DNA from: Aerococcus sp.
Lineage (GTDB): Bacteria > Bacillota > Bacilli > Lactobacillales > Aerococcaceae
Reading direction: 5' to 3'
DNA: 64,000 bases
Assembly: GCA_030528285.1 (NCBI GenBank)
Contig: JAUMZE010000001.1
Coordinates: 310,001 to 374,000 of the forward strand
The translations under genes were made by a program, and so were the position numbers. The notes beneath the pieces were generated by a model that did not search any database, was not told the DNA's origin, and was given only the letters and a program-made list of their open reading frames with translations. This document shows positions 1-64,000 of the stretch, piece by piece. Within the stretch, counting starts at the first letter, position 1, and each line of letters begins with the position of its first letter.

Positions 1-456
1 ATGATCGAAGAAGTTCTCGATATTATTAAGTCCTTTTTCACTCGTGATTTTCACAACGAGATCGCGTCCTAGAATCCGCGCTAGATAAAAGCACAAGCAC
101 GCTGCTACCATGGCACTGAACCAGGATAATAACGCCCCTTGCCACCAGCCGAAGAGATTCGCATTCGCAATCGTAATCAGAAAAGCGGGCAGTGGCGCGA
201 TGATCGATTGCATAATCATTAATAAGAATGAAATAAGGGCCGCATAAGCACCGTACGAACCAATAAAATCATGCACCGCTTGGAAGTTCCCGGTGGTAAA
301 CATATAGATGATATGATTCATCATATTACGCAGTGGAGGCACTACCCCGTAGAGAATCAATAATACGACCACCACACCGATTAAGACCCAGCGCTTTTTA
401 CGGTAGTTTTCGGTGTTCGCTGCTTGTTGCTGTCTGTTCGGTGGCATTGCTTTCAT
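1..456 (-). CDS. TVP38/TMEM64 (DedA-like) family membrane protein, 3' end outside window
   Basis: This frame is open from the ATG at 456 to the left edge (152 codons, no stop), so the C-terminus is missing. The N-terminus is basic and Gln-rich, followed by a hydrophobic helix at about residues 23-43. The TVP38/SNARE-associated core then begins with the pattern MQSIIAPLPAFLITIANA and a Gly-rich GWWQGALLSW segment. Family members are polytopic inner-membrane proteins with suspected roles in lipid scrambling or transport, and the substrate here is unknown. A strong GGAGGAGGA lies just upstream; the ATG at 447 is an equally good start. It is the last visible gene of a minus-strand set with a rhodanese lipoprotein and a selenoprotein, which suggests a membrane component of a selenium or sulfur process (inference). 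Confidence 0.85.
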   Translation of the reverse strand, partial: MKAMPPNRQQQAANTENYRKKRWVLIGVVVVLLILYGVVPPLRNMMNHIIYMFTTGNFQAVHDFIGSYGAYAALISFLLMIMQSIIAPLPAFLITIANANLFGWWQGALLSWFSAMVAACLCFYLARILGRDLVVKITSEKGLNNIENFFDH

Positions 457-574
457 TCCTCCTCCAATCAACAAAAATAGGGATGAACGATCTATCCGTC
501 ACTATCATCAGTTAAAAAGTGCGTGACTGCCTCATTTCATCGGATGATCACTTCATCCCCATTCATTATTTCAT

Positions 575-1318
575 TTAATCTTTTACTAATTCGAAGTCGT
601 GTTCTTTCGTTCCATCATTGGAGTTATAGACGTTACTCCAGCCTTCATCGACCAATTTTTGAGCCGCTTTGTAGGATTTATTTCCGGAGTAGCAATATGT
701 CATCACCGGTTTATCTTTTGGCACCTGTTTAATTTCTTCATCGAGATTCTTCACATCGATGCGTTTAGCGCCCATCAAGTGGCCCGCTTCATAATCTTTT
801 TCATCACGAGCATCTAAGATTGTATAGTCACCGGAGTCAGCTGCTTTTTGGAGCGCATCCCCAATCACAAATTGAACTTTGGTGGTGACGGTATATTGAT
901 GATCTTTGATACCTTCTGCGTTCGATACTTTGTTGAAGCCTTTATCTACGAGTTTCTTCGCTACTACTTCACTCTTATCTTTGGAGTCCGCAATCGTTAC
1001 GATGTCTTTATCCTTGTAGTCGTTTAAGGTATCAGCTTTTGAATCAATATCCGCTTCAGGAATATTAACTGCATATTTCACGGTGCCTTCCTTGTATTCG
1101 TCGCTTGGGCGGACATCAATCACGAGATAGTTCTCTTTTTGCTTCGTGTCTTCCAAAATCTTATCGAGATTCTCACCCGTCATTTCAGAAACAGTGCCCG
1201 GTTTCGCATCACTCTGCGTCGTATTTTGGCCGCAAGCACTCAGCGTAAAAATGGTCAGTGCACTCAATGCTGCTGTCGCTAAACGTTTCATCATACTCGA
1301 TTGCTTTGTCATTTCCAT
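575..1318 (-). CDS. Lipoprotein with tandem rhodanese domains
   Basis: The protein has 247 aa. It begins with a lipoprotein signal peptide: a basic KR, a hydrophobic stretch and the lipobox LSAC with Cys29. Two rhodanese-like domains follow, at about residues 45-140 and 145-245. The first lacks a catalytic Cys (VTIADSKDKS at the expected loop). The second has an active-site loop TYCYSGNKS with Cys209, so only the second should carry a persulfide or perselenide. It would be anchored on the outer face of the membrane. The start is preceded by AAAGAGG. The gene overlaps the end of the upstream selenoprotein gene by about 10 nt, implying translational coupling. A role in sulfur or selenium transfer to or from the partner proteins is inferred from context. 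Confidence 0.9.
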   Translation of the reverse strand: MEMTKQSSMMKRLATAALSALTIFTLSACGQNTTQSDAKPGTVSEMTGENLDKILEDTKQKENYLVIDVRPSDEYKEGTVKYAVNIPEADIDSKADTLNDYKDKDIVTIADSKDKSEVVAKKLVDKGFNKVSNAEGIKDHQYTVTTKVQFVIGDALQKAADSGDYTILDARDEKDYEAGHLMGAKRIDVKNLDEEIKQVPKDKPVMTYCYSGNKSYKAAQKLVDEGWSNVYNSNDGTKEHDFELVKD

Positions 1319-2034
1319 TTTACAACCTCTTCCTTTCCTCCATTAACAGCCAACGCTAATAATTTTTTAACTGCTTCCGTTTGCATACGACGATCGTGGG
1401 GTTCCTCTGAGAAGGTTTGCCCCAATGGATATGGTGTCACCATGACACGAGGGGGACGTACTTTCTTGATAACATTGGTTAAATGAATCATCGCGGCGGT
1501 ACGAATCCCACGACTCTCAATCTTTCTTTGCATTAATCCCACGGACTGATGACAAATATATCAGCCAGGTGATAATAAAACGATATCGACATGATCTTCT
1601 AATAACATATCCGCCATCATTGGAGCGGTTTTCTTCATTAATTTTGCCGTGCGTGGAATATAACCCATCCAGCCAAAATGTCGGGGTGCGACACTGCCAA
1701 TGACGCCCTCACTTTGAAGTTCTCTCAGTCTTTCGAGCGGGAAGACGATATTAATATCTTCTTTCGCACGTTTCGTATTATAATGATCGTGGTTCACCAC
1801 CAACGTTTGAAAGTCGACATCCCCATCGATCACACGAAAGGTCGGATCCCCCTTCTTCGTATCAAAGGGAGGATCCGTTGCATTGCGAATCCCCGCTGTT
1901 GTCACGAGGGCCACTCTGGCTTCATTCAGAGGCTTTTCCAGCGTCGCAACAGGTGGTTCCTCATCAATCGTAATCACCATATGCTCGGCTACTTTTCCGA
2001 TCACACTCTGCTCTAAACGTTTAATAAATGGCAT
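1309..2034 (-). CDS. Selenoprotein of the GrdB/PrdB (glycine/sarcosine/betaine/D-proline reductase) family, Sec158
   Basis: Two open frames are joined in phase by a single TGA at 1561-1563, giving a 241-aa protein if that codon is selenocysteine. The residues around it read LLSPG-Sec-YICHQSVG. This matches the short GrdB/PrdB-like family, in which many members have Cys at this site followed by xxCHQ. The downstream part stays homologous (SRGIRTAAM, RPPRVMVTPYPLGQ), so the TGA is not a true stop. The start has AGGAGG six bases upstream and overlaps the end of the DUF2064 gene by 22 nt. A 12-bp hairpin with a GUG loop begins a few bases after the UGA (separate entry). The family catalyses reductive cleavage or redox chemistry at a Sec/Cys. 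The substrate is unknown, and the gene is not part of a D-proline reductase operon. Confidence 0.9.
1527..1556 (-). promoter_or_regulatory. Candidate bacterial SECIS hairpin of the GrdB-like selenoprotein
   Basis: Counting from the first base after the UGA, TTTG(5-8) pairs with CAAA(31-34), CAT(10-12) with ATG(28-30), and AGTCC(14-18) with GGATT(22-26). The three-base loop GTG sits at 19-21. Distance to the loop and a G at the loop start fit the loose bacterial SECIS rules. The pairing was worked out by eye. Confidence 0.6.
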
Positions 2035-3563
2035 CTCCCGCCTCCTCTATACCCCAATAGCTCGTCAAAATAGCGTTCAATCATCGTTAAAAATTCATCG
2101 CTCAAGTAGTTTTTAATGACCTTGTACGTCGCTTGACTCTGGGCTACTTTGGTTTGAGATTGGTACTGTACATAGGCCATCGCACACCACGTCAATCCTC
2201 TCAAACAGGTAAAGAGAAGATACTGTGTGAGTTTGTCCTCATCAATGGCAACCTCACTCTTAGCGTTGTAGGCGACTACAAACTGCTGGATCCCCATTCG
2301 ATCATACAGATAATCCGTCTTCCAGCGTGTGGTCGTTGGTGCGAGAAAATGTCCCAGATCCTGTTCACGCTCGCCAATCAATGGTTTCTCCCAGTCGATG
2401 ATATAGGAGTCGCTCGCATCATGATTGATCAGGAAGTTACTGCTGTTTAACTCCGTATTAATGATGCAGGGATGTTCAAGCGGCTGGTCTAGGGCAAAAA
2501 TTCCGAGACGGTCGAGCAGGTTTTGAATGCGTTGTTCAACGTGCAGGTCCCTCTGATCCCACTCTTGATATACCCGAAACATCGTATGGAATTCATCCAT
2601 CATCACTTGAAAGGGTTGATCTGCCAAAATCAGCTCTGGACAGTTTGAGCGCGGTACCTGATGCACCCGAGCGAGTAATTTGGCCGCATTCGCACTGTCT
2701 GTTCGATAATCGAGCGGACGTCCCGGGAGATAATCCTCCACAAGATAGCCCGCATGGATTAATGGTTCATCCTCCACTAACTGACGCGGAATCGGCGTCA
2801 CCTGGCTCTCCTGTAATCCCTCAAGTGCGTGATATTCATAGGCGATCTGGTGCGCTAGATGGAGTTGTGACCCTAACGCAATCCGTAGCAACCGCGTTCC
2901 GTTGTGAAAACGGAAATTCGCATTGTATTCCCCCTGCGCCAGAAAGGTTGCGTCCTCGTCTTTGGTAAGGACACGCGCAATATCTTCTTTGGTATCGATG
3001 TCATGGATACGTGGGAGCACGTGCACCTGTAAATGCGCTTGGGAGGCTTTTGTGATTACTTTTCGATAGACAGACTGCCCGCCATACCCCGAAATCTCGA
3101 ATAAGGACGGGGTTGACTGTTTCCAGCCAATCAAGCCGTACCCACCATCATAGGTTGGTGCGAGTACAATATCCTCATAATCTAAGGCGCGAAAGGCTTC
3201 TGTGAGATGATCCGTGGACAAATCATAGAGGTCGGTTCCCATCAAAACGACCTTGTCATAACCAGCTAATTGAGCCTGATCCATCGCATATGCCATCCGT
3301 TGACCGAGATCCCCCTCGATTTGGCGATGCACCGTGACACAGGATGGATCATAATCGAGATAATCCGCTAAGGTCTTGGACTCATCTCTACTGGTGACCC
3401 AAAACTGGATATCATAGGGCAGTTCACTCACTGCTTGATAATTCTTCGTTAATAAGTATTGACTCAGCTGTTGAATAGCTCTGGGGTCGAGAAAATCACG
3501 GAGTCGACTCTTTGTTTCACCTTGAATCGGTAGCCGTGTAAAAATGATAACGACATTTTTCAC
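2013..3563 (-). CDS. DUF2064/TIGR04282-like nucleotidyl- or glycosyltransferase fused to an APH-like phosphotransferase domain
   Basis: The protein has 516 aa from a GTG start with GAGAGGGGGA upstream; a GTG 33 bases further upstream has no comparable RBS. Residues 1-200 are a GT-A-like domain of the DUF2064/TIGR04282 type: FTRLPIQGETKSRL near residue 8, then MGTDLYDL and YDGGYGLIGW. TIGR04282 proteins are named for an association with arsenosugar gene sets. Residues about 215-500 resemble aminoglycoside/choline-kinase phosphotransferases. The usual HGDxxxxN catalytic loop reads NTELNSSN, while the metal-binding motif is kept as IDWEKP, followed by QDLGHFLAP. The catalytic Asp is therefore replaced by Glu, or the domain may not be a kinase. 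It overlaps the selenoprotein gene by 22 nt, so the two are probably co-translated. Function is unknown. Confidence 0.8.
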   Translation of the reverse strand: MKNVVIIFTRLPIQGETKSRLRDFLDPRAIQQLSQYLLTKNYQAVSELPYDIQFWVTSRDESKTLADYLDYDPSCVTVHRQIEGDLGQRMAYAMDQAQLAGYDKVVLMGTDLYDLSTDHLTEAFRALDYEDIVLAPTYDGGYGLIGWKQSTPSLFEISGYGGQSVYRKVITKASQAHLQVHVLPRIHDIDTKEDIARVLTKDEDATFLAQGEYNANFRFHNGTRLLRIALGSQLHLAHQIAYEYHALEGLQESQVTPIPRQLVEDEPLIHAGYLVEDYLPGRPLDYRTDSANAAKLLARVHQVPRSNCPELILADQPFQVMMDEFHTMFRVYQEWDQRDLHVEQRIQNLLDRLGIFALDQPLEHPCIINTELNSSNFLINHDASDSYIIDWEKPLIGEREQDLGHFLAPTTTRWKTDYLYDRMGIQQFVVAYNAKSEVAIDEDKLTQYLLFTCLRGLTWCAMAYVQYQSQTKVAQSQATYKVIKNYLSDEFLTMIERYFDELLGYRGGGRCHLLNV

Positions 3564-3787
3564 AAGAATTCGTCCCCCTCTCCCGTGTGTTGACACTTGA
3601 TGATAAGACTCTTACTTTCTCTCGTCATAATACCATTGAATTAAAAAACAATCTATAGCTTTTCGCTGATTTGGCACCGCTTAACAACGCAAAACAGCGG
3701 TAGTGAAGGCGCTGCCTCTGTTTGCTGAATGATGACTATTAAAGGATACTGATTACTCATTAAAAAGCGAACTTTGTGATGACATAA

Positions 3788-5218
3788 TCAATGTGAATAC
3801 TGGTTTTTCTGCTCGATTGCCTTCAGATATTGTGCAATAACTCTCATGTCCTCAGATAACAATGTCCGCACATCAAATTGCACATGATCCTCGTTGATCC
3901 GTGCAATGATATGATGCGGACCGAGTCTTAACGCCTGCTCTAATTCCGAGGTCGAACATTGATCTGACGTCAGAGAGACGAGGGCAGTCGGTAGATACGT
4001 TCCTGGATAGGATCCACCACCGATCTGGGAGCGCCCACCAATTACCGCTACATGATAACTTGTCGTCTCGCGTTCAATCATACCCTGTAACATTTCCGCT
4101 TGCTTCTGGAGCGTGTCTATCTCTTGACTCAGCATGCGCAAGGTCGGGATCTTCTGCATCGCATAGTCAGGATTCAAATAGAAGGTCAGCGTCTTCTCTA
4201 AGGCCGCAATCGTAAATTTATCCACCCTGAGCGCGCGCAGGAGCGGATGTTTCTTCAGTTTTTGGATGTAGGCTTTCTTACCAACAATGATGCCTGCCTG
4301 CGGACCTCCAAGCAATTTATCGCCACTGAAACTTACCACGTCATAGCCGGCAACGAGTGATTCCGAAACGGTTGGTTCTGCGGGCAAACCGAGATGTTCA
4401 AGATTGATCAATAGCCCGCTCCCCAAGTCCTTGAAGGCAGGCAGATCATTCGCGTGGGCGAGAGAGACCACCTCACTATCCGGCACCATTTTATGAAAAC
4501 CGACAATCCGGTAATTACTGGTGTGTACCCGTAGTAGTGCTCCCGTTTCTGGAGTGATTGCCCGCTCAAAATCTTTGAGGTGCGTTTTATTGGTGGCCCC
4601 GACCTCTCTCAACACGGCACCGGCACTCTGAATGACATCTGGAATCCGGAATGAATCGCCAATCTCCACCAACTCACCGCGAGAAATCAAAATCTCGCTC
4701 CCTGCTGGTATGAGTGCCGTCAAATAGAGCATGACGGCCGCCGCATTGTTGTTCACGACGAGGACATCCTCTGCCCCGGTGAGTTCCTTGATAATCTCTG
4801 TCAGATGGGTGTAACGGCTCCCTCGCTCTCCCTTATCGAGATCATATTCGAGGTTGTTGTAGTGCTTCGCTACCTTAAGCATCGCATCCACCGCTTCATC
4901 CGCGAGTAAGGCCCGTCCCAAATTCGTGTGGAGCACGGTTCCCGTCGCGTTGATGCATTCCTTTAGGGTCATACTTCCCAGTGCTTGGAGTTTATTGGTG
5001 GTCTTTTCGGCGAGTGTGTCTGGATCAATCAATACGGTTTCACCGCGTAGGATCAATTGACGCGTCTCATTCAATACTTGCTGGACTTGCTGCTTGATGC
5101 GTTCATGGTTGATCGTTTGACTCCACGCTTGAATTTCAGGGCGTGAGAGGATCTCGTCCACAGACGGCAACTGGCGCAACTTGTTTTGGATTTCCGGACT
5201 AATATTTTTCTTACTCAT
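3788..5218 (-). CDS. selA: L-seryl-tRNA(Sec) selenium transferase
   Basis: The protein has 476 aa, the normal length. SelA is a PLP enzyme that converts seryl-tRNA(Sec) to selenocysteyl-tRNA(Sec) using selenophosphate. The PLP lysine is Lys301 in SFSGDKLLGGPQAG. The family hallmarks INATGTVLHTNLGRA (about 90-103), GERGSRYTH and VNNNAAAV are present. The ATG start lies inside the end of selB, overlapping by 8 nt, so the two are translationally coupled. About 220 bp separate its stop from the DUF2064 gene, so that module may have its own promoter. Confidence 0.97.
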   Translation of the reverse strand: MSKKNISPEIQNKLRQLPSVDEILSRPEIQAWSQTINHERIKQQVQQVLNETRQLILRGETVLIDPDTLAEKTTNKLQALGSMTLKECINATGTVLHTNLGRALLADEAVDAMLKVAKHYNNLEYDLDKGERGSRYTHLTEIIKELTGAEDVLVVNNNAAAVMLYLTALIPAGSEILISRGELVEIGDSFRIPDVIQSAGAVLREVGATNKTHLKDFERAITPETGALLRVHTSNYRIVGFHKMVPDSEVVSLAHANDLPAFKDLGSGLLINLEHLGLPAEPTVSESLVAGYDVVSFSGDKLLGGPQAGIIVGKKAYIQKLKKHPLLRALRVDKFTIAALEKTLTFYLNPDYAMQKIPTLRMLSQEIDTLQKQAEMLQGMIERETTSYHVAVIGGRSQIGGGSYPGTYLPTALVSLTSDQCSTSELEQALRLGPHHIIARINEDHVQFDVRTLLSEDMRVIAQYLKAIEQKNQYSH

Positions 5219-7097
5219 GTTTCAACACCCTCACATCACCGACCCGTTTCGTCAGACCAATCGCATCTAAATGTTCGAGGAAGGCCATTCCGTACTTCCG
5301 ACTCGTTTCCCAAGCATCGCGGAATTCACCGAGAGACAGTTCCCCATGTTCATTAATGTAATCCACCACGAAATGCTTGGCTGCTTCATAGACACTCATA
5401 TGGACATAGACATTTCGATCTAATTGGAAAATCTCACTACCCATCATGGAGTTAAATAATTCCTCTAGATGTTCATCCCCATGTGTGAGTGCGTCTTTTT
5501 CAGGTGGAGTCATTTTGGCGTCCTTGAGTGTTTGCTCCATGGCATCTCGTTCCATTTGACTCTTAGAATCTAACTGATAGGTGAAATCATACAGACGCGC
5601 CCGCCCGTATTCAATCGCAATCTGTTGGTCCTCACGCAGCTGTTTAAGGAGACGGTCCAGTTCCTTGGCACTCACATTCTTGAATTTGCTGCGAAGCTCC
5701 TCCAGTGGCATACCCTGGCGCACCGGATATTGCGCATGATAGGTCTCTAAGAGGGAGAGAATCTCTTTCTTGAACTCATTAAATTTTTGAACCGACATAT
5801 ATTGATGTCCAAAGACCAGTAATTCGTGCTCTTGGGTCAAAGTCTCAATCGCTTCGTCGACTTGTTGCTGTTCGACATTCAGGTATTGCATCATTTCTTT
5901 CTTACTGGTGAGGGCACTGCTACGCCGATTGAGGAAGTCAAGTAGGATCTGAGCTAGGTCACCCGTTTCCTTGACTTGGAGGGTATGAATCACCTCTTCA
6001 TTGAAACGTTTATGCTTCTCAGGTTCTTCCTCGAGAATCGTCCCGCCACCCACTGTATAAACCGGCGAATACGAACGCAGGATGAAATGATCGCCTTTCT
6101 TCACGTGAACCTGCTCTTCAAGACGCAGCTGCAGATACCCCGAATCTCCCTGAACAATTTTTTCCTTATCGATCGGGACAATTCGTGCGAGTACCTCCGC
6201 CGCCCCGACATGCACGTGGACGCGATCCCACAGTTCCAAGGCATATGGCGACTCAGGCAGACACTCTACCTTCACATCCAGCATGTAGGAGTCCTCCAGT
6301 GGGACGCCGCTCAAAACAGTCCCTCGCTCCATCTCCTCCACCGTCACATTGGTCAGATTCAGCGCGGTTCGATTCCCAGGAAAGGCCTGTTTTTGGTCTT
6401 TGTTGTGGATTTGGATATTACGGATCTTGGTTTTCTTGTTATATGGATAGGCATAGAGTTCATCTCCCACTGATAATGGTCCATCCACGAGTGTCCCGGT
6501 TACCACTGTCCCGAATCCTTTCACTGAGAAGGCACGATCCACATTCAACCGCGGTGGGAGGTCGCTCTCCTTCTCCGTGAGATGGCTGAGTTTGTCTTGG
6601 ATTGTTTGCTTAAGTTCCTCAATGCCTGTCCCGCTCACTGCGTCCGTTTCGACAATGGGGGCGTCTGCCAGTGGGGTATTTCGGAACCGCTCCTGAATAT
6701 CCTCATAGATAATTTCTTTCAGTTCAGGGTCCGCATCATCCACCTTGGTGAGAACGATGATGTAATTCTCCACGCCCAATAACCGCAAAATCGAGGAATG
6801 CTCAATCGTCTGTGGCATGATGCCCTCGTTCACGTCAATCACGAGGAGCACGAGATCGATACTGGCAACCCCTGCCAACATATTCTTCACGAAACGTTCA
6901 TGGCCTGGAACATCTACAATCCCGACCTCTTCTCCATCTGGCAAGGTCATAAAGGTGAACCCCAGATTAATCGTCAGTCCGCGTTCCTTCTCCTCACGCG
7001 TGGTGTCTGTATCCACCCCTGATAACGCCTTGATGAGGGTTGTTTTCCCATGGTCGACGTGCCCCGCAGTTCCAATTACAAAATTTGATTTCTTCAT
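5211..7097 (-). CDS. selB: Selenocysteine-specific elongation factor SelB
   Basis: The protein has 628 aa. SelB delivers Sec-tRNA(Sec) to UGA codons that carry a SECIS hairpin. The N-terminal EF-Tu-like GTPase shows GTAGHVDHGKTTL (G1), DVPGHERF (G3) and LTKVDDAD (G4). Beta-barrel domains II/III follow to about residue 340, with VDRAFSVKGFGTVVTGT. Winged-helix repeats fill the C-terminal 270 residues and bind SECIS RNA. The chosen ATG (MKKSNF) has GGAGG seven bases upstream and starts 2 bp after the DUF3343 stop. A start six codons earlier would overlap that gene and has no good RBS. The gene is in an operon with selA. Confidence 0.97.
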   Translation of the reverse strand: MKKSNFVIGTAGHVDHGKTTLIKALSGVDTDTTREEKERGLTINLGFTFMTLPDGEEVGIVDVPGHERFVKNMLAGVASIDLVLLVIDVNEGIMPQTIEHSSILRLLGVENYIIVLTKVDDADPELKEIIYEDIQERFRNTPLADAPIVETDAVSGTGIEELKQTIQDKLSHLTEKESDLPPRLNVDRAFSVKGFGTVVTGTLVDGPLSVGDELYAYPYNKKTKIRNIQIHNKDQKQAFPGNRTALNLTNVTVEEMERGTVLSGVPLEDSYMLDVKVECLPESPYALELWDRVHVHVGAAEVLARIVPIDKEKIVQGDSGYLQLRLEEQVHVKKGDHFILRSYSPVYTVGGGTILEEEPEKHKRFNEEVIHTLQVKETGDLAQILLDFLNRRSSALTSKKEMMQYLNVEQQQVDEAIETLTQEHELLVFGHQYMSVQKFNEFKKEILSLLETYHAQYPVRQGMPLEELRSKFKNVSAKELDRLLKQLREDQQIAIEYGRARLYDFTYQLDSKSQMERDAMEQTLKDAKMTPPEKDALTHGDEHLEELFNSMMGSEIFQLDRNVYVHMSVYEAAKHFVVDYINEHGELSLGEFRDAWETSRKYGMAFLEHLDAIGLTKRVGDVRVLKHE

Positions 7098-7099
7098 TC

Positions 7100-7375
7100 C
7101 TACGCCTCCCTCCACTCTTTGATGAGTTCATAGTTCTTCTTGTGCGTGTCTGTATCTTCATGGATCCGGTAGGCCTTGAGGGGTTCTAATTCCTCTGATT
7201 GAAAAGTAGCTACTAATGCCTCCATGAGGGATTCATCTGCCTTGAGTCCGAGCCCACATCCTGCTGAAATGGCACCAGGGATAGGAATGAGACGTGCTTG
7301 GTAGCCATGATTTTTGACAATCTGCTCACTCTCCATCGCCTTATGCACCCCTTGAAAAATCATAATAATTTCCAT
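7100..7375 (-). CDS. DUF3343-domain protein associated with selenium metabolism
   Basis: A 91-aa protein with IMIFQGVHKAMESEQIV at the N-terminus and the conserved PIPGAISAGCGLGLK containing a single Cys. DUF3343 proteins recur in selenium-utilising bacteria beside selD, yedF and selAB. They are suspected to bind or pass on a selenium or sulfur intermediate, but no reaction is established. GGAGG lies five bases before the ATG at 7375. The gene sits between a hairpin (7387-7423) and selB. Its Cys in a Gly-rich loop makes a carrier role plausible (inference). Confidence 0.85.
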   Translation of the reverse strand: MEIIMIFQGVHKAMESEQIVKNHGYQARLIPIPGAISAGCGLGLKADESLMEALVATFQSEELEPLKAYRIHEDTDTHKKNYELIKEWREA

Positions 7376-7386
7376 CCGGTCCTCCA

Positions 7387-7423
7387 TTCGAAAACAAGGC
7401 TAGGACATCCCCAGCCTTGTTTT
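7387..7423 (-). terminator. Hairpin between yedF and the DUF3343-selB-selA genes
   Basis: AAAACAAGGCT pairs with AGCCTTGTTTT around a loop of about 13 bases, ending in TTTT on the minus strand. It would partly terminate the selD-yedF transcript ahead of the DUF3343 gene, or protect mRNA ends. Readthrough seems likely because no clear promoter follows. Confidence 0.55.
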
Positions 7424-7464
7424 CCTGTTCTGTCTAACAAATGATTGTAAGGTCTCATTATTGA

Positions 7465-8058
7465 TTATGGTTTCACGATGCGGTTTGCTTGACGTAAGGT
7501 CTCAATAATCGCATACATGTTCGTTACGGACCCAACCGCAATTTCATCGGTCAGATCATAATAATCGGCACAGAGACCACATGTCGCAATCACAACACCT
7601 GCTTCTTCCATCTTCTTCAGGTCTTCCAGAGAATCGGAATCCTTCGTGGTGAGGAAAGCCCCAGAGTTATAGAAGAGAATCGTCGTTGGCAGGACGTCTT
7701 GTTCAGAGAGAGCATAGAGGAAGCTCTTCATGAGGTTCTTTCCGAGTTGTTCGTCACCACTCCCCATCTTGTTAGAGTCAATTTGAACGATATATTCATC
7801 CGAGGAAACAACTTGACCTTGCATTGCAGGCGAGGTTCCATGGGCATGTTCCCCTTTCTTGATGCTGACTTGGTAGTGGCCCGCTTCACCCTTTTCATGA
7901 GAGTAGTCATATTGCAATTGCTTAGCCATTTTTTCGAGATTTTGAACGGAAATCTCATTATCAACGAGGACTTCTACTTCATTGTCCTCGCGCAATGCTT
8001 TTTTAGCTTCGATTACGGGAATGGGACATGCTTTACCTAATACATCGACTTTTTTCAT
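7465..8058 (-). CDS. yedF: Selenium metabolism protein YedF (TusA-like plus DsrE-like domains)
   Basis: The protein has 197 aa. The N-terminal 75 residues are TusA/SirA-like with the CPxP motif (GKACPIPVIEAKKAL, Cys11), the persulfide or perselenide carrier site. The C-terminal half is DsrE/F-like and ends with CGLCADYYDL, a second thiol pair. YedF proteins with both domains are markers of selenium users and probably deliver reduced selenium to selenophosphate synthetase; the exact step is not proven. AAAGGAG precedes the ATG. The gene lies 34 bp downstream of selD in the same orientation. Confidence 0.93.
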   Translation of the reverse strand: MKKVDVLGKACPIPVIEAKKALREDNEVEVLVDNEISVQNLEKMAKQLQYDYSHEKGEAGHYQVSIKKGEHAHGTSPAMQGQVVSSDEYIVQIDSNKMGSGDEQLGKNLMKSFLYALSEQDVLPTTILFYNSGAFLTTKDSDSLEDLKKMEEAGVVIATCGLCADYYDLTDEIAVGSVTNMYAIIETLRQANRIVKP

Positions 8059-8092
8059 GATACTATCTACTCCTTTTCATTGATAATTAGAC

Positions 8093-9136
8093 TTAACTGA
8101 TATAAATCGCTCGGTCACGTTTCTCAACCACGTGACCGATCAAGTGGGCATCCATCTTGTCGGATTCATTCAAGGCCGTGACGAGTGCCTCTGCTTCCTC
8201 TGGGTCCACACTGATGAGCAGTCCCCCTGAGGTTTGCGGATCGTAGAAGATTTCCTCCATGGCATAATCATCGAAATCGAACTGGACGTCTTGTTCGAGA
8301 TAATTACGGTTCTTCTGCCCGCCGGCTGTCACGAGGAATTCGCGCGCACACTCATAAGCTTTGGGGATAAATGGCACGTCCTTAACATTGATTTGTGCAG
8401 AGAATTTCCCATGGAGCATTTCATTCAAATGCCCCAGTAACCCAAAGCCCGTCACATCGGTACAGCTATGAACATGGAAAGATTTCATAATGTCCGCTGC
8501 ATATTTATTCAGCGTCGTCATCGCCCGCACCGCTTGCTGGAAGGCCTCCTCGCTCGCCTCACTCACACTGTAGGCCGTCGTTACAATCCCTACGCCCAGC
8601 GGTTTCGTTAGGATCAGTGCATCGCCTGCTTCGGCTGTATCATTCTTGATGATCTTGTCAGGATGGACGCGCCCAGACACAGATAGACCATATTTCGGGG
8701 TGGACGCATTAATACTGTGCCCTCCTGAAAGCGTGGCCCCCGCCTCATGAACGGCATCCGCGCCTCCTTCCAAGATGCGTTTGAGCACGTTTAAATTCTT
8801 CTCTTCGGGGTACATCACGATATTCAAAGCGGTGAAGACCTCCCCGCCCATCGCGTAAATATCACTCATCGCATTTGTCGCCGCAATCCGCCCGAACAGA
8901 TATGGATCGGCTACCATCGTTGGGAAGAAATCCACACTCTGGATCAATGCGACATCATCCGTTATTTTGTAGACAGATGCATCATCCGCCGAGTCAAATC
9001 CTACCAACAGATTCCCATCGCGTTTGGGTGGTTTCGGTAAATCGGCGAGAATTTCGGAAAGATAGCCAGCACCGATTTTGGCATTACATCCACCACAAAT
9101 GACCAAACGATCCGCTGCTACTTTTTCTTCTGTCAT
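8093..9136 (-). CDS. selD: Selenide, water dikinase (selenophosphate synthetase)
   Basis: The protein has 347 aa. It makes monoselenophosphate from selenide and ATP for SelA. With the start at the ATG at 9136 (AAGGAAG upstream), the active-site motif is CGGCNAKI with Cys17 and Lys20, the same numbers as the Cys and Lys of E. coli SelD. This is a Cys form, not a Sec form. The Asp-rich ATP/metal sites GFDSADDASVYK and the AIR-synthase-like GGHSINAS motif are visible. A weaker upstream start at 9163 would add nine residues. The gene opens the selD-yedF pair. Its 5' region contains the 30-bp tandem repeats. Confidence 0.96.
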   Translation of the reverse strand: MTEEKVAADRLVICGGCNAKIGAGYLSEILADLPKPPKRDGNLLVGFDSADDASVYKITDDVALIQSVDFFPTMVADPYLFGRIAATNAMSDIYAMGGEVFTALNIVMYPEEKNLNVLKRILEGGADAVHEAGATLSGGHSINASTPKYGLSVSGRVHPDKIIKNDTAEAGDALILTKPLGVGIVTTAYSVSEASEEAFQQAVRAMTTLNKYAADIMKSFHVHSCTDVTGFGLLGHLNEMLHGKFSAQINVKDVPFIPKAYECAREFLVTAGGQKNRNYLEQDVQFDFDDYAMEEIFYDPQTSGGLLISVDPEEAEALVTALNESDKMDAHLIGHVVEKRDRAIYIS

Positions 9137-9261
9137 TTCGTCACTTCCTTCTTTGTGAAACACTTTTCAATCATAAGTGTAACACAAGTATTTTGTTTGC
9201 GCTAACATGGGAGATTCATTCCCATGTGTTGTTACCACTCTTATTTTACCACGGTTTTGGG

Positions 9262-9381
9262 ATCGGTTTCGCTCCTATTAAATATAAAAGAATCGGCTTC
9301 GCTCCTGTTTGTCATAAAAGGGTCGACTCTGTTCTCCTGCGCTATACAGAGATTGGCTCTGTTTCTCTTCGTCATAAAAAC
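9262..9381. repeat. Four degenerate 30-bp tandem repeats upstream of selD
   Basis: Units lie at 9262-9291, 9292-9321, 9322-9351 and 9352-9381. Each opens with a version of ATCGGCTTCGCTCC and, except unit 3, ends in a CATAAAA-like stretch. The unit is a multiple of three and both strands stay open, giving 10-residue repeats such as IGFAPVCHKR (plus) or FMTNRSEADS (minus). I see no convincing RBS or protein family. The repeats separate the PhnD-like pseudogene from selD. Confidence 0.75.
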
Positions 9382-9429
9382 AGCGAGAGGGCCCATGCTA
9401 CTTTCGCTGCCTATTTCACTGAATAGCAA

Positions 9430-10249
9430 TTAGTGGTTTAAATGGAAGAGGTCCGTCCGTTCAACCCCTTTTTCGCAGAGGGCAAAGTAATTAGTGCGGC
9501 CTGGGATCCATTTCTTCAAGACTTCTAAATCCATCATTACTTTGTGTTTTGGATTGTTGTAGTCCATTTTTTCGAGGGTTTCTTCCCATTGTTTCTTGAG
9601 ATCATCTGAAAAATGTGGACGTGTGGTGAAGATACAGTGGTCATAGAGGCCAGTCTTATCAGTAATCTTGATTTCTTTTTCGTTGATCGTACCATCCTGT
9701 ACCCATTCGTCGTAGTTCCCTTCTGTGGTGACTGACACATCGACATCACCGGCTTTGAGGGCGTCAAGGGCGAGATGTTCTCCACCGACATGGTCCCTAT
9801 CAAAACCGAGGTCTTTATCGAAGGTCACTTCTTTGTAGTCGTGATCGAGATCTAACCCTTTTTTCGAGGAGGTCGGCAATTGGAACAAGACGAGCTTGTG
9901 GAGAATCCACAGCACCGAACCCGATTGTTTTGCCACGAAAATCTTCCACAGAGTTAATCCCGCTACCGGTCTTCACGAGGTAGACACTGCGACGATTTTG
10001 GTCCGTATCGCGCATGTCGCTGTAACCCACTTCATCAGATTTGAGGGTAGCTTCCACGTGAGCCAATGGTGAGTTCCACGCAATATCAATTTCTTCATCT
10101 AAGAGCGTTTGAACTTGGGCACGGTAATCTTTGAAATACACCATCTCGAGCGGTAAGCCTCCATTCGCGAAGAAATCGGAAATAATATCCCAAACGACTG
10201 TGACTGGAGGAGCATAAACAACAGCACCGACTTTGATTGTTTCTGACAT
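9430..10249 (-). pseudogene. PhnD-like periplasmic-type substrate-binding protein, frameshifted
   Basis: An ATG at 10249 with AAGGAG upstream opens MSETIKVGAVVYAPPV and continues with family patterns (FKDYRAQVQTLL, AWNSPLAHVEA, DFRGKTIGFGAVDSPQA) to about 9862. There a run of six A residues before GGG shifts the frame. The rest continues in another frame (KGLDLDHDYKEVTFDKDLG, GDVDVSVTTEGNYDEW) to the stop at 9430. One extra A explains the break. The fold is that of phosphate/phosphonate ABC binding proteins (COG3221-like). No signal peptide or lipobox is visible and no permease or ATPase is adjacent, so the parent protein may not have been a transporter part. A homopolymer sequencing error remains possible. 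Confidence 0.75.
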
Positions 10250-10287
10250 AATGGACTCCTTTACTTTTATCAAATAAAAATTAACTA

Positions 10288-10994
10288 TCGATCCAAGCAA
10301 TGGGAGCAGCTGGATACTTCAAATTATCGATTCCAAATGAATTAGGCGGTCAAGGCGGTAATATCAGTGATCATGCGGAGGTCTGCCGTGCCTTTGCTGA
10401 AGCCAGTCCAACTGCCGGACTCTGCTACATGATGCATAACACCGCGCTCATGTGTGTCCTCGTCAATGGTTCTGATACCCTGATCCAAGAAATTACCCAA
10501 GATATCGTGAATAACCAGCACTTCATGGCGTTGGCCTATAGCGAATCGGGTACCGGTACTCACTTCTACAAGCCAGAACTCGAAGTAGACATCCAAGGCG
10601 ACAATGAAGGCTTCACCGACAAGAAGAGCATGGTCCCCTCAGCCGGCAATGCTCATTACTACCTGATTCTCACCCCAAGCGCAACCAACGAAGGCATTAA
10701 TAACTGGGTCGTTCCCGCTGACACACCAGGCATTACCTTCAAACAAGAATACTGGAACGGGATGGGGATGCAGACGCGCTCCTACGTATCCTCTCCGCTC
10801 GTATTCCCGCCAGCGAAAATGTAATGGCGATGGGTCAAATTGCCATGCGGATCGGTGGCGGACGTATCTATAATCAATACTTGAACATTGAACGCCTCTT
10901 CCGTGATGCTTATGCGAGTGAAGTAATGGCGCCTTCTGTGGATGTCCTCACCATTTGTCTCGGTAAAGCAGTGACCGGTTTACCGATTCCATAG
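10288..10994 (+). pseudogene. Acyl-CoA dehydrogenase-like remnant (truncated, frameshifted, internally deleted)
   Basis: On the plus strand, divergent from the PhnD-like wreck. The first piece reads AMGAAGYFKLSIPNELGGQG and runs through the flavin-binding beta domain (LAYSESGTGTHF) to about 10808, where the frame breaks. A second piece in another frame starts at IPASENVMAMGQ. It jumps directly to the family C-terminus (MRIGGGRIYNQYLNIERLFR, then GKAVTGLPIP), so about 100 residues of the C-terminal helical domain are missing. The N-terminus also lacks the usual first helices and has no RBS. It is a clear relic. The original substrate cannot be told. Confidence 0.85.
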
Positions 10995-11020
10995 AAATAT
11001 TAATCACTAATAAATGATTG

Positions 11021-11059
11021 AAGCCCCGCACCAATCAATTGAGCTGATGCAGGGCTTTT
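11021..11059 (+). terminator. Rho-independent terminator after the acyl-CoA dehydrogenase remnant
   Basis: AGCCCCGCA pairs imperfectly with TGCAGGGCT, followed by TTTTT on the plus strand. Confidence 0.7.
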
Positions 11060-11065
11060 TGTTAC

Positions 11066-11105
11066 AAAAAAAAAGTGTGCCACCTTTTTACAAGATAGCA
11101 CACTC
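11066..11105 (-). terminator. Rho-independent terminator of the grdX-grdE-grdB transcript
   Basis: On the minus strand AGTGTGC pairs with GCACACT, followed by nine T residues. It is placed 55 bp after the grdB stop. Confidence 0.85.
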
Positions 11106-11159
11106 TCTGTTTCCTATTTTTTAAGGCTCAAGGTACTTATTTTTATCGTCAGTATGCGA

Positions 11160-12455
11160 TTAGTCTTCAAAAACTGTTTGGGCACTCACTGGCGTGGTTA
11201 ATGCCTTCAGGGCTTTATCAACTAAGCGACGACGTAATTTGCGTTCATCCTCAAGACTTAATTCTGGATTCCCGAGTGGGTGAGGGATCGCAATTGTCGG
11301 TACAATACGGTTAGCACCAACTGTTAATGAGATTGGTACAACGGTACACATATGGACAACTGGAATACCGGTTTTTTCGATTTCTTTTACCATTGTTGCT
11401 CCGCAACGTGTGCAGGTACCTCAGGTGGAGGTGAGGATAACGGCATCTACTCCGTCGGCCGTCAGATCCTTCGCAATATCTGCAGCATATTTCTTCGCAC
11501 TGGCTACGGCTGTCCCATTCCCCACAGTGGCATAGTAGTATTGATACAGTTCGCCAATTTCGCCATTCTTTTCTTTTTCGCGCATGATGTCGACTGGTAA
11601 TACCCGGTCTGCATCAGCATTAGCGTAACTTGGGTCATAACCACCGTGCGCCGTTTCGTAGGTTTCAGAGGTGAGGTCATCCACACCTGAGATGTCATAT
11701 TTCCCATATTTCGATGCGCTACTGGATTCGATATGGTCTGGGTTGCCTTTTGGAACAATCCCACCAGACGTTACCAACGCAATCTTCGCATGGGACAGGT
11801 CCGTCAAGGCTTCACCAGGGTCTACCTTGTCGAATTCCGGCATTGGATATTCGGTTTCAAACGGTTCGCCTTTCAATTTCTTGATCAGCATGTCCACCGC
11901 ACGTTTGGATCCACGTTCACTCGCAAAGAAGTTTTCACGGTGACGGGTGTAGTATCCATCTGCAACTGGCGATAATTCTTCACCGATCAAGAGTTTCTTC
12001 GCGATGTTCGCCATAGCAGGGATGGCTTTACGCATTTTCGCTGCGGAAGCCCCTACCTGTGCAATGTAGGCTTGTTTCTTGTAGATTTCTACCCCTGGGT
12101 TTTCTTCATACATCCCAGTCACAGCAGGAATGCCCATTTCACGGATAACCGCATCACAGACAGCCCCACACGCCATCCCGTAACGTCCAGCGTTAAAAGC
12201 AGGACCCGCAATCACGAGATCTGGTTCATAGCTCTTGATCATGTCCAACACGGTATCCAAGGCTTCTTCATGTTCGTTGAAGTAGGAGTCCCCACACACA
12301 ACGGTCCCAACGATTTCGCCTTCGTCACCGATTGCTTTCGCTAAAGCCATCCCAGGACCTTTGAAGCCGTCTTCTTTAAACGGTTCAATCCCAGCTTTGT
12401 CTTCACCACCAATCCCGGCATAGAATTGGTTGATATAATGCACTATTCTTTTCAT
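11160..12455 (-). CDS. grdB: Glycine reductase component B, selenoprotein subunit (Sec345)
   Basis: Reading through TGA at 11421-11423 gives 431 aa. The residues around it are ILTST-Sec-GTCTRCGATM, the hallmark of GrdB, and homology continues to the C-terminus (AIPHPLGNPELS). With GrdE this protein forms the glycine-binding component B, which makes the Schiff base and passes a carboxymethyl group to the selenocysteine of GrdA. The N-terminus HYINQFYAGIGGEDKAG is the conserved GrdB start. AAAGGAGG precedes the ATG. The gene follows grdE by 26 bp and is closed by a strong terminator. GrdB relatives for sarcosine and betaine (GrdF, GrdI) are close, so glycine specificity is inferred from the grdE/grdA company. 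Confidence 0.95.
11388..11418 (-). promoter_or_regulatory. Candidate SECIS hairpin of grdB
   Basis: After the UGA, GTTGC(14-18) pairs with GCAAC(22-26) around the loop GGA(19-21), and TACC(3-6) can pair with GGTA(30-33). Stem and loop offsets are the same as in the selenoprotein gene at 1309-2034. Worked out by eye. Confidence 0.6.
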
Positions 12456-12481
12456 TGATCACAAACCTCCTTTATTGGGAA

Positions 12482-13768
12482 TTAGACACCTTTAGCGGAT
12501 TGAACGTTGAATCCGAGCTCATTGGTTGCCCCTGTAATCGCTTGGATTTCAACTTCAATTTCACCATTCTCTTGAAGACTGCCGTCGTGTCCACCAGCAA
12601 TCACATCTACATAATCATACATACCGATCAATTTGTCCATGGCTGGCAAAGTGATCACTTCATTGGCGTTCCCACCGGTGACACAGGCATCTGCCAATTT
12701 GTCCGCATCGGCGAGGGATTGACTCGCACCATCTTGTCCAGCATATTCGTCAGTCACAATCACGGTATCAATATTCTTCTTCTCGATCTTGGTGCAGTTC
12801 ATGATCAAGTCCGTATCTGGGTTACCGAACCCTTCCTGTGTGATCACAACCCCATCGAGGCCCAAGAACTCCGCTAATTGAGAGGACATGTTACTGGAGC
12901 GCTGTTTGTCTGCCAAGTAAACGGTCTCGTTGGTAACAATCACACCCACAAAGTTCAGATCTTTCCCGTGACGGTCATACAGATCCTTGATAACTGGGTT
13001 GTTCAAATGGTGATAGGTGGTGTTCTTATCACAAGCAGACACACAGTTCCCGCTGATTACAGCCCCATCCATCACTTCTGTAGGATAGATCAAGGTGGGA
13101 ACGATATGTTTCACGTCTGTCCCATAGAGATAGGAGTCGTGCAACAGCCCTTGCGTTTGGAGCATGTAAACATAACCAATCTTCGGCAGGTCTGGATATT
13201 CAGCGATTTGTTCGAGATAAGGTTTGGTTTCATAGGTTTCAACCGTATCTGGTTCTACTTGTTCACCGAGTTTTCCGATTAAGGTCGCTACTTTCAGCCC
13301 AGCCATCCGCACGGCTTCTTCATAGGTATGGGTTTCAAGATCTGTGACTGGGTCTACCACTAAGCAGATGTTGATGGTCTTGGAGAATGGGGTTAATTCT
13401 GCCCCAGGACCGGACATATCAACAATCCCTTCTTGGAACCCAACAATTTTACCAACCGTTGCCACCGTGCAGCCTTTGAGCGCATGAGTCCGGCCAGAAC
13501 CGACTGTTATCATTTTACTGATCACACCAGGGAAAACACCTGCTTCACTGTCCACCTTGCAGCGTGGTTCAATGAAGTCTTTCACTGGGGTGATACGGGT
13601 CTTATCTCCTGGGAAGGCCAATTCAACTTTACAACTTGCGATACGGTCATCATCGAGCACCGTATCGATAATTTCTTGTTCATTAATATACAGCGTGCCG
13701 TTTTCCACTTTGGCTTCATCGGAAAATTTTACATCTGTGATATTAATTTTACCTAATTCCAGTTTCAA
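12482..13768 (-). CDS. grdE: Glycine reductase component B, pyruvoyl subunit precursor
   Basis: The protein has 428 aa from a TTG start (MKLELGKINITDV), with GAGGTGA five bases upstream. The open frame continues further upstream without homology or RBS. GrdE is a proprotein that self-cleaves to alpha and beta chains and makes the pyruvoyl group that binds glycine as a Schiff base. The cleavage site SGNCVSACDKNTTYHH is present with Cys242, the residue known from characterised GrdE. It pairs with GrdB, whose gene follows 26 bp downstream, and grdX lies 32 bp upstream. Length and motifs are complete, so it should be functional. Confidence 0.95.
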   Translation of the reverse strand: MKLELGKINITDVKFSDEAKVENGTLYINEQEIIDTVLDDDRIASCKVELAFPGDKTRITPVKDFIEPRCKVDSEAGVFPGVISKMITVGSGRTHALKGCTVATVGKIVGFQEGIVDMSGPGAELTPFSKTINICLVVDPVTDLETHTYEEAVRMAGLKVATLIGKLGEQVEPDTVETYETKPYLEQIAEYPDLPKIGYVYMLQTQGLLHDSYLYGTDVKHIVPTLIYPTEVMDGAVISGNCVSACDKNTTYHHLNNPVIKDLYDRHGKDLNFVGVIVTNETVYLADKQRSSNMSSQLAEFLGLDGVVITQEGFGNPDTDLIMNCTKIEKKNIDTVIVTDEYAGQDGASQSLADADKLADACVTGGNANEVITLPAMDKLIGMYDYVDVIAGGHDGSLQENGEIEVEIQAITGATNELGFNVQSAKGV

Positions 13769-13800
13769 AAATATCACCTCTACATCTTTATGACTCTTCT

Positions 13801-14196
13801 CTACAAGAAAGAAGGTGGGACATTTATTCGATTTAATGCACTCGTCACCAAATCGTAATCGATCAAAGCAAAGTCTTGAAGGACACGGTCTGTCCAATTA
13901 GGTGTGGCCCGCATTGCTTGGAAACGATGATAGACTTCGATAGCGTGATCAATCATATCCAAATTCTCCATTGAGATAGCCCCATGGTATTCATCTAACA
14001 GGATGATTGACTTATAAATAGTTTCATTCGGTTTAATACTCCCGCTTAGTGGATGAGTAACTAAATGATATCTATCATCAACCAGATGCTGGCGCACTCT
14101 ATTGAGCACATCGAGATAACTCCCATCGATAAATTCGATCGGGATCTTGATCTCTGCCGTCTCCCTCACTTTGGGATTATTTGTGATTAATAACAT
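13801..14196 (-). CDS. grdX: GrdX family protein
   Basis: A 131-aa protein starting MLLITNNPKVRE, with TTGAGG shortly upstream of the ATG. GrdX proteins occur only with glycine, sarcosine or betaine reductase genes. The biochemical function is unknown; it is sometimes assumed to be regulatory or an accessory factor. Typical features here are the HPLSGSIKPNET motif and the Asp/Tyr-rich C-terminus. It starts the grdX-grdE-grdB subset. About 200 bp of upstream DNA has room for its own promoter, for example TTGACC with a TTTAAG 17 bases later (weak). Confidence 0.88.
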   Translation of the reverse strand: MLLITNNPKVRETAEIKIPIEFIDGSYLDVLNRVRQHLVDDRYHLVTHPLSGSIKPNETIYKSIILLDEYHGAISMENLDMIDHAIEVYHRFQAMRATPNWTDRVLQDFALIDYDLVTSALNRINVPPSFL

Positions 14197-14393
14197 CAAT
14201 GCCTCAAATCCTTAACAATAATCTTTAACTTAAACTAGTCACGCACAATCTGGTCAACGGGTGCGCGTCCGTTTGCTTAACCATGACATCATCTTACACC
14301 TCGAGTATATAAATACATTTAATTAAATAATCACTTTGAATGAAACCGAGATATCTATGACGTCCTTCACTGTTTGATACAAAATACAATTTT

Positions 14394-14795
14394 TCATGCT
14401 TCATCAAAGAGCGCTTGAAAATTGACTTCATCCTCATAGGTCACAATGTAGCATTTGAGTGTTAATCCGCAGACGGTCGGCACCTCGTCGTACCCACGCA
14501 CATGGAGGTAGGTCAATGGATTCTTCAAATGGAAGACAAATTGCCCTTCGACTTCCTCAATGATCTGATCGTGTTTCTGATCATAATGGAACAGTGCCAG
14601 TAGCATGCTGGAGGCAATGTCACCCGCAAAAAGATCAACACTCGTTAATGCTTCATTTTCAATGTCAAAACTCATCTCTTGATCGATAGAACAAATAACT
14701 TTATCAGTATAAATTTTGACTTGAATGGGATCCTCGGAAATGGCACGCAAACTAATATCGTAGTTGTATTGAGCGTTCGTCAATTCTTTCATCAT
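14394..14795 (-). CDS. OsmC-like protein
   Basis: A 133-aa protein of OsmC size and pattern: a beta-rich N-terminal half, a helix containing AGDIASSMLLALFHYDQ, and a C-terminal GLTLKCYIVTYEDEVNFQAL. OsmC/Ohr proteins reduce hydroperoxides with two Cys, but many relatives lack this chemistry. Here only Cys residues near 35, 109 and 115 are seen, and the canonical catalytic pair cannot be confirmed. The start lies 7 bp after the end of the MetE-like pseudogene, so it probably belonged to that transcription unit. The family assignment is by eye and moderate. Confidence 0.55.
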   Translation of the reverse strand: MMKELTNAQYNYDISLRAISEDPIQVKIYTDKVICSIDQEMSFDIENEALTSVDLFAGDIASSMLLALFHYDQKHDQIIEEVEGQFVFHLKNPLTYLHVRGYDEVPTVCGLTLKCYIVTYEDEVNFQALFDEA

Positions 14796-14801
14796 GACCG
14801 C

Positions 14802-15985
14802 CTACTTTGCATATTTTGGGAGCAGGATGTCAGAGGCCTCTACCATCGCATGGATCTTCTTAGGCAAGAATTCCTCTGCGTTGACGGGCCTGTTCGCGAA
14901 TGTCGCAAACCCGTAGTCCGGGTTCAACAAGAGGGGATCCGCTGCTACCCACTTGAGCGCTTCCTCGGCACGGTCAACAATCGATGTGACAGATTCTGCC
15001 TCAGGTAAACGCGAATTCTCAACGCCGAGCCCCAAACGAATGTCACTTGGAAGCCTTGGTCTTGGAAAAGAATATCCAATTCACCCACACGCGACGTTGA
15101 AAATTCCAAAGTAAGAAGGTCCGGATTAGCAACCTTGAACACATCGAGAAGCGGTGTATACGGTCCCGTCAAAAGAATGCTCTCGTCGGGACTCCAATTG
15201 CCCCGGCAGACATGCAGCGAAGCAATCGTTTGGGTCCGATCGATATGTCCCAACACTGGCTGTAGCAATGACTTCGCAAAGGCCAACTCTTCGGTAGGGT
15301 CTTTCTTCTCGGAAAGCGCCACACACATGAATGAACGCGTTTTTCCTTCCTGTGAAGACGACTTCGGTGAGAACAGGTTCATCAAATTGGATAATGTCCA
15401 CGCCAATCGCCTGCAACTGATCGATTTCCTGACAGAGAATATCAGCGGCGGCCTGCCCTAATGCTTCCTTGGAGTCATACGCAACCTTAGACAAGTTTGC
15501 GATCCACATTGAACGCGTCAGAAGATAAGGACCGGGTAGCGTGATTTTCACCGGACGATTGGTGTATTTCTTGAACAATTTCAGTTCATTGACAGCAATC
15601 GGAGGATACTCTAGTTTTCCGGTACAGATCGCATTGTGCATACTGATCGCCGGTACGTCCAGCATCTGGAGGATATCTCGAACTGCTTCTTATCTTGAAT
15701 ATGCTCTGCTACCTCATTCATGGAAAGCATCGACACACCGCCCAGATGATCTGCCACAAAGGAAGAGTAGTTATCACTACCCAGTTCTCCAGAAACAATC
15801 ACATCGAGTCCCAAATCTTCTTGGAGGTGGATGATGCGCGCGGTTTCCGTTTCAATCAGCTGATCGAATGCTTCTTTATTCATCTGTCCGTGACGGAGAC
15901 GACGCTGTGCTTTGAGAATCTATTTTGTTCTTGGCCAACTACCGATTAATGTGGTGGCAAAGGGAGGTAATGTTCTTGTTCCCAT
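14802..15985 (-). pseudogene. MetE-like (vitamin B12-independent methionine synthase family) gene with stop and frameshifts
   Basis: An ATG at 15985 opens MGTRTLPPFATTLIGSWPRT, typical for short MetE C-terminal-type proteins, but codon 22 is TAG (15920-15922). The frame then runs to about 15690 (LGLDVIVSGELGSDNYSSFV), shifts to PAISMHNAICTGKLEYPP and LPGPYLLTRSMW, shifts again near 15340 (LHVCRGNW, LEFSTSRVGELD) and again near 15040 (MGLGVENSRLPEAES) to the stop at 14802. One stop plus three frame breaks make it non-functional. Short MetE relatives move methyl groups from varied donors to homocysteine or other thiols; the substrate here cannot be inferred. It interrupts the grd cluster between grdD and grdX. 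Confidence 0.9.
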
Positions 15986-16089
15986 ATCTATAGCCCTTTC
16001 ACTTCAAAATTTAATACCATTATCATCTTTTAAATAAGGAAGAGAGCTAGGTGGTGATCGTCATTGCTTTCTTTGCCTTCTTTTATTAA

Positions 16090-17250
16090 TTATAAGAAAC
16101 CATTGTCTTTTACAATCTGTTCTGCTCGCTCAAACTTCGCTGGATTTACGAGGACAATCGGGCCACTGCACCCCATCCCGCTTTCCGCATAAATATCTGC
16201 TTTCCACAGAGCTTTTACAGCTTCTTCCAAATCAAGCACGTCAATCCCCATAATAGAGGAGGTCACGACCTCTTTGGATGGAGCGGTAACGGCTTCTTCA
16301 TGCGAGGACGCAGAATCTTTTTCAACGAGCGCTTCACTGATGTCCTTCAATTTAGCCTGGTTCGCAACTTGGAATTCACGTTGACTGGTCTCTATGAGGC
16401 CACCTTTTGCGACTTCATAGGCATATTGGAGAGCGTTGGCAATGACTGGAGCCCCGGATGCCCGGGAGATGATACAGATATTCTGTTCGTACCCCTCACC
16501 AATCGCCGGACCGTAACCATAACCAGCTGTTTCATATTGCCCACCTGTCGTAAAGGCACTCATTAATTTCATAAGGAGGTTCCCCGTCAAGGTGTCGGTA
16601 ATAATCACGTCGGCAGAACCCGTCAACAGGTCGTTCCCACGCAATACCGCCCCACCATCAGCACGCACGGACTCGGCAAAATGAATCGGATAGCCGTTCT
16701 CTGAGAGTTCATGTAACGCGCGATCGACTGTTTTAGCCCCTTCAACATTGAGGATACCTACAGTTGGTTCCTTAATGCCGAGTGCTTTGGCGGCGATGAT
16801 TCCGTTGATAGCATTCAGTACCATGCCTTCTGTTCGAACGGTACTGGTTGTTCCTGTCGTGGTTGCGAGAATCACATCACGTCCTGTTGCTGGTGCAATA
16901 TAGCGCCCCACTGTAGAGACACCGATCGGGAAATTATGATGCAGGGTGACACACCCTTGAATCGTCCCGTCTGAAATCAAACGGTCAATCGTCGCTTCTA
17001 CTGCTTGTTCCGTGTTCGCTTCATAATGTTCAAAGTCCTGTGTCCAATCAACTTTTTCACCAATTAACACTACATCAAATAGGCCTTTTGCTTGAGCGAT
17101 GTTGGCTGCTTGTTTCATCACGTCAAAGCCATGCTCACTCCCATTAATGGTCAACCCAATTTTGATTTTAGGACCCATATCGCCCGTTTCCAGTGCCGTC
17201 GCTAACTCCGCAAAGACTTCACTTATTGTTTGTTTAATCTGATCAGACAT
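16090..17250 (-). CDS. grdD: Glycine reductase complex component C, alpha subunit
   Basis: The protein has 386 aa from the ATG at 17250 with AGGGGTG upstream; a start eight codons earlier lacks an RBS. GrdD with GrdC forms protein C, which takes the carboxymethylseleno-GrdA intermediate, holds the acetyl group as a thioester and releases acetyl phosphate. The conserved Cys is Cys361 in ESGMGCSGPIVLVNP. The fold is related to phosphate acyltransferases of the PlsX/Pta type. It starts 14 bp after grdC. A 104-bp gap and a MetE-like wreck follow downstream, replacing the usual neighbours. Confidence 0.95.
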   Translation of the reverse strand: MSDQIKQTISEVFAELATALETGDMGPKIKIGLTINGSEHGFDVMKQAANIAQAKGLFDVVLIGEKVDWTQDFEHYEANTEQAVEATIDRLISDGTIQGCVTLHHNFPIGVSTVGRYIAPATGRDVILATTTGTTSTVRTEGMVLNAINGIIAAKALGIKEPTVGILNVEGAKTVDRALHELSENGYPIHFAESVRADGGAVLRGNDLLTGSADVIITDTLTGNLLMKLMSAFTTGGQYETAGYGYGPAIGEGYEQNICIISRASGAPVIANALQYAYEVAKGGLIETSQREFQVANQAKLKDISEALVEKDSASSHEEAVTAPSKEVVTSSIMGIDVLDLEEAVKALWKADIYAESGMGCSGPIVLVNPAKFERAEQIVKDNGFL

Positions 17251-17263
17251 ATAGACACCCCTA

Positions 17264-18799
17264 TTACTCTGCAAATTGCTCGGAAAGGTTCCGCAAAGCT
17301 TTTGCGACTTCGCTCTTCACCATTTCCTTCATGTCACTAGAGGATGCATCTGTTTCTTCTTTGCCGTCATTGCGTTCGATAATCACTGCAACCCCATCGA
17401 ATAGGTTCGTCATACGTCCTAAGAACAAGGACCCTTTGCCGACAATCATCGCACGGTTCAAATCACCCGTAGTCAAATCGTCAATGGCAAAACCGAGATA
17501 TGGCACACCACTTGGAATATGTCCCTGGGTTGGCGCCCAACCTGGAATATGTTTTTCCTTCACAAAAAGTGGAAGTTCTTTCCGCTCGATTTCTTTTCTG
17601 AGCACACCGATTGCGGCAATCATCTTCAAGTTGGCAGTTGGCACATCGCCGGCACCAGCTGGCTTGGTGATATCAGGATTCTGCATTTCTACCGAGTAAG
17701 CATCGACATCCTTTACAGTTAAGCCCGCTTTGTCCAGAGCTGCCCCGATCAGCGCGGTGGTGACTGCTTGTGGGCTTGATCCGCTATCTACGGTATGACG
17801 TCCGGTATATTCGGTTCGTACAATTGGATGCTTGCCATCGTTTTCACTGATGAGGTAGGCAAATCCAGCCACATTATCCTCTAAGATTGGAACGTCTTTA
17901 CCCACGTGGGATTTTCCGTTCATCCCGAGTTTAGCAGTCGATCCACCTGCAACGACCACCACATTCTTGTAGGTGCCCGCTTTAACGAGAGACGCAGCGT
18001 TAATCAATGCATGGGTTGGCGCCGCACAGAAGCCACGCACATCGCTCCCAGAAGCATTTGGCAATACCCCGAGTTCCGCGATCGCCTTGGCCATGTTCCC
18101 GCCACCGCGTTGGTTCACATCCCCAATCGCCTCTTCGGAACACTCGAGCACATAATCAATTTCTTTGGGATCAATTTGTTCATCTTTCACCAGATGGCGC
18201 AAGGCCAAGACCCCACTGGCTTTTGCTACTAAGTTTTCTAGCATCATGTGGCCGGCGAGGTTCTCATCCGTATCATGTGCCCGATTAACGACCCCCACGA
18301 GACGATCCTTGATGTAGAGACCTTCTGCCCCGTGCTCATTGATCTGGGTGATTAATTCTTCTTCTGTAGCCGTATTTTTGATCTTGTCGAGGTCATCCTT
18401 GAAGAGGTGATGTTTGCCTAATTCTGCTTTCACTTCTTCAGCAAATTGTTCTTCCAAGAAGACGAGATCAAACACATCAACAAAGGATAACAGACCGTAG
18501 AATTCCATCTCTGGCATGATTTCCCCGTTCTTGCTGAAGCGTTGGCCTTCAACGGGTTGTTCATACCATGGGAATGGCACTTCCTTTAATTCACGATAAT
18601 GCATATTACCAATATAGGTTTGGTTGGGTGCATAGTTGACATCTTCTTCATAGCTACGGAGATGTTTTGGCAACTCCTTGAGATAGTCGCTCTCTGGATT
18701 CACAATGCGCTCGGTCGTTTGGGTTGAGCCATTGTGAATCACCAAATCCGGCGTATGAGCAAGAATGTAACTTGCTGATTTTAATACTGGAAGACTCAT
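17264..18799 (-). CDS. grdC: Glycine reductase complex component C, beta subunit
   Basis: The protein has 511 aa, full length for GrdC, with TAGGAG upstream of the ATG. It has a beta-ketoacyl-synthase III-like fold, with GGGNMAKAIAELGVLPNASG and SDVRGFCAAPTHALINAA holding a conserved Cys. Together with GrdD it yields acetyl phosphate from the selenoether bound to GrdA. The gene lies between trxA and grdD in one direction; spacing to grdD is 14 bp, suggesting stoichiometric expression. Confidence 0.95.
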   Translation of the reverse strand: MSLPVLKSASYILAHTPDLVIHNGSTQTTERIVNPESDYLKELPKHLRSYEEDVNYAPNQTYIGNMHYRELKEVPFPWYEQPVEGQRFSKNGEIMPEMEFYGLLSFVDVFDLVFLEEQFAEEVKAELGKHHLFKDDLDKIKNTATEEELITQINEHGAEGLYIKDRLVGVVNRAHDTDENLAGHMMLENLVAKASGVLALRHLVKDEQIDPKEIDYVLECSEEAIGDVNQRGGGNMAKAIAELGVLPNASGSDVRGFCAAPTHALINAASLVKAGTYKNVVVVAGGSTAKLGMNGKSHVGKDVPILEDNVAGFAYLISENDGKHPIVRTEYTGRHTVDSGSSPQAVTTALIGAALDKAGLTVKDVDAYSVEMQNPDITKPAGAGDVPTANLKMIAAIGVLRKEIERKELPLFVKEKHIPGWAPTQGHIPSGVPYLGFAIDDLTTGDLNRAMIVGKGSLFLGRMTNLFDGVAVIIERNDGKEETDASSSDMKEMVKSEVAKALRNLSEQFAE

Positions 18800-18864
18800 C
18801 GCTTTTCTCCTAACTATCCTGCTTATAATGTCTAATCTTTCACAAGTATAAGAAAAATTAGTCG

Positions 18865-19191
18865 TTATTCTTTATGGTCAGCGAGCAAAGCTTCAACATT
18901 TTCACGCGTCATATCGTCTTTACCAACTTCGCCTACTTTTTCACCGTTCTTGTAAACAGAAACAACTGGTAAACCTAAGATACGATGTTTAATGCAGAAA
19001 CGACGAACGCCTTTCTGGGAGGTGTTGAAGGAAGCAAATTTGAAGTCATCTTTGTTTTCTTCTGCGATTGCTTCCATGGTTGGCATGAAGGCTTTACAAT
19101 TGGTACAGGTTTCCCCCCACCAGTCAATAACAACAGGTTGGTCACTGTTTTCTACTTCTTGTTCCCAGTTTTCTTTGGTTAATTCGATCAT
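18865..19191 (-). CDS. trxA: Glycine-reductase-associated thioredoxin
   Basis: A 108-aa thioredoxin. The start is the ATG of MIELTKENW, with GGAGGGG six bases upstream. The redox motif is unusual: WWGETCTNCKAF, with Cys29 and Cys32 but Thr-Asn between them instead of Gly-Pro, and Thr in place of the Trp before the first Cys. The cis-Pro loop GLPVVSVYK is intact. It should reduce the selenenyl-sulfide of GrdA after each cycle, fed by the adjacent thioredoxin reductase. Non-canonical CxxC loops are known in thioredoxins of amino-acid fermenters. Confidence 0.93.
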   Translation of the reverse strand: MIELTKENWEQEVENSDQPVVIDWWGETCTNCKAFMPTMEAIAEENKDDFKFASFNTSQKGVRRFCIKHRILGLPVVSVYKNGEKVGEVGKDDMTRENVEALLADHKE

Positions 19192-19237
19192 TTTATACCC
19201 CTCCATTAATTAAAATTATAATAGTTAACACACTTTA

Positions 19238-20197
19238 TTAACGCTGTGATTCCACATAATGTTGGGCACTGCGCGCAGCAACGGCTCCATCGCTCGTAGC
19301 CGTAATCACTTGGCGCAAGCTCTTTGGTCGGATATCGCCGGCCACATAAACGCCAGGAATGCTGGTGCTCATATCTTCGTTGGTCACAAGGTAGCCATAA
19401 TCATCAGCTGGCAAAGCTTCTTTGAAGACGCCGGAAGAAGGAATGTATCCGATAAAGATAAAGATACCGAAGATCCCATCTTCTTCATCAGCTTCAATCT
19501 CTGTTTCTTCACCTGTTTCGGTATTCTTGATCGTCATGCCTTCTACCATGCCATCACCCTTGATTTCGGTGACGATGGAGTTATAAATCACTTCGATATT
19601 ATCGAAGTTCTTCAACTGTTCGATGGCAATTGGATCCGCCGTCAGTTTGGATAAGTTTTGGATGATCGTGACTTTACGGCCAAGGTTTGCTAAGAATGCG
19701 GCTTCTTCAACGGCTGCATTCCCACCGCCAACCACATAGATCTCTAAATCTTCAAATAATGCACCATCGCATGTCGCACAATAGGAAACACCTTTCCCTG
19801 CGAGTTCTGCTTCGCCTGGACACCCGAGTTTACGTGGGTTCGCACCCGCAGAGATGATCACTGCTTTACCTTCGTAAGCGTTACCATTTTTGCATTCAAC
19901 GCGCTTCACATCACCGTTTAAATCGACCTTAACGACATCTTCGCCATTTTTGAGTTCTGCACCAAATTTCTGTGCTTGTTCAACCATGCGATCGATTAAT
20001 TCTTGCCCACTCGGTTCTTCGCCCTCACCGATAACTGCGCCCGGATAGTTGGCAATTTCTTCTGTGATTGTGATTTGACCACCGAATTTTTGCCGTTCCA
20101 GTACAACGGTCTTCATCCGTGCTCTTGACGTATAGAGCGCTGCCGTCAAACCAGCAGGACCCCCACCGACAATGATCACATCATACATCTCGCTCAT
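19238..20197 (-). CDS. trxB: Thioredoxin reductase
   Basis: The protein has 319 aa with GAGGTGA upstream. It is a flavoprotein with an FAD-binding GGGPAGLTAALYTSRA at the N-terminus, the redox-active CATCDGALFED, a nucleotide-binding GGGNAAVEEAAFLANLG and a C-terminal GDIRPKSLRQV. It reduces the thioredoxin encoded 46 bp downstream and so provides electrons from NAD(P)H to glycine reductase. Position between grdA and trxA marks it as the dedicated Grd enzyme rather than the general one. Confidence 0.95.
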   Translation of the reverse strand: MSEMYDVIIVGGGPAGLTAALYTSRARMKTVVLERQKFGGQITITEEIANYPGAVIGEGEEPSGQELIDRMVEQAQKFGAELKNGEDVVKVDLNGDVKRVECKNGNAYEGKAVIISAGANPRKLGCPGEAELAGKGVSYCATCDGALFEDLEIYVVGGGNAAVEEAAFLANLGRKVTIIQNLSKLTADPIAIEQLKNFDNIEVIYNSIVTEIKGDGMVEGMTIKNTETGEETEIEADEEDGIFGIFIFIGYIPSSGVFKEALPADDYGYLVTNEDMSTSIPGVYVAGDIRPKSLRQVITATSDGAVAARSAQHYVESQR

Positions 20198-20222
20198 TGT
20201 TTCACCTCATAACAATAAAATT

Positions 20223-20259
20223 AAAAGCACCGATACCTACAGCAGGCACCAGTGCTTTC
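20223..20259 (-). terminator. Hairpin between grdA and trxB
   Basis: On the minus strand AAAGCAC pairs with GTGCTTT across a GC-rich loop, followed by TAATTTTATT. It could act as a partial terminator or mRNA stabiliser, raising grdA transcript over the distal genes. Confidence 0.5.
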
Positions 20260-20293
20260 GTTGCCAAAATTAATGGATGATGGTGCCGATTGA

Positions 20294-20764
20294 TTATGAG
20301 AATTTACTAAACTCCTCACGCATGCTGGATACTTCTTCGATGATTTCATCTACATCCAAGATCATTTCCATCATACCGATTTGTTCTTCGTAGACGTCAG
20401 GATCAACAAATTCCTTAAATTCTGGTTCGACAGCATGGTAAACGGCAAGCCCAAGCTGAACATTTGTTAGAGGACCGGCAAATGTCGGGTCTCCGTTTGT
20501 TACCGTCTCAGCAGCTAATCCAGCGGCCTCGGCTTCTGCACCCCCGAGAATCACGGCTACGTTCTCAGCACCATATTTATCTGCGGCTTCTTTTACACGA
20601 CGTTGGTTTTCCAAATCCATGGCACCAGCGGCCGTTCAAACAAAGCACTCCGTTGATGAGAAAACAACTTCTGCGGTCGTGTCCTTCAAACATTCTTCTA
20701 CAGCTAAACCTGGGATCCCATCACGGTCCCCAATCACAACAATTTTTTTGTTATCGAGTGACAT
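20294..20764 (-). CDS. grdA: Glycine reductase component A, selenoprotein (Sec43)
   Basis: Reading through TGA at 20636-20638 gives a 156-aa protein. The N-terminus [17 protein letters not shown] and the redox site ECFV[14 protein letters not shown] are diagnostic of GrdA. The selenocysteine accepts the carboxymethyl group from component B and forms a selenenyl-sulfide with the nearby Cys40, which thioredoxin reduces. GGAGG lies upstream of the ATG. It is the first gene of the trxB-trxA-grdC-grdD transcript and has a near-consensus promoter. It would be the most highly needed subunit, consistent with first position. Confidence 0.97.
20604..20627 (-). promoter_or_regulatory. Candidate SECIS hairpin of grdA
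   Basis: After the UGA, TGGT(9-12) pairs with ACCA(29-32) and CCA(14-16) with TGG(23-25), leaving loop TGGATT at 17-22. The geometry is weaker than in grdB. Worked out by eye. Confidence 0.45.
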
Positions 20765-20801
20765 ATTATATTCCTCCTTTTATAATGCGATACCACTTAT
20801 C

Positions 20802-20815
20802 TGTAAGCGGTTGCC
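20802..20815 (+). promoter_or_regulatory. cre-like site in the grdA leader
   Basis: TGTAAGCGGTTGCC matches 12 of 14 positions of the CcpA consensus WGWAARCGNTNWCA. It lies about 17 bases past the -10 box, a position where CcpA would block transcription. Confidence 0.5.
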
Positions 20816-20831
20816 ACTTCTTTACATATCT

Positions 20832-20860
20832 ATTTTATGTTTTCTCACATGACAAGTCAA
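20832..20860 (-). promoter_or_regulatory. grdA: Sigma-A promoter of grdA
   Basis: On the minus strand TTGACT (20860-20855) is followed after exactly 17 bases by TAAAAT (20837-20832). Transcription would start about 60 bases ahead of the grdA ATG. Confidence 0.75.
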
Positions 20861-21173
20861 ATACAAAGTGAAGAATTTAACGTTTCCTGAAAAGAAATTA
20901 TCATCTCCTTAACAGACGTAAGAACACGCTTACATACCTCTGCAACTGTATCTTAGCACATTTTATCTTCTTGATCTATTTCCTTGCTTACGACTTTATA
21001 GTGAAACTTTTATCAAAGTTAAAGTGCCCTTAAGGTGATAAAACACTCCGATTTGTTAGGAGGATTTTGGCGTCAATAGGGCTTTCTAGCATCTGCCAAT
21101 GGATATATGGATGGATATATGGTAAGGAGAATCTTTCTTTTAATTAGCAGAGATTGATTATCGGAGAACAAAG
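20861..21173. other. Gene-free region between grdA promoter and araR terminator
   Basis: No coding frame with an RBS is seen. The stretch holds an inverted repeat GTAAG/CTTAC (20918-20933), a possible second minus-strand promoter with TAAGAT near 20950, and two exact tandem copies of ATGGATATATGG at 21099-21122. I find no glycine-riboswitch core. Confidence 0.6.
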
Positions 21174-21219
21174 AAAAAACCTAGCAATAAACAACTATTG
21201 GTAGCTGTTTATTGCTAGG
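21174..21219 (-). terminator. Rho-independent terminator of araR
   Basis: CCTAGCAATAAACA pairs perfectly with TGTTTATTGCTAGG (14 bp), then TTTTTT on the minus strand. Confidence 0.9.
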
Positions 21220-21230
21220 ACTTAAAAAAA

Positions 21231-22316
21231 TTATTGGCGGGGTGATGCAGTGGAATCCGTATAGACCATCTTCAAATCATAAAGGATGGGATCTACTTCT
21301 TCCCCATTAATGCAGGCCATAATCATCTTTCCAGCATCGAGTCCCATCTTGCCCTTAGGGTGTTCCACAGTGGTGAGGCGCGGCTCCAAATAACGCGACA
21401 GAACATAATCATCAAACCCTACTATGCTGATGTCAGCGGGAATTTTGAGATTAAGTGAACGGATGACGTCCATAATTTGGATTGCTAGCTCATCGTTGTA
21501 GCAAACCACCGCAGTCGGACGATCCGCTTTATCGAGAATCCGAGCCACCTGATCAAATACCTTTGTCATATCTTGCCCAGATTGGTACATCACCGTTTCA
21601 CTCAGATAGGAAATATCAGGATGCAACATGTAAGCATTGATGAATCCCTGCATGCGGTGCAATCCCTGCATATCATCTACTTGAAAAATTCCTAAAATGC
21701 GTTGATGGCCTTGCCCAATCAGATACTCAATCATTTTTTGCTCGGCTTCTCGATCCTTCACCTCTAAATAAGGAATATCTAACTGGTGATAATGCGCATT
21801 AATAAAGATACATGGGATCTGAGCTTCAGCAACCTGTTGATAGAGATCAATACTTGGATTTGGTAATGCACTCTGAGTTGGTTCAATAATCAACCCAGCT
21901 ACTTTGTTATCGATCATTTGCTGCAAGCTTTGGCGTTCCTTTTCGCGGTTATTGTGGGTGTTGCTAACAACCAGTGAATATCCTTGTGCGGAAATAGCGC
22001 GGTCAATCCCTGCGATAATACTTGGGAAAATATAATCAGCTAAATGTGTGGTCACAACTCCAATCATCTTATTATTGATGACACGTTGCTTTTGGTGCCC
22101 CTGCCAATCGTCCACATACATCCCGCCACCCTGAATACGATAGACATAATGCTCGTTTTGGAGGTCTCCAATGGCACGACGAACAGTATAGCGACTGACG
22201 CCATACTGAGCCATTAGTTCCGATTCAGTCGGCAGCTTGTCCCCCACTTTGTATTCACCATTCTCAATAACTGTGCGTAACCCTCGTTCTATCATTTCGT
22301 ATTTATTTTCTGCCAT
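21231..22316 (-). CDS. araR: Arabinose-responsive GntR/LacI-type repressor
   Basis: The protein has 361 aa. An N-terminal GntR winged helix (residues about 5-70: GEYKVGDKLPTESELMAQYG, SRYTVRRAIGDL) is fused to a LacI/periplasmic-binding-protein-like sensor domain (IGVVTTHLADYIFPSIIAGI onward). This chimera is the AraR architecture; arabinose releases it from operators. TAAGGAGGGAG precedes the ATG. It is transcribed after araD but separated from it by a terminator at 22425-22462, so it probably has its own promoter. A GTACAAAT half-site lies in the promoter of the transporter gene. Confidence 0.92.
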   Translation of the reverse strand: MAENKYEMIERGLRTVIENGEYKVGDKLPTESELMAQYGVSRYTVRRAIGDLQNEHYVYRIQGGGMYVDDWQGHQKQRVINNKMIGVVTTHLADYIFPSIIAGIDRAISAQGYSLVVSNTHNNREKERQSLQQMIDNKVAGLIIEPTQSALPNPSIDLYQQVAEAQIPCIFINAHYHQLDIPYLEVKDREAEQKMIEYLIGQGHQRILGIFQVDDMQGLHRMQGFINAYMLHPDISYLSETVMYQSGQDMTKVFDQVARILDKADRPTAVVCYNDELAIQIMDVIRSLNLKIPADISIVGFDDYVLSRYLEPRLTTVEHPKGKMGLDAGKMIMACINGEEVDPILYDLKMVYTDSTASPRQ

Positions 22317-22424
22317 GGAGCTCCCTCCTTAATCTAACGCTATGGTCTGCTGTATCGTATATGTTACTTAAATAAATTGCATGCCATCTATCACATTCTA
22401 CGTTAACACTCCCACCATTCTACA

Positions 22425-22462
22425 TAAAAAAGGCGTCCCAGTGCCAGTGACTAGAACGCCTT
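22425..22462 (-). terminator. Rho-independent terminator of the ara operon after araD
   Basis: AAGGCGTTCT pairs partly with GGGACGCCTT and is followed by TTTTTT on the minus strand. Confidence 0.8.
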
Positions 22463-22482
22463 GCAGTCCCTATTATTCTTCG

Positions 22483-23211
22483 TTAAATATGCTGAGCGTG
22501 GTCCTTCGATTTCGCATTGTCTTGGCCATAGTAGGCGTCCGTTCCGTGTTTTCGATAATAGTGTTTATCTAGGAGATACTGCGGCAAACGACGATCAGCC
22601 ATCGTCAGTTGCATTGTATGAAAATCTTCCTCAGCAACAACTTCCAGGACTTTGGCATTGTAAACAGCCTGAGCAGGAGTCTCTCCCCAGGTAAAGGGTC
22701 CATGCTGAGACACAAGCGTCCCTGGTGTAGCTTCATAATCTAACCCTCGCTCATTAAAGGTTTTTACAATCGTCTTTCCAGTGTTTCCCTCGTAATCTTC
22801 TTCAATTTCTTCCTTCGTTAAGGCATCCGCAGCTGGAATATCATTATAGAAGGTATCAGCGTGCGTGGTATTCATCGCAGGAATATCTAATCCAGCTGCC
22901 GCAAAGGAAACGGCCCACGGAGAATGCGTATGGACAATGCCACCGATCTTTGGAAAATGATTATAGAGATAGGTATGTGTTGGCGTATCAGAGGAAGGAT
23001 TGTAGTCTCCCTCCACAACTTCCCCCTTGAGATTAACAACCACCATATCGCTTGGTTTCAATTTATCATAAGGAATACCAGAAGGTTTGATCACATAAAG
23101 TCCTTCATCACGATCAATCCCAGATACATTGCCCCAAGTGAACGTTACCAAATCTAATTTAGGTAGCTGCATGTTGGCTTCATAAACAGCTTGCTTTAAT
23201 TCTTCTAACAT
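22483..23211 (-). CDS. araD: L-ribulose-5-phosphate 4-epimerase
   Basis: The protein has 242 aa from the ATG at 23211, which has TAGGAG seven bases upstream; the ATG two codons earlier is too close to the RBS. It is a class II aldolase-type zinc enzyme converting L-ribulose 5-phosphate to D-xylulose 5-phosphate. Visible motifs are TWGNVSGIDRDEG, HTHSPWAVSFAAA with the metal His pair, and HGPFTWGETPAQA. The start is 10 bp after the araB stop. Confidence 0.96.
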   Translation of the reverse strand: MLEELKQAVYEANMQLPKLDLVTFTWGNVSGIDRDEGLYVIKPSGIPYDKLKPSDMVVVNLKGEVVEGDYNPSSDTPTHTYLYNHFPKIGGIVHTHSPWAVSFAAAGLDIPAMNTTHADTFYNDIPAADALTKEEIEEDYEGNTGKTIVKTFNERGLDYEATPGTLVSQHGPFTWGETPAQAVYNAKVLEVVAEEDFHTMQLTMADRRLPQYLLDKHYYRKHGTDAYYGQDNAKSKDHAQHI

Positions 23212-23221
23212 AGACATGCTC

Positions 23222-24832
23222 CTAGTTTAATTCCATTACTTGGCCAGCTGCTAATTCTGCTGGCATGGCTTCTTTGTAATGATCAATAAATTTCTCATAG
23301 CCACGTACACTCTCTGGTTCAGGGCAGAGGGTATAACTTTCCGCTTTCACAAATACTTCTTGGTCAAGATAATCCGCCAAGTCCTTATTTCGTTGATTCA
23401 AAGCATAGAGTGCTAGAACGGCCATCCCCCACGCACCACCTTCACTCGCATTGCTCATGACCGTAATTGGCGTGTTTAAGGCATCTGCTAGCACCTGTTG
23501 AGCAACGACCGGCGTCTTAAAGAGTCCTCCCTGCGCAATGAGCACATCCGTTTTGATATGTTCTTCTCGAAGTAAAATATCCATTCCAATCTTCAGCGGT
23601 GCAAAAGCCGAATAGAGTTGAACCTTGAAGAGATTTGCGAGTGTGAGATGACTGTCAGGTTTCCGGACTAGCATAGGGCGTCCCTCTTGAACACGGGTAA
23701 TATTTTCCCCAGAGAGATAGGCGAAGTTAACGAGTCCACCACCATCAATCTCTCCGCGCAAAGATGCGTCAAAAAGCTTTTCATAGAGTTCCTGTGGCTT
23801 CAAGGTGACTCCAATCGCACGGGCAAACTGGTTGAATAGTTCTACCCAGGCATTAATATCTGAAGAACAGTTGTTAGTGTGAACCATCGCTACCGCTACT
23901 CCATCTGGTGTCGTCACCATGTCAATATCACGATGCACTTGATTCATTTCTTGGTCTAAAACCACCATCGAAAAAGCAGAAGTTCCAACAGAAATATTAC
24001 CAGTCCGCTTTCGTACCGCATTAGTGGCAACCATGCCTGTCCCCGCGTCTCCTTCTGACGGAGCTACGAGAGACCCTGACTCCAGCTGCCCGGAGGGATC
24101 GATTAAGTGAGCCCCAGCTTCATTCAGATGACCTGCACTCTGACCAGCTAAGCGAACTTTCGGTAAGAGACTTGAAATCTCCCAATCGAAAGTTGCGACT
24201 TCCGGTAATTCCTGAAATTGCTGCAGCATTGCCTGGTTATAATTATGGGTCGCTTCATCGATCGGAAATATTCCAGATGCGTCCCCAATTCCCGTCGTCT
24301 TCTCACCGGTTAACTGCCACGTCACATAGCCGCTCAGAGTCGTGAAAAAAGCAAGCTCTTTCACGTGCTCCTCGTGATTAAGAATGGCCTGGTAAAGATG
24401 AGCGATACTCCAACGCTCGGGAATATTAAACTGGAATAGCTCTGTCAGTTTCTTGGCTGCTTCACCCGTCATGTTATTGCGCCATGTACGGAACGGTACC
24501 AGCAGCTCTCCATCCTTATCAAAAGCCAAGTAACCATGCATCATCGCACTAATTCCGATTGAACCGATATTCGTCAGCTTAATGTGATAGTGGTTCTGAA
24601 CCTCAGCAGCTAGTTTTGCATAACTGGTTTGAATGCCATCCCAGACCTTAGTTAGTGGATACGTCCAAATATTATGGTCGAGTTCGTTCTCCCAAATGTA
24701 GTCGCCACTCGCCACTGTTTGAAAATCGTCCGTTACTAAAACTGCCTTGATACGTGTGGATCCTAATTCGATACCCAGAGCCGTCTTTTGGTTGATGATC
24801 TTTTCAATGATTGCTTGTTGATCCATCATCAA
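23222..24832 (-). CDS. araB: Ribulokinase
   Basis: The protein has 536 aa and belongs to the FGGY carbohydrate kinases: N-terminal ALGIELGSTRIKAVLV phosphate-binding loop, SEGDAGTGMVATNAV in the middle and IAQGGLFKTPVVAQQVLADA in the C-terminal ATPase domain. It phosphorylates L-ribulose. Several Met codons open the frame (MMMDQQ) and the exact one is unclear. It sits between araA and araD with short gaps. Confidence 0.94.
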   Translation of the reverse strand: MMMDQQAIIEKIINQKTALGIELGSTRIKAVLVTDDFQTVASGDYIWENELDHNIWTYPLTKVWDGIQTSYAKLAAEVQNHYHIKLTNIGSIGISAMMHGYLAFDKDGELLVPFRTWRNNMTGEAAKKLTELFQFNIPERWSIAHLYQAILNHEEHVKELAFFTTLSGYVTWQLTGEKTTGIGDASGIFPIDEATHNYNQAMLQQFQELPEVATFDWEISSLLPKVRLAGQSAGHLNEAGAHLIDPSGQLESGSLVAPSEGDAGTGMVATNAVRKRTGNISVGTSAFSMVVLDQEMNQVHRDIDMVTTPDGVAVAMVHTNNCSSDINAWVELFNQFARAIGVTLKPQELYEKLFDASLRGEIDGGGLVNFAYLSGENITRVQEGRPMLVRKPDSHLTLANLFKVQLYSAFAPLKIGMDILLREEHIKTDVLIAQGGLFKTPVVAQQVLADALNTPITVMSNASEGGAWGMAVLALYALNQRNKDLADYLDQEVFVKAESYTLCPEPESVRGYEKFIDHYKEAMPAELAAGQVMELN

Positions 24833-24851
24833 TGCTCCTTTGATTTATTGG

Positions 24852-26276
24852 TTATTTGATACTGATAAAATCGATATTGAACAGGCGTGCTAATTGTTCC
24901 AGCTGTTCTTCGCTCAGAGCTAAGGTCAAGACCGTATGATGGCCACCACCATATTTCATCCACTGTTTAGCGCCTTCTTCTAAACCAATTTCCGGTGTCC
25001 ACATTTGTTTAGCCACTGGTAGTTTTGGCATTTCTGCTTCTGGCGTCTTGCAGTCAACAGGATAGCCGATAAATTTATAGCCATCATCAAAATAAGATAG
25101 GGTGATGTCATATCCTTTACCTTCTGCACCGGTAAAGACCAGACGTGCTGGATCATCCTTGTCACCAATACCAAGTGGATGAACCTCTACACGTGGTTTT
25201 TCAGACGCCAAGGTTGGATCTACTTCTAACATGTGCGACCCCATGATTGCTTCATGTCCATGACGCAGATCAAGCGTGTAGTCTTCCATCAAAGCAGTTT
25301 GTTTGTTATCTGCTGCAATCTTGAGCAGACGTGTTAATCCCGCCATCTTGAAGTCGCCTTCTGGACCAAAGCCATAGCTATCAATCATCAATAGTTGAAC
25401 GGCTAATCCTGGCAATTGTTCTAGCCCTTCGAGATCCTGGAAGTTATCCGTAAAGGCATCATAACCTTTGTCATCTAAGAATTTCTTGATCCCTAGATAT
25501 TCACGTAACTGGTAGCGAACACTGTGGACATAGGCATCATAGTCGTTATCGCCTTCTACCAGATCAAATTTAGCTTCCAAGTCTTTGTAGGCAGCATCAA
25601 TGTCTGCTTCAGAGATACCATCCACCACTTCTACCAGTTCATTAATTGGATAGTAGTCAACAGTCCAACCGAGTTTGATCTGAGCAGCTACCTTGTCTCC
25701 TTCTGTTACAGCCACGTCACGCATCGTATCACCAAAACGTGCGATCTTGATATGGAAGGACTCGTTGTAGGCAACCGCTACATGTTGCCAGTCAGCGATT
25801 TGTTCTTGAACCCCTTCGTCGCCCCACCAGCCATAAACAGTGGCAACTGGAACATTCAGGCGCGAATTAATATAGGCATATTCACGATCCCCATGAGCAC
25901 TCTGATTCAAGTTCATGTAGTCCATATCAATCGAATCAAACGGAATATTATTCAAAAACTGGGTTGCCAAATGCAATAATGGTTTCTGCAATAATTTGGT
26001 CCCGCGAATCCAATTCTTCGCTGGGGAGAAGGTGTGCATCCACGTAATTATCCCAGCAACCTCATCATGATAATTGGCTTCCTTGACGAACTGAGTGATG
26101 CTATCGGCGGTGGTGGCAACCAGTTTAAACTCTACTGGATAGTTGAGTTTCCCACTCTCATTCAGACCATCCACAATCTTTTTCGCGTTTTCTTCTACTT
26201 CTTTGAGTGCTTCTGGACCATATAGTGGCTGACTGCCTACAACAAACCAGAACTTATAATCTTCTATCTTACGCAT
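24852..26276 (-). CDS. araA: L-arabinose isomerase
   Basis: The protein has 474 aa, full length. It converts L-arabinose to L-ribulose with a divalent metal. The N-terminus [18 protein letters not shown] and the motifs [31 protein letters not shown] and [15 protein letters not shown] are typical. Its ATG has GGGG upstream. A cre-like sequence lies about 60 bp upstream in the gap after the transporter gene. Confidence 0.97.
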
Positions 26277-26332
26277 GTTAATATCCCCCTTGTGTGATCA
26301 GGCGGCAGTAGCGTCGCTTGTAGTTTCATTTA

Positions 26333-26346
26333 ATGAACCGCTTACA
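26333..26346 (+). promoter_or_regulatory. Possible cre-like site between araE and araA
   Basis: ATGAACCGCTTACA matches about 11 of 14 positions of the CcpA consensus. This is a weak call based on position in an arabinose operon. Confidence 0.35.
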
Positions 26347-26408
26347 TTTCAGATATTAAATTATTTATCCGTATAAGTCAAGTGGTTAAGGCTTGATTTG
26401 TTATTCTT

Positions 26409-27776
26409 TTATCTATTTAATCCCTGTTCTTCAATCTGTTCCAGCGTTTTACCTTGTGTTTCTGGGACACGAGTTCTGACGAATAGAACCCCTAATACGC
26501 AAATAATCCCAAAAATCGCAAAGACCAGTTCTTGAGACATAGATTCGGTCATTATCGGAAAGATCAACCCCACAAGCCAAGAACAGACCCAGTTCATCGA
26601 CGAAGCAATTCCAGAAGCTCGTCCACGAATCGACAATGGGAAAATTTCTCCTACGAGTACCCACGTCAATGGTGCCCAAGTGAAGGAATAGAATGCCACA
26701 TACAGGCTTAAGAAGAGCACAATCATCATCGGCGAAGCATCTGGCATTATCCAGTCAATAATAGACGGCAAGAAGAAGGACAGTGCCATCACAGATCCTC
26801 CCATCATCAGTAACGTCCGGCGTTTGACCTTGTCCGCAATGACAATGAAGAGCAGAGATCCTAACACTAAGATGATTCCTTGAATGATTGGCCACATTAA
26901 AGCAGAACTTGCTGCCTTCCCTGTTGCTTTCTGTACGATTAACGGAATGTAATAGAAGATCGCATTGGCTCCTTGAAATTGCTGGAAGGTCGCCACACCC
27001 ACCCCAGCAATCACTAAGTAGCGATACTTTTTGCCGAAAAGAGTAGCGAGGTTTGTATTCTTAGTTGCTGTGCTTTCTTCTTTTGTTGTTTTTTTGATTT
27101 GATTGATCTCTTCATCAATTTCGGATTGATTGGAGCGGATCATTGATAGTACATTTCTTGCCTCAGCTTTATCCCCATTACGCAATAAGAAGCGTGGCGA
27201 CTCAGGTAAACGCAGAACACCAAAGAATAGGATGATCGCTGGAATGGCGGCGCAAAATAGCATTGAACGCCATGCCCAGTCGCCCGGTAAATCCTTTAAT
27301 AGATAATCCATTATGTAAGAGAGAAGCATTCCCGAAACTATCATCGTTTGGTTTAACCCAGATAAACGTCCGCGCATCTTGGCAGGCGCCATTTCAGACA
27401 TATAGGCGGGTACTAATGCAGAAGCTGCACCTACCGCGAGACCCAAAAAGATCCTAACAATAATTAAAAAGAAGGTCCCCTGGTAAGGCGCCATACTGGA
27501 AAGAATGGAACCAATAGTGAAAATCACAGCTGAATATAAAATTACCTTTCGTCGCCCTAAATGATCAGAGAGTTGCCCAGCTAAGGCCCCTCCAAAGATC
27601 GCTCCAAACATCACAGCTGATGTAATCCACCCCACTAAACTCGAGGCGCTTGAAAGATTCCAGTCCGTCTGTAGAAACGGCAAAGCGCCAGTCATCACAC
27701 CAATGTCGTAACCAAACAGAATACCCCCAAACGAACCAAAGAAATAAATAAACTTATTTGATATTTTCTTGTCCAT
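26409..27776 (-). CDS. araE: Sugar porter family MFS transporter, arabinose transporter candidate
   Basis: The protein has 455 aa from the ATG at 27776 (MDKKISNKF). It has twelve predicted membrane segments and the sugar-porter signatures: GGILFGYDIGVMTGALPFL in TM1, GQLSDHLGRRKV in loop 2-3, PESPRFLLRNG at mid-loop, and RVPETQGKTLEQIEE at the C-terminus. It is a proton-coupled uptake system; specificity for arabinose is inferred from being first gene of the ara operon. The upstream in-frame extension to 27815 has no good RBS. Confidence 0.88.
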   Translation of the reverse strand: MDKKISNKFIYFFGSFGGILFGYDIGVMTGALPFLQTDWNLSSASSLVGWITSAVMFGAIFGGALAGQLSDHLGRRKVILYSAVIFTIGSILSSMAPYQGTFFLIIVRIFLGLAVGAASALVPAYMSEMAPAKMRGRLSGLNQTMIVSGMLLSYIMDYLLKDLPGDWAWRSMLFCAAIPAIILFFGVLRLPESPRFLLRNGDKAEARNVLSMIRSNQSEIDEEINQIKKTTKEESTATKNTNLATLFGKKYRYLVIAGVGVATFQQFQGANAIFYYIPLIVQKATGKAASSALMWPIIQGIILVLGSLLFIVIADKVKRRTLLMMGGSVMALSFFLPSIIDWIMPDASPMMIVLFLSLYVAFYSFTWAPLTWVLVGEIFPLSIRGRASGIASSMNWVCSWLVGLIFPIMTESMSQELVFAIFGIICVLGVLFVRTRVPETQGKTLEQIEEQGLNR

Positions 27777-27837
27777 ATGTTTTAACACTCCACTCTTCTT
27801 GCTTAGACTTAGCAAGTGATCATAGCGTTAACAATTG

Positions 27838-27851
27838 TGTAAGCGATTCCA
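27838..27851 (+). promoter_or_regulatory. cre-like site in the ara promoter region
   Basis: TGTAAGCGATTCCA matches 13 of 14 positions of WGWAARCGNTNWCA, just downstream of the -10 box, so CcpA would repress arabinose uptake when preferred sugars are present. Confidence 0.65.
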
Positions 27852-27858
27852 TATAAAT

Positions 27859-27887
27859 AGTATAGAACTCGTGGAGTACAAATTCAA
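27859..27887 (-). promoter_or_regulatory. Promoter of the ara operon with AraR half-site
   Basis: TTGAAT (27887-27882) and TATACT (27864-27859) are 17 bases apart on the minus strand. ATTTGTAC, half of the AraR operator ATTTGTACGTACAAAT, overlaps the -35 box and spacer at 27876-27883. AraR bound there would occlude RNA polymerase. Confidence 0.65.
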
Positions 27888-28027
27888 TACATATTTTGTG
27901 TGTTACAAAAAGGGACCGAATAAATATGAAAAAACCCAGTGAACTTAGTTGAAATATCCAGTTGATGAATGACTGGATTTTCTTTTCCCCCATAAGATCA
28001 CACCTATCAAACAACAGATGGGTGCAT

Positions 28028-28063
28028 AAAAAAGACACCGAGCACATGTACTCAGTGTCTTTT
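28028..28063 (-). terminator. Rho-independent terminator of the tRNA-Sec gene
   Basis: AAAAGACAC pairs with GTGTCTTTT around a palindromic loop, followed by TTTTTT on the minus strand, 50 bp past the tRNA. Confidence 0.8.
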
Positions 28064-28113
28064 CATCATTTCACGTCAATCGATCTTGATGACTGATCGA
28101 TTCCTTTATTAGC

Positions 28114-28210
28114 TGGCGGGAACGTGTGAGAATCGAACTCACCCAAGAAGCTCTTAACTCCTCATACTGGTTTTGAAGACCAGAGGGAACACCAGAACCC
28201 ATCCGCTCCC
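28114..28210 (-). tRNA. selC: tRNA-Sec(UCA)
   Basis: A 97-nt tRNA with encoded CCA. Acceptor GGGAGCG pairs with CGTTCCC. The anticodon stem is CTGGT/ACCAG with loop CTTCAAA, anticodon TCA at 28174-28176. The long variable arm (about 20 nt) and T-arm GTGAG-TTCGATT-CTCAC are standard for bacterial selenocysteine tRNA. It is needed for the three UGA-containing genes at 1309, 11160 and 20294. Confidence 0.95.
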
Positions 28211-28244
28211 AACAAGTATCATTGTGTATAACCACAACAGTAGT

Positions 28245-28272
28245 ATTATACCACGGAATACAGCGATTTCAA
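28245..28272 (-). promoter_or_regulatory. Promoter of tRNA-Sec
   Basis: TTGAAA (28272-28267) and TATAAT (28250-28245) with 16 bases between them on the minus strand, 35 bases ahead of the mature 5' end. Confidence 0.75.
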
Positions 28273-28357
28273 GTTCTTTCATCTTTCCAGGATTTTTCGT
28301 TATGATGGATAGAGCAACTGCTAATGACACGCACTGCCTAAGAAAGGACAAATTCAA

Positions 28358-28891
28358 ATGAAACGCTGTGACTGGGTAACGAACGACTTATTACTAGATT
28401 ATCACGACCATGAATGGGGCCAGAAAACCACTAACCCGCGGACACTCTTTGAATGCTTAGCGCTAGAAATTATGCAAGGTGGGCTCGCCTGGAGTCTAAT
28501 CCTCAAACGACAAACGGACCTAAGAGCCGCATTTCAAGGGTTCTATCCGGAGCAATTAGCGGACCTCTCGCCTGCTAGTGTTGAAGCGTTATTGCAGGAT
28601 CCACGCACGATCCACCATCATCGAAAAATCGACGCAATCCTCCACAACGCGACCGTAATTGCTCGGATGAATGAACCGTTCAATCATTATCTGGATCGTA
28701 TTGTTCTACCTATTGCCCCGGATGAGACGGCCCTAATCAAGCGCACCGTCAAACAGATGAAGGCAGACGGTTTCACCTATATCGGACCAAAAACGATCAA
28801 TTCCTTCCTCGAAGCGACCGGCTACCTCCACCATCATGACCCAGAGTGTGATTGGTATCGAGAGGGCATAGATACCGTGAGTCCCTACTAA
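28358..28891 (+). CDS. tag: DNA-3-methyladenine glycosylase I
   Basis: The protein has 177 aa, plus strand. N-terminal RCDWVTNDLLLDYHDHEWG carries the conserved Cys and His of the Tag zinc site, and IMQGGLAWSLIL corresponds to the substrate-pocket motif (usually QAGLSW). HHHDPECDW near the C-terminus supplies the other zinc ligands. It excises 3-methyladenine from DNA. It is a single gene; its stop is 13 bp from the end of the convergent levR-like gene. Confidence 0.93.
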   Translation: MKRCDWVTNDLLLDYHDHEWGQKTTNPRTLFECLALEIMQGGLAWSLILKRQTDLRAAFQGFYPEQLADLSPASVEALLQDPRTIHHHRKIDAILHNATVIARMNEPFNHYLDRIVLPIAPDETALIKRTVKQMKADGFTYIGPKTINSFLEATGYLHHHDPECDWYREGIDTVSPY

Positions 28892-28904
28892 TCGATTCAT
28901 TCCC

Positions 28905-31442
28905 CTAATCGCGCATGCCCTGCATAATCTCATACAGGATATAGATCTCCCAATCATTAATCGTGATGTGGTAGAACTGCTCAATGTCGTAGAGCGTCCC
29001 CTGCATCGTTGGATAGAATGGCTTCTCATTGAACGTTAAGGTTTTTGGATCGACCGGCACCTCATAGTGAGCATTCTCTAAGAGTGTGCGTTCCACCATC
29101 ACTGCAAGATGCATCATCAGTAAGAATTTCATTTCTGGATCCAGCACATATTGAAAGCGTCGTTCGATCTTTTCAATGACCTGTTCCACCTGAGAGATAA
29201 TAATATCTGGATTGAGGAAGATCAATTTCTCCTTCAATCCTTCCTTAGAGAATAGATGCAGGAGATCACTAATCAAACGCGGGTAGCTCTGTTCGCTCAT
29301 CAGGCCAACCAAGGGAGAGAGGGCCTGTTCACTATGTCCTTCGCCGATTAGATCCATAATGTTGAGGGTGTTCAGTTGTGGCGGGAGATTGCTAGTTCCC
29401 ATCGTGATAATCACTTGGGTGGAGGACAGATAACTCTCATCATCAAGGGCCTGTTCGACGACTTCCCCGAGCTCGTTAAATTCTAGGGGGATGACCTGGA
29501 TATTCGTATAGAGGTATTTCGCAAAGATATTAGCTAAACTAGTCGTGATTTCACCCCCGGAGAGGCTGGAGACGATCACATTCGGCGTGAAAGCGAACCC
29601 TTCGAAGTATTGAACTGCGGGGGACGGTAGTTGTTCCATCTCCTGAGCGATTGCACTGAAATCAGCTTGTTGCTGGATGGCATGTCCCAACTCTAATGCA
29701 TAAGCCGTCGTCAAGTGATTCACAACGAGCAACTGTCCATGAATTTGTGGTTTCAGCTGCTCATAGAGTTGAGTGAGTGATCCCATATCTACCATCATAA
29801 TCACGCCCGCTGAGGTATCACGTTCATTCAACCAGCTCTTCGTTTGTTCGACAATATCCGTGACAGACGCCTCGAGTGGCATATCAATCGCATCGAAGAG
29901 ATAATCATCGAGCAATCGATTGACCACCTTTTGAATACTGGAAGCGGTCGATTCCCCGTGTGCCACGAGTAATCCTTGATAATGAACAGCCTCAGACACT
30001 TCATCAATCAATAACGTTCCAAGGATCATCAGCAGTGGTACGGTGTTGAAATCACTCTCATCCAACAACTGATACGCCAAAGCGGTCGTTCGTGGATAAT
30101 CGAACGTCAACTGCTTCAGCGCTTCATTGAATCCTTCTGTGAGGTCTGTTGAACACGCCAACCCATGTGCAAGAGCGACGGCACAATAATCCATCGCCTT
30201 GGTTCTCCCCAGTTTTTGTTGCCATCTTTTCGTTAGTAATTCCTCTATTGCTTGTTGGCGCAGTTGTTGCTGGACCGTCATCGTTTCTTCCTGCCATTCA
30301 CGGATCCGTTGCTCTAAGAGGTGCTGTCTCTCTTTCAAGTGGCTCGTTTCCAGTAACATTTGCCAAAATGCGCTCTCTCTATGCTGCTCCACCTGAACGA
30401 TCATATTGGGGTTCAACAATCGTTCAACGGCCACCGTCTGCTGATGATCTGCCCATCCTGCTTCATCACTAACGATTAATGCCTCACTTTCTTCTAATCC
30501 CACTTGTAAACTGTTCGCACAGAGTAATTTAATGCGATTCTTGAGGCTTCCGATATTGCCGATATACTGCGCATCAACAATCCGATTGAGTGTCTCAACC
30601 TCAATCGCGAGTGGCTTTTGGATCTGTTGCCCTTCCTGACTGAACAAATGTCCCGCCAGCAGCATGCGTTCCATTCTAGGACGTTGATCAAAATCCGCCA
30701 ATTCCACCGTCAATGGAATCCGCCGGTAAAAGGTTGGGAGGAGCACTTGCTTAGGATCTTCGGTAGTGGCGAATAACAATCGCACCTTGGCATGGATCAT
30801 CGTCTTCTCATCGCCCAATGGATGGAAATACCCGCGATCAATAAACTGGAATAATTTCTCCTGGTTTTCAAATGAGAGGCGGTGAATCTCATCCAGAAAT
30901 AAAATTCCGTGATCCGCTTGCTTCAACAAGCCCTCACTCGCCTTATCTGCCCCTGTGAATGCCCCCTTGACATAGCCAAAGAGGATCGATGAGAGCAGTT
31001 CCGGATTATTCGCATAATCCGCACAATTAAATGTTACTATCCCCTCCGCGTTCGGTGCATCTTGTTCCTTGAGATAATCCGCAATCACCTGTGCGAGGTA
31101 GGTTTTTCCAACCCCGGAATGTCCGTGCAAGAGGATCGGCATGCCCATAGGTGGATAGAGGACCGCCGATTTCACTTGTTGAATCACCGACTGCAAACTG
31201 CCATCCGCCCCGACAAATTGTGTAAAGGCCCCACTTGCTGCTGGATTTGTTTCTCGATTAGTAGGGATCCAGCGCACCGGACGTCCTGATTCTTTCGTGA
31301 TAAGCCCACTTCTCAACAACTCATTTAAATAGAGACTCGTCATGGAGCGACTGCGACCAATCTTTTTTGCCAGTACTGCCGTCGTTTGACCCGGTTCTTG
31401 TTCAACGATTTTTCGTAGTTGTTCTTGCAGTGTTTCCTTCAC
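28905..31442 (-). CDS. LevR-type sigma-54 activator with PRD and PTS domains
   Basis: The protein has 845 aa. Domains in order: an N-terminal helix-turn-helix (about 1-65), an AAA+ sigma-54 interaction domain (about 85-330; Walker A GHSGVGKT, GYVKGAFTGAD with the sigma-54-contacting GAFTGA, Walker B ILFLDEIHRL), a first PRD, an EIIA-Man-like domain (LLVAHGESTASSIQ), an EIIB-like stretch (NVIVSSLSGGEITTS) and a C-terminal PRD with MMHLAVMVERT. Phosphorylation by HPr and the PTS enzymes tunes such activators. It lies downstream of the PTS genes it should activate through the -24/-12 promoter at 34145-34162. A hairpin at 31478-31505 separates it from the IID gene. Confidence 0.93.
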   Translation of the reverse strand: MKETLQEQLRKIVEQEPGQTTAVLAKKIGRSRSMTSLYLNELLRSGLITKESGRPVRWIPTNRETNPAASGAFTQFVGADGSLQSVIQQVKSAVLYPPMGMPILLHGHSGVGKTYLAQVIADYLKEQDAPNAEGIVTFNCADYANNPELLSSILFGYVKGAFTGADKASEGLLKQADHGILFLDEIHRLSFENQEKLFQFIDRGYFHPLGDEKTMIHAKVRLLFATTEDPKQVLLPTFYRRIPLTVELADFDQRPRMERMLLAGHLFSQEGQQIQKPLAIEVETLNRIVDAQYIGNIGSLKNRIKLLCANSLQVGLEESEALIVSDEAGWADHQQTVAVERLLNPNMIVQVEQHRESAFWQMLLETSHLKERQHLLEQRIREWQEETMTVQQQLRQQAIEELLTKRWQQKLGRTKAMDYCAVALAHGLACSTDLTEGFNEALKQLTFDYPRTTALAYQLLDESDFNTVPLLMILGTLLIDEVSEAVHYQGLLVAHGESTASSIQKVVNRLLDDYLFDAIDMPLEASVTDIVEQTKSWLNERDTSAGVIMMVDMGSLTQLYEQLKPQIHGQLLVVNHLTTAYALELGHAIQQQADFSAIAQEMEQLPSPAVQYFEGFAFTPNVIVSSLSGGEITTSLANIFAKYLYTNIQVIPLEFNELGEVVEQALDDESYLSSTQVIITMGTSNLPPQLNTLNIMDLIGEGHSEQALSPLVGLMSEQSYPRLISDLLHLFSKEGLKEKLIFLNPDIIISQVEQVIEKIERRFQYVLDPEMKFLLMMHLAVMVERTLLENAHYEVPVDPKTLTFNEKPFYPTMQGTLYDIEQFYHITINDWEIYILYEIMQGMRD

Positions 31443-31477
31443 ATGACTCCCTCCATCTGTTCCTCATTACGGCAAAA

Positions 31478-31505
31478 GGTTACCAGAATTCCTGATAACC
31501 TTACT
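31478..31505 (-). terminator. Hairpin between IID and the activator gene
   Basis: AAGGTTATCAG pairs with CTGGTAACCTT (one mismatch) followed by TTTT on the minus strand. It is probably a partial terminator of the PTS transcript. Confidence 0.6.
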
Positions 31506-31538
31506 GCCCTTCTGTGATATCGATTAAATAATAATAGT

Positions 31539-32369
31539 CTAAACGACATGTAATAAACCGAGAATAATACTGATTACGACAATCCCAAGCATGATCCAGT
31601 TAATATTGACTTTCTTATATTTTACCAGCCAAAAGGTCAACAGGGTAGCGACTAAAGGCACTAAACCCACAAATAATTGATCCAAGTAGTCCTGAATCTT
31701 GATGGCTTCCTCGGCTCCTTTTGCGCTGATTTCGAGAACCGTCTTGAATTTCACATTGGATGCGGTCATGCTCCCTACCATCATCAATCCTAACAGACTG
31801 GCCACTTTAGTGATAATATCCATCATTTGGCTCTCGTAAATTTTACGGATAAAGTTCTCACCCACCGAGTAACCGGTATAGAGGGTGTAATAATGAATTA
31901 AGAAAGCCGGGATGTTATAGAGTAATAAGAATACCACAGCGCCGAGCGGGGACCCACTTGCTGCCAGGGAAATCCCGATACTTGCCGCAATGACGCGAAG
32001 AATTCCCCAGAAGAACGCATCCCCAATCCCTGAAATAGGCCCCATCAAACTGGTCTTAACTGCGACAATCGTGTTCGAATCGAAGTCAGGATTCTTGGCA
32101 TTATCCTTCTCCATCGCTGCCATCAGCCCTATAATGAGGTTGTTCAAATGCATCGTCGCATTGAACCAGGTGGTATGACGCACGAGGGCATTGGCTTTTT
32201 CTTCATCGGTCTTGTAGAAACGGTTGATCGCTGGCAGGAGGGTATAAATCACCCCAATCGCGTGATACTGCGTCGCTCCCGTCCGACTCGCAAACATGGT
32301 CCATGAGCGCCAGAACATCGAGCGGAGCATCTTTTTATCTTCTTTTGGTAATTGTTTATTCGTTATCAT
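31539..32369 (-). CDS. PTS mannose-family transporter subunit IID
   Basis: The protein has 276 aa, with the IID patterns RSMFWRSWTMFASRTGATQY at the N-terminus, HMNLNNLIIGLMAAME-like HLNNLIIGLMA and SLMGPISGIGDAFFWG. It ends in a membrane segment. With IIC it forms the membrane channel of a mannose-class phosphotransferase system. Its start overlaps the IIC stop by 4 nt. The sugar cannot be told from sequence; mannose, fructose or an amino sugar are possible. Confidence 0.93.
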   Translation of the reverse strand: MITNKQLPKEDKKMLRSMFWRSWTMFASRTGATQYHAIGVIYTLLPAINRFYKTDEEKANALVRHTTWFNATMHLNNLIIGLMAAMEKDNAKNPDFDSNTIVAVKTSLMGPISGIGDAFFWGILRVIAASIGISLAASGSPLGAVVFLLLYNIPAFLIHYYTLYTGYSVGENFIRKIYESQMMDIITKVASLLGLMMVGSMTASNVKFKTVLEISAKGAEEAIKIQDYLDQLFVGLVPLVATLLTFWLVKYKKVNINWIMLGIVVISIILGLLHVV

Positions 32370-33190
32370 GCGAAAAAGTCCTCCTCTTCTGCTTCTTGTC
32401 TCGTTTGGGCAGACGGTGCGCTAGTTGGCGTCGCTACTTGCGCTTGTTTCATCATTGTTTTCATCTGGTAATCACGAGTACCGACCATTACACAGATAAT
32501 CACCCCGAGCGTTGCCACAGCCACAGCAGGTAATTCCATGTAGGCAGTCAAAACAAAACCGAGAATGTAGTAAATCGCGAGTTCTTTCGTCCACAAGAGA
32601 TTCATTAACATCGCGAACCCAACAACGGGCAGTAATCCGCCTGCTGCTTTTAATCCGCTCATCACGGTCGCAGGAATCTGATCCACAATGGCATTCACTG
32701 GGCCACTGCCGAGATAGACACCAACGAAGGCAATTGCTGCAACAATCGTGTAGTAAATCACCCATGTTCCATAATGGAGGAGCACAATTTTCGTTTGGTC
32801 GTTCTCACGGGCATAACGATCCAATAATGGCGCAAAGATATTCATGAACACATTCTTCATGAACATAATCACAATCGCCGCGAGAATCCCAATTGGAATG
32901 GCTAAGGTCAAGGCTGCGGACTGCTCCACCCCTGATACAATGGTAAAGGACGTCGCCAATACTGTTGCGGTCACGGGTTCGGCTGCGATCACGCCTCCGA
33001 TGTTCACGTTCCCTAAGAAGATGGCTTCCAGTGCTGCTCCCATCAAAATACCGGCATGCATATCACCCATCAATAATCCTGTCACGAGACCGACCACAAG
33101 CGGACGTTCCAGCATCGTTTGCCCTGTTAAATAATTACCACCAAAACAGATAAAGACAGCCAAGAAGGCCATCGCAGCATAAAATAGCAT
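32366..33190 (-). CDS. PTS mannose-family transporter subunit IIC
   Basis: The protein has 274 aa and is strongly hydrophobic, with about six to eight helices. The motifs ERPLVVGLVTGLLMGD and GAALEAIFLGNVNIGGVIAA are characteristic of IIC-Man, which binds the sugar. The C-terminal tail is Gln/Ala/Glu-rich. The gene overlaps IID by 4 nt and follows IIB by 15 bp. Confidence 0.93.
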   Translation of the reverse strand: MLFYAAMAFLAVFICFGGNYLTGQTMLERPLVVGLVTGLLMGDMHAGILMGAALEAIFLGNVNIGGVIAAEPVTATVLATSFTIVSGVEQSAALTLAIPIGILAAIVIMFMKNVFMNIFAPLLDRYARENDQTKIVLLHYGTWVIYYTIVAAIAFVGVYLGSGPVNAIVDQIPATVMSGLKAAGGLLPVVGFAMLMNLLWTKELAIYYILGFVLTAYMELPAVAVATLGVIICVMVGTRDYQMKTMMKQAQVATPTSAPSAQTRQEAEEEDFFA

Positions 33191-33205
33191 CTGCTTTACT
33201 CCCTT

Positions 33206-33709
33206 CTACTGTTCGATTTCTTCCAGTGCTGTTTTCAAGTCATATTGTTTGTTCGACGGTAAGACTTGGTTATACGTCTTCACCCGCTCTAACGCTGCTA
33301 GTTCCCGTGCTGCTTCTAGTTCGGTTGGATTCAATTGCACACTCGGGAACAACATGACTTTACTCTTTGGATCAGAGTTATCGAACCTTCCGCAGTTAGC
33401 GATATTCACGGTATCAATATTAGCCAAGGCTTGTGCTAAACGGTTCGCATCTACCACACTGTTTACGATCACAAACATGCGCTTGTCCTGCCCACGTGGA
33501 TCTTTGAAGACACGAATCGCATCTTCCACCGAGCGAATAAGTAATTTCGACCCAGCAGGTACCGCCATTTTGAGCGTCATCTGCGTAATTTCATTGTTGG
33601 CTGCTTCATCATTGGCTACCACGAGTAATGGGGCATTTAATTCTTTCGTCCATACAACTGCCACTTGTCCATGAATGAGACGATCATCGACACGAATTTG
33701 AGTAATCAT
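33206..33709 (-). CDS. PTS mannose-family transporter subunit IIB
   Basis: A 167-aa cytoplasmic protein. RVDDRLIHGQVAVVW at residues 6-20 holds the phosphorylated His of IIB-Man. It passes phosphate from IIA to the incoming sugar. GGAGG-like bases lie upstream of the ATG. Gene order IIA-IIB-IIC-IID is kept. Confidence 0.94.
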   Translation of the reverse strand: MITQIRVDDRLIHGQVAVVWTKELNAPLLVVANDEAANNEITQMTLKMAVPAGSKLLIRSVEDAIRVFKDPRGQDKRMFVIVNSVVDANRLAQALANIDTVNIANCGRFDNSDPKSKVMLFPSVQLNPTELEAARELAALERVKTYNQVLPSNKQYDLKTALEEIEQ

Positions 33710-33722
33710 ATTCCTTCCTCCT

Positions 33723-34118
33723 CTATAATTGGCCCAAGTCTAGGCATTGTACCTGTGCGTCACTGACTGCCTGCTTGAGCGAGTCTCCATCCCACTCTCT
33801 ATCCTCGAGTAAAATACTGAGTAAGATCGGTAAATTAGTATTAGTAATAATAAAAGCTTGATTTTGTTTCTGCTGGGTCATCACCGCTTGGAAAATCTTT
33901 TGGTTTACGCTGCCACCCATTAAATCAGTAAAAATAATCATTTGGTCTTCTTCGGTTAAGGATCCCAGAAATTCATCGACCTCTGGCATAAAGTCCGTGT
34001 CGTCGATGTAGGCATTAATCACATGTAATTGGTCGTCCATGTTTGCCAAGATGTGGATCGCACTTTGAAGTCCCTCTGCTAAATGGCCGTGTGATGCCAC
34101 TAAATATTTCGTTGTCAT
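33723..34118 (-). CDS. PTS mannose-family transporter subunit IIA
   Basis: A 131-aa protein from the second ATG (MTTKYLVASHG), which has GGGGG seven bases upstream; the first ATG at 34124 is one base from the RBS. The phospho-acceptor His is in VASHGHLAEG near residue 10. The loop FTDLMGGSVNQ is conserved in IIA-Man. First gene of the operon, about 15 bases from the predicted sigma-54 transcription start. Confidence 0.93.
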   Translation of the reverse strand: MTTKYLVASHGHLAEGLQSAIHILANMDDQLHVINAYIDDTDFMPEVDEFLGSLTEEDQMIIFTDLMGGSVNQKIFQAVMTQQKQNQAFIITNTNLPILLSILLEDREWDGDSLKQAVSDAQVQCLDLGQL

Positions 34119-34144
34119 AGTCATTCCCCCTTACACTAGAATAT

Positions 34145-34162
34145 ATGCAATTAGCGTGCCAA
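34145..34162 (-). promoter_or_regulatory. Sigma-54 (-24/-12) promoter of the PTS operon
   Basis: The minus strand reads TTGGCAC-5 bases-TTGCAT, which matches the RpoN consensus at the GG and GC elements with exact spacing. An RpoN gene and a LevR-type activator gene flank the operon. Confidence 0.92.
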
Positions 34163-34198
34163 CTTCAGCCTTGACTTTACAGGGAAGTTTCGGATAAT

Positions 34199-34212
34199 AG
34201 TGTTTAAACACT
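34199..34212. promoter_or_regulatory. Perfect palindrome, candidate activator-binding site
   Basis: AGTGTTTAAACACT is a 14-bp perfect palindrome about 70 bases upstream of the expected sigma-54 start and about 40 bases before rpoN. It could be the upstream activating sequence of the LevR-type protein or an operator for rpoN. Confidence 0.5.
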
Positions 34213-34249
34213 CGAAAGCGATTTCAACACTAAGGAGGGAGGTGTTCAA

Positions 34250-35524
34250 ATGCTATTCAACCAACGTCAACAAGTGCAGCAGACTCAGCAACTCAAACTC
34301 ACGCCAGTACTGACCCAGGCAATTGATCTGCTTCATTATTCCCAAGCAGATCTGAGTGCTTTTATCAAGGAACAAATCAAAGAGAATCCATTCATTGCTG
34401 CTGGTCCGATTGCTTCTACTGCTCTGGAGGATCCCATCAACTGGCTGGCAGATACCTCATCCACAACCCTCGATGATTATCTCTGGCAGCAGATCCAGAC
34501 GCTGCCACACGTCACACTCCCAAAGTTACTCCTCCTCACGTTGATTGGTGAGATTGACGAGAATGGTTATTTCTACTCTGATCACACAACGCTCGCTCTT
34601 AAATTACACTGTTCGATCCAAGAACTGGAAGACGCCCTCCAATTACTCAAACAGCTCGATCCTCCCGGTATTGGCGCGGAATCGGTCCGGGAATGCCTCT
34701 TATTGCAATTAGAGCGTCAAACGCCACGCTATGAGGCTGCGTATCAGATTGTGCGAGACGCCTTTCCTGCACTGGTCGCCAACGATTGGCCACTGATTCA
34801 AGAACAACTCGATCTCTCCAGTGAAGCGGTAGAGTTGGCCCTGACTCGCATTCAATCTCTCAATCCGAGACCAGGCGCTGATTTTTCAGTGAGCATCCCC
34901 TCCGAAACACCCCCAGATATTGTGGTCAATGTTGAGGGGGAAATTATCCACTGCCAGCTTAATATGTCTTTAGCCAACAGTCTGCAGTTCGATCAGGAAC
35001 ATTTCGAGGCGTTAGAAGCAAAGGCCGCACACGACCCAGCTGCCCAGAAATTCCTGAACGAACAGAAGCAGCAGTACCAATCTCTGAAACAGATGTTGAG
35101 TTATCGTGAGGAACATCTGCTGACCTTAAGTCAATTGATCATCCAACACCAAAATGCATTCTTTAGGAGCAGTGGCGATAGTCGATACCTCCACCCATTC
35201 GCACAACAAGCGGCTGCTAAACAAATGGCGGTGCACCCGTCCACCGTGAGCCGTCTCGTACAGGAGAAGACGCTCAGCTTCCAGGGAAGGATTTATCCAT
35301 TCCGTCTTTTCTTCCCTCGTGCGGTAACGACGCACAATCAGACATCTGAGCAGATTCAACAGAGAATCCAGCAGTTGATCTCTCATGAACCGTCTAGTGT
35401 CCCTCTCTCCGATCAAAAAATCGCGCAGTTACTTCACAGAGAGGATATTCATATCTCCAGGCGTCTCGTTGCAAAATACCGCAAACAATTGGGCATTCCC
35501 GCTTCCTATCTACGCAAGCGCTAA
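34250..35524 (+). CDS. rpoN: RNA polymerase sigma-54 factor
   Basis: The protein has 424 aa with AAGGAGGGAGGTG upstream. Region I is Gln-rich (QQVQQTQQLKLTPVLTQAI), the core-binding region contains LQLLKQLDPPGIGAESVREC, and the HTH and C-terminal RpoN box are present as HPSTVSRLVQEK and ISRRLVAKYRKQLGI (usual ARRTVAKYREE, so slightly diverged). It is short for the family, as in other lactic acid bacteria. It is divergent from the PTS operon it should serve. Confidence 0.95.
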   Translation: MLFNQRQQVQQTQQLKLTPVLTQAIDLLHYSQADLSAFIKEQIKENPFIAAGPIASTALEDPINWLADTSSTTLDDYLWQQIQTLPHVTLPKLLLLTLIGEIDENGYFYSDHTTLALKLHCSIQELEDALQLLKQLDPPGIGAESVRECLLLQLERQTPRYEAAYQIVRDAFPALVANDWPLIQEQLDLSSEAVELALTRIQSLNPRPGADFSVSIPSETPPDIVVNVEGEIIHCQLNMSLANSLQFDQEHFEALEAKAAHDPAAQKFLNEQKQQYQSLKQMLSYREEHLLTLSQLIIQHQNAFFRSSGDSRYLHPFAQQAAAKQMAVHPSTVSRLVQEKTLSFQGRIYPFRLFFPRAVTTHNQTSEQIQQRIQQLISHEPSSVPLSDQKIAQLLHREDIHISRRLVAKYRKQLGIPASYLRKR

Positions 35525-35585
35525 TACTTCCAAGTGAATAAACTTGCGTGAGCGCTGATTTGATGCTATAGTTATTGATGTCGAA

Positions 35586-35675
35586 AGACCGTATAGCGAG
35601 GACGATGGTGTGAACCGGGTCAGATTCGGAAGGAAGCAGCCCTAAGCATTGATCGTCTTGTGCTATACGTTATTT
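35586..35675 (+). ncRNA. ffs: Small signal recognition particle RNA
   Basis: Outer stem CGTATAGC/GCTATACG encloses the conserved SRP core GTGAACCGGGTCAG, CGGAAGGAAGCAGCC and CTAAG. It is short, without an Alu domain. The ends are approximate. Confidence 0.9.
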
Positions 35676-35686
35676 AGCTCTTTAAT

Positions 35687-35719
35687 GGATCAGACAATGA
35701 AACGGTCTGATCCTTTTTC
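35687..35719 (+). terminator. Rho-independent terminator after the SRP RNA
   Basis: GGATCAGAC pairs with GTCTGATCC, followed by TTTTTCTTT. Confidence 0.9.
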
Positions 35720-35754
35720 TTTAATAACTAATGTAACCGCTTTAGGAGGTCCTT

Positions 35755-36132
35755 ATGGAAGAATCATTCACTGTCCAGCCAACACAACTTGCTAATGTCG
35801 TCGGATCCGGATCACTCCCGGTACTCGCGACACCAGCATTAGCCTGTGCCATGGAGAATACGGCGATGCATGCGTGCGAACCACTCCTAACAGAGGGGGA
35901 GACCACAGTGGGAGCTCATCTCGCCCTCGATCATCTCGCACCCTCACTAGTAGGAGACGACATTCACATCACTGCTACTGTGACAAAACATACTCCAAAG
36001 AAAGTCCAACTCACACTCGCAGCACACAGCCACGGTCAATTAATCGCCAAAGCCACCCATGTGCGGACGATTGTCAATGTTGAGCGTTTTATGGAACACG
36101 CACAATCCATCGTTAATAAGGATGAGTCATAG
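35755..36132 (+). CDS. Thioesterase, fluoroacetyl-CoA thioesterase-like hotdog protein
   Basis: A 125-aa protein with TAGGAGG upstream. The hotdog-fold pattern LPVLATPALACAMENTAM (the helix carrying the Thr/Glu catalytic pair of FlK-type enzymes) and ETTVGAHLALDHLAPSLVGD are clear, and VRTIVNVERF ends the beta sheet. It should hydrolyse short acyl-CoA thioesters; the physiological substrate is unknown. Single gene. Confidence 0.85.
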   Translation: MEESFTVQPTQLANVVGSGSLPVLATPALACAMENTAMHACEPLLTEGETTVGAHLALDHLAPSLVGDDIHITATVTKHTPKKVQLTLAAHSHGQLIAKATHVRTIVNVERFMEHAQSIVNKDES

Positions 36133-36200
36133 AAAAAAGTGGCTATCAATAATCAGCTATCAGCCCTTCCCTGTAATCACTAATAAACTATTGCGCACAT

Positions 36201-36244
36201 AAAAACGCCCCGAACGCAGACGTAACATCTGCTCTTGGGGCGTT
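36201..36244 (-). terminator. Rho-independent terminator of the CNNM/CorC-like gene
   Basis: AACGCCCC and GGGGCGTT arms with inner GCAGA/TCTGC pairing, followed by TTTTT on the minus strand. Confidence 0.85.
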
Positions 36245-36256
36245 CATTGCTCCGTA

Positions 36257-37591
36257 TTAAGCGTTAATCGAATCGCTATCCTCTGGTAATGGCGAATGAT
36301 AGAGTTCCAATTCACGAATCCGGCCATTTTCGACAATCGTAGTCGTCAGGAGATAATCCTCAATTCGTACACTCTCCTGGACGTGGTCAGCTGGGAAATG
36401 TCCCAGAATCTCGATCACATAGCCAGCAATCGTATCGGATTCTTCACTCTCAATATTCGTATGGAACATCGGGTTGAAATCACTGATCGACATAGTCCCG
36501 TTGATCAGATAGGTATTATCATCAATCTTTTGGTAGTCAGTCGTTTCAACGTCATACTCGTCTTCGATATCTCCGACAATTTCTTCGAGGAGGTCTTCCA
36601 AGGTGACAATCCCAACCACACCACCATATTCGTCTTTCAGGATGGCCATGTGTTGGTTATTGCGCTTGAACTGTAAGAGTAAATCATCGATAAAGATCGT
36701 TTCAGGGGCAAAATACGCTGGTTTGATGATGTTTTCCATTTTAACATTCTCAAATCCGACGCGTTCGGTTTCCCTGAGCACATCCTTGGCATGGATAATT
36801 CCAATCACATCATCTTTGTCGTCGCGGTAAATGGGAACACGCGAATACGGGGCTGCCAGCATTTCCTCAAGGTTCTCAGTTGTGTCATCCTCGATATCTA
36901 ACATCATCGTATCCGTTCGTGGCACCATGACTTCCTTGCCGAGCTTGGAGTCAAGGTTCAATACCCCCTGCATCATGCGGAATTCGTCGAGGTCAATGGC
37001 TCCCTCATTGCGCCCGCTCTCGATAATTTTGCCCATCTCGTGACGCGTGAGATGTTCCTCACGCACGGTGAAATCAATCGGCACCAGGCGTTTGAGTAAG
37101 CTGGTGGAGGCGGTGAGCAACCACACGAACGGCGTAAATATCTTCATCAAAAAGCGAATCATGCCCGCTGTCGCCAAACAGTAATCCTCAGGGAACTGAA
37201 TCGCCACCTGTTTTGGGAAGAGCTCTCCAAACACAAGGGACACATACGAGAGAATGAGTGTGACAATCACCGTTGCCAACATGTTTCCCCCCGGAATGCT
37301 TCTCAAGTAAGGTGAAATCACCCCAACGAAGGTATTCGCTGCCGATGCGGACGAGAGGAAGCCGGCGAAGGTAATACCTACTTGAATGGTCGACAAGAAT
37401 TTATCTGAGCGTCCAAGGAGTGTCTCCACATTCATGGCTTTGGCATTGCCCTCTTCCGCCATTTCTTTGATCTTGTTCTGATCCACCGACACAAAGGCCA
37501 TTTCTGCCCCAGCAAGATATGCATTTAGTAACGTTAAAACAACAATTAATAAGATCTGACCGCCAATAGACGAGGCCCCAGGATCTTCCAT
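36257..37591 (-). CDS. CNNM/CorC (hemolysin C-like) family membrane protein
   Basis: The protein has 444 aa. It has an N-terminal DUF21/CNNM domain with four membrane segments (about 10-200; FVSVDQNKIKEMAEEGNAKA, GELFPKQVA). A CBS pair follows (about 215-345; VMVPRTDTMMLD, DEYGGVVGIVTLEDLLEEI) and a C-terminal CorC_HlyC domain. Family members are Mg2+ or other divalent-cation exporters; 'hemolysin' is a historical name. AAAGGGG precedes the ATG. Confidence 0.93.
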   Translation of the reverse strand: MEDPGASSIGGQILLIVVLTLLNAYLAGAEMAFVSVDQNKIKEMAEEGNAKAMNVETLLGRSDKFLSTIQVGITFAGFLSSASAANTFVGVISPYLRSIPGGNMLATVIVTLILSYVSLVFGELFPKQVAIQFPEDYCLATAGMIRFLMKIFTPFVWLLTASTSLLKRLVPIDFTVREEHLTRHEMGKIIESGRNEGAIDLDEFRMMQGVLNLDSKLGKEVMVPRTDTMMLDIEDDTTENLEEMLAAPYSRVPIYRDDKDDVIGIIHAKDVLRETERVGFENVKMENIIKPAYFAPETIFIDDLLLQFKRNNQHMAILKDEYGGVVGIVTLEDLLEEIVGDIEDEYDVETTDYQKIDDNTYLINGTMSISDFNPMFHTNIESEESDTIAGYVIEILGHFPADHVQESVRIEDYLLTTTIVENGRIRELELYHSPLPEDSDSINA

Positions 37592-37702
37592 ATGAGTATA
37601 TCCCCTTTATCCTAATTCAATAGATTTTTAAAACAATTATATAGTCAAAAGCCCAAAAAGGCAACGGTATGAAGAAGCTTCCCAATGAGGTTTTACGCTC
37701 TC

Positions 37703-38209
37703 CTATTCTTTGTTTTGCTTGGGCTTGCGTGAGTGACGTTTACGCTTCTGACGTAACTCACGAAAGAACTGCTGCATCTGATGTTGACACGCCTCTCCCA
37801 GTACACCCGCTGTTAATTCCGTTTGGTGGTTCAACCGCTCATCTTGCAGGATATTCATCAAACTGCCTGCTGCTCCCGCTTTAGGGTCGGGCGTTCCATA
37901 GTAAACGTGGCGCAACCGACTCAAGACGATCGCCCCCGCACACATCGGGCAGGGCTCCACCGTCACATAGAGATCACAATCAGTGAGACGCCAATTGTTC
38001 AAATAACGGTTCGCCATCGCAATCGCCGCCATCTCCGCATGCGTGGTCGCCTGGTTAGAGGTCTCACGCAGATTATGGCCAACCCCAATGATCTGGTCGT
38101 CCTTTAAAACGACAGCACCAATCGGCACCTCCCCAATCAGCCGCGCCTTGTCCCCCTCTTGGAGAGCACAACGCATCCAATAATTCATCTGTGGTTCATG
38201 TATGGTCAC
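37703..38209 (-). CDS. tadA: tRNA-specific adenosine deaminase
   Basis: The protein has 168 aa from a GTG start with GGAGGG five bases upstream. The zinc and catalytic motifs are HAEMAAI and PCPMCAGAIVLSR, with GTPDPKAGAAGSL further on. TadA converts A34 to inosine in tRNA-Arg(ACG). The C-terminal tail is unusually basic and Gln/Lys-rich (RELRQKRKRHSRKPK). It is a monocistronic gene. Confidence 0.95.
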   Translation of the reverse strand: MTIHEPQMNYWMRCALQEGDKARLIGEVPIGAVVLKDDQIIGVGHNLRETSNQATTHAEMAAIAMANRYLNNWRLTDCDLYVTVEPCPMCAGAIVLSRLRHVYYGTPDPKAGAAGSLMNILQDERLNHQTELTAGVLGEACQHQMQQFFRELRQKRKRHSRKPKQNKE

Positions 38210-38319
38210 GAATGCCCTCCCTCATCATGAAAAGGAGACCGAGCCTCTCTATGCCCAGTCCCCTCAATTGATCCATTGCCTTATACAGCAGCGTTCGATC
38301 TATTTATTTGCGTTGACCC

Positions 38320-38565
38320 CTATACCAAACTCTTGAGCCACATTTTTACAGGTGCTGGGATGTCTGGCATCTTGTCAGCAGCCGCTTGTTTGACGTCCTC
38401 AATCTTTTCAGGATAATCGCTCTCCTCAAATTTCTGACTGAGATCGTCCACAGCATTACTAATGGTTTGGTTTTCTTCCTCTTCATGGCAGATCAACGCT
38501 GCCACCGCACCAATCACAGCTAGTCCGCCTAATGCGATTAAAGCCGTCTTCGTTTCCTTGTTCAT
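38320..38565 (-). CDS. Small membrane-anchored protein of unknown function
   Basis: An 81-aa protein: short basic N-terminus, one hydrophobic helix (TALIALGGLAVIGAVAALI), then a charged helical tail rich in Glu, Asp and Lys with a few Pro. TGAGGTGA precedes the ATG. The layout resembles YtxH-like small proteins, but I do not recognise a family. It lies 73 bp downstream of clpC. Confidence 0.7.
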   Translation of the reverse strand: MNKETKTALIALGGLAVIGAVAALICHEEEENQTISNAVDDLSQKFEESDYPEKIEDVKQAAADKMPDIPAPVKMWLKSLV

Positions 38566-38637
38566 TTAGATCACCTCATAGTTAAACTCATGGGACTCGG
38601 TTACTCTCATCATACACTAAAAAGTAACTAAACGCTA

Positions 38638-41166
38638 TTAACGTGCCGCCTCTGATAGTAGATCCGAGACGGTATTATGCTCTTCACTGCCGTCACGATG
38701 TTTGATGCGAATGTAAAGTTTGCCTTGCCGTGCACCGACTTGAACCTCATCCTCTGCTTGAATCCGATTTGCCAGCATTAAATCACTCATTGGATCTTCA
38801 ATCTGCTGCTGAATGAGGCGCCGTACGGGACGAGCCCCGAGTTCATGATCGAAGCCATCTTTAGCAATTTGCTTGATGGCACCCGTTGTAAACTGCAGAT
38901 GAATCTCTAGTTCTGCTAAACGCTTTGTGAGTTGGTCCGTAAACTTGCGCACGATTGCTTGGATTTCTTTCGGTTCCAACATATGGAAGACAATTGTTTC
39001 ATCCACACGATTCAAGAATTCTGGACGGAAAGACCGCTTCAAGGCATCTTTAATGCGTTTGCTCATAGTTTGATAGCTCTGTTCTTCTTTCTGACCACCA
39101 AATCCAACCGTTTTAGCGTCTCTGAGTTCGGTTGCTCCGATATTAGAGGTCATGATAATAATCGTGTTCCGGAAATTAATCCGACGTCCCTTACTATCAG
39201 AGAGATACCCGTCATCGAGAATCTGAAGCAAGAGATCATAGACATCCGGATGAGCTTTTTCGATTTCATCAAAGAGCACTACGCTGTAAGGATGTTGGCG
39301 CACCTTCTCCGTGAGTTGACCGCCTTCCTCAAAACCGATGTACCCAGGAGCTGATCCGATCAAACGACTCGTACTGTATTTCTCCATATACTCGGACATA
39401 TCCAAACGTATCATCGCCGACTCTGAACCAAAGAGATTCTCAGCTAAGGTTTTCGCGAGTTCGGTTTTACCGACACCAGTAGGACCCAAGAACATAAAGG
39501 ACCCAATCGGACGGTTTGGATCACCGAGACCACTGCGCGACCGTTTAACCGCACGCACCACCGCAGAGACTGCTTGATGCTGCCCTTTCACCCGGAGATG
39601 CAGTTGATCCTCGAGATTCAGGAGCTGTTCATTCTCAGTTTTGGTGAGGCGAGAGACAGGAATCCCCGTCCACTCACCAATCATCTTAGCCACATCCATC
39701 GCCGTCGCCTGGAGCTGGTACTCATTCTTGTCCGTGCCTGGTTCATGACCGAGTTGCTGGAGTTTGAGGCCTAATTGCTGCTGTTCATCGTGCAATTGGG
39801 CCGCCAATGCAAAGTCCTGTTGTTGAACCGCTCGCTGTTTTTGGCGATCCACGTCATTATAACGTTGCTTCAAAGCTTTCCGCTGTTCCACGGCTTCCGG
39901 AGTAAATGCTTGATTCAAACGCTTCGTAGCTGCAATTTCATCCATCACATCAATGGCTTTATCAGGCAGGAAACGATCCGGCAGATATCGTGTGGATAAT
40001 CGCACAGCTGCATCGATCGCTTCATCGGTAATTTTCACCTGATGGAAACGTTCATAGGAGTCGCGGATGCCTTTGAGAATCGCAACCGTCTGTTCTTCAG
40101 TCGGTTCTTCAATCATGACTTTCGCAAACCGACGCTCGAGAGCTGGATCACGTTCGATATATTTCTGATACTCACCCAGTGTCGTAGCTCCAATGACTTG
40201 GATTTCACCACGCGCTAAGGATGGTTTCAGAAGATTTGATGCATCAATAGCGCCTTCTGCACCCCCTGCACCGACCAGGGTGTGCAATTCGTCAATGAAC
40301 AGAATGACATGATGATCCGCGCGCACTTCATCGAGAATTTTCTTCACGCGGTCTTCGAATTCGCCGCGGTATTTCGTCCCGGCTACCAGAGACCCAACAT
40401 CCAGTACCATCACGCGTTTATTCATCAGACTAGCAGGTACACGGTCATCGACAATAAATTGGGCAATCGCCTCCGCCACTGCCGTTTTCCCAACACCTGG
40501 TTCACCAACCAGGACCGGGTTATTCTTTGTACGGCGGCTGAGAATCTGCATCACACGTTTGATTTCTTTGTCACGCCCAATTACGGGATCTATCTGATGT
40601 TCGCGCGCGGCTTGGGTGAAGTCCTTCGCCACAGCATCTAAGGTAGGCGTTTGAGAGCCTCCCTCGCCTTGATTTGGTTGACGCCGTTTTTGTCCACGAT
40701 TCTTTGGTCGGGATTTGGGATCAGGTTGACCAATCATGAGATAGATGTCATGACGTAATTGATCCACATCGACATTCAGATTGCGGAGAATACGCATGGC
40801 AAGCATCTCACTATCAATCAACGCCAATAACAAATGCTCTGTTCCGATCAAGGATGCCTGCAACTCATTCGCAAATTCACGAGCTTTGTAGAGTACTTGG
40901 CGGCTGCGTGGGGCATAAATGGGGTTTCCTTCTTGATCGAGGGGCCCCCGACTTGTCCCATAACCTGTAATAAACTCAATTTCTTCTTTTAAACTTTCAT
41001 AAGCGGGAAGATATTCACTCAGGACAGCATGGGCCACGCCATCCGGTTCCTCATATAAACCGAGAAGGAGATGTTCCGACCCCACAGCTGCATGGCGAAA
41101 TCCTTTTGCTACTTCAACAGCTAAGGCTAAGGCTGCTTTTGCCTTCTCTGTGTAATGCTCACTCAT
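38638..41166 (-). CDS. clpC: Clp protease ATP-binding subunit ClpC
   Basis: The protein has 842 aa from the ATG of [13 protein letters not shown], with GGAGAGGAG upstream. It has an N-domain with two Clp-N repeats (to about 145), D1 ATPase with GEPGVGKTA and [13 protein letters not shown], a UVR-containing linker region near 420-450, and D2 ATPase with [16 protein letters not shown]. It unfolds substrates for ClpP. It follows ctsR by 26 bp and is under its repressor. The mcsA-mcsB pair found in some Firmicutes is absent. Confidence 0.95.
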
Positions 41167-41192
41167 CGACAGGCTCCTCTCCATCGCCCTTA

Positions 41193-41651
41193 TTAGTCAT
41201 ATTTCAAGCGGTTAATAATATGTTTCAATACCACTGCCCGGGCTTGATTCGGGAATTCAAAATGACTCATTACTTCATTGTCAACAGCTGCTTGCATCAC
41301 AAATGCTTGCTTCGCTGTAATTAACTGTTTCTGTTCCAAGTTATCGATTATCGACACGGCATCTCTAAAGGAAATGTCATGCTCAATCAAAGAGATCATG
41401 CCATCGAGATACTCCGCCTCATCGACCACTTCCAATTTCATAATCCGAATGTAGCCACCACCGCCGCGTTTACTTTCGATCGCATAACCCTGTTTGGGGG
41501 TAAAGCGCGTATTAATCACATAATTAATCTGCGAAGGGACACACTCGAATCTTTCAGCGATCTCACTGCGACGAATTTCCACATCACCGACGCCTTGGAG
41601 AACACTCTTTAAATAAGCCTCAATAATATCGGACATATTACGATTTTGCAT
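41193..41651 (-). CDS. ctsR: Class III stress gene repressor CtsR
   Basis: The protein has 152 aa. An N-terminal winged helix-turn-helix contains RSEIAERFECVPSQINYVINTRF and the DNA-contacting glycine wing SKRGGGGYIRIMKL; a helical C-terminal domain follows. It represses clp genes and is released on heat stress. A CtsR operator precedes it at 41676-41692, so it is autoregulated with clpC. Confidence 0.96.
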   Translation of the reverse strand: MQNRNMSDIIEAYLKSVLQGVGDVEIRRSEIAERFECVPSQINYVINTRFTPKQGYAIESKRGGGGYIRIMKLEVVDEAEYLDGMISLIEHDISFRDAVSIIDNLEQKQLITAKQAFVMQAAVDNEVMSHFEFPNQARAVVLKHIINRLKYD

Positions 41652-41675
41652 GGTTGTTCACTCTTTCTCGTTGAT

Positions 41676-41692
41676 GTTGACTAACTTTGACC
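41676..41692 (-). promoter_or_regulatory. CtsR operator
   Basis: The minus strand reads GGTCAAAGTTAGTCAAC, close to the direct-heptad consensus RGTCAAANNNRGTCAAA, located between the -10 box and ctsR. Confidence 0.8.
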
Positions 41693-41703
41693 ATCATACG
41701 TTC

Positions 41704-41732
41704 ATCTTAAAAAATCTCAGATATAAAGTCAA
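41704..41732 (-). promoter_or_regulatory. Promoter of ctsR-clpC
   Basis: TTGACT (41732-41727) and TAAGAT (41709-41704) with 17 bases between them on the minus strand. Confidence 0.7.
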
Positions 41733-41835
41733 CTTCAAGTACTTACTAGAGATCATGCAATCTGCTCTTATAGCTGTTTCATGTATTAATCATTATATCA
41801 CGAATAAATATAGATAGCAGTCTTTAGATAAACTT

Positions 41836-42969
41836 TTAATGATTATGTTGGTAGAGATAATCGGACGGCACGTAGACCACATCAATCGTCATATGCACGA
41901 GATGACACTGTGCGACCCGCTCGCGGATTTTCTGTTTGATGGCGGTTTGCTCATGCACGGTATCCGCTGTCGTCATCACCGTCACGGTCCCCATGTGATA
42001 ATGGCCATCTGTGGACCACACATGCAAATGAGAAATTCCGGCGACTTCTGGAATCTTCAGGATATCCTCACGCACACAGGGGAGATCAACTTCTTTGGGT
42101 GTCCCCTGAAGGAACACAGCGAGGATTTTCTGAAACTCGGGGAAAGTCTCATAAATAATCCACCCCGCAATCCCCATCGACAGTAGCGGATCCAAGAACG
42201 TCCATGTTGTAAAGCGTAAAATGATCGTCATCAGTAAGATCGCGACCCATCCTAGGACGTCCTCCATCAAGTGAATCGATAAGAGACGCTGATTGGCTGA
42301 ACGTCCACGCCGCAAGATATAGGCCGCCCCGCCGTTAATCGCCAATGCAAAAATAGCGAGCCACAATACTCCAGTCGTGTTCACTGGTTCAGGATGGATT
42401 AATTTCGGGATGGCCGAGACAATAATGACGAGCGATCCAATCAGAAGGAAGATACTCGTGATCAACGCACCCAACAAGGAAAAGCGCTGGTAGCCGTATG
42501 AATAATGATCGTCGGCTGGTTTATTGGAAAGTTTCTCCAAGATCCACGCAATCGCAATCGACAGCACATCGCCGGAGTCATGGATCGCATCGGATAAAAC
42601 CGCAGTACTCTTAAACAGATAGCCAGTTACCAGTTCCAAGAGGGTGAATGCTGCATTGAGTCCAAAAACAGCTCCCATCTGATGTTCCGCCTCGTGCGCA
42701 TGGTCCCCGTCATATTCCTCGGACAATGCGAGGGCTTCGTCTTCAGAGTGAGCCTGATACAGCTGTTTCACCTCTGCCTCATTCAAGGGTTTTAACGTCA
42801 ACTGTTCAAACGCCAGAATGCCAATCACCGGATCCAACTCGACCCCATCCTTCACTGCCAAATAATTGGCTGCGAGTGTCGCCCCCTCAGGCAGATAAGG
42901 TGCTAGAGCAGATTCGAGATGTTCGCGCTGCTGCTTGCTACGAATCCCTACAATTTGATAGTAATGCAT
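41836..42969 (-). CDS. Cation diffusion facilitator exporter with an extra N-terminal domain
   Basis: The protein has 377 aa from the ATG of MHYYQIVGIRSKQ, with AGGGAG eight bases upstream; an ATG at 43002 would add 11 residues. The CDF core starts near residue 100 with GLNAAFTLLELVTG, LSDAIHDSGD (the HxxxD metal site) and HLMEDVLGWV, and ends in a cytoplasmic domain with HLHVWSTDGHYHMG. It exports Zn2+, Co2+ or similar ions. The first 95 residues are not part of the usual family: a small alpha/beta region plus an acidic His-containing linker GDHAHEAEHQ that could sense metal. A C-terminal QHNH tail adds further His. Confidence 0.9.
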   Translation of the reverse strand: MHYYQIVGIRSKQQREHLESALAPYLPEGATLAANYLAVKDGVELDPVIGILAFEQLTLKPLNEAEVKQLYQAHSEDEALALSEEYDGDHAHEAEHQMGAVFGLNAAFTLLELVTGYLFKSTAVLSDAIHDSGDVLSIAIAWILEKLSNKPADDHYSYGYQRFSLLGALITSIFLLIGSLVIIVSAIPKLIHPEPVNTTGVLWLAIFALAINGGAAYILRRGRSANQRLLSIHLMEDVLGWVAILLMTIILRFTTWTFLDPLLSMGIAGWIIYETFPEFQKILAVFLQGTPKEVDLPCVREDILKIPEVAGISHLHVWSTDGHYHMGTVTVMTTADTVHEQTAIKQKIRERVAQCHLVHMTIDVVYVPSDYLYQHNH

Positions 42970-43306
42970 GTTCCCCACTCCCTCACGATATGATTGTTTC
43001 ATGTCACCGCCCAGCCACTCCTAGAATCTGCTGGGAAGCATAATTAAAAATTAATGATTCACTCACCGCGTTGTGTCAAACGGCTACCCCAGATCGTCCT
43101 TGATTGAACGGCTGGCAGTCACCCTATTCACATCTGCTGTTAACTCTCATTATAACCAATCCCTCAGTGAATGGGAAAAGCAAACCACATCGTAAACATT
43201 ATAGTTATGCGAATTCCAGGCAATATTTCACCTCTCTACATAGAAGAAAAGCGAACGCTATTCTACTCGCTCCCTACCCTTTAAAGCCTTAAAGTAGATA
43301 GAAAAA
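42970..43306. other. Gene-free leader region of the CDF gene
   Basis: No real gene is seen. On the minus strand a TATAAT lies near 43155, followed by about 150 bases of leader. It contains two direct copies of AGCCGTTYRA and a hairpin CCCAGC/GCTGGG (43010-43035) whose loop holds AGGAG. I could not match it to the NiCo or Mn riboswitch consensus. Confidence 0.5.
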
Positions 43307-43334
43307 GAGCTAGGCCGAAACCTAGCTCAAAAAA
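43307..43334 (-). terminator. Rho-independent terminator of the LysM protein gene
   Basis: GAGCTAGG pairs with CCTAGCTC. On the minus strand the hairpin is followed within the next bases by CTTTTTC; on the plus strand it is followed by AAAAAA. The preceding minus-strand T run suggests a bidirectional role. Confidence 0.65.
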
Positions 43335-43356
43335 GTTTTGTGTTTGATCAAACGGC

Positions 43357-44025
43357 TTAGTACCAACCGTTGTTATTCCAGAATGCTAAAGCAGCATCCC
43401 AAGAACCATAACGTTGACTTACGTAGTTGTCAGCCACACGTTCTTGGTTTGCTTGTGAGTAGTCCCCATTCAAGTAGCTAGCGTCTAATTGGTAACGACC
43501 AATGTAGCGCCCATTACGTGCGGAGTAAGAACCACCGGACTCACGTTGCGCAATGATTTCTTTTGCACTAGAAGATTGACCGGAGTAGCTGACATTTCGG
43601 GATTGGGTTTGCGTTTGAGCAGGTTGTTGTACCGTTTGTGCTTGGGTAGTGGTTTGTTTCACATTCACAGACTGTTTTTGACCTTGATTTTCAACTTCAA
43701 CCTTAGCGACTTTACCTTGAGCGTCCATATCGAAGGTCAAGACAGTACCAGGGAAGATCAAGTTAGCGTTAGCAATTTCGTTTAATTGTGCTAAGGCATT
43801 TACATCCACTTGAGCGGCGTTAGCAATCACACCTAAAGTGTCCCCAGATTTGATGGTGTATTCTTTTTCACCAGCTTGGTTGTCTTTTAAATCTGCTTTC
43901 ACTTGTTCAACGGTACGTGCTTCCCATTTTTCAGCAGCACGTGCCTCGGAGACACTACCGAAGTTAACTGCAACAAAAGCGGACATTGCAACGGCGGTTC
44001 CTGCGATCACTTGACGTAAATTCAT
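43357..44025 (-). CDS. Secreted LysM protein with an Apf-like C-terminal domain
   Basis: The protein has 222 aa. The signal peptide runs to about residue 30 (AMSAFVAVNFGSVSEARA, cleavage after ARA). A single LysM domain (EYTIKSGDTLGVIANAAQV to FPGTVLTFD) binds peptidoglycan. A Gln/Thr-rich linker leads to a C-terminal module IIAQRESGGSYSARNGRYIG ... YGSWDAALAFWNNNGWY. That module resembles Lactobacillus aggregation-promoting factors and lysozyme-like resuscitation/transglycosylase domains, with a Glu in RESGG. It is probably a wall-associated autolysin or shape factor. AAAGGAG precedes the ATG. Confidence 0.9.
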   Translation of the reverse strand: MNLRQVIAGTAVAMSAFVAVNFGSVSEARAAEKWEARTVEQVKADLKDNQAGEKEYTIKSGDTLGVIANAAQVDVNALAQLNEIANANLIFPGTVLTFDMDAQGKVAKVEVENQGQKQSVNVKQTTTQAQTVQQPAQTQTQSRNVSYSGQSSSAKEIIAQRESGGSYSARNGRYIGRYQLDASYLNGDYSQANQERVADNYVSQRYGSWDAALAFWNNNGWY

Positions 44026-44136
44026 AGAAGTAAATTCTCCTTTTCTAAAATGCTAGATACTAATGCGACTTACTAGATATGCTATGTTCTCTACTGGTCT
44101 CTTCAGTAGAGCGATGACTGTTTGCCATCGACGCCT

Positions 44137-44142
44137 ATTATA
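44137..44142 (-). promoter_or_regulatory. -10 box ahead of the LysM protein gene
   Basis: A perfect TATAAT on the minus strand with a poor -35, giving a leader of about 100 bases before the ATG at 44025. Confidence 0.5.
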
Positions 44143-44374
44143 CTAGCACGGTTTTTTGGCGAAAGGGGGCAAATCCGCGAACTGTCAATCATGCTTAAAC
44201 GGGGCGAAACGTTTTGTTACATATTTGTCATCTAAATCCGCTCTCGTAATCCTCTTGATACTTTCATTGCCTATTTTTACAACTTTTTATTACTTATACA
44301 AGATTAAATCCCTGTTATGTATCAGCAATCCCCCTAAAATCGAAAATAAAACTAGGCAAACAGACAAATTTCTA

Positions 44375-44380
44375 TATAAT
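44375..44380 (+). promoter_or_regulatory. -10 box of metK
   Basis: A perfect TATAAT about 12 bases before the riboswitch; no good -35 is seen. Confidence 0.55.
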
Positions 44381-44393
44381 GATATGAGTTACA

Positions 44394-44508
44394 GCACTTC
44401 CCGATAGGATCTTTTATAGATATGCCTTGTAACCAATCAATGACACTCGCAGTTTTTCTTCTATATAGGGAGAAGATCTGCTCAGATCAAATTAGATATG
44501 GGGGAAAA
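44394..44508 (+). promoter_or_regulatory. S_MK box (SAM-III) riboswitch of metK
   Basis: The leader carries CTTCCCGATAGGAT, then a short AT hairpin, then GATATGCCTTGTAACC, the conserved core of the Lactobacillales S_MK box. Further on, GGGGGAA is the Shine-Dalgarno sequence of metK. TTCCC near 44398 can pair with GGGAA of that SD. With SAM bound the SD is hidden and translation stops. The linker between core and SD is about 65 bases and may form its own hairpin. Confidence 0.88.
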
Positions 44509-44511
44509 GAA

Positions 44512-45708
44512 TTGAACAAGCACTTTTTTACTTCAGAATCCGTCACTGAGGGCCATCCAGACAAGGTGGCCGACCAAATTAGTGACGCCATCCTCGACGC
44601 CATCCTCGCGCAAGACCCAGGCGCGCGTGTTGCCTGCGAAACGGTTGTTAATACCGGACTCGTTTTCGTATTCGGTGAGGTGACGACCTCCGCTTACGTA
44701 GATATCCAATCCATCGTCCGCGAAACGATTCGCCGGATTGGCTACACCGATGACCTGTACGGATTCGACGCCGATCATATTGCGGTTCTCGTCTCACTCG
44801 ATGAACAATCACCGGATATCGCGCTCGGGGTGGATGACGCCTATGAGAGCCGTGAAGCCCACAATGGCGAAACACCGGAAATTGGTGCCGGGGACCAAGG
44901 CGTGATGTTTGGTTATGCTACAAATGAAACACCGGAAATGATGCCGATGCCGATTGCCCTCTCGCACCGTCTCGCCCGCCGTTTGACTGCCGTTCGCAAA
45001 GACGAAATTCTAGATTATCTCGGTCCTGATGGCAAAACGCAGGTCACGATCGAATACGACGGTGATGAACCGAAACGAATCGATACGGTCGTTGTCAGTG
45101 CACAACATCATGCAGATATCCCGCTCGATCAACTGAGAAAAGACATTCAAACGGAGGTCATCCTTCCAACGCTCCCTAAAGAATGGATTGATGACCAGAC
45201 GCATTTCTACATTAACCCCACTGGTAAATTCGTGATCGGGGGCCCTGTTGCCGATTCTGGGCTCACCGGACGCAAAATTATTGTGGATACATATGGGGGG
45301 ACCGCTCCGCATGGGGGTGGCGCATTCTCCGGCAAGGATTACACCAAGGTCGATCGTTCCGCCAGTTACATGGCACGCTATATTGCCAAGAATCTCGTGG
45401 CGAGCGGGCTCGCTGCTAAATGTGAGATCCAATTAGCCTATGCAATTGGGGTGGCCCATCCTGTTTCTATCGCTATCGATACCAAAAACACCAGTAATTA
45501 CAGCGAAGAAGCCCTCGTCCAATTGGTGCGGGATAACTTCCAACTTACCCCACGCGGTATCACCGAAACCTTAGATCTCAAGCAACCGATCTACGCGCAA
45601 ACCGCTGCTTATGGGCATTTTGGTCGAACGGATATTGATTTACCGTGGGAACACACGGATAAGGCAGATATCCTCCGCGAACAAGCTGAAAAACTAACGC
45701 GCGCTTAA
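44512..45708 (+). CDS. metK: S-adenosylmethionine synthetase
   Basis: The protein has 398 aa from a TTG start ([20 protein letters not shown]) placed right after the riboswitch SD GGGGGAAAA. It makes SAM from methionine and ATP. Motifs [28 protein letters not shown] and [17 protein letters not shown] are intact. The frame is open further upstream but that part lies inside the riboswitch. Regulation is translational, by SAM. Confidence 0.97.
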
Positions 45709-45730
45709 TGATTCCAATAGCGTGTATGAG

Positions 45731-45769
45731 TGCGCCTTGTGCTGGCTTCTTCTCACGAGGCGCTTTTTT
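45731..45769 (+). terminator. Rho-independent terminator of metK
   Basis: GCGCCTTGTG pairs with CACGAGGCGC (one mismatch), then TTTTTT. Confidence 0.88.
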
Positions 45770-45819
45770 CTGGGCACAATGAACAATTAACATTTTGTTA
45801 GGTTTTGTTGGATCATTAG

Positions 45820-45848
45820 ATGACAGGAAAACGATCTGTTAGTATAAT
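45820..45848 (+). promoter_or_regulatory. Promoter of the small membrane protein gene
   Basis: ATGACA (45820-45825) and TATAAT (45843-45848) separated by 17 bases. Confidence 0.7.
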
Positions 45849-45919
45849 AACGGTTACAGAGCCAAATAGTCTCTGTCGACACACTTACATTGCTTATGAT
45901 CAAAGGAGATATACAACAG

Positions 45920-46075
45920 ATGGCTTACTCGAAGCTACCTTCTTCCCTACTCGAAGAATTTAATCCCGGTGTTCCCTGTGCATTACTCAGCTTGATTGTT
46001 TTCACATTACTCTTTCACAGTTTCCTATTGGCCCTGCCGTTTGCTTGGCTCTGTTATGAACTGTTCTCAGAGTAA
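45920..46075 (+). CDS. Small hydrophobic protein, unknown function
   Basis: A 51-aa peptide starting MAYSKLPSSLLEEFNPG, with AAAGGAGATAT upstream of the ATG. The second half is one or two tightly spaced membrane segments (ALLSLIVFTLLFHSFLLALP). It has its own near-consensus promoter and terminator, which supports a real transcript. No family is recognised. Confidence 0.65.
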   Translation: MAYSKLPSSLLEEFNPGVPCALLSLIVFTLLFHSFLLALPFAWLCYELFSE

Positions 46076-46100
46076 AATCAACAGTGATTCTATTGTCACG

Positions 46101-46135
46101 TATCCTCCACTCGCTTCTGGGCGGAGGATTTTTTG
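46101..46135 (+). terminator. Rho-independent terminator
   Basis: ATCCTCC pairs with GGAGGAT, with partial inner pairing, then TTTTTT. It closes the small gene at 45920. Confidence 0.8.
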
Positions 46136-46280
46136 TTGAGTGGGGGTTATTAAACCTTCGTTCAATCAGTCCCAACCGTTTCCTACCCATCGTGCGACCG
46201 TTGTGGTTTCTGTGATTTCTTTCTATAATGGGCTCACATGCTTTTTTTGCAGTCCACTATCAAGAAGAGAGGAGTGAACA

Positions 46281-46601
46281 ATGCCGGCATACCGAAACCA
46301 AGTGAGAACAATCACCTTGATGAGTGGCGCAGTGGTTGATTCAAGTCACCAAAATATCCCTGTCATACAGGCAACAGACACCCTCAGTCGCTGGCTTGGC
46401 GTCTGTATCGCAGTTGGTAGCACTGATTTTCCCCAGACCCAGCAAACATTGGCGGCCCTTCAACAAATAATCTTCCTGCTGCAAGAGGCCGTGATCACGC
46501 CGGACGCAACGACTCCCATTCTCCTCCGCCAAGCACTCTCACACATCGAACATCCAAAATGCCCTTATGAACAGGCACTCACCCTATCCATCAAGAAATA
46601 G
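46281..46601 (+). CDS. Hypothetical protein
   Basis: A 106-aa protein with AGAGGAG upstream of the ATG. The N-terminal part is beta-like (TITLMSGAVVDSSHQ). The rest is helical, with a Cys in GVCIAVGST and an amphipathic stretch TLAALQQIIFLLQEAVI. No domain is recognised. The next small gene begins 15 bp downstream, so the two may form a unit. Confidence 0.6.
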   Translation: MPAYRNQVRTITLMSGAVVDSSHQNIPVIQATDTLSRWLGVCIAVGSTDFPQTQQTLAALQQIIFLLQEAVITPDATTPILLRQALSHIEHPKCPYEQALTLSIKK

Positions 46602-46616
46602 GGAGCGTTCCCTCAC

Positions 46617-46862
46617 ATGCATCGCCATCCGCTCGCTATTTATCTTCAGCACGCTGAAGAACTAAGTGAAATCATCAAAGACTCCGTCCGCTCCTCACAA
46701 AAATCAGACCCCCTGAATGAAACGACTCAAATACTCATCCAGAGGTTGAAAGCAATGTTTACTGTCCTCATGCCATTTGTCAATGTCTCGGCGATCCTTA
46801 CACCCTACATCGATGATCATCCCGTGAATGTGACAGTGGAATGGCCAACTGAATCATTTTAG
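46617..46862 (+). CDS. Hypothetical protein
   Basis: An 81-aa protein, mostly helical in the first 60 residues (AIYLQHAEELSEIIKDSV, ILIQRLKAMFTVLM), ending VNVTVEWPTESF. GGGAG lies 11 bases upstream of the ATG. It immediately follows the 106-aa gene. No family is recognised. Confidence 0.55.
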   Translation: MHRHPLAIYLQHAEELSEIIKDSVRSSQKSDPLNETTQILIQRLKAMFTVLMPFVNVSAILTPYIDDHPVNVTVEWPTESF

Positions 46863-47033
46863 GTATTATATATCTCTTACTCGTAAGGCGACTGGAGCGC
46901 CTTCTTTTTATTGAAATTTCTTTTGCAAATCATTAGAATCACGCGCTTCAAATATGCTAGAATCCATAATTAGTCTGCTCGCAATCACACTGTGAGAAGT
47001 ACTATCATTAATATAGAAGAAGGAGGAATTGCT

Positions 47034-48767
47034 ATGGGATTTATGTGGCGATACATGAAGCAGTATCCAGGAAGAGTTGTGATGGCTCTCATCGGCTCAC
47101 TCGCATTCGTACTCGTAACGGTCGGTTTACCCACCTTCCTATCGTATATCATCAATAATGCGATCATTCCTGGCTCCCGCGAACGTCTCTACACCTACGT
47201 CATTGGGATGTTCATTCTCATTGCCATTGGATTTTCCGGTCAAATTTTATCACGGTATTTTGTCAGTAATCTGGCCAATACGATGGTGAGAGATATCCGT
47301 AATGACATCTTCGACAAGATTCAGCGGCTCTCTTTCCATGAGTTTCAGGAATTGGGTGTCCCCTCTTTAACCACCCGGATTACGACAGATGCATTTATCT
47401 TAATGCAATTTTCGATTATGCTGCTCAGTATGGGACTGACAGCGCCTATTATGATTGTGGCGAGTGTCAGCATGATTTTTAACCTCTCCTTGGACTTGGG
47501 TCTTCAGGTGCTGACGGTGGTCCCTCTGATTCTCTTAATTATTTTCATTGTGGTACGGCTCACCCTGCCACTCTCCAAACAGCAACAAACCTCTCTGGAT
47601 CATATCAACCGCATTCAAAGAGAAAATATTACTGGTCTGCGTGTGATTCGGGCATTCAACCGCGAACCATTGCAGGAAGAACGGTTTGAAGACGTGAACA
47701 GCGCCTATCGCGGTCTCTCCACGCGTTTATTCCAGATTGTGGGATCCACCCAGCCAGCTTTTGCGCTCCTGATTCATGGTGCATTAGCCTTGGTGATTTG
47801 GTTTGGTGCGCAGCAGATTGCAACGAGCGCCTTACAAGTAGGGGATCTCGTGGCCTTCATTGAATATGTATTTGAGGCCCTGTTCTCCTTTACCTTATTC
47901 TCCAATATTTTCATGATGTATCCTCGTGCCCAGGTGAGCGCGAATCGTCTGCAGGAAATTTTCAATACCCCGATCACCATTCAAAGCCCTGAAAATGGTA
48001 TCACTGAAACAGACGGCAGTGGGACATTGGAATTCCGCCATGTCGATTTCAGCTACCCAGATGCGGACGAGCCAGTGCTTAGAGATATTTCCTTCACCTC
48101 CAAAGCAGGCGAAACGGTGGCCTTCATTGGCTCCACCGGTTCAGGAAAATCAACCATCGTGAAATTAATTCCACGATTCTATGACGTTACGAAAGGTCAA
48201 ATCCTGCTCGATGGGGTCGACCTGCGCGACATGGATCTGGATGTTCTGCGTGATAAAATCGGCTATACCCCGCAGCGTGCGAACCTCTTTACTGGTGACA
48301 TTGCGGATAATCTGCGCTACGGTAAGGAAAATGCGGATCAAGGCGATCTCCAGCGCGCAACGGATGTGTCTCAGGCGAGTGAATTTATCAGTCGTACGCC
48401 AGCAGGTTATGAGACCTATCTCGCAGAAGGTGGATCGAACCTCTCAGGGGGCCAGAAACAGCGCCTTTCCATTGCGCGTTCAGTAATTGGTGATCATGAG
48501 GTTTATATTTTCGATGACAGTTTCTCTGCCCTCGACTACAAAACCGATGCCACTGTTCGGAGTAAACTCGCACGTGAAACAGCCAATGCAACGACTGTGA
48601 TCGTGGCGCAGCGGGTGTCCACCATCATGCATGCGGACCAGATCATTGTCCTGGACCACGGTAGAATCGCCGCAAAAGGCACTCACAAAGAATTGCTCGA
48701 AACCTCTGATCTCTATTATGAGATTGCATCATCACAGCTTAGTGAGGAGGAATTGAAGCATGCATAA
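47034..48767 (+). CDS. ABC exporter, half-transporter A
   Basis: The protein has 577 aa from the ATG of MGFMWRYMKQY, with GAAGGAGG upstream. An N-terminal six-helix ABC transmembrane domain (to about 320) is followed by an ATPase domain: Walker A GSTGSGKST, signature LSGGQKQR and Walker B VYIFDDSFSALD. The residue after the Walker B Asp is Asp rather than the catalytic Glu, so this half has a degenerate nucleotide site, as in LmrC, BmrC or TM287. It overlaps the next gene by 8 nt, giving a heterodimeric multidrug-type exporter. Confidence 0.93.
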   Translation: MGFMWRYMKQYPGRVVMALIGSLAFVLVTVGLPTFLSYIINNAIIPGSRERLYTYVIGMFILIAIGFSGQILSRYFVSNLANTMVRDIRNDIFDKIQRLSFHEFQELGVPSLTTRITTDAFILMQFSIMLLSMGLTAPIMIVASVSMIFNLSLDLGLQVLTVVPLILLIIFIVVRLTLPLSKQQQTSLDHINRIQRENITGLRVIRAFNREPLQEERFEDVNSAYRGLSTRLFQIVGSTQPAFALLIHGALALVIWFGAQQIATSALQVGDLVAFIEYVFEALFSFTLFSNIFMMYPRAQVSANRLQEIFNTPITIQSPENGITETDGSGTLEFRHVDFSYPDADEPVLRDISFTSKAGETVAFIGSTGSGKSTIVKLIPRFYDVTKGQILLDGVDLRDMDLDVLRDKIGYTPQRANLFTGDIADNLRYGKENADQGDLQRATDVSQASEFISRTPAGYETYLAEGGSNLSGGQKQRLSIARSVIGDHEVYIFDDSFSALDYKTDATVRSKLARETANATTVIVAQRVSTIMHADQIIVLDHGRIAAKGTHKELLETSDLYYEIASSQLSEEELKHA

Positions 48768-50559
48768 AATCATTGTTACGACGAAACGTGTTTGGCGTTA
48801 TCTCAGACATTACCGTCTCAAATTCATTATCGCGATGTTAGCAGTCGTATTGATGACGATTTCTCAAGCGATCCTCCCCTTCATTAGTGGGCTCGCAACC
48901 ACTGAACTGGCGCGAGATGTCGTCGGAATGGCGAGAAACAGCGGAGGCGCAGCGATTAATTTCAATTACATTGGTAAAGTTGCCCTTGTCTACTTCTCAT
49001 TTGGGATCTTACAATCCGGCAGTCAGTTTGTCGGCAACTTCCTGATGTCAGAAGTTGTTCAAGGCGCCATGCACGATCTGAGAAACGACATCTCCGAAAA
49101 AACCAACAAAATCCCAGTATCTTACTTTGATGACCATCAGCTCGGTGATATTTTGAGTCGAATCACGAATGACGTGGATGCAGTCTCCAACGCCCTCCAA
49201 CAGGCCATTATTCAAGGTTGCACCTCTTTCTTGACGATTCTCTTTACCTTTATTGCGATGTTCATCTTGAACTGGAAACTTGCGCTAATTGTGGTCGCAG
49301 CGATCTCACTGAGTGTCTTCGTGGCGCGGCGGATCATTGCTTACTCTCAGCCGATCTTCCAACAACAACAAAATGCGTTGGGTGAACTGTTTGCTTATAC
49401 GCAGGAACAATTATCTGGTTCCACCGAAATTAAAGCCTACAACAAACAGGAGGATACCATCGTTGGTTTCAGAGAGCGGAATAACACCTTGAGAAATTAC
49501 GGGTTCAAATCAGGTTTCCTGTCTTCGATCCTCCAACCGTGTTCAACCGTGATGTTTAACTCGGCATATGCAGTCGCGACCCTGTTTGGTGGTCTCTCTG
49601 TATTGAATGGTCACTTCTCCATTGGTAACTTGCAGGCATTCGTGATCTACATCATGGAAGTCAATGGGCCGATGAACGCGATCACCCAGTTAACGGGATT
49701 GATCCAGAGTGCTTTCTCCGGGACGGCGCGGATCTTCGCCTATCTCGATGAAGAGGAAGAACCTCAACAAGAAATTACCGACGCACTCCCTGAGAAGGTC
49801 CACGGTAAAGTTGAATTTGATCATGTTAAATTCGGTTATGACCCAGAGAATGTTTTGATGGATGATATCTCCTTCACCATTCAACCCGGACAAACAGCTG
49901 CGATTGTCGGTCCAACCGGTGCAGGGAAGACGACCTTGATCAATCTGTTGATGCGTTTCTATGATGTACTCGACGGGGCGATCCGGATCGATGATGTCAA
50001 TATCCAGGATATCTCCCGTCACGATCTCCGCGAACATATGGGGATGGTGCTCCAGGATGCTTGGCTCTATACCGATACCATTGCGGAAAATATTCGTTTT
50101 GGTGATTTGGATGCGGATGAATATGAGATTGTGGATGCAGCCAAGATCGCAAACGTCCATCAGTTCATCACAACGCTCCCAAACACCTACAGTATGGAAA
50201 TCAACGAAGAAGGGAATAACGTCTCTCAAGGGCAGAAGCAGTTAATTACGATTGCGCGTGCTGTGATCTCGAATCCGGACATTCTGATTCTGGATGAGGC
50301 CACTTCCTCTGTTGATACCCGTCTGGAACAACTCATTCAAGAAGCAATGGACCGCGTGATGGAAGGACGGACCAGTTTCGTCATTGCCCACCGCCTCTCC
50401 ACGATCAAGAACGCGGACGTGATCCTCGTCATGCAGAATGGAACCATTATTGAACATGGAACGCACGACGAACTCATGGCACAGAACGGCTTCTACGCAG
50501 ATTTGTACAATAGCCAATTTAATCAGGATCAACCAGCCGACATTCATATGAGTTACTAA
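48760..50559 (+). CDS. ABC exporter, half-transporter B
   Basis: The protein has 599 aa. Six-helix transmembrane domain with KTNKIPVSYFDDHQLGDILS and the coupling region LSGSTEIKAYNKQEDT. The ATPase has GPTGAGKTT, signature VSQGQKQL (SQGQ instead of SGGQ) and Walker B ILILDEATSSVD with the catalytic Glu. Together with the preceding gene it makes one canonical and one degenerate ATP site, the usual arrangement in heterodimeric exporters. Substrate unknown; drugs or lipids are likely. Confidence 0.93.
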   Translation: MHKIIVTTKRVWRYLRHYRLKFIIAMLAVVLMTISQAILPFISGLATTELARDVVGMARNSGGAAINFNYIGKVALVYFSFGILQSGSQFVGNFLMSEVVQGAMHDLRNDISEKTNKIPVSYFDDHQLGDILSRITNDVDAVSNALQQAIIQGCTSFLTILFTFIAMFILNWKLALIVVAAISLSVFVARRIIAYSQPIFQQQQNALGELFAYTQEQLSGSTEIKAYNKQEDTIVGFRERNNTLRNYGFKSGFLSSILQPCSTVMFNSAYAVATLFGGLSVLNGHFSIGNLQAFVIYIMEVNGPMNAITQLTGLIQSAFSGTARIFAYLDEEEEPQQEITDALPEKVHGKVEFDHVKFGYDPENVLMDDISFTIQPGQTAAIVGPTGAGKTTLINLLMRFYDVLDGAIRIDDVNIQDISRHDLREHMGMVLQDAWLYTDTIAENIRFGDLDADEYEIVDAAKIANVHQFITTLPNTYSMEINEEGNNVSQGQKQLITIARAVISNPDILILDEATSSVDTRLEQLIQEAMDRVMEGRTSFVIAHRLSTIKNADVILVMQNGTIIEHGTHDELMAQNGFYADLYNSQFNQDQPADIHMSY

Positions 50560-50565
50560 TCCATA

Positions 50566-50626
50566 CAAAAAAACCTGGCTTACACTCCTACCTGTGAGAG
50601 GTAGGAGTGTAAGCCAGGTTTTTCTT
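50566..50626. terminator. Perfect 21-bp bidirectional terminator
   Basis: Arms at 50572-50592 and 50600-50620 pair without mismatch around TGTGAGA, with A-tract before and T-tract after, so it can stop both the ABC operon and the convergent DUF2316 gene. Confidence 0.92.
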
Positions 50627-50650
50627 ATACCTTGGATGCTCTACCAAGTT

Positions 50651-50914
50651 TTATGACAGCTGTACCAGTGATTGCGCCCTGGTCTCAGGCTGCATCTCTT
50701 TGCCAGATTGAGTCAGCATGTCTTCCAGATAATCGCATAACTTCCAGATATCGCCAGGTGTTACGAGCTGTTGTCGTGCCACCTCTAGCGCGTCCATGAG
50801 TTCCTCCTCACTCCACTGTAGGTCTTTCAGTACGCGTTCTATAGGGAAGGCTAAGCGGTCATAGTTTTCCTGGAGCTCTTTTGCTGTGATTTGTTTTTCA
50901 TGTGGATTAAGCAT
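50651..50914 (-). CDS. DUF2316 family protein
   Basis: An 87-aa helical protein with pattern QITAKELQENYDRLAFPIER, DLQWSEEELMDALEVA and GDIWKLCDYLEDML, as in DUF2316. The central part resembles a helix-turn-helix, so DNA binding is possible, but no function is established. It ends 31 bp from the shared terminator. Confidence 0.75.
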   Translation of the reverse strand: MLNPHEKQITAKELQENYDRLAFPIERVLKDLQWSEEELMDALEVARQQLVTPGDIWKLCDYLEDMLTQSGKEMQPETRAQSLVQLS

Positions 50915-51042
50915 TATCCATGCCCTTTCCTCAATTGGAATTTCCTTGAGAGGATTCCCTGATTATAACGCGATTTTGTTTGGGCAGTAGGATAGACGCA
51001 TGCTATACTTTATGTGAACAGAATCACAACCAGTTGTTCCAA

Positions 51043-51661
51043 ATGAAGGATGTGATTAGAGGCGCCTCTGCACCCGCCAACACAAAAACTCGCTCTACGC
51101 ACTGGAACGTGATGGACACTTCATCAATAAAGAAATCTATGTGAAACTGCATATGGCAAAGGATGCTGATTATTTCGATAAGCGCTATCGAACGTTCATT
51201 CAGCTCGCCCAAAAATACCTCCCTCGCCCTGAATCCCCTATTGGGTGTGGAATCAGTAAACAGACAGTACTCATCCCAGACGACGAGCAGGTCCTCTACT
51301 GCCTCAATGACCCGGATGATCAGCTGATTCTTTTTGACGGTCTCAAATAGGATTATGTCCTAAACTACCTTTATATTCTGCTGATGATTGGGACCAACAG
51401 TCCTTTCAAGCTGAAGTTAAGAAGCTTGGGGTCAGTGACTCCTTTCAATTTATTCAGGGGCGTTGTGCACGTCTCTTCCCTGATATTGAGCATCGGATCC
51501 AGATGAGTTGGAAGCGAATTTTTCACGTAGATCATCTGAGTTCCATTCAAACATAAGCCAATCTATGGGAGATCAAATCTGAGTGGATCGAAACCATCGT
51601 ATATCCTGGGGAAGATATCTTCCTCAAGGCACAGAACTATCCAGATACATTTGGCCATTAA
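51043..51661 (+). pseudogene. DUF3841-like gene, broken by stops and frameshifts
   Basis: Conserved pieces run in order: RLCTRQHKNSLYALERDG, then VKLHMAKDADYFDKRYRTF, CGISKQTVLIPDDEQVLYCL and ILFDGLK, then a TAG at 51348-51350 where the family continues with WDYVLN. After a frame shift near 51380 comes FQFIQGRCARLFPDIEHRIQ and MSWKRIFHVDHL, a further TAA near 51553, and the C-terminal ANLWEIKSEWIETIVYPGED. The start is also damaged. DUF3841 function is unknown. Confidence 0.8.
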
Positions 51662-51734
51662 AACAGCGAGCGGACAAGAAAAACTGTTCGCTCGCTGTTC
51701 ATATTATTGATGAGTTACGTTATCTAATAATCAA

Positions 51735-52262
51735 TTATTTGTTCCACTCTGCTAATTTTTCAACAATGGATTTGTCGAAAGCAGGAATGTCTGCTGGGGT
51801 ACGGCTGGAGACGATCTTGTTTGGTTCGTCAATCACAACCTCTTCATCGACAAAGTTTGCTCCGGCATTTTTCACATCCACTGCAACTTGTTTAACAGCG
51901 GTGATGGTTTTTCCATTCAATACATCCGCATTAACCAAGAGTTGTGGGCCGTGACAGATGGAGAAGGTTGGTTTCGTGTCTTCAAACATCCCACGTACAA
52001 AGGCTAAGGCGTCATCGTCTGCACGCAGATGATCTGGGGAATAGCCACCAGGAATCAACAGCGCATCAAAATCTTCGGGTTTCACATCTTTAAAGGCTTT
52101 TTCAACGGTGACTTCAGTGCCTTCTGTTTTACCAGTGACTGTTTCACCTGCTTTACTTCCAATAATGGTCGTTTCATGACCTGCATCTTCCAATGCTTTC
52201 TTCGGTGAGGTCAATTCCACGTCTTCGAACATATCAGCGAGTACAATCGCAACTTTTGCCAT
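51735..52262 (-). CDS. DJ-1/PfpI family protein
   Basis: A 175-aa protein of the YraA/PfpI type. The nucleophile Cys is in FSICHGPQLLVNAD, with an upstream Glu in DMFEDVELTSP and LLIPGGYSPDHLR. Family members are described as stress proteins, with protease, chaperone or glyoxalase/deglycase activities claimed for different members. GGAGG precedes the ATG. Single gene. Confidence 0.92.
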   Translation of the reverse strand: MAKVAIVLADMFEDVELTSPKKALEDAGHETTIIGSKAGETVTGKTEGTEVTVEKAFKDVKPEDFDALLIPGGYSPDHLRADDDALAFVRGMFEDTKPTFSICHGPQLLVNADVLNGKTITAVKQVAVDVKNAGANFVDEEVVIDEPNKIVSSRTPADIPAFDKSIVEKLAEWNK

Positions 52263-52375
52263 AAATAGTAACCTCCTTCGTCTTTCTATTATTATCCTAA
52301 CAACCTAAAGCTGATGGTTCAAACAATATGCTCGTAACACTTATTTTTAGTTACCAATTTATTTATAAGCACACC

Positions 52376-52405
52376 TTGACGATAGCGGGGCGTTAGTGCT
52401 ATACT
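52376..52405 (+). promoter_or_regulatory. Promoter of the tRNA cluster
   Basis: TTGACG (52376-52381) and TATACT (52400-52405), 18 bases apart, 25 bases before the first tRNA. Confidence 0.75.
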
Positions 52406-52430
52406 AACGGAGTTGTCACAGTGACATATT

Positions 52431-52503
52431 GGAGGATTAGCTCAGCTGGGAGAGCGTCTGCCTTACAAGCAGGATGTCGGGGGTTCGAGCCCCTCATCCT
52501 CCA
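52431..52503 (+). tRNA. tRNA-Val(UAC)
   Basis: A 73-nt cloverleaf: acceptor GGAGGAT/ATCCTCC, anticodon arm CTGCC-TTACAAG-CAG-type with TAC, T-loop TTCGAGC. CCA is not encoded. Confidence 0.95.
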
Positions 52504-52511
52504 TTTCTTAT

Positions 52512-52584
52512 GACTCGCTAGCTCAGTCGGTAGAGCATCTGACTTTTAATCAGAGGGTCGGGAGTTCGAGCCTCCCGCGAGTCA
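52512..52584 (+). tRNA. tRNA-Lys(UUU)
   Basis: A 73-nt cloverleaf: acceptor GACTCGC/GCGAGTC, anticodon loop CTTTTAA with TTT, T-arm GGGAG-TTCGAGC-CTCCC. CCA is not encoded. Confidence 0.96.
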
Positions 52585-52595
52585 TTTTCTTATTC

Positions 52596-52676
52596 GCGAG
52601 AGTGGCGGAACGGCAGACGCGCTATCTTCAGGCGGTAGTGTCGAAAGACGTGAGGGTTCAAATCCCTTCTCTCGCA
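52596..52676 (+). tRNA. tRNA-Leu(CAG)
   Basis: An 81-nt class II tRNA with a long variable arm (TGTCGAAAGACG). Acceptor GCGAGAG/CTCTCGC, anticodon stem CTATC/GGTAG with loop TTCAGGC, anticodon CAG. Confidence 0.93.
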
Positions 52677-52684
52677 TTTTTGTG

Positions 52685-52712
52685 GCTCCTCAATTAGTTG
52701 AGGGGCTTTTTT
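52685..52712 (+). terminator. Rho-independent terminator of the tRNA cluster
   Basis: GCTCCTCAA pairs with TTGAGGGGC (one G-T), loop TTAG, then TTTTTT. Confidence 0.9.
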
Positions 52713-52790
52713 GTTACGTCTTTTTCTTGCTCAATGCCCATTTAGTGACCGCCTCATAGTATACTATGCCTTAGAAAGGTGGACGAGAAT

Positions 52791-53801
52791 GTGACTCTTG
52801 TGATTTTTATTGGGATACTAGCTATACTATTGCCGATGATCGGCGTGCTCTTTTTCTTCTATCATGGGATTCGTGACCGGCGTTGGCCTAAACAAGCGCT
52901 CCTGACGATTCCAACCGGGCTGGCGCTGTTCATTGCAGCTGGGATTCTCTACAGTGCGAACCAGGCCGTTCAACCTGAAGAAGCGAACCAGGCACAATCC
53001 AGTGTTGCCCTCTCCTCGAGTAGCCATTCAAAGTCCTCCAGCGCTACGTCCCAGAGTGAGTCGTCGTCATCCTCAAAAACCTCCTCTGATTCCACTGAAA
53101 AGGAAAAAGCCTCCTCATCTAAAAAAGAGGCCGCGTCTTCCAGTGAAAAGAAGCAATCCTCAAGGTCGTCTGATGAAGCGATTGAACGCGCCCGCCAAAC
53201 CGTTCAGTCACACGCGCCCAATGTGCCGGATGGTGCAAGTTTCGTTAAGGTCAATGATAATATCCCATTCTTCACCAATGCGGACCTCACCCAAACCGAC
53301 GCCTACGCCCACTATGGCACCCTGGATCATCTCGGACGGGTTACAACAGCCAATGCTCTCCTCGATGAATCACTCATGCCACCTGAGGAGCGCGGGAGTA
53401 TGGACGCAAGTATTAAACCCACTGGCTGGCATCAAGCCCGCTACAAAACAACGGTACCTGGAGGCTGGCTCTATAATCGGTCACATCTCGTGGGCTATCA
53501 ACTGGCCGGTAGCGAGAATGACCCGAAGAATTTGATGACAGGGACGCGCTGGTTTAACGTCGAAGGGATGCTTCCATTCGAGAACTTCGTGGCACATTAC
53601 ATTGAATCTTCCGGGAATCATGTGCGCTATCGGATCACTCCTGTCTTTGAAGGCAACAACCTCCTCGCCACCGGAATTTTCATGGAAGGCTTCTCAATCG
53701 AAGACAATGGAGACGGCCTCTGCTTCAATATTTTTGTTCCAAATCGCCAACCCGGGGTCATCATTGATTACGCCACCGGAAAAAGCCATTTAGATCAATA
53801 A
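52791..53801 (+). CDS. Membrane-anchored DNA/RNA non-specific endonuclease
   Basis: The protein has 336 aa from a GTG with AAAGGTGG eight bases upstream. Two N-terminal hydrophobic segments (LVIFIGILAILLPMIGVLF, then LALFIAAGILY) are followed by a long Ser/Lys/Glu-rich linker of about 70 residues. The C-terminal nuclease domain has the DRGH-type site as NRSHLVGYQLAG with the catalytic His, followed by NDPKNLMTGTRWFN supplying the metal-binding Asn. EndA/NucA-type nucleases degrade extracellular DNA or act in DNA uptake. The linker suggests it crosses the wall. Confidence 0.9.
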   Translation: MTLVIFIGILAILLPMIGVLFFFYHGIRDRRWPKQALLTIPTGLALFIAAGILYSANQAVQPEEANQAQSSVALSSSSHSKSSSATSQSESSSSSKTSSDSTEKEKASSSKKEAASSSEKKQSSRSSDEAIERARQTVQSHAPNVPDGASFVKVNDNIPFFTNADLTQTDAYAHYGTLDHLGRVTTANALLDESLMPPEERGSMDASIKPTGWHQARYKTTVPGGWLYNRSHLVGYQLAGSENDPKNLMTGTRWFNVEGMLPFENFVAHYIESSGNHVRYRITPVFEGNNLLATGIFMEGFSIEDNGDGLCFNIFVPNRQPGVIIDYATGKSHLDQ

Positions 53802-53819
53802 CGAGTACACTAACAACGA

Positions 53820-53868
53820 ACCCCCAGCTGTGAGTGATGAACGCATTCACAACTGGGGGGATTCTTTC
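53820..53868. terminator. Bidirectional terminator between the nuclease gene and tsaD
   Basis: CCCCCAGCTGTGAGTG pairs with CATTCACAACTGGGGG (two mismatches), followed by ATTCTTTC on the plus strand; the minus side is less T-rich. Confidence 0.7.
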
Positions 53869-53875
53869 TATCTGT

Positions 53876-54904
53876 CTAATGTATGGTGGCTGCTTCAATA
53901 TCAAGTCCGGGCATCGCGTCCAAACTCAGATCACTGAAGTCTTGATGTTGGTATTGAGTGTAGGCAGCGGCTCCGATCATCGCCGCATTATCCCCGCAAA
54001 GTTTCAATGGTGGCATGGAGAAGGTGATATCTGGATAATGATTCTTGAGCGCCTCACTCAACCCATTTCGCAGTCCGGAATTGGCAGCAACTCCACCAGC
54101 CAGAACGAGCTGTTTTACCGGATAGTCTGCGAGCGCACGCATGGTTTTAGTGACGAGCACCTCGGTAATGGCCGCTTGAAAACTTGCTGCGATATTTTCA
54201 GGAATGAGGGTTTCCCCGCGCTGCTCAGCATTGTGGCGGTGGTTCAATACGGCTGATTTCAACCCACTAAAACTGAAATCGAGATTCTCCTCATCAATCA
54301 TTGGCCGTGGATAGTGGTAGGTATCTTCCCCCAAATGAGCGAGTTCATCCATCTTCTTACCACCCGGATATGGCAGGTTCAATACGCGCCCCACCTTGTC
54401 GTAGGCTTCTCCGACCGCATCATCGCGCGTTTCACCGATCGTTTCAAATACCCCGTCTTCTGGCATGTAGATGAGTTGCGTATGCCCCCCACTCACCACC
54501 AGTGCCATCAGAGGAAATTGCAGGGATGCCACTAATTGATTAGCGTAGATGTGCCCTGCGATATGGTCTGTGCCAATCAAGGGTTTCTGGTGGATCCAGG
54601 CGAGCGTTTTGGCTGCTGTAATCCCAATGAGGAGCGAACCTACGAGCCCGGGACCTTTCGTGACGGCAATTGCATCTACATCATCCCAGGTTTTCCCTGC
54701 TTCACTAAATGCTGCTTCCAATACCTGCGTAATGACTTCGACGTGGTGGCGGCTGGCAATCTCTGGCACTACCCCACCGAAACGCATATGACTCTTGATC
54801 TGAGTCGCAATCACGTGGGAGAGGATCACATGTCCATCTTCAATCAACGCGGTAGACGTCTCATCACAGCTCGATTCAATAGCTAAAATTGTGGTCATTC
54901 TCAT
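53876..54904 (-). CDS. tsaD: tRNA N6-threonylcarbamoyladenosine transferase TsaD
   Basis: The protein has 342 aa. TsaD with TsaB and TsaE places the threonylcarbamoyl group on A37 of ANN-decoding tRNAs. [15 protein letters not shown] at the start, [15 protein letters not shown] (metal His residues) and the C-terminal [13 protein letters not shown] are diagnostic. The ATG at 54904 has AGGA seven bases upstream and overlaps the rimI stop. It is the last gene of tsaB-rimI-tsaD. Confidence 0.96.
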
Positions 54905-55572
54905 TCTTCTTTCCTGATACGAAGACACCCCTCAGCTGGCAGTGGCACACTATCTGTTCCATTCACTTCAGCATTGTCCTGATATGTCATCCAGTAGGCG
55001 TCCTCATGATTGTTGGTATAGTAATTTTCTTCAACACGTTCGATGATGAATCCGTGACGCTGGTAAAATGCCTGAGCCCTCACATTGGTCGCTCTGACTT
55101 CTAGTGAGAGGCTTGGGCGGTTCAGTTGTGGCAGGAGGCGCTGCAATTGTTGAAGCATGCGACTACCAATGCCGTGTGACTGCCAATCTGAACGCACCAC
55201 GAAATTGGAGATATGGACATCCTTGGCGTCCCGTCTCACCCCAATAAAAGCAACGAGTTCACGTTGAATCAGCCCCTGTAAGTAGAATGAACGCGGATTA
55301 TAGATCATATCCTCATAGAAATCGATCTGATGCCACATGGTCACTCCAAGATAAGCATCATGCTCGATTGTTTCCATCTCATGAATGAGCGTAGGATCCG
55401 ACAACCGCCACTCAACCCATTCCCCATTTGCTAAGGCTTCTTTGTTCGTTAATAGTTCAACTTGTTCATTGAGCGGTTCCTCCTGAAAGAGTTCCGCCCA
55501 GGCACGCACATGCTGCTTAATTTTTTGATACAGAGTTTTAATCCGCGCGTTCCACATAATGACCACCGTCAT
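54901..55572 (-). CDS. rimI: Ribosomal protein alanine N-acetyltransferase-like GNAT protein
   Basis: The protein has 223 aa. The C-terminal 150 residues form a GNAT domain ([20 protein letters not shown] as acetyl-CoA loop, [17 protein letters not shown]), typical of RimI. The N-terminal 60-residue extension ([16 protein letters not shown]) is longer than in E. coli RimI. The ATG at 55572 has AGAGGA; an ATG five codons later with GGTGG is an alternative. The frame overlaps tsaB by 35 nt. The operon position between tsaB and tsaD is common. Confidence 0.9.
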
Positions 55573-56308
55573 TCAGCGCTTCCTCTTGATGCGCCTCACG
55601 CCAATGCTCCTCTGCCTCAGCGCGTTTCAAATACTCAGGGATAAAGGTTGCTACGTCCTCACGTCTCAGTGGTAGATGCATCCACTGACTCGCTCGCATC
55701 ACAACCTCCTCGCCGGTCAGAATCACTGCCTGCTCCCCGAAACGAGCCACAATAGCGTCGTGAAACTCCTGATAATCAGGACTCACAAAATAGAGGGATT
55801 GATTTGGATTCGTCGTTTCCTTCAAAACCTGTTCTACCTGAGCGAGAAATTCTGCTAAGGTGTAATAATCGCTCGTAACTACTTCTTCGGCAATCGTTCC
55901 CTGCTTGAATTGATAGCCGGCCCCAAAGAGCGTCTGACGCCGAGCATTGATGAACGTAAAAATGAGTCCATCGTCCACCGGGTGATTCGCACTGAGCGCT
56001 TCGAGACTCGTAATCGAATAGAGCGGGATGTTGAGGGTCCACGCCATCGTCTTAGCAAAGGTCACGCCGATCCGTAATCCGGTGTAGGAGCCTGGCCCAC
56101 GCGTCACAATCACCGCTTCAATATCTGTGGGTGCCCAATGAATCGCTCTAAGCAAGCTCTCCACTAGTGGCAGTAACTGAGTCGAATGTTTAATTTTGGT
56201 ATTGGTTGTCGTTTCCGCCTGCATCCGGGCGTGATTGAGATCCTCAACGGCTTCCATGAGTGCAATACTCATCGCTTTCGTCGAGGTATCAAGGGCTAGG
56301 ATTTTCAT
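55538..56308 (-). CDS. tsaB: tRNA threonylcarbamoyladenosine biosynthesis protein TsaB
   Basis: The protein has 256 aa. KILALDTSTKAMSIALME at the N-terminus and VTRGPGSYTGLRIGVTFAKTMAW are the family motifs of this inactive ASKHA paralogue, which scaffolds TsaD. The C-terminus ends with a P-E-Y-L-K-R motif and a charged tail. AAAGGAG precedes the ATG. First gene of the tsaB-rimI-tsaD operon. Confidence 0.95.
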   Translation of the reverse strand: MKILALDTSTKAMSIALMEAVEDLNHARMQAETTTNTKIKHSTQLLPLVESLLRAIHWAPTDIEAVIVTRGPGSYTGLRIGVTFAKTMAWTLNIPLYSITSLEALSANHPVDDGLIFTFINARRQTLFGAGYQFKQGTIAEEVVTSDYYTLAEFLAQVEQVLKETTNPNQSLYFVSPDYQEFHDAIVARFGEQAVILTGEEVVMRASQWMHLPLRREDVATFIPEYLKRAEAEEHWREAHQEEALNDGGHYVERAD

Positions 56309-56517
56309 GCGCCCATCTCCTTTATCTTAATTCCACTCAATTGTAGCAAACAAATGCCCCTCCGACAATTTACTCCGGTTGTTGTATCAGGCATCTCCTC
56401 TACAGTAATGAGATGTCCGTTTACTACTCATTAACGATAAATTCAGTGTGCATGTTTTCGTTTTGAGTGGGAAATATGGTACGCTAGCGATAACGATCAT
56501 GAAAGGATGAAACTACA

Positions 56518-56745
56518 ATGGATGAATTACTCCCTCGTATCAATGAACTCGCTGCCAAACAGAAAGATGGCACACTCACCCCTGAAGAGAAGCAGGAACA
56601 AAAACGACTGCGGGAAGAATATCTCAAACAGTTCCGCGGTAATTTCGAATCGATCCTCCTCAATACGAAGGTGGTTGATCCCAACGGCAAAGACATCACC
56701 CCGAAGAAACTCAAACAAGCGAAAAAAGCCCATCATAAAAAATAA
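56518..56745 (+). CDS. DUF896 (YnzC-like) family protein
   Basis: A 75-aa protein of the short helical-hairpin type. LLPRINELAAKQKDGTLTPE and EYLKQFRGNFESILLNTKVV are the conserved stretches, and the C-terminus is very Lys-rich. Function is unknown; small cytosolic DUF896 proteins are common in Firmicutes. GAAAGGATG lies upstream of the ATG. A GC-rich hairpin (56755-56778) without a T-tract follows. Confidence 0.9.
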   Translation: MDELLPRINELAAKQKDGTLTPEEKQEQKRLREEYLKQFRGNFESILLNTKVVDPNGKDITPKKLKQAKKAHHKK

Positions 56746-56900
56746 ATACGAAGACCCCTCGGCAAGGGACCGAGGGGTTAAGGAAAAAACAAAAATGAAA
56801 GGATGATACAACCTCGCTACTGAGATTGCCTCATAAGGAATATAACATACTTCTGCCAAAAATGAAAGCACTTACTTAAACTTTTTGAGTATAAATCGAG

Positions 56901-56963
56901 AAAAAAGGACGCCCAAATGTGACCACTTTCTTCCCTACAAGTAGTGACACCTAGCGTCCTTTT
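56901..56963 (-). terminator. Rho-independent terminator of nadE
   Basis: AAAAGGACGC pairs with GCGTCCTTTT; an inner GTGTCAC/GTGGTCAC arm may form; T-tract on the minus strand. Confidence 0.75.
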
Positions 56964-56973
56964 CTTATCGTTC

Positions 56974-57816
56974 TTATTTACCTTGCCACCAATCATCATA
57001 AACATTAATTGGTAAGTGGCGTTTATGCTCGGTCTTTTGATACCAGGCTTCAATTGTTTCAGCGTCTTTTTTGGATACCTCGTGGCCTTCCAGATATTGA
57101 TCAATCACCTGATATGTCACACCGAGTGCTTCCTCATCGGGACGCTGTGGGAGGTCTTCCTCCAAATCAGCAGTTGGTGTTTTCTCATAGAGGGCAGGTG
57201 GGCAATTGAGCGCCTGGAGCAGTTGACGTCCCTGGCCCTTATCGAGACGCCAGAGTGGAGTAATATCCGCTGCCCCATCGCCAAATTTCGTGTAGAATCC
57301 CGTGAGTGCCTCCGCTGCATGGTCGGTCCCGATAACGACACCGTGCCGTGCCCCTGCGATCGCATATTGTGTAATCATGCGTTGCCGAGCCTTGATGTTC
57401 CCCTTGTTGTAATCGGAAATCTTAATACCACTATCTTCCAATGCAGTGACTTCTTGATCCACAGCTAGTTTGATATTCACAGCAAGCGATTCATCCGGCT
57501 GAATGAACGACAACGCGAGCTGCGCATCTGCCTCATCCGCTTGGGTTCCATAGGGCAGACGAACCGTAATGAACCTATAATCATCTTTTCCTGTTTCCTG
57601 GCGCATCTCTTCAACGGCCAGCTGTGCAAGACGTCCTGCTAATGTCGAATCCTGTCCGCCACTGATCCCCAAGACGAGGGTTTTCATACCCGGATAGGTC
57701 TTTAGATAGTCCTTAATGAATTCGATACTCAAACGGATTTCGGCTTTGGGATCGATGGTGGATTTTACCTTTAATGCCTCAATAATGGCTTGTTGCTGTT
57801 TACGCATGGTCATCCG
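56974..57816 (-). CDS. nadE: NH3-dependent NAD+ synthetase
   Basis: The protein has 280 aa from the ATG of [10 protein letters not shown], with GGAGG six bases upstream. [18 protein letters not shown] is the PP-loop that adenylates nicotinate adenine dinucleotide, and [19 protein letters not shown] and [12 protein letters not shown] complete the site. No glutaminase domain, so it uses free ammonia. It overlaps the pncB stop by 17 nt. Confidence 0.96.
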
Positions 57817-59296
57817 TCGCCTCCGTTTGTTGTTCTTTGCCAAAGTTCTTGACCATATCATTGATCGTATGGATGTTGGCCATCTTCAGGTCATACAATT
57901 TTTGGGAGAGATCGACCGGATAGTGAGCAGGATTGAGGATTCGCTTGTATTCATCCCATAATTCGTCCAAACGATCCGCCGCATACTGTTTCACCGTTTC
58001 GAGGTCTGGTTGTTCATAGACCAATTTTCCTTCATCGAAAATCGTCTGTAACAATGGACGTGCGTTGAAATCTTTGACGGTCTTATTGATATAAGTATAG
58101 GTTGGATGGAACATGAAGAGGTCATTAGCATCATTGATTTGTTCTTCCTCTAAGGCCACATAATCCCCTTCCGATTTACCATCCGAGCCACGGGTGATGC
58201 GCCAAATCTGTTTGCGTCCAGGCGTGGTGGTCTTCTCGGGTGAGGAGGAGATCTTCATGGTTGGCACCATCTCGCCTGCCTCATTTTCGATCGCAACGAG
58301 TTTGTAGACCGCTCCTAATGCTGGCTGATCATACCCCGTGATGAGTTTCGTACCAACACCCCAGGAATTGACCTTAGCCCCTTGCATCTTCAAGTTGAGG
58401 ATGGTCTTTTCATCGAGATCGCTGGAGGCTACGATCATCGCATCTGGATAACCGGCCTTATCCAGCATTTCGCGCACGCGTTTGGAGAGGTAGGTAATAT
58501 CTCCACTGTCAATCCGAATACCGAGGAAATTGATCTTGTCTCCGAGTTCGTTCGCCACGCGGATGGCATTCGGAACCCCTGAATTCAAGACATCGTAGGT
58601 ATCAACGAGGAAAACGCAATTCTTGTGTGAAGCAGCATAGGCCATAAATGCGTCATAGTCACTCCGGAATGCCTGAACGAGTGCATGTGCATGGGTCCCA
58701 GACGTTGGCACACCGAGCACCTTGCCTGCACGGACGTTACTGGTAGAATCGAACCCACCAATGTAAGCCGCCCGTGCGCCCCAAATCGCCGCGTCCATCT
58801 CCTGTGCGCGACGACTCCCGAATTCCGCTAAGGCATCATTAGGCGCCACTGTGCGGATCCGTGCTGCCTTGGTTGCAATCAGTGTTTGGAAATTAATCGC
58901 ATTGAGGATTGCTGTTTCCACTAACTGAAGATCTGCCAGTTCCCCTTCAATCTGCATCAGCGGTTCATTCGCAAAGCAGAGCTCTCCTTCCACCATGGAA
59001 CGCACCGTCGCTGTGAAACGATACTCCTTCAAATAATCGAGGAAAGCTTTCGGATACTCCTCGCTCTCACGCAAGTAGGCAATATCTTCCTCTGTAAAAT
59101 GTAAATCCTTCAAGTAAGCAATTACGCGCTCGAGTCCTGCATAAATCGCAAAACCATTATCAAAAGGATTTTCACGGAAATACACCTCAAAAATGGCCCG
59201 CTGATCCGCTCGCCCTGCATTCCAGTAAGCTTTCATCATATTGATTTCATATAAATCCGTGTGCAGCGCGAGGCTGTCATCATGGTACACTGTCAT
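57800..59296 (-). CDS. pncB: Nicotinate phosphoribosyltransferase
   Basis: The protein has 498 aa from the ATG of [16 protein letters not shown] lies about 11 bases upstream, and a GTG four codons earlier is less likely. It converts nicotinate and PRPP to nicotinate mononucleotide, the salvage entry to [41 protein letters not shown] and [11 protein letters not shown] are conserved, including the phosphorylated His of SGTHAH. It pairs with nadE, suggesting dependence on nicotinate salvage; no de novo genes are in view. Confidence 0.96.
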
Positions 59297-59500
59297 TTCT
59301 TCTTTCACTCCTAATTTTCTAACCGAATCCTACCATTTATCCGCCGTAACAATTGGTCCTATTGTAGCACGCTTTACATTAAAAAGAGAAATCCAGCACC
59401 GGTTTAATCGGTGTTAAGTTAAAAAGTTTAGTGATTATTAATACTTAAGGAGCGGGTGGTAATGATTGAACGCCCCTTTTTCCCTCTCTTTTCGTCCTAC

Positions 59501-59530
59501 AAAAAAAGCATCCGTCAAGCAACAGATGCC
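59501..59530 (-). terminator. Rho-independent terminator of the glycosylphosphotransferase gene
   Basis: GCATC pairs with GATGC plus an inner GT/AC, followed by TTTTTTT on the minus strand. Confidence 0.75.
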
Positions 59531-59539
59531 TTAAAAGTT

Positions 59540-60934
59540 TTATTCAATGACCTTAATCCCCATCTCAATAATATCCGCGCGCGTATTATGTGGTGCATTC
59601 TCATCCACACCGCTCGACGATACCTTTTCAAAGAGGATCTTCACAGTCTGAAGCATAATCTTCATATCCAAAATCAGGGAGTAGGTTTTAATATAAATCA
59701 AGTCGAAGTTCAATTTACTATTGAAGTCCGTCGCATATTTTCCGTAAATCTGCGCATACCCGGTGAGTCCCGCTTTGACGTTGTGACGGAGGTAATAGTG
59801 CGGATTCTCCTCCTGGAACTGCTTCACAAAGAATGGGCGTTCCGGACGTGGCCCAATCAGTGACATGTCCCCACGAATGATATTGAAGAGCTGCGGTAGT
59901 TCATCAATCCGAACGGCACGAATGAATCGCCCCACTGGTGTAATCCGGTCATCATGTTTACGTGCAATGATCGGTCCGGTTTTCTTCTCAGAATCACTAT
60001 ACATCGAACGGAATTTAAAAATATCAAATTCCCGGTTGCCCTCGGTGATCCGCACTTGCCGATAGAAGACCGGCCCTCTCGAGGTGAGTTTGATAGCAAT
60101 CGCCGTCAATAACATGATCGGAGAGGTCACAATAATTAGGATCAGTGACAACAGAATATCGAAGGCTCGTTTGATCAACGCTTGGTCAGCCGGAATCGCA
60201 AAGTCACTCGTTTCGATGATCGATTCATCCTCGAAGTTCATGATATTTGGATTCACCATCACCAGATTTTCAAATTGAGAGTTCAAAAAGAGCTTCTTCT
60301 GTTCGCGCATGAGAAGGTCATAAATCTTTAATTTCTCATTCTCATCGATTGGAGACGCTAGATAGACGATATCGATGTCATCCAGATTCTCTAAGACATT
60401 CTTGTAGAACTCAGCCACCACCGCATGCGTCACGATATGGCGGGCGCTCTTACTATTTTTGAAGTTATAGACCGCAGAGAATACTTCACGTTCGTTCCCC
60501 ACAATCATAATCCGCTTTGTGCTGGAGTAGCGGCGATAGGCAGTGAAGATCCCCAGTCGGAACAGATAGAGCAGGAGCACGCTGACGAAGAAATCAATCA
60601 GAATGACCATCCTTGGAAAGGCAAAGCTTCGACTTACAAAGGACAAAACCATCGTCACTGCCGCCAAAGAGCCCTGAGTAATCATCGTAATAAAGAGCAA
60701 GTCCCCCTTGGATTTATTGTAGAGGACATACACCCCAGACAAGAGGTTGAAGACGATAAAGATCAAAATCAACCACGGAATCAGATTTTGAAAGGCAATC
60801 CCGTTCGGACGCGGAATGTAGCGACTCTGGAAACGGATCAGAAACGAAATAATATACGATAGGAATAGTAGAATGGCTTCGGTCGCACAGATGAGGATGC
60901 GATACCAATTTGTCCATTCGCCATTTTTCTGCAT
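59540..60934 (-). CDS. Exopolysaccharide polyprenyl glycosylphosphotransferase (WcaJ/CpsE-like)
   Basis: The protein has 464 aa. Four to five N-terminal membrane helices, a central CoA-binding-like domain (MIVGNEREVFSAVYNFKNS), another helix (LLSLILIIVTSPIMLLTAI) and a C-terminal bacterial sugar transferase domain with FKFRSMYSDSE, VRIDELPQLFNIIRGDMSLI and GPRPERPFF. It starts a surface polysaccharide or teichoic-type repeat unit by linking a sugar phosphate to undecaprenyl phosphate. Unusually it stands alone; no further capsule genes lie in the window. Confidence 0.92.
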   Translation of the reverse strand: MQKNGEWTNWYRILICATEAILLFLSYIISFLIRFQSRYIPRPNGIAFQNLIPWLILIFIVFNLLSGVYVLYNKSKGDLLFITMITQGSLAAVTMVLSFVSRSFAFPRMVILIDFFVSVLLLYLFRLGIFTAYRRYSSTKRIMIVGNEREVFSAVYNFKNSKSARHIVTHAVVAEFYKNVLENLDDIDIVYLASPIDENEKLKIYDLLMREQKKLFLNSQFENLVMVNPNIMNFEDESIIETSDFAIPADQALIKRAFDILLSLILIIVTSPIMLLTAIAIKLTSRGPVFYRQVRITEGNREFDIFKFRSMYSDSEKKTGPIIARKHDDRITPVGRFIRAVRIDELPQLFNIIRGDMSLIGPRPERPFFVKQFQEENPHYYLRHNVKAGLTGYAQIYGKYATDFNSKLNFDLIYIKTYSLILDMKIMLQTVKILFEKVSSSGVDENAPHNTRADIIEMGIKVIE

Positions 60935-61085
60935 AATGATACTCCCCCACGGTTTAATTCACTTGATTAAATGTGCTGGCGTCCAATCCACCAGCCCGAG
61001 AAAACCAATCTTGGTTTCTTATTAGCGCCATTTTACCATAATCGGCCGTTAAAAATCTGTTAAATCAAGCTTTTTCGCCTGCCAA

Positions 61086-61132
61086 TGAAAACGAAGGCAG
61101 CCCTCATTCAACAGGAGAGCTACCTTCGTTCA
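61086..61132 (-). terminator. Rho-independent terminator of the YbaK-domain gene
   Basis: AACGAAGGTAGC pairs with GCTGCCTTCGTT (one mismatch), followed by TTTTC on the minus strand. Confidence 0.75.
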
Positions 61133-61134
61133 TT

Positions 61135-61629
61135 CTAGGCTTCGATAATACGAATAGGGTGATCCAACGCCCGCATCAAGCGATCAAAATCCGTATATTT
61201 AATGTTCAAGGTGGTCGTGTTCGTAAATGGGTGGAACCCGACTGTCGCCGTACTGCTTCGATCCACCTCCGCATCCACGATCACTTCGACTTTATGTTCA
61301 ATGTCATAGAACACGCCAAATGGAGTCACCACGCCCGGTTCTACATGGAGTAATTCCTCCAGATAATGATCACTCGCAAAAGATAGACGTTTATCCCCCA
61401 AGGCTTCCGCGAGTTGATGGATATCCGCTCGTTTCTCATCGTGCAAGAGGACGAGGTAGAAGTGTTTGCCTTTCTTTCCCTTAAGAAAGAGATTCTTCAC
61501 CTGCTGCCCGGGCAAAACGATATCGATATTCTGCACTGAGGTAATCGGTTCGTGGTCTAGCCGCTCGTAATCAATATCGTATTCTTTGAGTAAGTCATAG
61601 GCCACACTTGGATCCGGTAAAACCGACAT
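61135..61629 (-). CDS. YbaK/PrdX-type aminoacyl-tRNA deacylase domain protein
   Basis: A 164-aa free-standing editing domain: LFLKGKKGKHFYLVLLHDEK with the conserved Lys, EPGVVTPFGVFYD and GFHPFTNTTTLNI. Members of the ProX/PrdX group hydrolyse mischarged Ala-tRNA(Pro) or related species. The name PrdX comes from D-proline reductase operons, but here it stands with a HAD phosphatase and argS, so general translation quality control is more likely. Confidence 0.9.
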   Translation of the reverse strand: MSVLPDPSVAYDLLKEYDIDYERLDHEPITSVQNIDIVLPGQQVKNLFLKGKKGKHFYLVLLHDEKRADIHQLAEALGDKRLSFASDHYLEELLHVEPGVVTPFGVFYDIEHKVEVIVDAEVDRSSTATVGFHPFTNTTTLNIKYTDFDRLMRALDHPIRIIEA

Positions 61630-61653
61630 ACGATCACTCTTCCTTTCCCATTA

Positions 61654-62502
61654 TTAATGATTCATCACAAAGGGAGCGAGCGATTTTCCACTTGGATCGT
61701 CAATGACCATTTCCAAGACATCGAGTACGCCCTGCTCCTCGTTTGTTCCAATCTGGTAATTTGCGTATGGTAAGAGCGGTTCAATGGAATTAGCCATTGC
61801 CACACTAAAATCAGAGACCTCCATCATGCTGGCGTCATTCATCTGATCCCCAAATACCATCGTTTCAGCCGGCGTGATCCGGAGTTGCTGCTGCAGTAAT
61901 TTAATCCCGCTGCCCTTCCCACTGCCTGCTGGAATAATATCAATGAAGATGTTCCCGCTCGTCATACTCTGTAAATCCGGGAAGCGTGTACGCAAATCAT
62001 CAATCAGGGGATTGTCTGGGTCTAGCTCGTCCTTCGTGATAATGGCGATTTTTGAGGCACGTTCACCTTGTGGAATCTCACGAAAATCATCTAATATGAC
62101 CAGAATCCCGTTGTAGACACGTGCAATCTTATTGAACGTTTCATCATGACTCGTGACATAAGAACGTGCACCTGTAGAGATATAAGCATCCAAGCGATCA
62201 GAGAATTGGCCAAGATAATCCATCACATCCAGGAATTCTTCCCGTGGCACCCCGCTATTTCGGATCACATCGCCATCATGCACGATGTAGTTGCCGTTGT
62301 CCCCGACGAAATACAATCCTGCCATATCTTCATCGCTAAATTGTAACTTCAACTGATGATAACTATTCCCGCTTGCAATCACGAACTGAATCCCCATCTC
62401 TTTCAGGACTTGACGAATACGATGAAAACGGGCATGGTCGTATGTTTTATCCTCACGTAAAAAGGTTCCATCCATATCGGTTGCAATTAATTTAATACTC
62501 AT
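61654..62502 (-). CDS. Cof-type HAD-IIB family phosphatase
   Basis: The protein has 282 aa with GAGGTGA upstream. HAD motif I is IATDMDGTFLRED, motif II lies in QFVIASGNSYHQL, motif III Lys precedes SGIKLLQQQL and motif IV is VFGDQMNDASMM. A C2-type cap lies between. Such enzymes dephosphorylate sugar phosphates, flavin or PLP precursors; the substrate is open. Confidence 0.92.
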   Translation of the reverse strand: MSIKLIATDMDGTFLREDKTYDHARFHRIRQVLKEMGIQFVIASGNSYHQLKLQFSDEDMAGLYFVGDNGNYIVHDGDVIRNSGVPREEFLDVMDYLGQFSDRLDAYISTGARSYVTSHDETFNKIARVYNGILVILDDFREIPQGERASKIAIITKDELDPDNPLIDDLRTRFPDLQSMTSGNIFIDIIPAGSGKGSGIKLLQQQLRITPAETMVFGDQMNDASMMEVSDFSVAMANSIEPLLPYANYQIGTNEEQGVLDVLEMVIDDPSGKSLAPFVMNH

Positions 62503-62517
62503 TGTTCACCTCAACTT

Positions 62518-62550
62518 GAAAACAAGCGAGTGCCCAATTACACTCGCTCA
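62518..62550 (-). terminator. Rho-independent terminator of argS
   Basis: AGCGAGTG pairs with CACTCGCT, followed by TGTTTT on the minus strand. Confidence 0.75.
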
Positions 62551-62625
62551 CTTTTTATACCGCTTAGCAGGGACTGTTTGATTCAGCGATCATACAGTCT
62601 CCCACCCGGTTTATAAATCGACGGA

Positions 62626-64000
62626 TTACATCTTGTCTGGTGCAGCCACACCCAATAAGCTCAACCCATCCTTCAAGACAATCGTCGTTGCTTTAACGAG
62701 AGCGAGACGTGCATTTAGTTGGTCATCCTTGTCCAAGATCCGCGTATTCCCGTAGAACTTGTTGAAGGCTTGTGCCAACGTAATCGTGTATTTAGCGATG
62801 ACAGATGGCTCATAGGTGGTAAAGGCACGTTCAACATAAGTTGGATATTCGTTCAGCAATTTGACAATCCGCCAGCTGAAGTCATCATCCAGGGCATGGA
62901 TTGCGTCCAGATCAATGTCCACGCCGGCTTTTTCGAGCAAGCTCTGTGCCCGTGCATTGGTGTATTGAACGTATGGACCGGTTTCCCCTTCGAAACGAAC
63001 CACTTCTTCCAAGCTAAAGTCGAAGTTATTCAACCGTTCACTCTTCAAATCGTGGAAGATAACCGCACCTACCCCAACTTCTTGGGCAACCTGTTCTTTA
63101 TTTGGCAGATCTGGGTTCTTGGTATCAATTTGTTCTTGAGCGAGGCGTTGAGCTTCATCTAACACGTCCTTCAAGAGGATGATCTTCCCAGCACGAGTCG
63201 ATAATTTCTTCCCGTTCACAGTGATCAACCCAAATTGGATATGGTGCATGTCTTCTTGCCATTCCTTACCTAACTTCGCAAGGACCGCTTTCAATTGTTG
63301 GAAGTGGACCGCTTGCTCGCTACCAACAATGTACAAGCTCTGCGCAAAGTCGAAGGTCCGTTTCCGGTAGTAAGCTGTTGCCAAGTCACGGGTGATGTAG
63401 AGCGTTGCACCATCAGATTTTTGGATCAATGCAGGTGGCAGGTTGTAGTCATCTAAGTCGACAATCTGTGCGCCTTCATTTTCGTGAAGCAGGCCGTCTC
63501 CCTTGAGGTCATCAATGACTTCTTGCATCTTGTCTTCATAGAAGGATTCACCTGTGTAGTGGTCAAATTCAACGTTCAAACGTTTGTAGATGGAGTTGAA
63601 CTCGTTCAAGGATTCTTCACGGAACAATTTCCATAAAGCAGTCACTTCTTCATCACCGTCTTCCAACGCTTTGAAGGTCGCACGCGCTTCATCGTCTAAT
63701 TCCGGTTCTTTTTCTGCTTCTACGTGGAATTTCACATAGAGTTTTACCAGTTCATTGATCGCATTTTCACCACGTACCTTTTCTGGGTCGCCCCATTTAC
63801 GGTAAGCCACGATCAATTTCCCAAATTGGGTTCCCCAGTCACCCAAATGGTTAATCCGCACTGGGTTGTAGCCTAATTTAGCGATGATTTTAGCGAGAGA
63901 ATTCCCGATCACGGTTGAACGCAAATGCCCCATTGACATTGGTTTTGCGATGTTTGGTGAAGACATGTCGAGGGTAATGTTTCGACCATGGCCGAGGTCT
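62626..64000 (-). CDS. argS: Arginyl-tRNA synthetase, N-terminal part outside window
   Basis: About 458 codons are visible and the frame stays open to the right edge, so the first 100 or so residues are missing. DMSSPNIAKPMSMGHLRSTV holds the HIGH-like motif (MGHL), followed by NHLGDWGTQFGKLIVAY. The DALR anticodon-binding C-terminus (ARAQSLLEKAG, LVKATTIVLKDGLSLLGV) is intact. It charges tRNA-Arg. Confidence 0.96.
   Translation of the reverse strand, partial: DLGHGRNITLDMSSPNIAKPMSMGHLRSTVIGNSLAKIIAKLGYNPVRINHLGDWGTQFGKLIVAYRKWGDPEKVRGENAINELVKLYVKFHVEAEKEPELDDEARATFKALEDGDEEVTALWKLFREESLNEFNSIYKRLNVEFDHYTGESFYEDKMQEVIDDLKGDGLLHENEGAQIVDLDDYNLPPALIQKSDGATLYITRDLATAYYRKRTFDFAQSLYIVGSEQAVHFQQLKAVLAKLGKEWQEDMHHIQFGLITVNGKKLSTRAGKIILLKDVLDEAQRLAQEQIDTKNPDLPNKEQVAQEVGVGAVIFHDLKSERLNNFDFSLEEVVRFEGETGPYVQYTNARAQSLLEKAGVDIDLDAIHALDDDFSWRIVKLLNEYPTYVERAFTTYEPSVIAKYTITLAQAFNKFYGNTRILDKDDQLNARLALVKATTIVLKDGLSLLGVAAPDKM

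Follow-up and report, generated by a model that had tools for sequence, protein, structure and literature searches.

The four genes at the start of the window, a 64,000-nt stretch of Aerococcus sp. DNA, are real, and they form the opening part of a longer cluster that is truncated at the window edge. The module comprises about 14 genes, one of them encoding a PrdB-like selenoprotein. It is best read as a variant organoarsenical-sugar cluster in which salvage may replace synthesis or operate beside it, with both the substrate and the role of the selenoprotein being predictions. Under this reading organoarsenical-type clusters gain a selenoprotein and exist in two forms, one for synthesis (with ArsS) and one apparently for import (with YnjBCD plus kinase), and a long-unexplained operon of E. 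coli K-12 would be tied to them.

Gene order and distribution of the module

The sel genes, the module genes and the tRNA-Sec gene of the window lie on the minus strand. The genes selD (8093–9163), yedF (7465–8058), DUF3343 (Se_S_carrier; 7100–7387, domain match), selB (5211–7115) and selA (3788–5218), the other four identified by profile and domain matches, are followed by the four module genes. These encode a fusion of a TIGR04282/DUF2064 domain, a CofC-like nucleotidyl or glycosyl transferase found by profile match, with an APH-like kinase (2013–3563; GTG start at 3563, stop at 2013); a stand-alone PrdB-like selenoprotein of the GrdB/PrdB family, 241 aa long (1309–2034; ATG at 2034, stop at 1311–1309); a lipoprotein with two rhodanese domains, assigned by domain matches (575–1318), in which only the second domain has the active-site loop Cys, as read from the sequence; and a TVP38/VTT (DedA-type) membrane protein, TVP1 (1–474; start at 474 or 456), which the window edge truncates and which is complete at 250 aa in L002 (11722–12474). 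The initial annotation described these genes as head to tail with three of them overlapping, and this is what we find: the fusion and selenoprotein genes share 22 nt (2013–2034), the selenoprotein and rhodanese genes share 10 nt (1309–1318), and the fourth gene starts separately, 100–118 nt past the third. The four genes stand, but the module is larger: past the window edge, L002 encodes another TVP38 protein, a glycosyltransferase of TIGR04283, a rhodanese lipoprotein resembling YnjE, an ABC importer of the YnjBCD type, a nucleoside hydrolase and one more rhodanese.

Among 76 Aerococcaceae genomes, the nine with the PrdB-like selenoprotein are the same nine that have TIGR04282; they span 3 of 21 genera and include 3 of the 15 genomes from the genus of the window. 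Ignoring shared ancestry, the chance probability of this agreement is 1/C(76,9) = 7e-12. The initial annotation proposed checking whether the four families co-occur and follow selD. They are together in 9/9 selenoprotein genomes; the module is directly behind the selD–selA run in two of the nine, the window's genome and G011. The five g17 genomes have the rhodanese gene on the opposite strand, and their clusters contain a DsbD-like/thioredoxin-like pair. Weak matches to TDT-like transporters, below cut-off, were seen near clusters.

The PrdB-like selenoprotein

The PrdB-like protein is a bacterial selenoprotein. Its in-frame UGA (1561–1563), read as selenocysteine (Sec) in the motif SPGUYICHQSVG, is kept at one and the same position in all nine orthologues and in one paralogue, and selA, selB, selD and tRNA-Sec (28118–28210) are all within the window. 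Fold and alignment gave a candidate SECIS stem-loop of five pairs with a 3-nt loop, 13 nt past the UGA (1535–1547). The stem is kept in 10/10 cases and is 100% paired; control shuffles equalled this in 190/500, so there is no covariation beyond the shuffles. The stretch after the UGA has no Rfam SECIS match, and the candidate shows no excess of synonymous conservation.

The protein belongs to one family with PrdB and GrdB and, like them, has Sec in UxxC in the corresponding alignment column. It differs from PrdB in motif (TAGUGTCHR[ST]A in PrdB) and in its score against the PrdB model TIGR04483, 156.5 bits (E 8e-46) versus a cut-off of 300. In a tree of 35 rows (four longer rows omitted, and with some long branches elsewhere in the tree), module proteins and PrdA-linked PrdBs form separate clades, each with support of 100/100. 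The window and flanking DNA of all nine genomes were searched by tblastn with PrdA, C, D, E and F, with two true prd clusters as positive control. They contain no PrdC, PrdD or PrdF match, and the sole PrdA/PrdE-like matches (27–29% identity) are at 12761–13213 in the window and in G011. The former is inside a glycine-reductase gene (12482–13897) about 11 kb off, the latter in its G011 counterpart; for comparison, 19 of 30 loci of a phylum-wide search have PrdA. A true D-proline reductase, which the initial annotation had also found missing, was rejected on the basis of the sub-threshold PrdB score, the separate clade and the lack of an adjoining PrdA. No PDB relative of the family was found by sequence at E 0.01. 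Ten other PrdA-less PrdB-like matches, one of 413 aa, come from nine Bacillota genomes and have no TIGR04282 locus in the examined flanks, which in some cases are short. TIGR04282 does occur in two of the nine, G294 and G439, but on other contigs.

Relation to arsenosugar clusters and an E. coli operon

The "DUF2064" enzyme belongs to TIGR04282 (168.6 bits vs. a cut-off of 134; PDB relative 3cgx), and the same gene run encodes a TIGR04283 protein (220.1 vs. 182 bits), a cut-off passed among 60 relatives only by the five module genomes. NCBI names both families as arsenosugar-biosynthesis glycosyltransferases. In the APH domain, N-T-E replaces the H-x-D of active kinases in 11/11 sequences, and kinase activity is therefore uncertain. 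A nucleoside hydrolase was recognized in only 10 of 38 TIGR04282 loci; the six of these that were aligned all have about seven extra residues inserted within the metal site (D-x-D-...-D-D), which a G001 paralogue outside the cluster lacks. A purine nucleoside phosphorylase, expected in place of the kinase in ArsS-type loci, was dropped as a candidate: PF01048 has matches in 34/34 genomes and, by their listed places, none within a cluster stretch.

The radical-SAM enzyme ArsS, for which adenosylation of arsenic during arsenosugar synthesis is published (PMC12159101), exceeds its cut-off (TIGR04167) inside the clusters of G001, G032 and G462 (336.7 vs. 300 bits in G462); in G032, TIGR04169 ("arsenosugar biosynthesis-associated peroxidase-like") passes its cut-off as well. 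In G030, G462 and G464 the contig that bears the module also carries an ArsM over cut-off, whose gene has an in-frame TGA and is 7–19 kb away from that of the selenoprotein; the search covered module-bearing genomes, and a link of ArsM to the module is tentative. The genomes of the window (85% complete) and of G011 (95% complete) have no ArsS, and a search for ArsM at 1e-20 found no match in either of them or in G463; the first two thus offer no direct pointer to arsenic. The window's genome does have the importer. Across the nine clusters ArsS is present in three and the importer in six, both being in G462 and neither within the 38 kb examined in G461. Strict exclusivity of the two was complete in the first five genomes and was broken by G462, leaving only a tendency (p = 0.03 for all 38 loci, 0.13 for those outside Aerococcaceae and 0.23 for those inside the family).

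Outside Aerococcaceae, 29 Bacillota loci contain the core of glycosyltransferases, TVP38 and rhodanese. The PrdB-like protein is missing from all 29 and is therefore not part of the core chemistry. ArsS is found in 11/29 of these loci and YnjBCD in 5/29, with no locus having both. The six loci with an APH kinase are exactly those with YnjBCD or a nucleoside hydrolase (Fisher p 2e-6, ignoring ancestry), and in the five YnjBCD loci the ABC genes, GT2, TIGR04282 and APH are head to tail. The initial annotation made the case for a system depend on the four families co-occurring without better explained partners: co-occurrence holds for the selenoprotein, but the other three families have partners without it. 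Its proposal of a pathway for a selenium, sulfur or arsenic compound was in the right neighbourhood; the roles it gave to the rhodanese lipoprotein (extracellular chalcogen carrier) and to the selenoprotein (Sec redox enzyme) are putative. It also took the genes as the best candidate for an undescribed system; because the glycosyltransferase pair is already named and the core occurs without the selenoprotein, the module is instead a version of a cluster type already known.

Of the eight genes in E. coli ydjXYZ-ynjABCDE, seven have homologues in module loci. TVP1 is 52% identical to YdjZ; YnjE is 41% identical to the L002 rhodanese lipoprotein and is its nearest solved relative (2wlr, E 8e-65); and the binding protein is 34% identical to YnjB and scores 439 bits against NF008633 (SBP; cut-off 203). 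We take NF008633/PRK11622 to be the YnjB family, and YnjB itself matches at E 4e-61. Homologues of YdjX, YdjY, YnjC and YnjD were also found; the YdjY domain is over cut-off in G030, and the cluster of the window itself showed no YdjY homologue; no YnjA homologue was detectable among 732 ORFs. The E. coli K-12 stretch differs from the module in having no glycosyltransferase, kinase, nucleoside hydrolase or selenoprotein.

Proposed pathway and competing readings

Building on the gene content, co-occurrence, family membership and conserved UGA observed here, we infer a substrate, an order of steps, a direction of import and every catalytic role. The starting compound would be a nucleoside whose 5-deoxyribose is modified (for arsenic, 5'-deoxy-5'-dimethylarsinoyl-adenosine). 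ArsM and ArsS, which in G462 are both close to the module, would synthesize it inside the cell, or the YnjBCD-type importer found in six of nine genomes, including the window's, would take it up. The nucleoside hydrolase would remove the base, the APH-like domain would phosphorylate the freed sugar, the TIGR04282 domain would activate it with a nucleotide, and the TIGR04283 enzyme would pass it to an acceptor, either a small molecule or a lipid. Both TVP38/DedA-type proteins might carry a lipid-linked product across the membrane, and the lipoprotein rhodaneses and PrdB-like protein might maintain the arsenic or chalcogen centre in a reduced or thiolated state. That the module is an Aerococcaceae variant of the TIGR04282/TIGR04283 cluster working in just this way is a tentative proposal, plausible though somewhat short of probable.

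ArsM/ArsS arsenosugar clusters (TIGR04282, TIGR04283, TIGR04169) share both glycosyltransferases and the TVP38 and rhodanese partners with the module, which adds the selenoprotein, the APH fusion, the nucleoside hydrolase and the importer. The SAO and Tso selenoprotein operons of Haft and co-workers, as described in the review PMC13188914, likewise place selenoproteins in organo-element or rhodanese/DsbD contexts. The window has no TsoB-type fusion (NF045694, 30.6 bits vs. a cut-off of 805), and the module's ABC ATPase is not SaoA (170 vs. 360 bits). The Se-glycosyltransferase SenB of selenoneine synthesis is another glycosyltransferase tied to selenium metabolism. Its family is presumably different from those of the module. 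No description of this gene combination appeared in the titles and abstract openings among the literature matches listed, and the Haft papers on selenoprotein neighbourhoods may mention it.

The same enzymes could instead make or salvage a seleno- or thio-sugar, with the neighbouring Sec genes supplying or using selenium. The module's place behind selD-yedF-DUF3343-selB-selA in the window and G011 fits this reading, as do the distances of selD from the nucleoside hydrolase gene elsewhere (~3–9 kb in G461, G462 and G463; ~17 kb in G030), the chalcogen theme of rhodaneses, DsbD-like/thioredoxin-like pair and TDT-like matches, and the lack of ArsS and ArsM matches in the window's genome. We nevertheless find it doubtful, since proximity to selD is accounted for by the selenoprotein's need of Sec, and SelB is on a separate contig from the module in the G001 and G032 drafts; ArsS, ArsM and TIGR04169 are arsenic-linked families, and TIGR04282 does without the selenoprotein in the 29 other loci. 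Quite improbable is a substrate-specific reductase, like PrdB or GrdB, that draws energy from an amino-acid-like compound, is unrelated to its neighbours and possibly has its pyruvoyl partner elsewhere. The UxxC Sec, the E-value to the PrdB model and a glycine reductase operon with GrdB in the window, whose 12482–13897 gene has the only PrdA-like match there, are outweighed by the bit score, the separate clade, the lack of PrdA beside the gene and the strict co-occurrence with TIGR04282.

It is also unlikely that YnjBCD/YdjXZ/YnjE is an independent anaerobic unit for uptake and detoxification of a sulfur compound, as in E. coli, to which the glycosyltransferases are loosely connected. The E. 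coli operon does exist without TIGR04282 (no match at 1e-25 or 1e-15 in this genome, one of 14 controls), and ydjXYZ-ynjABCD and ynjE are FNR-activated according to PMC3688515. However, YdjZ-like proteins occur in 29/38 and YnjB-like proteins in 11/38 TIGR04282 loci, compared to 0/38 for the four genes flanking the operon in E. coli, and the head-to-tail YnjBCD loci outside Aerococcaceae also join the two. The organoarsenical-sugar reading can be extended to a previously unrecognized anaerobic salvage route for arsenic (or selenium or sulfur) at C5 of a nucleoside or sugar, though we think this a little less likely still: YnjBCD would import the compound, the modified hydrolase and kinase would free and activate the sugar, the glycosyltransferase pair would relink it to lipid, and the PrdB-like selenoenzyme and lipoprotein rhodaneses would reduce or thiolate the element. 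The E. coli operon would then be the uptake half of the route, and its tie to such clusters makes it testable with defined compounds.

Extent and conservation of the cluster

In the window's genome (1.62 Mb, 85% complete), a minus-strand run of selD, yedF, a DUF3343 gene, selB and selA is followed on the same strand by genes for a TIGR04282 (DUF2064)/APH fusion, a GrdB/PrdB-like protein with a single in-frame UGA, a double-rhodanese lipoprotein, and a TVP38/VTT protein truncated by the window edge. tRNA-Sec lies at 28118-28210 of the window. The initial annotation had proposed these last four genes as a module; they are indeed a real, conserved unit, but one larger than reported, with the rest of its genes in L002, the 17 kb fetched around the window edge. 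In the same orientation, L002 encodes the full-length TVP38 protein (TVP1), another TVP38 protein, a TIGR04283 glycosyltransferase (220 bits vs. a cut-off of 182), a further rhodanese lipoprotein (nearest solved relative E. coli YnjE, 2wlr, E 8e-65), a 142-aa protein with no family match, an ABC importer (binding protein 439 bits vs. the NF008633 cut-off of 203), an IU-type nucleoside hydrolase, a 304-aa rhodanese, a NupC-type transporter and, at the end of the cluster, a TDT-like protein (L002:1999-2913). The TDT-like gene contains in-frame stop codons, and its counterpart in genome G011 (L021:4715-5683) is open. Beside selD (window 9430-10300, minus strand, and 10300-10824, plus strand), inspection by eye shows a substrate-binding-protein-like gene broken across two reading frames and adjoining a short acyl-CoA-dehydrogenase-like frame.

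A profile of the PrdB-like protein (E <= 1e-25) matches 9 of 76 Aerococcaceae genomes, and TIGR04282 is over cut-off in the identical nine. When the window's proteins were compared by tblastn with the fetched surroundings, the genes for the fusion, the selenoprotein, the rhodanese and TVP38 were found close together in all nine, so that the four families do co-occur in genomes with the selenoprotein; the five members of genus g17 carry the rhodanese gene on the other strand. Among 60 relatives, the window's own genome included, TIGR04283 is over cut-off in five (the window's, G001, G011, G030 and G032), the same five that have a PrdB-like protein of this clade. All five are among the nine relatives with SelB over cut-off, and the module is therefore nested in Sec-using genomes.

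Other components vary. The nucleoside hydrolase is present in eight of the nine module genomes and was not found on the 18-kb contig of G032. A YnjBCD importer occurs in six (the window's, G011, G030, G462, G463 and G464), and ArsS is over cut-off in three clusters (G001, G032 and G462), the search in G461-G464 having covered the fetched surroundings only. G462 has both importer and ArsS; in the 38 kb covered for G461, neither was found.

Residues shared by at least 29 of the 34 sequences are retained in the TIGR04282 domain, including K29, R31, G120, D122, D150, G151, G152, D199 and D201 (numbering of the 527-aa frame). In the APH domain, N-T-E replaces H-x-D in all 11 sequences; among solved structures, a profile search places it nearest to a spectinomycin phosphotransferase (E 1e-6) and to one protein of the aminoglycoside-phosphotransferase family. 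In the cluster nucleoside hydrolases (10 found, 6 of them aligned) the metal-binding loop is longer by an insertion of about seven residues, which a paralogue in G001 lacks.

Arsenosugar-type loci in Bacillota and an E. coli operon

The cluster had been put forward as a candidate for an undescribed system; it is instead a real, conserved variant of an arsenosugar-type cluster and no new kind of system, its TIGR04282 and TIGR04283 proteins forming a pair that NCBIfam names "arsenosugar biosynthesis glycosyltransferase." Across the phylum, TIGR04282 is over cut-off in 27 of 398 genomes, the window's included (30 at E <= 1e-25). We fetched the surroundings in 29 non-window genomes, three of them below cut-off and five represented by stretches from contigs of <11 kb. 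When ORFs from these 29 and five Aerococcaceae were clustered (34 genomes), TIGR04283-like proteins were found in 30, TVP38 in 25, rhodanese in 18, ArsS-like in 16 and YnjB-like in 8. ArsS is over its strict cut-off in 11 of the 29 loci, and three more (G206, G220 and G270) contain a remote radical-SAM relative, of which only that of G206 was scored (75 bits vs. the ArsS cut-off of 300). Four loci with no ArsS over cut-off encode a BioB-like radical SAM protein (L144:8907-9923, L151:8955-9884, L153:11512-12552 and L155:8803-9801; two of the four profile-scanned), which is perhaps an alternative route to a modified sugar. YnjBCD is present in five of the 29 loci, none of them with ArsS. These five and G192, which has a nucleoside hydrolase, are also the six loci with a putative APH kinase, there a separate gene directly after TIGR04282.

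The contiguous row ydjX-ydjY-ydjZ-ynjA-ynjB-ynjC-ynjD-ynjE of E. coli K-12 (L195:2402-9775) shares seven of its eight gene families with the TIGR04282/TIGR04283 loci of Bacillota. In sequence identity, YdjZ matches TVP1 at 52%, YnjE the rhodanese lipoprotein of L002 at 41%, and YnjB the importer's binding protein at 34% and that of G439 at 39%. Among 732 ORFs from 38 module genomes (phmmer, E <= 1e-4), homologues were found of YdjX in 29 genomes and YdjZ in 29 (partly the same TVP38 genes), YdjY in 9, YnjB in 11, YnjC in 11 (weak matches, best 4e-14), YnjD in 17 (a generic ABC ATPase) and YnjE in 18. The same search gave no homologue of YnjA or of the flanking xthA, ynjF, nudG and ynjH products, and the window's own cluster lacks a YdjY homologue. 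Activation of ydjXYZ-ynjABCD and ynjE by FNR has been described (PMC3688515). The new points here are this tie to the E. coli operon and the place of a selenoprotein in an arsenosugar-type cluster, neither of which was found in the titles and abstract starts of the papers listed in a literature search.

Arsenic and a possible lipid-linked product

Adenosylation of arsenic during arsenosugar synthesis is the published role of ArsS (PMC12159101). Within the G032 cluster TIGR04169 is over cut-off, and an in-frame TGA falls within the GSSUGG motif of the ArsS there, the site being Cys in G001 and G462. Our search for ArsM covered the module-bearing Aerococcaceae genomes. In G030, G462 and G464 an ArsM gene that is over cut-off and contains an in-frame TGA shares a contig with the module, 7-19 kb away from the selenoprotein gene; in G462 its place is between selD and the module, and in G030 it adjoins selD (L028:15401-16186, its UGA read as GTUVAG). 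G001, G032 and G461 have nothing better than a homologue of about 360 aa, below cut-off and elsewhere, and the window's genome, G011 and G463 gave no match at 1e-20. A good case can thus be made for arsenic in some members; for the window's own strain a link to arsenic may or may not hold.

The cluster product may be lipid-linked, given the DedA-type proteins in the cluster and the known isoprenoyl and phospholipid arsenosugars (PMC7345539). Some DedA proteins are reported to be undecaprenyl-phosphate flippases (PMC10127716); the score of TVP1 on the UptA model falls far short of its cut-off.

The selenoprotein

The selenoprotein is a lineage-specific addition, since none of the 29 non-Aerococcaceae TIGR04282 loci gave a PrdB-like match. 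With 156.5 bits it stays below the PrdB model's cut-off of 300, and it has a 78% identical relative in a MAG named Aerococcus sp. In a tree of 35 rows (4 longer rows left out, several others long-branched and unsure in placement), the nine orthologues and one G001 paralogue group together (100/100), separately from 16 PrdBs (100/100). All nine orthologues share the motif SPGUYICHQSVG. The 30 PrdB-like loci from the phylum search comprise 19 with PrdA adjacent or fused, the window's, and 10 with no PrdA in the locus, whose motifs differ from the window's. The sequence fetched around the module in the nine genomes had no match to PrdC, PrdD or PrdF, and its sole PrdA-like match was a glycine-reductase gene (window and G011), in agreement with the initial annotation that the set contains no D-proline reductase. 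Downstream of the UGA, all ten sequences can form a short stem-loop; its covariation is not beyond chance, it has no Rfam match, and synonymous conservation in the region is not in excess.

DsbD-like and thioredoxin-like genes follow the selenoprotein gene in the five g17 genomes, with ArsS in between in G462, and a more distant relative in G294 has a DsbD/CcdA-like neighbor (by eye). Such neighbors fit a redox task for the selenoprotein. About 22 kb away from its module, G001 carries another PrdB-like selenoprotein gene (L025:4140-4982, SPGUFMCHQSVG), which adjoins a TDT/SLAC1-like gene. Other PrdA-less PrdB-like selenoproteins (L091:9698-10462, L092, L093 and L094-L097) occur in further unexplained neighborhoods, with motifs of the types PxUPICNQSVG and VPVUPICQQSGG; those of L093, L094 and L096 have MerR-type regulators nearby (by eye).
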